A stretch of DNA of 21,070 nt, from IMG/VR virus record IMGVR_UViG_3300046001_002927, positions 1 to 21,070 of that record; one strand, written 5' to 3'. Origin of the DNA: a virus. The notes below the pieces were generated by a model. It saw only the letters and a list, made by a program, of their open reading frames with translations. It made no database searches and was not told where the DNA came from. The translations under genes were made by a program, and so were the position numbers. Shown here piece by piece: positions 1 to 21,070 of this stretch; position 1 is the stretch's first letter, and every line of letters begins with the position of its first letter.

Positions 1-123
1 ACTGCGGCAAGACTTACAAATAGGATAAACACGATTAGGAGTTCTTCTATCATTATGAAATCTATCTAATGGTAATTCTAATTTGCAATGCCTACATTTT
101 TGTAGATCATTCGTGTTCCTCAT
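1..123 (-). CDS. Zinc-finger protein, probable HNH/endonuclease VII-type nuclease, 3' part missing
   Basis: The frame opens at ATG 121-123 and runs off the left edge after 41 codons. The visible N-terminus has CRHC at residues 10-13 and CKSC at 36-39, with an F-x-x-D-x-R stretch between them. This two-knuckle layout is typical of the N-terminus of phage HNH and recombination endonuclease VII-like proteins, where the cysteines bind structural zinc. The catalytic His/Asn region would lie beyond the edge, so nuclease activity is inferred. The start overlaps the end of the upstream 67-residue gene by 17 bases and has only a weak ribosome binding site. It is the last leftward gene visible. It could equally be a zinc-ribbon protein of unknown role. 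Confidence 0.6.
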   Translation of the reverse strand, partial: MRNTNDLQKCRHCKLELPLDRFHNDRRTPNRVYPICKSCRS

Positions 124-310
124 CGTCGTCATCTATATCACTGTAATTTGTGTAAGGTGCAAGGCGATCCTCTGCTGGCAATGATAAATAAGATTGCAGT
201 GTTGATTGCACTGCTCTATTTAAAATGGAATCAATCGCATCAAAAGATAAGTTCTGATCTGTTGCAATCTCGGTAGCAACATCACCAATTTTAATTATGA
301 TGTTTAGCAT
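107..310 (-). CDS. Small acidic protein of unknown function
   Basis: I do not recognise this 67-residue protein. The first half is hydrophobic to mixed and looks helical. The end is strongly acidic (a run of Asp and Glu from about residue 57). No cysteine pair, membrane segment or nuclease motif is visible. Its ATG overlaps the stop of the upstream 103-residue gene (ATGCTAA type overlap), which supports translation and coupling. It sits in the leftward replication/regulation block between zinc-finger proteins, but that gives no firm function. Confidence 0.6.
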   Translation of the reverse strand: MLNIIIKIGDVATEIATDQNLSFDAIDSILNRAVQSTLQSYLSLPAEDRLAPYTNYSDIDDDDEEHE

Positions 311-615
311 TTAGTTAACTCTGAACGAGAATCTAAAAGATCATCTATAAACTTATTAACGATAGATCGTTGACGATGCGAAAAGGCTGGATCATTACGA
401 GTGCGAGAAGCATGAACGAGGGCTTCATCAATCTCTTTTAAATCCTCTGTTTCTCCATTCATAATTTTTCCAACCAATAAAGAAACCCTAGTCAACTTGG
501 CTAGGGCTTGCGCAGAGATAGTAAAATCTGCTAACGCTAGTGTAACACAGAACAGTGAAAACTTATGCAAATTAGAGTTGGTTGTTACGGCCTTTGATGA
601 TTGCAGAGAGATCAT
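304..615 (-). CDS. Hypothetical protein, 103 residues
   Basis: I do not recognise a family. The N-terminal half is hydrophobic and Ala/Leu-rich (about residues 20-50) and the C-terminal half is charged and helical (residues 52-103). The chosen ATG at 613-615 has an AAGGCGAGG-type ribosome binding site about 8 bases upstream, but it overlaps the end of the upstream 248-residue gene by 44 bases. An internal Met at residue 52 is an alternative start that would avoid the overlap and leave only the charged domain. The stop overlaps the next gene's ATG. Existence is likely; the exact start is not settled. Confidence 0.55.
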   Translation of the reverse strand: MISLQSSKAVTTNSNLHKFSLFCVTLALADFTISAQALAKLTRVSLLVGKIMNGETEDLKEIDEALVHASRTRNDPAFSHRQRSIVNKFIDDLLDSRSELTKC

Positions 616-1318
616 ACAAACTACCTCGCCTTTCCACCTTATGAGTTTTTATTAGGTTGTAAACAGTTCGTTCGGTAGTTCCTATCCAAGCCGCTATTGC
701 TTCAACATCTAAATAAAACTTTTTATCAGGGTTGCTCATTGCCAAGGCGATAAGCCTTAACACTGACCAACTCTCTTTACATCCAAAGCAAGAAACATCA
801 TCCATTAGATTCTCAACATCAATTACAACAAACTTCTTGCAATCATCTGTTGGGCAGGGAATCCTTCTTGCCTGCTCTGTGAATCTTTTGGCTGCTGATC
901 TACCTTTGGAGTGGAGGCCGTAAACCTCACCTGCAAATTCTACCGCCCATTCCTGGGCCAAACTCCATTCTAAGTGGGTGCAGTGGAATTTAACTGTTGC
1001 CTCTACCTCAGCCTCAAGGGTTGATTCTTTAGCCACTAGGGCAGGCGGTGTAAGTTTCCTATCTGCCCTAATGATTACTTCCCAGGAGTGAAGGGTTCGT
1101 AGTAGTTCAGTAGCCATCGAGAAATCAAGAGCAGCAACATTAACTCCAATGCTTCGCTCAGCACTTACCTTGCCTGACCCACTGCGGCTAGGGGTAATAA
1201 ACATCTGAGCCTCTAGGTGCAATGCAGGTAACTCAACCAATGAGGATTTAACTTTCATTAAACAGATTCGGCAGGCGCCTTCAACCTCAGTGCCTCTGTT
1301 ACAAATTTTGCAGTTCAT
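572..1318 (-). CDS. Zinc-binding protein with C-terminal helix-turn-helix
   Basis: This 248-residue protein has two cysteine clusters and a DNA-binding tail. The N-terminal cluster is C3/C6 and C16/C19. The second is C155, C160, C177 and C180. Residues about 204-240 read as a helix-turn-helix of the excisionase/MerR-like type (AIAAWIGTTERTVYNLIK followed by a basic strand). Proteins of this plan in actinophages are usually annotated as helix-turn-helix DNA-binding proteins. Its role here, replication accessory or transcription factor, is inferred. The ATG shares a base with the stop of the upstream 117-residue gene (TAATG), so the two are probably co-translated. Confidence 0.75.
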   Translation of the reverse strand: MNCKICNRGTEVEGACRICLMKVKSSLVELPALHLEAQMFITPSRSGSGKVSAERSIGVNVAALDFSMATELLRTLHSWEVIIRADRKLTPPALVAKESTLEAEVEATVKFHCTHLEWSLAQEWAVEFAGEVYGLHSKGRSAAKRFTEQARRIPCPTDDCKKFVVIDVENLMDDVSCFGCKESWSVLRLIALAMSNPDKKFYLDVEAIAAWIGTTERTVYNLIKTHKVERRGSLYDLSAIIKGRNNQL

Positions 1319-1671
1319 TAAAAGGGTATCTCCTCTGGCTTTAGAATTGGTTTCTTATATCTGCCCCAGTAATCAGGCACTTCAGTTTCAAACAGGGAAA
1401 ATGATTCGCACCGATGTTCAGCCAGGATGACCTTCTCAGGGTTAGGCTTTGATCCAATCACCCTTGCACCGATCCTTGCAGTTGCCTCGAAACTAACTGA
1501 AGTTCGATGGGCTTCAAAGGTTTGGATTGCGCTTACCTTCTTAACAATCTCCTCAACAATGGTGAGCCGCCTAGTATCAAGTTTAGTTCTAACCCCACCT
1601 GAACTATGACCCTCCCAAATAAGTTTTCCACAGGCACGGCAATTAATTATCATAAAGTCATAAATACTCAT
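1318..1671 (-). CDS. Small putative zinc-binding protein
   Basis: A 117-residue protein with C11-R-A-C14 near the N-terminus and H86-R-C88 later, a set able to bind one zinc ion. The middle is strand-rich and basic. No enzyme motif is visible. The start has a good GGAGG ribosome binding site at 1681-1685 nine bases upstream, which favours the ATG at 1669-1671 over the internal Met at residue 7. It is the first gene left of the candidate origin and is coupled by a TAATG overlap to the zinc/HTH protein, so a shared regulatory or replication role is plausible but unproved. Confidence 0.65.
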   Translation of the reverse strand: MSIYDFMIINCRACGKLIWEGHSSGGVRTKLDTRRLTIVEEIVKKVSAIQTFEAHRTSVSFEATARIGARVIGSKPNPEKVILAEHRCESFSLFETEVPDYWGRYKKPILKPEEIPF

Positions 1672-1702
1672 TGAACTGAACCTCCAGGCGTACCACCCAA
1701 CC

Positions 1703-1740
1703 GAACCCCGATCCCCTCTAAAGAGGGGGATCGTAGGTTC
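1703..1740. repeat. Long imperfect inverted repeat
   Basis: Arms CGATCCCCTCT (1709-1719) and AGAGGGGGATCG (1722-1733) pair with one bulged G around a two-base loop. Outer arms GAACC (1703-1707) and GGTTC (1736-1740) extend the pairing. No T-run follows on either strand, so an intrinsic terminator is unlikely. It lies between the primase-helicase gene and the next leftward gene, beside the iteron-like repeats, and may be part of an origin or an mRNA stability element. Confidence 0.6.
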
Positions 1741-1750
1741 AGTTTATGGG

Positions 1751-1820
1751 AACCGATCCGAGGTTTAGTCGGATCGGTTGCGGATCGGTCGGATCGGTTG
1801 TAAATCATAAGTTATCCACA
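1751..1820. other. Candidate replication origin: iteron-like repeats and DnaA box
   Basis: CGGATCGGT occurs three times directly at 1770-1778, 1781-1789 and 1790-1798, and once inverted (ACCGATCCG) at 1752-1760. A perfect TTATCCACA at 1812-1820 matches the classical DnaA box. The box lies inside the last codons of the primase-helicase gene. Clustered short repeats beside a DnaA box and a primase gene are what many phage and plasmid origins look like. The repeats could instead be operators for the neighbouring HTH protein. Function is inference. Confidence 0.5.
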
Positions 1821-3880
1821 GGCAAGGATTTCAAATCATTAACTAAATATGCCATTTCGTGGCGATACAGATTCTTTTGCCCTACCTGTTTTATTGATAG
1901 GCATCTGCGATTTACCAAAGAATCAAGAATTACTTTCAGGCCATCATTGCCAATTGGCATTCCCTCTGATCGCAATCTCTTGGCAATCTCATTCTTATTC
2001 ATCTCAACTCCATGATCAGCCATGAATTGAGAAACCTGCTCCATCTTCTTCTCTAAGGTGAAAACCTCAACAGTTGCACCCTCTAAAGTAATTTTGATTC
2101 CGCCACCTTCTAGCGCCTTGATATTTGCAACACCTAAGTTCTTACCCTCCTGGCAAATGGCCCTGACGAAGCCAGGGCGATCTTTAGTAACCTTCAATGC
2201 CAAGGCGCCGTCAATGCCCCTGCCAAATGCAATCTCAACCTCAACTGCTACTGCGCACCCGTCAATATCTGCTCTTTTTGCTTGGGCGCCGATGGCGTAG
2301 TTACCTCGATTATCTTTGGATTTAGTAACATGATCAATGGTAATGATGGCTGCATTATGTAATCTCATCGGGCGCAGTACCTCTTGGCTAAATGAGGTGG
2401 CATCTTTGTTCTTTTCTAAATCTAATCCCATCACATTCATAGCAGCGTTTACTCCATCAACTACGATCAATGAGGGCTTATATTCATCTATACGGGTCAG
2501 CAGAGCCTCTCTAGCGCCCTGCGTAAGTGGTTCGCTAGGGTTACTATACAAAAAGGTTTTAAAGTGCCTTAAATCGGCTCCTAGCGTATTTAAGCGATTG
2601 TAGATTCCTCGAACTGAATCTTCAAAATCTAAGTAGAAAACAGTGTTGTTCTTCTCTAACTCTTGGCGCACCGCCTCTAGTGCTATCCAAGTTTTACCTG
2701 ATTCAGATTCGCCAAATAGTGCGTTGATCTTGCCAGCGTAGAAAATATGGTGGCCATCTGCACGGCGCAGGATTGATGGCTCTGGTTCATCAAAGATGTT
2801 ATCTGCATTAATGAATTCAGGAATCCAAGATGAGGTTGTTGGTTCCTCATTCTCATCTCTTAAGGTTACTAATGATGGTGAGTGAGTTGGCAGGTTAGGT
2901 AGTGAGTTAAGTTCTACTGGCTTGCCGTAGCCCTGGCTTCGCAAGGCAGAGGCAGCCTTCTTAAAATCACCATTGTGTTCTAGAGTTGCGTAGGCTGCGA
3001 ATTTAGAGTAGGAGTGTTCTGATTCAAAGATTGTAGATGTAGTGAATACATATAAATTATCTTTGCCATTAAAATTTGTTGTTGCAGATATGCCTTCATT
3101 CTTTCCTGGCCTGCGCCAAGCGATTGCCTCACCTTTTGTATAAACCTTTGACCAACCGAGGGGAGTTAAGATTTGTTCCCAAGTAACTTTAGAGTTGTAA
3201 TCATCTCCTGGTAATGAAAGATTTACTTCACGGCTCTTAACCTCTTGCGCAATGTTTTCAATCTTAGGCATCTCATCAAAGCATCTAAAGATTGAGAATA
3301 ATGCCTCTCGCTCATCCATTGTGATACTTGGAATTGTTTGGATTGATCCACTTAGGATTTTCCAAGGCTCACCAGATGGATGGCAAGAGCCAGCAGATGG
3401 AGCCAGGATTACAAAGCCGCCTTCACCTCTAGTTTCACAAAGTACATCAACGCCACCATTCTCACCTGGGCGCCTGGCTAACTTTTGATTTCCTGGCACT
3501 TGGCCATCTTTAATTCTGTAAAGCCAGTGAATGCCACCGCTAGGAGTTACCTCGCAATAGCCATCTTGAATCTTTTGCCATAAATCACCTAAGCCAGAAT
3601 TCTCAGCCATATCTTTTGCCTGGATGTGAATCTGGGCTGCTACTGCTCTGCCTTCAAGTTCTAACATCTCTAAGTTGCCTGATACGCCTCCGCAGATAGC
3701 ACCAACACCTTGCTGGGTTCCTTTGCCAAACCAATCAATTAACTCTTGAGTTGTTGGGCGCTCCTCTTGATATTTACGCCAGGTAAATGGTGCTGGCTTC
3801 TTAGAGCCATCAACTGAAACTGGTACTACTGAAATACCTTCTTTAGTCAGTTGTAACGCTGCTAAGTAAATATCATCCAT
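1805..3880 (-). CDS. Bifunctional primase-polymerase / RepA-like helicase
   Basis: A 691-residue fusion that would prime and unwind phage DNA at the replication fork. Residues 1-200 look like the prim-pol (bifunctional DNA primase/polymerase N-terminal) domain: VVPV near residue 18, a GVGAICGG strand, the acidic ELE at 74-76 in place of the usual DxD, and an SGGIHW strand. From about residue 360 comes a RecA-fold ATPase with Walker A GESESGKT near 388-395 and a Walker B-like LIVVDG near 470, as in RepA/DnaB-like hexameric helicases. The last 80 residues look like a winged-helix domain. The start has a strong AAGGGGG ribosome binding site five bases upstream. This is the core replication gene of the window, next to the candidate origin. 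Confidence 0.85.
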   Translation of the reverse strand: MDDIYLAALQLTKEGISVVPVSVDGSKKPAPFTWRKYQEERPTTQELIDWFGKGTQQGVGAICGGVSGNLEMLELEGRAVAAQIHIQAKDMAENSGLGDLWQKIQDGYCEVTPSGGIHWLYRIKDGQVPGNQKLARRPGENGGVDVLCETRGEGGFVILAPSAGSCHPSGEPWKILSGSIQTIPSITMDEREALFSIFRCFDEMPKIENIAQEVKSREVNLSLPGDDYNSKVTWEQILTPLGWSKVYTKGEAIAWRRPGKNEGISATTNFNGKDNLYVFTTSTIFESEHSYSKFAAYATLEHNGDFKKAASALRSQGYGKPVELNSLPNLPTHSPSLVTLRDENEEPTTSSWIPEFINADNIFDEPEPSILRRADGHHIFYAGKINALFGESESGKTWIALEAVRQELEKNNTVFYLDFEDSVRGIYNRLNTLGADLRHFKTFLYSNPSEPLTQGAREALLTRIDEYKPSLIVVDGVNAAMNVMGLDLEKNKDATSFSQEVLRPMRLHNAAIITIDHVTKSKDNRGNYAIGAQAKRADIDGCAVAVEVEIAFGRGIDGALALKVTKDRPGFVRAICQEGKNLGVANIKALEGGGIKITLEGATVEVFTLEKKMEQVSQFMADHGVEMNKNEIAKRLRSEGMPIGNDGLKVILDSLVNRRCLSIKQVGQKNLYRHEMAYLVNDLKSLPVDNL

Positions 3881-3902
3881 TCAATCCCCCTTTTAGTTCA
3901 AA

Positions 3903-4022
3903 TTAAAATAAAGTTATTTGGTAACCGCATTGGCTGCAAGTGCCGATCCATAAAGATTTTTCTACATCATCTACTCTTATTAAATAGTTACGGCAAAAGA
4001 AGTGCCTAAAGCGTTTTAGCAT
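3903..4022 (-). CDS. 39-residue putative zinc-knuckle protein
   Basis: A short gene between the primase-helicase and the FmdB-like gene. It starts at ATG 4020-4022 after an AAGGGGG ribosome binding site at 4028-4034, five bases away, the same type of site used by the primase-helicase. The protein has a basic N-terminus (KRFRHFFCR) and a CSQC knuckle at residues 29-32, with C10 as a possible further ligand. The ATG overlaps the stop of the preceding 34-residue frame. The function is unknown. It is supported by the ribosome binding site and overlap, not by a recognised family. Confidence 0.6.
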   Translation of the reverse strand: MLKRFRHFFCRNYLIRVDDVEKSLWIGTCSQCGYQITLF

Positions 4023-4120
4023 TCTTGCCCCCTTAAAGATGTGAATGGTGTTATCTTGATTTTTAAATCATCATTCTCTAACCAAGTTTCATCAAAACCT
4101 GCTTCAACTTTTGCGCTCAC
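4016..4120 (-). CDS. 34-residue hypothetical protein (GTG start)
   Basis: A short frame starting at GTG 4118-4120, which overlaps the TGA stop of the FmdB-like gene (GTGA). Its own stop overlaps the ATG of the next 39-residue gene (ATGCTAA). The protein is mixed acidic and basic with no motif I know. The chain of start/stop overlaps on both sides is the main evidence that it is translated. It could also be a coupling leader with no function of its own. Confidence 0.45.
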   Translation of the reverse strand: MSAKVEAGFDETWLENDDLKIKITPFTSLRGQEC

Positions 4121-4287
4121 TTACCACCCCATCCAGTTCCCTTAAAAATTGCAGCAGGTGCAGAGTAAACCCTGCGCATTTCAACACCACATTTATTGCA
4201 TTGTGGCGGTTTGACTTCATCTTTAAAATTACTTTGCAACTCAGTGTTCAATTCGCACTTAGAACAATTGAATTCATAAATTGGCAC
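4117..4287 (-). CDS. FmdB-family zinc ribbon protein
   Basis: A 56-residue protein whose N-terminus PIYEFNCSKC is the hallmark of the FmdB/CxxC_CxxC_SSSS family, followed by a second knuckle CNKC. The two pairs should bind one zinc ion. The family's function is poorly known; some members are called regulatory proteins. The open frame extends up to 4413, but I choose GTG 4285-4287. It gives the canonical M-P-I-Y-E-F start and sits six bases after a strong AAGGAGG (4294-4300), whereas the ATG at 4291-4293 touches that site directly. The rejected extension would overlap the tRNA-like element. The stop overlaps the next gene's GTG. Confidence 0.8.
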   Translation of the reverse strand: MPIYEFNCSKCELNTELQSNFKDEVKPPQCNKCGVEMRRVYSAPAAIFKGTGWGGK

Positions 4288-4310
4288 CAACATCCTCCTT
4301 TTAAGTTTGG

Positions 4311-4377
4311 TGGTGCAAGCGTTGGAATCGAACCAACTCTTTTCATAAACCCCCTGAAAAGAACCCCAGGTGCTTGC
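4311..4377 (-). ncRNA. Compact tRNA-like element ending in CCA
   Basis: On the minus strand the ends GCAAGC and GCTTGC pair, followed by A-CCA. Just inside is a textbook T-arm, GTTGG-TTCGATT-CCAAC. A second stem, CTTTTCA/TGAAAAG with a nine-base loop, sits where an anticodon arm would be. No normal D-arm is present: at most ACC-TGG-GGT. The total of 67 bases is short for a tRNA and no clear anticodon with U33 is visible. It may be a degenerate or divergent phage tRNA, a tRNA-like RNA, or a copied host tRNA 3' end. A working standard tRNA is unlikely. Confidence 0.45.
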
Positions 4378-4420
4378 TATCTTGGCGATTAAAAGGAAGG
4401 TTAAAACCGCCAAGAATTAT

Positions 4421-4879
4421 TTAGACGGGTTTTGCTCCAAGTTGAGCAAGTAGTGCTGCAACCTCTGGCGTAATCGTGCCATTGGCGGCTGGCACTGCTG
4501 GTGCTGCCGCAGGAGCAGCAGCAGGAGCCGCACCGAGATAGGCGTTTGCTTTAGCAAGAGCAGCAGCATCAGTTGTTGCATCCAATAAAATCCAAGGAGC
4601 AGATTTACCAGGCTTGGCAGTACCTTGCCCAATACGGGCTAAAACTTTTTGGCCGATCTTTTGTTTTAGTGAGTTGCGTAGTGCAACATTAAAGAATAAA
4701 ACTGAATCATAAGTTTTATTGGTATCAAGATTAACGAGAGTTACTTCAACTGCCTCGGCATCGCCGTGAACTGTTTTGATTCCAGTTTTGTAATCAGTTG
4801 GAGTGATTATTAGTAATTGCCCTGCTAAGTCAGCAACTTTAATGTTGCCTTCATTCATGCTTGGTGGTGAGAAGGTCAT
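4421..4879 (-). CDS. Probable single-stranded DNA-binding (OB-fold-like) protein
   Basis: A 152-residue protein with a strand-rich N-terminal domain (about residues 1-105), an Ala/Pro-rich linker and a short C-terminal helix. The motifs LLIITPTDYKTGIKT, LFFNVALRNSL, GQKVLARIGQG and PWILLDAT resemble a conserved actinophage family that I believe is SSB-like. That assignment is from memory of the family, without a search. Its place beside the Cas4-like exonuclease and primase fits a replication or recombination role. I place the start at ATG 4877-4879, seven bases from AAGGGGG. The ATG at 4883-4885 is only one base away from that site. Confidence 0.55.
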   Translation of the reverse strand: MTFSPPSMNEGNIKVADLAGQLLIITPTDYKTGIKTVHGDAEAVEVTLVNLDTNKTYDSVLFFNVALRNSLKQKIGQKVLARIGQGTAKPGKSAPWILLDATTDAAALAKANAYLGAAPAAAPAAAPAVPAANGTITPEVAALLAQLGAKPV

Positions 4880-4881
4880 TC

Positions 4882-5004
4882 TCATTCCCCCTTTTCTGTT
4901 TGGGTTGGGTATTGCTCTGTTTGTTGTTGTTGGTGGATTAGATTGGATTCTAACTCCTCTTTCAACTTTTTTAGGTCGTTGATGGTGGCTTCATCAAGGC
5001 TCAT
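4882..5004 (-). CDS. 40-residue predicted coiled-coil protein
   Basis: This small gene fills the gap between the Cas4-like and SSB-like genes. Its ATG (5002-5004) overlaps the TGA of the Cas4-like gene, and its own TGA (4882-4884) overlaps the first ATG of the SSB-like frame. The N-terminal 22 residues are rich in Leu, Lys and Glu with heptad-like spacing, then Gln-rich and polar. The function is unknown; a small adaptor between the two neighbours is conceivable. Support comes from the tight overlaps and the charged helical composition. Confidence 0.55.
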   Translation of the reverse strand: MSLDEATINDLKKLKEELESNLIHQQQQTEQYPTQTEKGE

Positions 5005-5756
5005 ACTGTATCTCCAGCGCAGGCGATAGATTCATCCTTGCTGAAAGGTTGGAAATATGGACAGTAATTACAAAGTCGGCTGCTGACTTTAGGAATTACT
5101 GCCCACATTGACGGAAACTGCTCAACATCTATTGAAGTGAGCAGCGCATATAAATTATCTAAGCGTTCTAATGCAGCCAACGCCATCTGTTCATCGTAAT
5201 CATAAAGTTCAATGTGCATATCATCTATTGAGCCAGATGTTGGCAAATAGATTAACGCTACTTGATTTACAACCGCACCCTGCTGGGCTAAGCCGTAGCC
5301 GTAAAGTTGCACTTGGATTATTTGTTGATCAGTAGCACCGCTACTGCGCCGTTCTTTCAATCCAGATGCACCTGTTGTTTTCCAATCCATCACAATCCCA
5401 CGAACTTCATCATATAAATCAACAGTGCCACTTAAGCCACTGCGAATTTGTACTTTCTGTTCAACTTGGAAGCCTTCAATCTTTGCAAATATATCTGCTA
5501 GATGTGCGTGGATTGCAGTGCCAACTTGCGCTGACCAATTGCCATTTGAGCCTTCATTAACTTTTGGAATATCAATTAACTTATAGGCTAGACGGCGCAA
5601 GCAATCGTGGCCTATCTCAGATGGGCCGATATTGGTTTGCTTGCTTCTTGGTGTCCAAGTTCCAGCATCGGTAATGATCTTTGCAATATCAAAGGCCATT
5701 TGCTTACTTGGTTTATTGGGTGCTACTAAGTTATTCATCATCCTCGTAATCGTCAT
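5001..5756 (-). CDS. Cas4-like PD-(D/E)XK exonuclease with Fe-S cysteines
   Basis: A 251-residue RecB-family nuclease, probably resecting DNA ends for phage recombination or replication. Visible motifs are C52 with the following RR, H83 in the GTAIHAHL helix, D113 in SGTVDLYD, D124-W-K126 (the D/ExK catalytic pair) and a Q148/Y152 helix. C52 with C229, C232 and C246 matches the four-cysteine iron-sulphur pattern of Cas4/AddB-type nucleases. No CRISPR array or other Cas gene is present, so this is the phage exonuclease type, not part of a CRISPR system. I keep the ATG at 5754-5756, which has GAGGAAGG upstream. Internal Mets at residues 6-7 are alternatives. Confidence 0.8.
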   Translation of the reverse strand: MTITRMMNNLVAPNKPSKQMAFDIAKIITDAGTWTPRSKQTNIGPSEIGHDCLRRLAYKLIDIPKVNEGSNGNWSAQVGTAIHAHLADIFAKIEGFQVEQKVQIRSGLSGTVDLYDEVRGIVMDWKTTGASGLKERRSSGATDQQIIQVQLYGYGLAQQGAVVNQVALIYLPTSGSIDDMHIELYDYDEQMALAALERLDNLYALLTSIDVEQFPSMWAVIPKVSSRLCNYCPYFQPFSKDESIACAGDTV

Positions 5757-5829
5757 CGCCTTCCTCTGGCGTTATTGGATTGTATGGTGGTAAATCAATC
5801 ATTGGTGCAGGAATGATGGTACTACTCAT
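5731..5829 (-). CDS. 32-residue acidic hypothetical protein
   Basis: A short frame with ATG at 5827-5829, overlapping the TAG stop of the 121-residue gene, and TAA at 5731-5733 inside the start of the Cas4-like gene. The first half is Pro/Ile-rich and the second half is very acidic (Asp/Glu run). No good ribosome binding site is visible, so translation would rely on coupling. It fills an otherwise non-coding gap, which is the main support. It could be only a leader for the nuclease gene. Confidence 0.4.
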   Translation of the reverse strand: MSSTIIPAPMIDLPPYNPITPEEGDDDYEDDE

Positions 5830-6187
5830 TGTTCTGATCCACGATTGAGAAACGCCGAGAAGTTGAAATTACTTCTAATGAATCAACTACTTGCTGAGGC
5901 AAGATTTCCTTTGCACGCTTTACATCAAATCGGCGTGATTCTACAAAACTCCAGCGAACTACTGGGCGGTTTTGATAGATGCCAACTTCAGCATCACCAA
6001 GAGCATTTTCTATATGCGCCCTGGCTACATCGGCAACCTCTTGCCATTCTTTGATCTTGGTTAGAGCCCCCTTATAGTTCTCTAACCAAGCGGCGACATT
6101 GTTATCGAAATCAACAACGCCTTTTTCAAATTCTACACTCACTGTTTTACCCCCTAAGTTATTTACCAGTATTTGAGTTTTTGCCAT
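5822..6187 (-). CDS. Hypothetical protein, possible exonuclease partner
   Basis: A 121-residue protein. The N-terminal third is strand-rich, the middle (about 45-65) is a helix, and the C-terminal block contains GIYQNRPVVRWSF and STSRRFSIVD. I recall similar C-terminal blocks in small phage proteins lying next to YqaJ or Cas4-type exonucleases, so a recombination role is suggested, but without a search this is tentative. It lies directly upstream of the Cas4-like gene in the same transcript, and its start overlaps the end of the transglycosylase-like gene by 25 bases. Confidence 0.6.
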   Translation of the reverse strand: MAKTQILVNNLGGKTVSVEFEKGVVDFDNNVAAWLENYKGALTKIKEWQEVADVARAHIENALGDAEVGIYQNRPVVRWSFVESRRFDVKRAKEILPQQVVDSLEVISTSRRFSIVDQNNE

Positions 6188-6522
6188 TTTCTCCAGGCAG
6201 AGCAGGCTCCACCTGAACCATAATGCCGCCCAAGATAGGCAAGGGCTGCAATCATTTGTGCTGCTGGAGCCTCTGAGCGTTTCATACCCAGATTATCCAT
6301 TGTGCCATCCAGTAATTGGCCTATGCCTTCGGCTGAACTAACTGGATTCTTGCGATCATTCCAATTGCTTTCTTTAGCCATTAGTTGATCCCAACATTTA
6401 AAATCTTTAGCATCAAGCAACTCTTTCGCCAGTTCCCTGGGATCAACTTGCTCAATTAGGAGTTTTTTCTCAATTGGGATTGCCACTTGAGGATTTGCTC
6501 CACTTATGACTAAAGAAGTCAT
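6163..6522 (-). CDS. Transglycosylase/lysozyme-like muralytic protein
   Basis: A 119-residue protein whose residues about 40-119 match the SLT-like domain of actinobacterial resuscitation or aggregation-promoting proteins: the catalytic-Glu motif AKESNWN, then SSAEGIGQLL, and the terminal block YLGRHYGSGGACSAWRKW. It should act on peptidoglycan outside the membrane, or as a virion lysin. The ATG at 6520-6522 overlaps the TGA of whiB. However, the same frame stays open for 24 more codons and encodes a positively charged, hydrophobic stretch ending in S-G-A, a typical signal peptide. An AAAGGAG (6590-6596) lies seven bases before an in-frame ATC (6580-6582). Either a non-standard start or the shorter form is possible. 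Confidence 0.7.
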   Translation of the reverse strand: MTSLVISGANPQVAIPIEKKLLIEQVDPRELAKELLDAKDFKCWDQLMAKESNWNDRKNPVSSAEGIGQLLDGTMDNLGMKRSEAPAAQMIAALAYLGRHYGSGGACSAWRKWQKLKYW

Positions 6523-6995
6523 TGCGCTAACCCCGACGATGAGCGCAATTCTTGCTGTGAGTTTTCTATATTCAGGTTTGATTGGATTGCTCCTTTCATT
6601 TTCATCTTTTTATATCGGCGTATCATTTCTTTTACATAAGAAGTGTGAACCTTTAAAAAAGATGCTATGTGTTCGGGAGAACTTCCTTCATCGTGCATTT
6701 TCCGAACAATCTTGGCTTTACCTTTGCGTTCCACGAATAGAGATTGATTTCTAAACAATCTCCTGCGCATCTCGCCAGTAGTTCCGCCCCAAATGCCGAA
6801 AGTAATTCTCTCCTTTATGGCGTATTCCAAGCATTCCTTTCTATGTATGCAGCCGTTGCAAATTGCTTGCAACTCTGGGAGGCGCTCTGCCTCTTGGGTT
6901 TTTCCATCGGGAAAAAAGTAATCTTTGTTTTCCAGTTCGGCACATTTGGCCTCTGGAAACCTAGGGGAATTGGATATAAGTTCAAAGGAGTTCAT
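6519..6995 (-). CDS. WhiB-family transcriptional regulator with extra C-terminal HTH
   Basis: A 158-residue protein with the WhiB signature: C18, then C46-x2-C49-x5-C55 to bind a 4Fe-4S cluster, and the turn GIWGG at 67-71 followed by RRRLFR. WhiB proteins bind the principal sigma factor and modulate host promoters; phage copies can reprogramme the host. After the WhiB domain, residues about 95-130 form a second helical unit with a helix-turn-helix look (GSSPEHIASFLKVHTSYVKEMI). The last 25 residues are polar and lie over the start frame of the next gene. The start overlaps the stop of the resolvase-like gene. This is the strongest evidence for an actinobacterial host. Confidence 0.9.
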   Translation of the reverse strand: MNSFELISNSPRFPEAKCAELENKDYFFPDGKTQEAERLPELQAICNGCIHRKECLEYAIKERITFGIWGGTTGEMRRRLFRNQSLFVERKGKAKIVRKMHDEGSSPEHIASFLKVHTSYVKEMIRRYKKMKMKGAIQSNLNIENSQQELRSSSGLAQ

Positions 6996-7339
6996 TTATT
7001 AGAAAGCCATTGATTTAAATCCTGAATTACCCAAGATTTATCTATCCCTGCATTTCGCCTTTTTACAATTACATAAGCAGGCGGAATGAAATCTAAATTG
7101 CGTGCCATTGCATAATTCTCGGCTTCAATCTGAGCCTCTGCCCAAAAGGTGGGAAGGTCTAACTTCTTACGATTCTTTAATTCTAAAACATAGGTTGAGC
7201 CAGCGATGATGATTACTAAATCACCTTCATCTTTGGCGCCTGCCTTGGTCAAACGCTCCGCCACGACACCAGCAGAGCGCAAGAATTTAAGAACTGCGGT
7301 TTCAAATGCCGCACCCTTCCTACCATTTGGATTTGCCAC
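6992..7339 (-). CDS. PD-(D/E)XK nuclease, Holliday-junction-resolvase-like
   Basis: A 115-residue protein with the archaeal-Hjc-like plan: GRKGAAFE (E13) at the N-terminus, D40 in DEGDLVI, and E53-L-K55 in VLELKNRKK. These are the acidic and Lys residues of a small PD-(D/E)XK core. The size fits a junction resolvase that cuts branched DNA during replication and packaging. Other structure-specific or VRR-NUC-type nucleases share this core, so the substrate is inferred. It overlaps its neighbours by one to four bases on both sides. Confidence 0.75.
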   Translation of the reverse strand: MANPNGRKGAAFETAVLKFLRSAGVVAERLTKAGAKDEGDLVIIIAGSTYVLELKNRKKLDLPTFWAEAQIEAENYAMARNLDFIPPAYVIVKRRNAGIDKSWVIQDLNQWLSNK

Positions 7340-7674
7340 TATCGCACAATTTCCAATCTAACTTTGTTTTTATCTTGAACAACCTGGATAATCTCCTGGG
7401 CTAAATCAAGCAACTCTCGCTCAGTTAGTTTTGCAATCTTAATTGCCATCGGTGGCAGATTCCTGCGGATGTTATCTAAACGCAAGGTTGCGCCGTCATC
7501 ACGCAAATCGGCATTGGATGCCTTCTTCATTTCGGCGAAATCAATCACATCAACCTCATTGCTTACAGATTCAATAAGATCAACGCAAGATTCCTGCTCC
7601 TCTAAATAAAGATGGTAGGAGCCATCGTTGGCGATAAAAATTTTAAATACATCGCTCCAGGTGTTATCGCTCAT
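7339..7674 (-). CDS. Hypothetical protein, 111 residues
   Basis: I do not recognise this protein. It is soluble and acidic, with strands at the start (VFKIFIANDGSYHLYL) and helices at the end (KLTERELLDLAQEIIQVV). It has one cysteine and no motif of a known enzyme. Its ATG overlaps the TGA of the small membrane protein upstream, and its stop shares a base with the nuclease start, so it is part of the same leftward operon. Confidence 0.65.
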   Translation of the reverse strand: MSDNTWSDVFKIFIANDGSYHLYLEEQESCVDLIESVSNEVDVIDFAEMKKASNADLRDDGATLRLDNIRRNLPPMAIKIAKLTERELLDLAQEIIQVVQDKNKVRLEIVR

Positions 7675-7820
7675 TTTGTTAATGCCTTCTTCATCTTGGC
7701 TCTGCTCTTTTCAGCCTTCTTAACCTGGGCTACAACATCTACCCCATTAGTTAGAATTGTGGCGAAGTAGGCCCCTAATAGAGCCAAAAGCGCAGCACCA
7801 GCCATTATTGCCATTTCCAT
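7671..7820 (-). CDS. 49-residue single-pass membrane protein
   Basis: A short gene at the head of the leftward early block. ATG 7818-7820 follows an AAGGGGG ribosome binding site seven bases away, and the TGA overlaps the next gene's ATG. Residues about 3-25 form one hydrophobic segment (AIMAGAALLALLGAYFATIL). The C-terminal half is strongly basic (Lys/Arg-rich), suggesting a cytoplasmic tail. Its role is unknown; small phage membrane proteins of this type may act on the host membrane or in superinfection exclusion. It is the first leftward gene after the divergent promoter region. Confidence 0.65.
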   Translation of the reverse strand: MEMAIMAGAALLALLGAYFATILTNGVDVVAQVKKAEKSRAKMKKALTK

Positions 7821-7895
7821 TTCTATACCCCCTTTTAAGTGCCTAGATGCCCAGGCGTGGCTTTATTGTGGCACACATAACTCTTAATTGCGCTT

Positions 7896-8007
7896 AGCCT
7901 AGGCCGACACGCCGAGGCTGGATTAGGCCTTTGATTTGACTGTATAGGCAGATGTCTATACTCTTATCTTATTGGAACAGAGAGTTCCATATAAAGGGAG
8001 GCACCAA
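7896..8007 (+). promoter_or_regulatory. Rightward promoter, operator-like repeat and leader (copy 1)
   Basis: TTGACT (7936-7941) with TATACT (7957-7962) makes a plausible promoter with a short 15-base spacer; TACTCT at 7959-7964 gives 17. An inverted repeat GTATAG-N8-CTATAC (7942-7947, 7956-7961) overlaps spacer and -10, so it looks like a repressor site. The leader has a hairpin, TGGAAC (7973-7978) with GTTCCA (7984-7989), then AAAGGGAGGCACCAAATG containing the ribosome binding site and start. A GC-rich dyad (AGCCT 7896-7900, AGGCT 7915-7919) and GACACGCCGA (7906-7915) lie upstream. Nearly the whole unit recurs at 9243-9346. Confidence 0.7.
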
Positions 8008-8208
8008 ATGAAATACACAATTAAGCATCATAAGTTAAACAATCAATGGTATGTAGTTACAAAAAATCCAGCATTAACTTATTCAACTGTTACATGGTTT
8101 GATACAAAAGCAGATGCACAACAATACATAAATGAAGAAATTGCATATAGCAAAGAACGCATGAAAGATATTGTTTCAATATCAGATTATTTTAAGTTGG
8201 CCAACTAA
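8008..8208 (+). CDS. Hypothetical protein, first gene of rightward operon
   Basis: A 66-residue protein I do not recognise. It reads as an alpha/beta fold: strands at KYTIKHHKLNNQWYVVTK, then TWFDTKADAQQYINEEI, which resembles small domains where a strand is followed by an AxxYI helix. The start is ATG 8008-8010, eight bases after GGGAGG. The in-frame TTG at 7972 falls inside the leader hairpin and is not credible. The gene is AT-rich and uses mostly A/T-ending codons. It shares its leader with the gene at 9344, which suggests coordinated, strong expression. Confidence 0.7.
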   Translation: MKYTIKHHKLNNQWYVVTKNPALTYSTVTWFDTKADAQQYINEEIAYSKERMKDIVSISDYFKLAN

Positions 8209-8405
8209 TGCCTAAATTTAAGATTGGCGATAGAGTTTTTTATCAAAATCAATTAGCAACCATAATGGATGTGCATAATTATTTGCCGACTAAATCTGGC
8301 AAAAAGAAATTATTATGGTACTCAGTGCAATTAGATGGAATGCGCTCTCAATATGCAGTTGCACAAAAAACCAATAGTTTAAAAAAAGCAAAGGAAGGTA
8401 ACTAA
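8208..8405 (+). CDS. Hypothetical small protein, SH3/KOW-like barrel
   Basis: A 65-residue basic protein. It begins FKIGDRVFYQNQLATIMDV and continues LLWYSVQLDG, a pattern common in small SH3-like or KOW-like beta barrels that carry a G-D-x-V turn. Such folds often bind nucleic acid or proteins, but the role here is unknown. ATG 8208-8210 shares a base with the previous stop (TAATG) and its own stop shares a base with the next ATG, so it is the second gene in a coupled string. Confidence 0.65.
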   Translation: MPKFKIGDRVFYQNQLATIMDVHNYLPTKSGKKKLLWYSVQLDGMRSQYAVAQKTNSLKKAKEGN

Positions 8406-8566
8406 TGCAACGCTCTAAAAGATATTATCAGGTGCGAACAGTAGCCAGAGCAACTTTCTGGTTACTGGCACTGGCCACGATTTACTTCTTGGCAACTCAT
8501 ATCAACTACACGCCAGATGGCTACTGTTTCGGATCAATGAATGAATGTTACTTAGGAGGCAAATAA
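8405..8566 (+). CDS. 53-residue membrane-anchored protein with two external cysteines
   Basis: It starts at ATG 8405-8407 in a TAATG overlap. The N-terminus is basic (QRSKRYYQVR), followed by one hydrophobic segment at about residues 16-32 (ATFWLLALATIYFLA). The C-terminal 20 residues contain C41 and C48. By the positive-inside rule the cysteines would be outside the membrane and could form a disulphide. No known family is recognised. A role at the envelope, such as blocking other phages, is only a guess from context. Confidence 0.6.
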   Translation: MQRSKRYYQVRTVARATFWLLALATIYFLATHINYTPDGYCFGSMNECYLGGK

Positions 8567-8740
8567 ATGTTTAAATATGCAACAGAGGGCGCAAAGATTC
8601 ATACTTTAAAAATCTGCGACATGTGCGAGAAATGGCACGCTATCTGGTTTATTACTTACCAGCATCCAAATGCTGAGAAGTATTCAGTTAATGTTTGTGT
8701 ATATTGCAAGAAAAAGAATGCTGAATGGGAGGTGAAATAA
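8567..8740 (+). CDS. 57-residue zinc-ribbon protein
   Basis: ATG 8567-8569 directly follows the previous stop, with an AGGAGG at 8554-8559. The protein has CDMC at residues 17-20 and CVYC at 44-47, the usual spacing for a small treble-clef or zinc ribbon, with aromatic residues between (WHAIWFITY). Such proteins may bind DNA, RNA or a host protein. Function is unknown. It is the fourth gene in the rightward string. Confidence 0.65.
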   Translation: MFKYATEGAKIHTLKICDMCEKWHAIWFITYQHPNAEKYSVNVCVYCKKKNAEWEVK

Positions 8741-8908
8741 ATGGCTGCAATGAAAGAACTCTTTATCGAGATTCAAATGGATATGTTAGCCTCAGCCGAA
8801 GTTTTGGCGGTGGCAAGTAATAGTGCTGATCCAGAGGAAATGAGCAGGGCTATCTATACCAGTATGAAAGTTTTAAATCCGCATCTAAAAATGTTATTAG
8901 GAGAGTAA
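8741..8908 (+). CDS. 55-residue helical hypothetical protein
   Basis: ATG 8741-8743 follows the preceding stop without a gap, and a GGGAGG at 8727-8732 serves as ribosome binding site. The protein is almost entirely amphipathic helix with many Met, Leu and Ala residues and no cysteines; it could form a small helical bundle or dimer. No family is recognised. Its stop shares a base with the start of the ribbon-helix-helix gene, suggesting coupled expression. Confidence 0.6.
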   Translation: MAAMKELFIEIQMDMLASAEVLAVASNSADPEEMSRAIYTSMKVLNPHLKMLLGE

Positions 8909-9039
8909 TGAGCGCCAAGCCACAAAGATCAGTAAGAGTTTCAGATGTAATCTGGAATAAGTTAAAAATCAAGGCAGCAGCCGAGGGCAAAACCGCCTCT
9001 GAGGTAATCAATGATTATCTAAAGGATTACATCAAGTGA
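8908..9039 (+). CDS. Ribbon-helix-helix DNA-binding protein
   Basis: A 43-residue protein with the full Arc/MetJ/CopG plan: a short strand RSVRVSDVI that inserts in the major groove as a dimer ribbon, helix WNKLKIKAAAEGK, then TASEVINDYLKDYI. Such proteins are usually repressors, and often autorepressors. The inverted repeats at the two rightward promoters are natural candidate targets; this is inference. It lies sixth in the operon, coupled by TAATG and GTGA overlaps. Confidence 0.75.
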   Translation: MSAKPQRSVRVSDVIWNKLKIKAAAEGKTASEVINDYLKDYIK

Positions 9040-9269
9040 AGTTGGTTTGGATGGTGCTGGTAGTGCTGGTAGCAATCGGCAAAGGCAGGCGAGTTCTGCC
9101 CTGGGCTATTGTGGGTTACCTGGGCGGTTGGATCGCCCTAGGCGTGGTTCTACTCAGCCGCCAGCGCCCCCTGCGCCCAGTTGCCCCCTGGTTGCTGGAT
9201 TTGGGCTATCAGAGCCAGGCTAAGCGTGCAGTTGCCAAGATAGACACGCCGAAGGACATATTAGGTTAG
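9036..9269 (+). CDS. GC-rich small membrane protein
   Basis: A 77-residue protein starting at GTG 9036-9038, overlapping the TGA of the ribbon-helix-helix gene. It has two hydrophobic segments, about residues 2-14 and 21-41, divided by a basic GKGRR loop, and a basic soluble tail from residue 42. The DNA is clearly more GC-rich than the rest of the operon, with G/C-ending codons, so it may have a different origin. No family is recognised. Holin-like or envelope functions are possible. Confidence 0.6.
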   Translation: MKLVWMVLVVLVAIGKGRRVLPWAIVGYLGGWIALGVVLLSRQRPLRPVAPWLLDLGYQSQAKRAVAKIDTPKDILG

Positions 9270-9343
9270 ATTTGCATGTATAGACGATTGCCTATACACT
9301 TATCCCATCGGAACAAAAGGTTCCAAATAAAGGGAGGCACCAA
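9243..9343 (+). promoter_or_regulatory. Rightward promoter, operator-like repeat and leader (copy 2)
   Basis: This is a second copy of the module at 7906-8010. TTGCAT (9272-9277) and TATACA (9293-9298) again have a 15-base spacer. The inverted repeat GTATAG-N8-CTATAC is at 9278-9283 and 9292-9297. The leader hairpin is GGAAC (9310-9314) with GTTCC (9320-9324), again with a five-base loop. The ribosome binding segment AAAGGGAGGCACCAAATG is identical. GACACGCCGA at 9243-9252 is also shared and lies at the end of the preceding gene. Confidence 0.7.
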
Positions 9344-9640
9344 ATGAACGCAAAGAAAGTAACAGCAGATCAGAAGTTAGCATTTGTAGAAAAAATAATT
9401 GCTTCAGATGTTTTTAATTCATCTGAGGTTGCAGCAGTAGCAATCCTTCAACAATTAGTTGATGATGCTAAAAAAGAAATTGCAACTCAGTTTGTAAATA
9501 AGCAAGATGCAGATGCTCGCAAAATTGGCAAGATGATTGCTAATAAAAAAGAAGCAATTAAGGTTGCAGCAAATGTTGTAAGTTTTGATACAGATACAGT
9601 TGCTGGCGCTTATGCCCGTGAGTTGGGAGTTAAACTTTAA
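9344..9640 (+). CDS. Hypothetical helical protein under its own promoter
   Basis: A 98-residue, Ala/Lys-rich, mostly helical protein I do not recognise. It has no cysteine or membrane segment. Residues 1-50 look like two helices (KLAFVEKII, VAAVAILQQLVDDAKKEI), then a basic central region (RKIGKMIANKKEAIKVAA) and a short C-terminus. The start is fixed by the same leader and ribosome binding site as the gene at 8008, and a strong terminator follows six bases after the stop. A single short gene with its own promoter and terminator suggests high or timed expression. Confidence 0.7.
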   Translation: MNAKKVTADQKLAFVEKIIASDVFNSSEVAAVAILQQLVDDAKKEIATQFVNKQDADARKIGKMIANKKEAIKVAANVVSFDTDTVAGAYARELGVKL

Positions 9641-9645
9641 AAAAG

Positions 9646-9692
9646 AAAAAAATCCCTACCTTCGCCGACGGCTGGCGAGGTAGGGATTTTTT
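9646..9692. terminator. Bidirectional intrinsic terminator
   Basis: AAAAAATCCCTACC (9647-9660) pairs with GGTAGGGATTTTTT (9679-9692), with CGCC/GGCG (9663-9666, 9674-9677) inside. T-runs follow the stem on both strands. It separates the rightward operon ending at 9640 from the leftward late operon ending at 9691, so it can stop both. Confidence 0.9.
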
Positions 9693-10554
9693 ATTGGGCC
9701 ATTGCCTGAGCAATGCCCTGCTCCAAAGAAATCTTTGGCTCATATATTTGATTCATAAATCTTGGATTACCAACACGATACTCAACTCCAACTGGTGCAG
9801 TTGGATCAGTTTGAATTGGTGCTAAGTAACCAGCAGATAGCATCATCATCTCTGCTAATTCAATAAAAGAGGTTGCCCTACCAGAGCAGATATTCATAAC
9901 TTCAACGCCGTTAATTACGGCTGCAAAAGTTGCTTCAACTACATCATCAATATGCACAAAATCTCTTACTTGCTCACCTGTTCCCCATATTTTAAATGGG
10001 CTGGCTTTTGCTTTTGCTCTAGCAACAAAAGATGGGAATGGATAATCTAAAGATTGATCAGCGCCATAACCTGAGAATGGGCGAAGGATACTTACCTTCA
10101 AGCCTTCATCCCTGGCGTATTGCGCAAGCATCTCACCAGTTAATTTGCTCCAGCCATAAGTTTGATCAGGCGTTCTAATGTGTTCTAAATTTATATCTTG
10201 CTCAGATAATCTCATCTTAAATCTTGATCGCTGCAACATTGTTGGATAGGCAGCAGAGGATGAGAAGTAAACGATTCGACCAGGGCGAGTTCTAAGCGCC
10301 CACTGGAATAGATCAGAATCTATCGCCAGGTCGGTGGCAACTGCCAAAGGATTACCTTCAATGGTGGCACGGCCACCGACTACGGCGGCTAAGTGAATGA
10401 CTACATCAAAGTAAGTGTTATCGGCTGCAAAGAATTTGCGAGCATCAATGCCTGATTTAATATCAAAGCCAAATACATCATTATTTTTTTCATCTAAGGC
10501 TCGATGAAAGGCTCTACCTACAAAACCTTCATTGCCAGTAATTAGAATTTTCAT
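9691..10554 (-). CDS. NAD-dependent sugar-nucleotide epimerase/dehydratase
   Basis: A 287-residue extended short-chain dehydrogenase. The Rossmann glycine motif TGNEGFVG is at residues 6-13, D31 may bind the NAD ribose, and the catalytic triad is S99/S100 with Y133-x3-K137 (YGWSK). The family converts nucleotide sugars such as UDP-glucose or GDP-mannose derivatives; the exact substrate cannot be read here. The length is slightly short of typical (about 300-340). It is the last gene of the late operon and overlaps the glycosyltransferase by four bases, so the pair probably makes and transfers a sugar for the virion or host surface. Confidence 0.85.
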   Translation of the reverse strand: MKILITGNEGFVGRAFHRALDEKNNDVFGFDIKSGIDARKFFAADNTYFDVVIHLAAVVGGRATIEGNPLAVATDLAIDSDLFQWALRTRPGRIVYFSSSAAYPTMLQRSRFKMRLSEQDINLEHIRTPDQTYGWSKLTGEMLAQYARDEGLKVSILRPFSGYGADQSLDYPFPSFVARAKAKASPFKIWGTGEQVRDFVHIDDVVEATFAAVINGVEVMNICSGRATSFIELAEMMMLSAGYLAPIQTDPTAPVGVEYRVGNPRFMNQIYEPKISLEQGIAQAMAQ

Positions 10555-11225
10555 TTAAGTTTTGCCAATAAATCCTGATACTCCGCACCAGCCATATAAG
10601 CATCAAAGGCAACTTTATCGGCTGAGTAAACTTCAGGAGCATTTACCCTAGCGTAATTATCATCCATTGGCGCCTTGCCATTGAAGGCGTGGCAATGCTC
10701 AATTACTACCTCTGGCATATATTTAATCTTATCTAAATCCTGACCAAGTTTTAGCCAGAAATTATCAAGATATAGATGGCGCAAATTATCTGGCACCATT
10801 CCACGCAATTCTTTAACTATCGTGTTGGACATCGCAACGGCAGTTGGCAGGCTAGCGCCTTGAAATAGATCATTGCCGTAAACAATATCTGAGCCAGAAT
10901 AAAGTTGCTCAACAAATAACTCATCCCAGTTTTTAGTTCTTGGCCTGTGGTCATCGCCCATAAATGCAAAGTTATCAACATCATCAATATATTGGCGTGC
11001 AACATAATTTAACGGGAAAGCCATTCCGCCAGTTGTATTGTGAATCATTAATACAGATTCATTTGGCAGTTTCCAAGAGTATTCACTGCGAGTTTCATCG
11101 GTAAAATCTACGATGTAGATTCGCCTGGATTTTGTTTCTGTATCTACAAAAGCCTGCTCTAACGCTACGGCGTTATCTGGGCGGCCTCTAGTTGGAATTA
11201 AGATTATTAAATCAGTTTCGACCAT
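10551..11225 (-). CDS. Glycosyltransferase-like protein (GT-A fold)
   Basis: A 224-residue protein. The N-terminus LIILIPTRGRPDNAVAL is the typical first strand and loop of GT-A transferases. FMGDDHRPR near residue 88 is a DxD-type metal-binding motif, and LYLDNFWLKLG with a later EHCH near residue 177 fits the acceptor side and metal ligand. It would transfer a sugar from a nucleotide donor, perhaps the one made by the epimerase next door. The acceptor is unknown. The start overlaps the end of the DUF6378-like gene by 14 bases. Confidence 0.75.
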   Translation of the reverse strand: MVETDLIILIPTRGRPDNAVALEQAFVDTETKSRRIYIVDFTDETRSEYSWKLPNESVLMIHNTTGGMAFPLNYVARQYIDDVDNFAFMGDDHRPRTKNWDELFVEQLYSGSDIVYGNDLFQGASLPTAVAMSNTIVKELRGMVPDNLRHLYLDNFWLKLGQDLDKIKYMPEVVIEHCHAFNGKAPMDDNYARVNAPEVYSADKVAFDAYMAGAEYQDLLAKLK

Positions 11226-11478
11226 TGGCTAACTCCCCAGCAATGGCAAAATAAGCGGCGCCGTCTATGTAATTATCAGCCTTATAGGTTTCCATTGATC
11301 TGGCTACTTTAATTAATGCACAAATCATTGCACTTTGTTCTAGTGTTATCTCGCAATCGAGATAAACAGATAGAAGCCTGCTAATACGAGTAAAGTTAAT
11401 AGCAGGCGTTCCATAAGCGTTTTGCCTATCGGCGTGAGTAAGCCTCTTGGCCTCATCTAAAATTTCCCCCCGATTCAT
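11212..11478 (-). CDS. DUF6378-like phage protein
   Basis: An 88-residue helical protein. The block AKRLTHADRQNAYGTPAINF, followed by ALIKVARSMETYKADNYIDGAAYFAIA, matches the DUF6378 family common in phages. The conserved acidic and Lys residues in the helices recall small all-alpha nucleotide-binding folds, but no function has been shown to my knowledge. The start has a GGGGG site upstream. It lies between lysis genes and sugar genes, which does not clarify its role. Confidence 0.7.
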   Translation of the reverse strand: MNRGEILDEAKRLTHADRQNAYGTPAINFTRISRLLSVYLDCEITLEQSAMICALIKVARSMETYKADNYIDGAAYFAIAGELANGRN

Positions 11479-11480
11479 TT

Positions 11481-11672
11481 TTACTTTGAACCTTTACCAA
11501 ATTCTGTTGCTTTAGGATCAAGCGCCTTCAAAATTGGGCCTGCGCAAGATGCCACAAATGCGGCTCCTAATGCTTTTGGTGAAGTTTCACCAGCAAGATA
11601 AAGTGCTAGAACAGATGCGAACGCTGCTCGCAAATAGGTTGAAGCAATTGCGATTAGTTTTTCTTGGGTCAT
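11481..11672 (-). CDS. Small membrane protein, holin candidate
   Basis: A 63-residue protein with hydrophobic, Ala-rich segments at about residues 5-27 and 32-48 and a polar C-terminus (LDPKATEFGKGSK). I recall similar proteins in actinophages beside endolysins, sometimes annotated as holins. Here it comes directly after the CHAP endolysin in the transcript, seven bases downstream, which supports a lysis role. Two other small membrane proteins upstream are rival candidates. Confidence 0.6.
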   Translation of the reverse strand: MTQEKLIAIASTYLRAAFASVLALYLAGETSPKALGAAFVASCAGPILKALDPKATEFGKGSK

Positions 11673-11679
11673 TTTTTTC

Positions 11680-12189
11680 CTATTCTTTGTAAGTAGGTTT
11701 GCCGAATCCTACAATGAATACTGGCAAGGATGGTTTTAACTTACCACCATTTTTCTTTTTGTAGGCACGAACCTTTAGGCAACACTCGCCCCCGTTGCGC
11801 TGATCGCCCTTTTTATTTGAGGCGGTATTGCCCTCAACAGTGGTTACAGTACCATCGCCATTATCTGAAACTACTATTCCAATATGTGAGATGCGATCTA
11901 CGCCATCTCCAGGGAAATCAAAGAAGGCTAAATCACCTGGTAGCGGTGTTGCCACCTGGACATCTTGCCATTTTTTATTTTTAATAAAAGCATCGGCGCC
12001 AGCCTTTGTTGAAACTACATTAGGGATTTTTAATCCTACTTGAGCAGCGCACCACATAACAAAGGAACCGCACCAGGGTTGGAAATTAACCTTAGTGAAT
12101 GCTCCATATTTAGTTTGGTTATCTTTTGGCCCTTCAATGTAACCAACCTCGGCTTTTGCTACTTCAACAATCTTTAATCTTTGGCTCAT
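11680..12189 (-). CDS. Endolysin with CHAP peptidase/amidase domain
   Basis: A 169-residue single-domain enzyme that should cut peptidoglycan cross-links or the amide bond. The CHAP catalytic residues are visible: C40 in PWCGSFV, H102 in SHIGIVV and E119 in VEGNT. PGDLAFF at 84-90 is also typical. No signal peptide or separate cell-wall binding domain is seen, although the basic C-terminal 40 residues could help wall binding. It needs a holin, and membrane proteins lie on both sides. The start has GAGGGGA upstream. Confidence 0.85.
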   Translation of the reverse strand: MSQRLKIVEVAKAEVGYIEGPKDNQTKYGAFTKVNFQPWCGSFVMWCAAQVGLKIPNVVSTKAGADAFIKNKKWQDVQVATPLPGDLAFFDFPGDGVDRISHIGIVVSDNGDGTVTTVEGNTASNKKGDQRNGGECCLKVRAYKKKNGGKLKPSLPVFIVGFGKPTYKE

Positions 12190-12209
12190 ATTCCCCTCAT
12201 TCGGTTGAA

Positions 12210-12530
12210 TTATTTTTTTTTACTTGAATCCTCAACATCTTTTGCTTGCTTATCAGCCGCCTGGCGTACCTCTACCTCTGTATCAGCAACTGTTTTGGCA
12301 CCCTTATCAACTGTTGAAAAGGCAGCATTGATTTCATCAAGAGATAGTTTACCATCATCCATAAATGCACGGGCTAACTTCTCAACTACTGCTGCTACTG
12401 CGGTTAAGCCAGCAACTGTAACTGCGGTAATTGTATCTATACCAGCAATTGCGCCAGCACCAATTACAGATAATCCGCTTGCTGCAAATACTGCAACAAT
12501 ACGCATCAATACATTTTTAAGAGAGGACAT
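12210..12530 (-). CDS. Membrane protein with polar tail, holin candidate
   Basis: A 106-residue protein. The start ATG 12528-12530 follows AAAGGAG, so the longer open frame up to 12665 is rejected because it overlaps another gene. Residues about 7-30 and 33-50 form two hydrophobic helices (LMRIVAVFAASGLSVIGAGAIAG and ITAVTVAGLTAVAAVV). The C-terminal half is charged and helical, ending in KKK. Two helices plus a charged tail fit class II holins. The position upstream of the endolysin agrees, but a structural role is also possible. Confidence 0.65.
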   Translation of the reverse strand: MSSLKNVLMRIVAVFAASGLSVIGAGAIAGIDTITAVTVAGLTAVAAVVEKLARAFMDDGKLSLDEINAAFSTVDKGAKTVADTEVEVRQAADKQAKDVEDSSKKK

Positions 12531-12532
12531 AA

Positions 12533-12700
12533 TTACTCCTTTGGATTTCGTAATTTGTAAGTTGCCCCCCATATAAATAGTGAAATAAAAATTGCATAAC
12601 CAACAACAACTTTGGCTGAACCTTCCAGAACAACCCAAGCAATGAACATTCCTAAGAGTGTCCATAATTGATTAAAAATATCTGAGAACCAAGCCTTCAT
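12533..12700 (-). CDS. 55-residue two-helix membrane protein
   Basis: A short gene starting at ATG 12698-12700, in a TAATG overlap with the stop of the secreted repeat protein and with AGGAGG upstream (12709-12714). Two hydrophobic segments, about residues 12-26 (LWTLLGMFIAWVVLE) and 31-46 (VVVGYAIFISLFIWGA), are joined by a short turn, with a basic C-terminus. This is a holin-sized hairpin membrane protein. Its stop lies inside the ribosome binding site of the next holin candidate, so the two are tightly coupled. Confidence 0.65.
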   Translation of the reverse strand: MKAWFSDIFNQLWTLLGMFIAWVVLEGSAKVVVGYAIFISLFIWGATYKLRNPKE

Positions 12701-13737
12701 TATGGATTCCTCCTGTAAGTAGCGGCAGCGCTAGCAATAGATGCTGCCTGCGTTGCGATATTTCCAACGATGATTGCAGAGATAACTACCTTCTCTGATT
12801 TTTCTCTCACCTCTGGCGCCATATCTGCCCCCACTTCGCCAAAGGCTGCAAGTGCTGCTGCTGGATTCGTAAATAATTCTTGCAATAATTCAGCAGGATT
12901 TTGAAGTAAGGCAATTGCAACTGCCTGTTCTTGCGTTAAAACTACGCCATTAGGGAGGATAACCTCATCTTTTGGAATTTCAATTGGCTCAACCTCTGAT
13001 TCAATCTCTGGTTCAACCTCTGGTTCAACCTCTGGTTCAACCTCTGGTTCAGTTGGTTCAACTGGTGTTGGCTCTGTAATTGGTTCAGGTTCAGGAGTTG
13101 GTTCTACAACCTCTGGCTCTGGAACTACAACAGGATCAGGATCAGGCGTTACCACTGGTACAGGTTGCGGCATTGGTGCAGGTTGCGGCGCTGGTTCAGA
13201 TGTTGCAGTAGAACCATCAACTGGCGCAGGTTGTAAAGTAGATGTATCAACTGTTGCAGTGTTTGTATCAACTGTTGCAGTAGATGTATCTGTTGTAGAT
13301 GTTGATGTATCAACTGTTGCAGTAGATGTATCAACTGTTGCAGTTGAAGTATCTGAGGTTGCAGTAGATGTATCTGAGGTTGCAGTAGATGTATCAACTG
13401 TTGCAGTTGAAGTATCTGTTGGCGCCTGAACTGGCTCCTCTGCTGGCTGCGGAACTACTCCTTGGAAATAACCAAGAGGGCCGCCGTTAAGAGAATCACT
13501 AATAAAAATACGATAAGAACCAGCATAACCACCTGTACAGTAAAAGGCTGGAATGTATCCTTTATCAGCAAAAAACTGATTAGAGTTATCCCAGGAAATT
13601 TGATATGAGCGTTGTTGCCCCTCAGATGTGGCACATATTACAGTTGTACTGCCTATTGCTGCCTGAGCATTTGGAGTAAAAAATAATGATGTGCCTGCAA
13701 TTAAAATTATTACAAAAGTTAATCTACTTTTTCTCAC
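12700..13737 (-). CDS. Secreted low-complexity repeat protein with C-terminal hydrophobic helix
   Basis: A 345-residue protein. With GTG 13735-13737 as start it begins with a clear signal peptide (basic RKSR, hydrophobic TFVIILIAGTSLFF, cleavage near NAQAA). An AGG lies seven bases upstream. The frame is open to TTG 13773 and ATG 13758, but neither gives a better start. After a cysteine-containing globular part comes a run of eight DTSTATV-type heptads, then a long Pro/Glu-rich stalk, then a helical region and a C-terminal hydrophobic helix (VVISAIIVGNIATQAASIASAAA). It looks like a cell-surface or wall-spanning protein. I recall no characterised homologue. Its place before holin candidates suggests lysis or envelope action. 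Confidence 0.7.
   Translation of the reverse strand: MRKSRLTFVIILIAGTSLFFTPNAQAAIGSTTVICATSEGQQRSYQISWDNSNQFFADKGYIPAFYCTGGYAGSYRIFISDSLNGGPLGYFQGVVPQPAEEPVQAPTDTSTATVDTSTATSDTSTATSDTSTATVDTSTATVDTSTSTTDTSTATVDTNTATVDTSTLQPAPVDGSTATSEPAPQPAPMPQPVPVVTPDPDPVVVPEPEVVEPTPEPEPITEPTPVEPTEPEVEPEVEPEVEPEIESEVEPIEIPKDEVILPNGVVLTQEQAVAIALLQNPAELLQELFTNPAAALAAFGEVGADMAPEVREKSEKVVISAIIVGNIATQAASIASAAATYRRNP
13237..13416 (-). repeat. 21-base tandem repeat coding for DTSTATV heptads
   Basis: Eight complete units and a partial ninth (DTST) of a seven-residue repeat lie in the secreted protein. Variants are DTSTATV, DTSTATS, DTSTSTT and DTNTATV. Third-base differences between copies show the array is not wholly recent. 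A second array of 12-base repeats (TGGTTCAACCTC at 13009-13020, 13021-13032, 13033-13044) codes for the Pro/Glu stalk. Confidence 0.85.
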
Positions 13738-13942
13738 AAAGTAACCTATAAATTTCATCAATTCTGGCTTCAAGCCGTTGAACTTGAAAGGTTATTTCAT
13801 TAACTTTATCTTTTACACTGCTGCCGCCATTGGGCTTAAGTTCAGATAAGTAACTCTTAACTAAAAACTTTACACCTACACCTAAAAACCCAATAAGAGT
13901 TCCAACGGCAACGGCTATTGCAGCCCATTCGTTAGCGGTCAT
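13724..13942 (-). CDS. Small membrane protein with coiled coil
   Basis: A 72-residue protein. Residues 5-30 are hydrophobic (EWAAIAVAVGTLIGFLGVGVKFLV) and residues 44-70 form a heptad helix (VNEITFQVQRLEARIDEIYRLL). This membrane-anchor plus coiled-coil plan is common for small late-phage proteins near lysis genes. Its end overlaps the start of the secreted protein by 14 bases with the chosen start there. It may be a lysis accessory; no family is recognised with certainty. Confidence 0.65.
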   Translation of the reverse strand: MTANEWAAIAVAVGTLIGFLGVGVKFLVKSYLSELKPNGGSSVKDKVNEITFQVQRLEARIDEIYRLLCEKK

Positions 13943-14203
13943 TTATGGTGCCAAGTATAGAACTGAAACAGTGGTTGTATTAGCACCATTGGTTGCGGCA
14001 TAAATAACACTCTTAATAGGAATTACCAGTTCAAGGCTAGTTGCTTTTGAAAATTCTAAACCAGTGCTGCTAGTAACACCTGGCCCACCAAGATAGCAAG
14101 GATGGTCATTACTATTAGTTAAAAGAACTCTACGATTTTCACCATAAGATTCAACTAAAATTTGAGCAGTTGAATTTACCAAAAGTTGTTTTGATGAGGC
14201 CAT
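13943..14203 (-). CDS. Small beta-rich protein, likely virion component
   Basis: An 86-residue protein made mostly of strands (AQILVESYGENRRVLLTNSND, then SLELVIPIKSVIYAATNGANTTTVSVLYL). I recall similar short beta proteins in phage tail-fibre neighbourhoods, often as decoration or fibre parts. It has a GGAG site upstream. Its stop abuts the start of the coiled-coil membrane protein. A virion role is inferred from position after the fibre genes and from the fold pattern. Confidence 0.6.
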   Translation of the reverse strand: MASSKQLLVNSTAQILVESYGENRRVLLTNSNDHPCYLGGPGVTSSTGLEFSKATSLELVIPIKSVIYAATNGANTTTVSVLYLAP

Positions 14204-14211
14204 TTATCTCC

Positions 14212-14298
14212 TTAAATAAGCCCCGAATTATCAATAGCATCAATGGCATCATCAATGCTATGTGTTACATCTGGATAATCGTAAAGAATGTGAATCAT
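14212..14298 (-). CDS. 28-residue hypothetical protein
   Basis: A very short frame in the gap between the 75- and 86-residue genes, starting at ATG 14296-14298 and ending at TAA 14212-14214, where the stop forms part of the next gene's AAGGAG ribosome binding site. The peptide is acidic with a repeated DDAIDAID pattern. The ribosome binding site is weak. It resembles the tiny proteins often found between late genes, but it may not be made. Confidence 0.35.
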   Translation of the reverse strand: MIHILYDYPDVTHSIDDAIDAIDNSGLI

Positions 14299-14316
14299 CT
14301 CAGAGGATTCTACTAA

Positions 14317-14544
14317 TTAGTAAAGAGCGCTGATTTCCTCAGCAGTTAAACCAAGGGCGGCTAACTTTGCCTGGGCCGATGCTTTAGCGGCGGCGGTGGC
14401 TGCCTCTACTGCATCACGCTCTGCCTTGTCTGCCTCTGCCTTTACTCGATCTTCCTCTAACTGTGCTATTTCTTCATCGGTTAGTTCAACCTCAATCTGC
14501 TCTTTAGTTTCGCAGTTGATGATTAGTCTAGTTGGTTTTGTCAT
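14317..14544 (-). CDS. 75-residue coiled-coil protein, possible fibre accessory
   Basis: The start is ATG 14542-14544, five bases after AAAGGAG; the longer open frame to 14601 would overlap the paralog upstream and is rejected. A strand-rich N-terminus (TRLIINCETKEQIEVELTDEEI) leads into a long Ala/Glu/Lys coiled coil, and the end reads ALGLTAEEISAL. This pattern is common in phage proteins downstream of tail fibres, where some act as fibre assembly proteins. The role here is inferred. Confidence 0.6.
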   Translation of the reverse strand: MTKPTRLIINCETKEQIEVELTDEEIAQLEEDRVKAEADKAERDAVEAATAAAKASAQAKLAALGLTAEEISALY

Positions 14545-14554
14545 GTTTTCTCCT

Positions 14555-15046
14555 TTATGAGTTTTTAATGCCGTATAGGTAAAATGATGAGCCTGTCGCA
14601 TAACTACCTGAAGTAGGTTGTAATGTTATTGAAGTGATTGCTGCGGTGTTACTCCATAATGCAGCACTTAATACTTGTGCGCTGGCGGTAGCATTGTTTT
14701 CAGCAACACCATCAATACTAATTGATTTGAAATTACTAGAAAGATAATTAGGAATATAGATTGAGTTGTTTGAAAAAGTATTTGCTGTAAATCCGCTTGT
14801 TGTTGTTAATGAATATCCATACAGGGTATCTGAACCAGTCGTTGTGCCATTTCCATATAATCTTCGTATTGAAAAATTAGCACCCGAACCATTGAAAGAA
14901 AATGTGTTTTCTGTATCAACTGCTGTGTTTCGAGAACTGACATCAATTAATAAATCTGTGTAAGTGCTAGGTATTGAACTAAAAGTGATGCTTGCTGCAC
15001 TTGAGCCTAAAATACTTTTACTAATAATCTCGTATGTAGTAGCCAT
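14555..15046 (-). CDS. Beta-sandwich virion/host-contact protein, paralog 3
   Basis: A 163-residue protein and the last of three tandem paralogs. The shared pattern is Y-E-x-I near the start, LGSSAASITFSSIPSTYTDLLI, then a variable Thr/Ser/Gly-rich middle, and an end of ITSITLQP...FYLYGIK. Such beta-rich repeats near tail-fibre genes are typical of receptor-binding or decoration proteins. The ATG shares a base with the stop of paralog 2 (TAATG). Exact function is unknown. Confidence 0.65.
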   Translation of the reverse strand: MATTYEIISKSILGSSAASITFSSIPSTYTDLLIDVSSRNTAVDTENTFSFNGSGANFSIRRLYGNGTTTGSDTLYGYSLTTTSGFTANTFSNNSIYIPNYLSSNFKSISIDGVAENNATASAQVLSAALWSNTAAITSITLQPTSGSYATGSSFYLYGIKNS

Positions 15047-15561
15047 TATTCCGCCTTAATTCCGTAAAGGGTAACAATCGTTCCGACTGCAAGATTGCCT
15101 TGATCTCCGTAAATACGCACTTGGTTAATTGCAGAAGTAGAACGCCACAAGCCAGCAATAGCCACAACATAATTATTAGGTTCATTAGAACGAATTAAAA
15201 TTGTTTTGTTTGTTGTGGTATTTGAGTAATTCATAATTTGAATTATTGTGGCGCAAAAAGTTCCAGATGCAGAAGTAGAACCTGGAATAGCATCCCAAGA
15301 AAGTGCAGTTATATTTGATCCTCTACCAGATGATGCAGTTGATCCATTTCCTAATAATCTAGTTCTGGAATAATTGGAGCCAGTGTCTATTGAGCCATTT
15401 CCAAGCCTAATAAATCCTGCAAATTCTGCTCCCACAGCAACTGAACGAGCAGAGACTATAACTACTAGGTCAGTATAACTTTGGCTAATTCCTGTAAAGG
15501 TAATATCGGCGGCAGCACTTCCAAGTGTCGTTGTCGCTATCGGTTCATAAGTTGATGACAT
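15046..15561 (-). CDS. Beta-sandwich virion/host-contact protein, paralog 2
   Basis: A 171-residue protein with the same frame as its neighbours: YEPIATTTLGSAAADITFTG, then YTDLVVIVSAR, variable loops, and the ending INQVRIYGD...VTLYGIK. The N-terminal 35 residues and last 15 are best conserved, while the middle differs. That suggests duplication followed by divergence of exposed loops. Placed one base from paralog 1, it would be expressed with the tail genes. Confidence 0.65.
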   Translation of the reverse strand: MSSTYEPIATTTLGSAAADITFTGISQSYTDLVVIVSARSVAVGAEFAGFIRLGNGSIDTGSNYSRTRLLGNGSTASSGRGSNITALSWDAIPGSTSASGTFCATIIQIMNYSNTTTNKTILIRSNEPNNYVVAIAGLWRSTSAINQVRIYGDQGNLAVGTIVTLYGIKAE

Positions 15562-15562
15562 A

Positions 15563-16111
15563 TTAGTCCTTTATTCCGTATAGGGCGAAATGGCTAAATT
15601 CACGAATTGAACCACTAACAGGTTGCAATTTGATTGAAGTAATTGCATTGGAACTATTCATCCATAAATTTGATTGCAAAGCAATTACACCTGACCCATT
15701 GTAATCTTGACCATTCAACATTCTTATTGTTTTATTTTTGCTAGTTGAACCATAATCTAAAATGTCTAATACTGAAGCGGCAGGAATAGTTGACGATGAG
15801 TTTCTTGTGAAAAGAACCGACCTAGTATTTGAACCTGTTGAAGCACCTGTAAAAGCACTTGAGCCATCACCACCTACAAAGTGTCTTGCGTAATTGCCAG
15901 CAGTTGTATCTGAATTAAATGAAATTTCAAACTCAGCCCCGCCGTCTGTAAACATAGCAATGTAACGAATTTGCAAGTGCTTGTAACCTGAACCAATAGA
16001 AGTAAATTCTATATTTGAAGTACCGCCTGAACCTACTATTGAAGTGGCAATAGATTCGTAAGAACCCCCAGCAAGGCGATTTTGACTAGCCCAGATTCCA
16101 AGAATAGGCAT
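15563..16111 (-). CDS. Beta-sandwich virion/host-contact protein, paralog 1
   Basis: A 182-residue protein, first of the three in transcription order. It has an extra N-terminus (MPILGIWASQNRLAGG) before the shared SYESIATSIVGSGG and SNIEFTSIGSGYKHLQIRYI. It ends ITSIKLQP...FALYGIKD. The MPILGI...AS lead is common in freshwater and marine phage proteins next to fibres, as far as I recall. It shares a base with the stop of the fibre-like gene. It may be the ancestral copy, with the other two lacking the lead. Confidence 0.65.
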   Translation of the reverse strand: MPILGIWASQNRLAGGSYESIATSIVGSGGTSNIEFTSIGSGYKHLQIRYIAMFTDGGAEFEISFNSDTTAGNYARHFVGGDGSSAFTGASTGSNTRSVLFTRNSSSTIPAASVLDILDYGSTSKNKTIRMLNGQDYNGSGVIALQSNLWMNSSNAITSIKLQPVSGSIREFSHFALYGIKD

Positions 16112-16728
16112 TAGGCTATATCGCCAACTACTAACCAGTTATTTGCTGCAATTTTCAAAGCAGTTGCGGCTGAATTAGCCACTCTTAATTTTGGCGCAGT
16201 TGAAGTTGCACCTGTTGAAATAACTGTTGTAGTTCCAGATGTAACGGCTTTAATATCAGGCTGACCTGCACCAGTTACCCACACAAAGTTAATAGTTGTT
16301 CCAATTGCAAAATTAAATGTTGCATCTGTTGGGATTGAAAATGATTTAGCGGTAGCAGCGTTCATTGAGAATAACTTACCCTCATCACCGCTTGCAATTG
16401 TGTAGTCATCAGTTTTTGTAACATAAGGAGTATTAATAGCCAAGGTTACAGTTCCAGAGGTTCCGCCACCTGATAAACCTGCTCCAGCAGTTACGCCCTC
16501 AATATCACCAGTTGCACCAGATGCGGCCCAGGCTGAACCTGTGTAGTACCAAAGTGAGTTGTTATCTTTAGTGTAGGCAAACTGGCCTTCTTGCGGTGAA
16601 GTAATTGCGGCATCTCTTGCTGCGGTATCGGCAAAAACCAATATACCTTGCATCAAGTAGCCATTAACCTCAGATGCGGTTAGAACATCTCCAGTATTGA
16701 AGGTTTTAAAACCCAATCCTGCTGCCAT
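16111..16728 (-). CDS. Tail fibre-like virion protein
   Basis: A 205-residue protein. The N-terminus GFKTFNTGDVLTASEVNGYLMQGILVFADTAARDAAI, followed by PQEGQFAYTKDNNSLWYYTGSAW, is a block found in many phage fibre or virion-associated proteins. The middle is Gly/Thr-rich (AGAGLSGGGTSGTVTL) and the C-terminus is beta-rich (FNFAIGTTINFVW). It likely attaches to the baseplate or tail tip and carries the adhesion role together with the paralogs downstream. Confidence 0.7.
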   Translation of the reverse strand: MAAGLGFKTFNTGDVLTASEVNGYLMQGILVFADTAARDAAITSPQEGQFAYTKDNNSLWYYTGSAWAASGATGDIEGVTAGAGLSGGGTSGTVTLAINTPYVTKTDDYTIASGDEGKLFSMNAATAKSFSIPTDATFNFAIGTTINFVWVTGAGQPDIKAVTSGTTTVISTGATSTAPKLRVANSAATALKIAANNWLVVGDIA

Positions 16729-16743
16729 TTATTTTCTCCTTAG

Positions 16744-18012
16744 TTAATAACTCAGAATACCAGAACCCAGGCGGCCTTGATCAGTGGTGCTATCAAGGAT
16801 GAACGCCTGGATTAGAGGTTCTGCGGTTAGTATTTTAGTGTTAAAAGTGGTGTTTGTAATGTCGTGCTGAACGCCCTGAACAAATAGTTCTTTGGTGATT
16901 GTTGATCCACCTGGAACAGTTTTAGTTACATTTACCAAATCAAAGATTTCTAAATTCAAACCTGCAACAATTCCAGCCGTTTCGTTTGGATCGAGCAGGG
17001 TCATAGTCATTGAATCAATACGATCAGTAGTATCTTTTCTAGCCTGTAATAATGTGCGAGCCTGATCTAAAGCCTCAGCATCGGTTTGAACTAAAATGCC
17101 CTCTCGCCTGCCTGAGTGCAGGAAATAGGTATCTATCGAGGTTTGATCAAATACATTTTGAGGGGATACACCATTTAGACGGGTTACAGTTACATCATTA
17201 ACCAGCAAAGTATCATCATTAGAAAACTCGATTTGCTGATAACCAATACCTGTTCCATCATCGGCAAATACTGTTGGAACCTCATCTGCCTTTTTGCTTA
17301 TAGTATCTCTTGAGAAAAAGGTTGCGTTACCCTCGGCGTCAATAAAGAAACCGCCGAACTCTGACGATTCACACAATTGAATTATATTAAGCAAATCTCT
17401 ATTAGGAGTACCAGGATCAGCCTGCAATGTGCTATTGCCTGCATTTATATCTCTTTGAGATGAAGGCCAATTTACAACATCAAGCAAGGTATTAATTCTG
17501 GCTCCGCTTAGTTGAGGTGAGCCTGCTCCAGCCACTGTTGTGATTCCGATGTTATTTAATAATCTAAAACCATCTACACATTGCAAAGTAATTTTAGAGG
17601 TATCATCAACACCAAGGCCATAGGTGCTGTTATAGGTAGTGATGTAGCCTGAGTAAAGATAGTAGCGATCAGTTCCAAAGCCATCATCATAATCTGCCCA
17701 GATACGAATCTTGCGAAGTGGTAGCAATTTTCCATAATAGGGAGATGAAACATTGGCAGGTGAAAAGTCGCCGTTGTTATCTGCTAAAACTACAATTGCA
17801 GAACCAGCCTCAAACTTATTAAGAATGCGGTTTCTGCCTCTACGAATACTTACCTGTAATGCAATGTTTGAAACATCAACTACATCGTTAGGAGCATCTG
17901 CCAAGATACCAGTGCCAAGAGGTGTAGTTGGATCTCCCAAAAGAAGGGCGTTTCCGAAGGCAGGCCCATTCGCAAAGTCAATCGAAACGCCAAGAACTGG
18001 AGTACCTGGCAT
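16744..18012 (-). CDS. Minor tail protein / distal tail component
   Basis: A 422-residue protein lying right after the tape measure gene, the usual place of the distal tail and hub proteins in siphoviruses. The N-terminus contains strands, and motifs such as VSIRRGRNRILNKFEAGSAIVVLADNNGDFSP and LLPLRKIRIWADYDD are those of actinophage minor tail proteins. It would cap the tail tube and link the adhesion proteins. It is four bases or less from the tape measure stop. The exact hub function is inferred from order. Confidence 0.75.
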   Translation of the reverse strand: MPGTPVLGVSIDFANGPAFGNALLLGDPTTPLGTGILADAPNDVVDVSNIALQVSIRRGRNRILNKFEAGSAIVVLADNNGDFSPANVSSPYYGKLLPLRKIRIWADYDDGFGTDRYYLYSGYITTYNSTYGLGVDDTSKITLQCVDGFRLLNNIGITTVAGAGSPQLSGARINTLLDVVNWPSSQRDINAGNSTLQADPGTPNRDLLNIIQLCESSEFGGFFIDAEGNATFFSRDTISKKADEVPTVFADDGTGIGYQQIEFSNDDTLLVNDVTVTRLNGVSPQNVFDQTSIDTYFLHSGRREGILVQTDAEALDQARTLLQARKDTTDRIDSMTMTLLDPNETAGIVAGLNLEIFDLVNVTKTVPGGSTITKELFVQGVQHDITNTTFNTKILTAEPLIQAFILDSTTDQGRLGSGILSY

Positions 18013-20123
18013 TATAGAGCCAAGAATGTAGTGGTAATTGGTCGGCCAGATGTTTGAGCAGCCAAGATTCCGTTTCTAACTGAATCATTTAGATCGGAAC
18101 TTGTTATTGTACTTCCAGCATTATTAACAATTACATTTACTGAACCACTGCCACCGCTAGTAAAATCAGAGGCACTTGGCATTGATATTCTCATTGCATC
18201 ATCTGCTGCTAAGTAATTTGCCAAGGCATCACGAACTGCCTTCTCCTCAGAGGATATTCCACCCTTTGCAGGTGTATCAGGAACCTTTACAGTGCTTTTA
18301 ATTTTATCAATTAAATTTTTATTGATTTCATTTACTCTATTTAAAGCCTCTGTTGTTGTTTTAACTGCATCTAATAATGATGGAGCCCCACCACCAGTAG
18401 GAGGCAAAACATTCTTAGGTGCTACGAATGCTCCCTTGCCAACGGCTAAGAGGTAGGCATTGAGTTCTGCAAGAGCCGTTTTCCAGCCATCGGCTGCGGC
18501 CAATCCTGCTGCATCCCAGCCTGCGCCGAGATTAACATTGCCAGTAACTTTTGCAAGGTACTCAACGACCTGATAATTAGTTAGGCCCCACTTAGCAGCG
18601 AGAAGGTTTACTTCTTCGCTAGTTATCTTTGTATCAGAGATAACCATCAAAATATCGGCATAACGCTGAGCAGCGATATTCATTCTTTCAGTTGCCTGAT
18701 AATTAGCAAGCAATTGATCGTACATTCTTTTTTGAACAAGATTCTGCTCTTTAAGCAAGTTTAATCTAACTGCCTCAAGTTGGATTGGATCAGTTTCAGA
18801 GGTTGGAGTTACACCCATTTTCTGTAACTTATTTAAGGCTTCTTGAGTTAGCATTTGTTTCTTTTGCGCCTCAGTTAAAACCTTAGTATTTTTACCCATT
18901 CCAGCAATGTTTGCATTAATGACGCCAGTGCTTTTAACAGTTTTGCTATCGTAGATTCTTGCCCAATATCTTCTTGAATCATCTAACTCTGCGTTTTGAT
19001 CTTTAACTGCATCGGTGTTTTTAGTTAAAGTTGCGTATGCAATAGCGCCTGTGGCTGCAAATGCGGTAAGTGCTGCTCCTGCTGCAAATAGTGAGGCTCC
19101 ACCTGTTGCACCTGCTGTTGCAACTGTTGCTGCGCTGGCTGCTGCTGTTTGACGGGCAAAGGCTGCTGTTAATGTATTAATGACGGCAGTTAATGCAACT
19201 ACTCCAGCATAAACTTTTGCGCCTGCAAATGTGCTAACCAGTAATCCTGCTAGAACTTTAATAGTTCCAAGATTGCGTTGGATGTAATCAAAGAGATCAA
19301 ATACCAGTGTAATTAATTGTGGTATTTTTTCTACAATTGTAGTTAACCCAGCAATTAATTCATCTTTATTTGCATCAATCCAAGCCTGTAATTTAGGTAG
19401 AACTTGAGTTCCTAGAGTAATAGCAAATTGCTCTAAAACTGGAATTAAGGCGTAACCTAATTGATCCAGAACTTGATTAAAGGCAAGGTTTAATTTATTA
19501 ATTCTAAATTCAAAAGTTGCTGCTCTTTTCTCTGCCTGCCCAGCGAATGTGGCTGCAAGTGAGTTTAAAATTGCATTCAAATCTTTTGACTTTACTGCGG
19601 CGGCATCAAGAGGCACACCTAGACGGGTTAAAGCGCCGACATTTCCGCCTAATGCTTTTGCAAGGGCTAATGAAACTGCGCCTAAATCTTTTGAAGTTCC
19701 AGCCGAAATATCAAGAGCAAGGTTCTGTAAATTTTGAGCAGAGGTTAAATCTTTTGTCGCTTGAACTAAGATTTGCAGAGAAGGGATTAATTCTTTATTA
19801 TCAACGCCCACTAAAAGTTCTTGCTTATCAAGATATTCAACAGTGGAGGCAATCGCCTCATCTGTTGCACCAGTAACATTGCGCAGGGCGGTTGCTAGGG
19901 CGATCTGTTGTTTCTGATCTTCCATTGCGCCTTGAACTGCATCTTTACCAACCTTGATGGCGAATGCGCCTACGGCTGCGCCTGCGGCAGCAAAGGCAAT
20001 TGCACTCCTCTTGGCAAATTTATCAAAATCTTTTCCAAGTTTTGCAATATCTTTTTGCGCTTGTTTAGAACCTTTGGCAGAATACTGGGTAATAATTCTT
20101 GCAATTACTGCGCCAACGGCCAT
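18012..20123 (-). CDS. Tape measure protein
   Basis: The longest gene of the late block, 703 residues. The N-terminus (KGSKQAQKDIAKLGKDFDKFAKRSAIAFAAAGAAVGAFAIKVGKDAV) is a standard tape measure start: helical with a hydrophobic stretch. Two more hydrophobic regions lie near residues 290-370. Long helical parts and Ala/Gln-rich composition fit. Using the rule of about 0.15 nm per residue, the tail would be near 105 nm. It follows the tail chaperone and gp10-like genes, as expected for a non-contractile tail. Confidence 0.85.
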   Translation of the reverse strand: MAVGAVIARIITQYSAKGSKQAQKDIAKLGKDFDKFAKRSAIAFAAAGAAVGAFAIKVGKDAVQGAMEDQKQQIALATALRNVTGATDEAIASTVEYLDKQELLVGVDNKELIPSLQILVQATKDLTSAQNLQNLALDISAGTSKDLGAVSLALAKALGGNVGALTRLGVPLDAAAVKSKDLNAILNSLAATFAGQAEKRAATFEFRINKLNLAFNQVLDQLGYALIPVLEQFAITLGTQVLPKLQAWIDANKDELIAGLTTIVEKIPQLITLVFDLFDYIQRNLGTIKVLAGLLVSTFAGAKVYAGVVALTAVINTLTAAFARQTAAASAATVATAGATGGASLFAAGAALTAFAATGAIAYATLTKNTDAVKDQNAELDDSRRYWARIYDSKTVKSTGVINANIAGMGKNTKVLTEAQKKQMLTQEALNKLQKMGVTPTSETDPIQLEAVRLNLLKEQNLVQKRMYDQLLANYQATERMNIAAQRYADILMVISDTKITSEEVNLLAAKWGLTNYQVVEYLAKVTGNVNLGAGWDAAGLAAADGWKTALAELNAYLLAVGKGAFVAPKNVLPPTGGGAPSLLDAVKTTTEALNRVNEINKNLIDKIKSTVKVPDTPAKGGISSEEKAVRDALANYLAADDAMRISMPSASDFTSGGSGSVNVIVNNAGSTITSSDLNDSVRNGILAAQTSGRPITTTFLAL

Positions 20124-20124
20124 C

Positions 20125-20679
20125 TCAACTCCTACTGTTCAAATTAGTTTGTAATGTTTTTTTAGCATCCTCTAAGGCTGCTGCAACTCGCCTTTGGATT
20201 GCCTCTTTATCTTTATCAACAACCGCCCAAATAAGGCGTGAGGCTTTGCCAAATGAGTTACTTAAATATCTAACAAATTGATTTCTTGAAGCATTGGCAT
20301 TTCTGCCTGCAACTTCAAAGATTGCGCCAGCAGCGCTACTGTTTATTAACGCACCTGCGCTAGTTGTGTAATCACCACGAACTTTACCCTGAACACGGCT
20401 CTTTTTAATGCCAGCCTGAATTGTACCAACATCCCAGGCTGGCCATCCAGCGCCGCCTCTAGTTCTTGGATTAGTGGCTGGTGTTTTTCGCCAGCCACGC
20501 ATTGGAGTTCCGTAAACAGGGTTTGTAAATTGAACAACTAAATTATCTGCTGATTTCTCAGCCCTGTTCAATTCATCATTGATTACTTTATTAAATTTTC
20601 TGGCCGCCGCTTTATCAAATTGTTTTAGGGCATCAATAGTTTCTTTGATACCTGTTAAAACAATAACTTCATCGGCCAT
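20125..20679 (-). CDS. Putative tail protein, gp10-like
   Basis: A 184-residue basic protein. The N-terminal helical part (LKQFDKAAARKFNKVINDELNRA), a Gly/Pro/Arg-rich middle with GWRKTPATNPRTRGGAGWP, and a C-terminal helix (DKEAIQRRVAAALEDA) recall HK97 gp10-type neck/tail components. Such genes usually lie before the major tail gene, but here it sits between the chaperones and the tape measure, which is unusual, so it may be another minor tail protein. Its start overlaps the GT reading by 11 bases. Confidence 0.55.
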   Translation of the reverse strand: MADEVIVLTGIKETIDALKQFDKAAARKFNKVINDELNRAEKSADNLVVQFTNPVYGTPMRGWRKTPATNPRTRGGAGWPAWDVGTIQAGIKKSRVQGKVRGDYTTSAGALINSSAAGAIFEVAGRNANASRNQFVRYLSNSFGKASRLIWAVVDKDKEAIQRRVAAALEDAKKTLQTNLNSRS

Positions 20680-21070
20680 ATTTGTTTGCCTTTGCTCTTT
20701 CCTTTAGATAAGCGAACATTGCTTCCAAAACGCCATCTGGAGCATCAATCAAATCAATAGGAGAGATGCCCAACTCCACCGAGGCCGTTGCAATCGCAAA
20801 GGTTAGGCTATCTCGGTGGATTCTGAATTTGGGTCTGAAACCATTTCAACCGATTCCAAAGTATCTAAGAACTCAGGGCCAAATGGTTTTACAACACGGC
20901 CATTATCTTTTAAGGATTGCCAGGCCAAAAAGTAGATGTGTTCCATCTTTTGATCCTCTGAAAATAACTTTGCCAATCCCTTGCCAAACTTTTGTTCAAA
21001 GGCAACGATGGTGCGAGGGCGTAATGAAAAAACGCTATCTACACCATCGTTGGTTTTAATCTTTAGTGAT
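20669..21070 (-). CDS. Tail assembly chaperone GT (frameshift product), 5' part missing
   Basis: This product begins as the G protein beyond the right edge, shifts one base back at CCCAAAT (20827-20833) and continues in the -1 frame to TGA 20669-20671. The added part reads TTC-AGA onwards, giving RDSLTFAIATASVELGIS and LEAMFAYLKERAKAN, a typical T-domain of tail chaperones. In lambda-like phages G and GT coat the tape measure and recruit the tail tube protein. Upstream of the shift site the frame is shared with G. Confidence 0.7.
20775..20833 (-). promoter_or_regulatory. Programmed -1 ribosomal frameshift signal
   Basis: On the minus strand, C-CCA-AAT (20827-20833) is an X-XXY-YYZ heptamer in frame with G. 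Six bases later begins a perfect 9-base inverted repeat, TCCACCGAG (20820-20812) with CTCGGTGGA (20783-20775), that can fold to a stimulatory hairpin or pseudoknot. The G stop lies in its loop. Slippage joins G to the T frame. Confidence 0.8.
20803..21070 (-). CDS. Tail assembly chaperone G, 5' part missing
   Basis: Visible are 88 codons ending at TAA 20803-20805. The protein has a strand followed by SLRPRTIVAFEQKFGKGLAKLF, then EHIYFLAWQSLKDNG and FLDTLESVEMV, a pattern found in actinophage tail chaperones. It lies immediately upstream of the tape measure region, with a heptamer and hairpin near its end for production of GT. The start and probably 10-30 residues lie beyond the right edge. 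Confidence 0.7.
   Translation of the reverse strand, partial: SLKIKTNDGVDSVFSLRPRTIVAFEQKFGKGLAKLFSEDQKMEHIYFLAWQSLKDNGRVVKPFGPEFLDTLESVEMVSDPNSESTEIA

Follow-up and report, generated by a model that had tools for sequence, protein, structure and literature searches.

A duplicated promoter, palindrome and leader-hairpin module as a putative expression cassette for exchangeable genes in uncultured phages

The window, that is the whole 21,070-base stretch of viral DNA analysed here, raises the question of why two rightward units that begin with unrelated genes should be preceded by nearly the same sequence. Two modules of about 105 nt, P-A (7906-8010) and P-B (9243-9346), precede genes whose products of 66 and 98 aa have no relationship to each other, as a sequence-only reading of this DNA had claimed. 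Both contain GACACGCCGA, TTG-N17-TACNCT, a palindrome, a hairpin and AAAGGGAGGCACCAAATG, and all the elements named in that reading were found in their places; the core of the modules is an ungapped direct repeat of 83 nt with 81% identity (7930-8012 versus 9266-9348). Over the whole record there are exactly two exact matches each for the GTATAG-N8-CTATAC 20-mer, GGAAC-N5-GTTCC, GACACGCCGA and AAAGGGAGGCACCAAATG, the chance expectation for the last being 0.03 with up to three mismatches. The module is likely to be a self-contained expression cassette, composed of a SigA-type promoter, a palindrome for which a ribbon-helix-helix (RHH) protein is the candidate reader, a hairpin kept only as a shape and a swappable first gene (Table 1).

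Table 1. Features of the two modules and of the units behind them
Feature	Position	Strand	Basis or remark
P-A upstream element GACACGCCGA	7906-7915, about -65	+	occurs only with these modules
P-A -35-like TTGACT	7936-7941	+	TTG spacing to TATAC
P-A operator palindrome (predicted) ATAGGCAGATGTCTAT	7944-7959	+	column invariance, symmetry; earlier 20-mer at 7942-7961
P-A -10-like TACTCT	7959-7964	+	sequence; 17 nt from -35
P-A predicted transcription start, unit A	7971	+	inferred, 7 nt after -10
P-A leader hairpin TGGAAC-AGAGA-GTTCCA	7973-7989	+	-8.9 kcal/mol, z -2.66; covariation
Shine-Dalgarno/start block AAAGGGAGGCACCAAATG, unit A	7993-8010, ATG 8008-8010	+	sequence, exact repeat
Slot A cargo gene, 66 aa, no known family	8008-8208	+
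Further small unit A genes, 65, 53, 57 and 55 aa	8208-8908	+	53 and 55 aa are conserved core
43-aa RHH protein, candidate P-A and P-B regulator	8908-9039	+	phrog_6506 match
77-aa core gene	9036-9269	+	C-terminus IDTPKD overlaps P-B GACACGCCGA
P-B upstream element GACACGCCGA	9243-9252	+	frozen codons; module association
P-B -35-like TTGCAT	9272-9277	+	sequence; placed as in P-A
P-B operator palindrome (predicted) ATAGACGATTGCCTAT	9280-9295	+	column invariance, symmetry; earlier 20-mer at 9278-9297
P-B -10-like TACACT	9295-9300	+	sequence; 17 nt from -35
P-B predicted transcription start, unit B	9307	+	inferred from -10 spacing
P-B leader hairpin GGAAC-AAAAG-GTTCC	9310-9324	+	-7.9 kcal/mol, z -2.28; covariation
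Shine-Dalgarno/start block AAAGGGAGGCACCAAATG, unit B	9329-9346, ATG 9344-9346	+	sequence, exact repeat
Slot B cargo gene, 98 aa, no known family	9344-9640	+
Terminator at the end of unit B and of the leftward operon facing it	9647-9692	+	-30 kcal/mol, z -7.6, A/T-run flanks

A search of relatives recovered the same cassette from some 40 related contigs of IMG/VR, as a rule with two or three copies per contig, and 59 modules from these contigs follow one common layout, a comparison that supports well the earlier proposal of a duplicated promoter-operator-leader module leading into two rightward units. Copies on one contig share one orientation and sit in one region of about 2.5 kb, and the motif was not found outside the module region on records of 33-34 kb. 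The description of a two-copy module holds for this window, while several relatives have a third, operator-less copy at a further position, P-C, which the window lacks. Neither this third position nor the swapping of cargo and the synonymous-site constraint on GACACGCCGA, both treated below, had been part of the sequence-only reading. When contigs were retrieved via the RHH protein, with the motif not used, 42 of 42 carried a module. No isolated phage carrying the module was found by DNA similarity, and a motif scan of 84,980 species for a host or prophage gave only scattered matches in unrelated phyla, which were judged, from their spread as a whole, to be chance. The cassette group consists of uncultured phages, whose hosts are probably Actinobacteria.

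The promoter of the module reads as sigma-70/SigA-type with a 17-nt spacing, so that a host RNA polymerase of this type would initiate at TTG-N17-TACNYT. A TTG is found 21 nt 5' of TATAC in 24/24 P-A and 22/26 P-B modules, the -10 consensus CTATACATTTAT is nearly invariant among P-A/P-B cores, and an A occupies the predicted start position in all 47 distinct cores; both predicted starts fall in the ranges anticipated earlier (7965-7975 and 9300-9310). A -10 of TATACT/TATACA with a 15-nt spacer was also considered, TACNYT with 17 nt fitting better. A generic promoter scan left the module sites unflagged, because their -10 is far from TATAAT.

The predicted operator is a 16-bp palindrome with consensus ATAG.CA..TG.CTAT, present in P-A and P-B and absent from P-C; the 6-nt arms GTATAG/CTATAC noticed earlier are present as the local form of this wider palindrome. 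TAG, C-8, G-3 and C-1 are identical in 47/47 distinct P-A/P-B cores, a conservation that in part reflects common ancestry, since the contigs are related. Some loci were gathered with patterns holding parts of the motif, and the conservation of CTATAC-TTAT there is partly built in; the main collection pattern contained neither spacer, hairpin nor upstream element, and one other pattern included TATAG. The axis of the palindrome is the best symmetry axis, and 34 of 20,000 column shuffles were equally good. Selection on operator and hairpin, as previously suggested, is borne out across the 59 modules by the invariant palindrome columns and by hairpin covariation. The palindrome lies over the spacer and reaches the margin of the -10, a place in which RNA polymerase would be obstructed by a dimer or tetramer on the DNA. 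Its invariant columns fall inside a spacer expected to be free.

Upstream of the promoter, GACACGCCGA is held at a nearly fixed distance in the 59-module comparison; in module loci the -10 element follows 40-75 nt downstream in 48 of 49 cases, the 49th being cut by a contig end. In the overlapping 77-aa gene the GACACGCCG codons are invariant while neighbouring synonymous sites vary, the overlap codons being GAC in 25/25, ACG in 25/25 and CCG in 24/25. As synonymous codons are frozen in this overlap, GACACGCCGA is a part of the module at the DNA level; near -65, it probably binds a further protein.

The best candidate for binding the palindrome is the 43-aa RHH protein. It matches the Arc-like repressor family phrog_6506 (E=8.3e-9), it is 74-84% identical in relatives, with PQRS.R invariant, and its model has helices at residues 11-26 and 30-42 following an extended N-terminus; the assignment to the RHH fold is drawn from the phrog_6506 match and this model. 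In a structure search the top matches were mostly RHH proteins, weak ones (E > 0.4), and comparison by sequence with solved structures gave no significant match. Its conservation together with the module makes it a credible candidate for an autoregulator of P-A and P-B; adjacent core genes co-occur with the module equally well, so that co-occurrence does not discriminate among them. Made from unit A, the Arc-like protein would exert negative feedback on both units, whose timing would be early. It resembles P22 Arc as a small RHH protein, with a palindromic TAG..CTA-core operator (here a predicted one) over the promoter, and differs in the residues at the predicted beta strand; it would also serve two promoters, each followed by genes that change.

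It is possible, although we consider it the lesser chance, that the palindrome is read by another phage regulator, such as the WhiB-HTH protein (6519-6995), or by a host factor, with the RHH protein acting elsewhere. The WhiB gene neighbours the module and is conserved to an equal degree, GACACGCCGA points to a further DNA-binding protein, and the choice of the RHH protein rests on its proximity and on the likeness of TAG..CTA to the P22 Arc TAGA box (PMC12645479). Against such a reader stand the position of the RHH gene inside unit A, the usual place of an autoregulator, and the strong conservation of its product as a member of the Arc-like family. Moreover, WhiB proteins typically act near the -35, and the inverted repeat here sits in the spacer. 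More improbable is the absence of any operator, with the conservation of spacer and palindrome explained by recent cassette copies kept alike by recombination. Modules do recombine, the whole module core is well conserved and P-C is without the palindrome, as this explanation would have it; however, columns -9, -5 and -15 of the spacer vary freely beside the invariant and symmetric TAG/CTA and C-8/G-3, and the adjacent hairpin has repeatedly been exchanged as a whole within the same lineages.

Both leaders of the window fold better than shuffled sequences, and a 5' hairpin is formed by 38/38 distinct leaders, nearly always beginning 0-3 nt from the predicted +1 and mostly with a loop of five bases. 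The GGAAC/GTTCC stem of the earlier reading is present and its hairpin is conserved as a shape, but this sequence belongs to a set of at least seven stems that can replace one another. Cognate arms pair with a mean of -7.4 kcal/mol versus -4.75 kcal/mol when swapped; in an arm-swap test on 11 stem types the value was -82 versus -43 +/- 7.8, and none of 50,000 swaps was as good. This test used a fixed split, replacing an earlier pairing count biased by best-hairpin choice, and left out one leader type that showed no fold ahead of the Shine-Dalgarno block. Stem and loop sequences differ between phages, within one genome and between copies before the same gene, and therefore the hairpin, conserved as a shape, probably does not work as a sequence-specific element. 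Four unrelated stems precede one cargo family; in this natural repeated experiment one gene is combined with as many as four unrelated hairpins that agree in shape, which points to a structural role. The mRNA would start with a short hairpin, set no more than about 3 nt from its 5' end, and a strong Shine-Dalgarno site would come directly after it. The hairpin would act by shape, most likely by protecting the 5' end against RNases and by leaving the ribosome site open. Stem-loops at the 5' terminus stabilise bacterial mRNAs such as ompA, papA and aprE (reviewed in PMC3997798), in which, as in the predicted leaders here, a short hairpin close to the 5' end or at it precedes the ribosome site; unlike these, the present hairpin is one component of a portable cassette of phages and is freely exchanged in sequence.

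That the hairpin is instead a specific RNA signal, for antitermination (nut/put-like) or for a translational repressor, is very unlikely, since sequence-specific recognition would not tolerate the variation of stems and loops within a genome and before the same gene. Its loop length, mostly five, would agree with such a signal, and, standing where early transcripts begin, a stem of 5 bp closed by a purine-rich five-base loop resembles lambda boxB; conversely, a consistent boxA is not present, and the leftward leader carries a different hairpin with a four-base loop. Lambda boxB/nut was rejected as the main reading, stems and loops not being conserved. An intrinsic terminator was also discarded, the hairpin being followed by A/G-rich Shine-Dalgarno sequence and no T run, and so was a LexA/SOS box, for which the GAAC-N5-GTTC spacing is wrong (the actinobacterial box is GAAC-N4-GTTC) and whose stem is replaced in relatives. 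Among known RNA families, Rfam gave no match in the window at its gathering score, and no tRNA was found.

Behind the modules of the relatives there are 18 cargo families, with database matches at most weak where checked: at least 12 at A, at least five at B and at least three at C, two being common to A and B. On one contig (L125) the 98-aa gene stands behind a chimeric P-A whose core is P-B-like. As judged from these sequences, the genes behind the slots are swapped between phages and even between slots, and because the cassette is repeated, recombination within its copies would let the first gene of each unit be exchanged. Least probable of all is that PeSL-type recombination is the main role of the cassette, its stem-loop ending the transcription that arrives from upstream: the swapping of cargo and the chimeric modules resemble the role of PeSLs in T4-type phages, but the stem-loop lies between promoter and ribosome site, and the A/G-rich sequence after it is not that of a terminator in the direction of transcription.

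The closest known systems are the ESAS/SAS of cluster K mycobacteriophages, the PeSLs of T4-type phages and the early promoters of SIRV2; the design of the cassette is reminiscent of phage and archaeal-virus early-gene control, differing in a hairpin kept by shape. Cluster K genomes carry about seven ESAS (Adephagia) and 11-19 SAS, and Pope et al. saw little evidence that the ESAS repeats form an RNA hairpin (PMC3203893, PMC11373665). As there, a repeated module of an actinophage (here a probable one) stands beside start codons of unrelated genes, with a conserved ribosome-site block, an upstream SigA-like promoter with 17-18 nt spacing (here 17) and an imperfect inverted repeat, and a repressor is suspected. 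The layout is shared and the consensus sequences are unrelated; the 13-bp SAS GGGATAGGAGCCC, allowing up to two mismatches, had no match just before start codons in the window. Unlike cluster K, there are two or three modules here, a separate and strongly covarying leader hairpin, and GACACGCCGA, which is without a described counterpart. The cluster K layout was described with only a suspected repressor, and the compact version found here, with one obvious candidate, could be a simpler system in which to identify such a regulator.

PeSL cassettes were reportedly described by Arbiol (2010) and Comeau (2014). They are outlined in PMC4503421 as repeated promoter and stem-loop cassettes mediating the shuffling of small genes. 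The exchange of genes by cassette recombination is similar here, with families in both slots and the L125 chimera; unlike PeSLs, which combine a strong sigma-70 promoter with a stem-loop terminator, the present stem-loop lies in the 5' leader of the very transcript that the cassette starts, with no T residues after it, and host group and sequence are unrelated. In SIRV2 a conserved early promoter is given for 11 of 13 early genes in the account of PMC11065993, where such promoters are treated with Aca8-type regulators and, as here, one conserved regulatory sequence precedes small, fast-changing genes unrelated to one another. From the same account, archaeal-virus early promoters share a suspected autorepressor and, in some cases, inverted repeats over the core promoter; unlike the cassette, these are TATA/BRE promoters with more copies per genome, and the relevant passages mention no leader hairpin. 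Some archaeal-virus cargo genes have been shown to be anti-defence (PMC11065993); for the cargo here such a role would be conjecture.

A wider and rather doubtful reading would make the cassette an interchangeable slot system for anti-defence or host takeover in these uncultured phages of probably actinobacterial hosts, with strong immediate-early promoters, the shape-only hairpin, silencing by an Aca-like RHH autorepressor once the first burst is over, and rearrangement through recombination of one cassette with another. If it were true, tracking the cassette in metagenomes would lead to new counter-defence genes, as with the SIRV2 early promoter. The cassette is a sequence tag for otherwise unrecognisable small genes in phages with no cultured relative. 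Finally, the terminator at which unit B and the leftward operon meet is strong and probably two-way.

The two stretches described in the sequence-only reading as copies of one module (upstream element, promoter, palindrome, leader hairpin and Shine-Dalgarno/start block) are indeed duplicates: P-A and P-B share an ungapped 83-nt repeat of 81% identity, GACACGCCGA is common to both about 15 nt upstream of it, and every module element is present in exactly two copies across the 21,070 bases of the record. The record looks like that of an actinophage, since it encodes a WhiB protein, with relatives in Mycobacterium and Gordonia phages, and a primase whose closest relatives are mainly from Arthrobacter phages (42-47% identity over half of the protein). 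No copy of the module was found in isolated phages by DNA similarity search. Also encoded is a 357-aa phage protein with a low-complexity repeat, which may be secreted or of a surface type.

Features of the window and of one related contig
Feature	Position	Strand
Module P-A	7906-8010	
Module P-B	9243-9346	
GACACGCCGA of P-B	9243-9252	
Ribbon-helix-helix (RHH) protein, 43 aa	8908-9039	
WhiB domain with C-terminal helix-turn-helix-like region (weak matches)	6519-6995	minus
Divergent leftward leader hairpin GCCTGGGCATCTAGGC, then ribosome site AAAAGGGGG	7820-7906	minus
Hairpin of -30 kcal/mol, A run before, T run after	9647-9692	
357-aa protein, long low-complexity TSTATVDTSTAT repeat and PEPEVE stretch	12700-13773	minus
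Chimeric module of contig L125	401-519 (L125)	

About 40 related contigs came from IMG/VR searches that started from the leader block, from the -10 region, from the 98-aa protein encoded behind P-B and, last, from the RHH protein alone; they yielded 59 distinct modules. These modules occupy three positions in a conserved layout: beside P-A lie leftward genes for WhiB, a 111-aa and a 49-aa protein; the P-A unit comprises variable genes, the 53-aa and 55-aa genes, the RHH protein and a 77-aa gene; P-B and one variable gene follow and, in some phages, a third module, P-C, with another variable gene; the layout closes with a leftward operon that faces these units and whose nearest gene is epimerase-like. 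The very stable hairpin at 9647-9692 of the window is likely a two-way terminator between the converging operons. In ten records searched whole there are two or three modules each, all pointing one way, and no further module lies elsewhere in those of 33-34 kb. All 42 contigs picked by their RHH protein, with no use of the motif, contain one module or more. In a more remote group that encodes this RHH protein (L220, L221, L222 and L223), the promoter cores have diverged and the ribosome block is AAAAGAAAGG in place of AAAAGGAAGG; this group is useful for testing what the protein requires.

TTG lies 21 nt upstream of TATAC in 24/24 P-A and 22/26 P-B modules, which places TACNYT 17 nt past a -35-like hexamer, the normal sigma-70 spacing. 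The module promoters were not called by a generic promoter scanner, as their hexamers are far from TTGACA/TATAAT; thus, it is position and conservation that point to a sigma-70-spaced promoter. In an ordinary promoter the spacer sequence is unconstrained. Here T-12, A-11, G-10, C-8, G-3 and C-1 are invariant in 47/47 distinct cores, while positions -15, -9 and -5 vary, and the invariant positions mirror one another (ATAG.CA..TG.CTAT) around an axis that outranks all others and is equalled in 34/20,000 column shuffles. The six-base arms GTATAG/CTATAC of the earlier reading are present only as a special case of this palindrome (2/23 P-A, 5/22 P-B); P-C has neither palindrome nor GACACGCCGA. The patterns used to collect several of the loci contained part of the right arm, and one of them TATAG as well, so that conservation on the -10 side partly reflects the choice of loci; the RHH-selected contigs have the same cores as the pattern-gathered loci.

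In P-B, GACACGCCGA overlaps the 3' end of the 77-aa gene. Among 25 sequences the overlapping codons are fixed (GAC 25, ACG 25, CCG 24), the isoleucine codon just before them is ATA in 13 and ATC in 12, and all four alanine codons occur at a site three codons upstream. In P-A the element lies outside any gene and is equally conserved; at module loci, 48/49 occurrences have a downstream -10 element, the remaining one being cut by a contig end. Frozen synonymous codons, intergenic conservation and linkage to the -10 together argue that GACACGCCGA belongs to P-A and P-B as a DNA element; its location near -65 could accommodate an activator or a second repressor dimer. The two-part WhiB regulator is conserved beside the module and is a candidate reader of the element. 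In L125 and L152, where P-C directly follows the 77-aa gene, the stretch reads AATACACC; the codon constraint seems to be gone where this operator type is gone.

The hairpin folds in all 38 distinct leaders, although for three with GGGATAC the minimum-energy fold is a different one; in nearly all it begins at 0-3 nt from the predicted transcript start and ends immediately 5' of the Shine-Dalgarno site, and it mostly has a five-base loop. Stems include GGAAC/GTTCC, TTGAGG/CCTCAA, GGGG/CCCC, GGGC/GCCC, GGGTTGC with GTAATCC or GTAGCCC, GGGATAC with GTATCC or GTACCC, and the two-part TTGA..GGC/GCC..TCAA. The fold is lost when left and right halves of different leaders are combined (mean -7.4 kcal/mol cognate, -4.75 swapped); for 11 dissimilar stem types the sum is -82 versus -43 +/- 7.8, with 0/50,000 permutations as good. 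The z-scores of individual leaders average a modest -1.5, which is usual for short stems. Four unrelated stems precede one slot-A gene family, and four also precede a family that occurs mainly in slot B. Conservation of the shape of the 5' hairpin, but not of its sequence, suggests a generic role. The established effect of 5' hairpins is 5'-end protection from RppH/RNase E or RNase J (PMC3997798); such shielding of the mRNA would be the favoured mechanism, and the hairpin may additionally keep the ribosome site open. Upstream of the 49-aa gene, the facing leftward leader likewise contains a hairpin, here with a four-base loop, directly ahead of the ribosome site; the stem covaries in relatives (CGCCCA/TGGGCG, CCTAG/CTAGG), so that the hairpin design is common to both divergent transcripts.

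Behind the modules lie unrelated gene families, at least 12 at P-A, several at P-B and three at P-C; two are found behind both P-A and P-B, and eight representatives gave almost no database matches. The flanking proteins of L125 and of the window are 98-100% identical, and in L125 the window's slot-B gene sits behind a P-A. This module is chimeric, its upstream half being like the window's P-A and its core like P-B, and its leader resembles the P-B leader of another group; leader exchange is independent of the gene behind. Swapped cargo, chimera and leader exchange indicate, from sequence comparison, that the repeated cassettes are exchange points, whatever other role they have.

The 43-aa protein matches an Arc-like RHH profile, and its model (mean pLDDT 84.5) has two helices behind an extended N-terminus; structure-library matches are mainly RHH proteins (Arc, CopG, PutA, MazE antitoxins), none of them significant for this very short chain. 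The TAG..CTA halves of the palindrome resemble the TAGA box of P22 Arc, a resemblance only. With its gene inside unit A, the RHH protein would be expected to control its own unit and, along with it, unit B. However, other genes co-occur with the module as often. Of the interpretation first proposed, the shared promoter-operator-leader design is well supported, and control of both units by the RHH protein is evenly balanced.

The layout is closest to the ESAS/SAS of cluster K mycobacteriophages, which work on Adephagia interprets as promoters of SigA-like type that carry an inverted repeat and answer to a suspected repressor (PMC3203893, PMC11373665); however, the sequences are unrelated and the covarying leader hairpin is new. 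Gene shuffling is like that at the PeSLs of T4-type phages, but the module stem-loop, unlike theirs, is no terminator. Early genes of archaeal viruses follow the same logic, in which one promoter sequence heads many small, mutually unrelated genes, some of them anti-defence genes (PMC11065993). One common stem, GGGATAC...GTAGCCC (L126 and others), has GGGATA and AGCCC in common with the cluster K SAS 13-mer GGGATAGGAGCCC; the likeness is probably due to chance, and is worth checking for shared origin.
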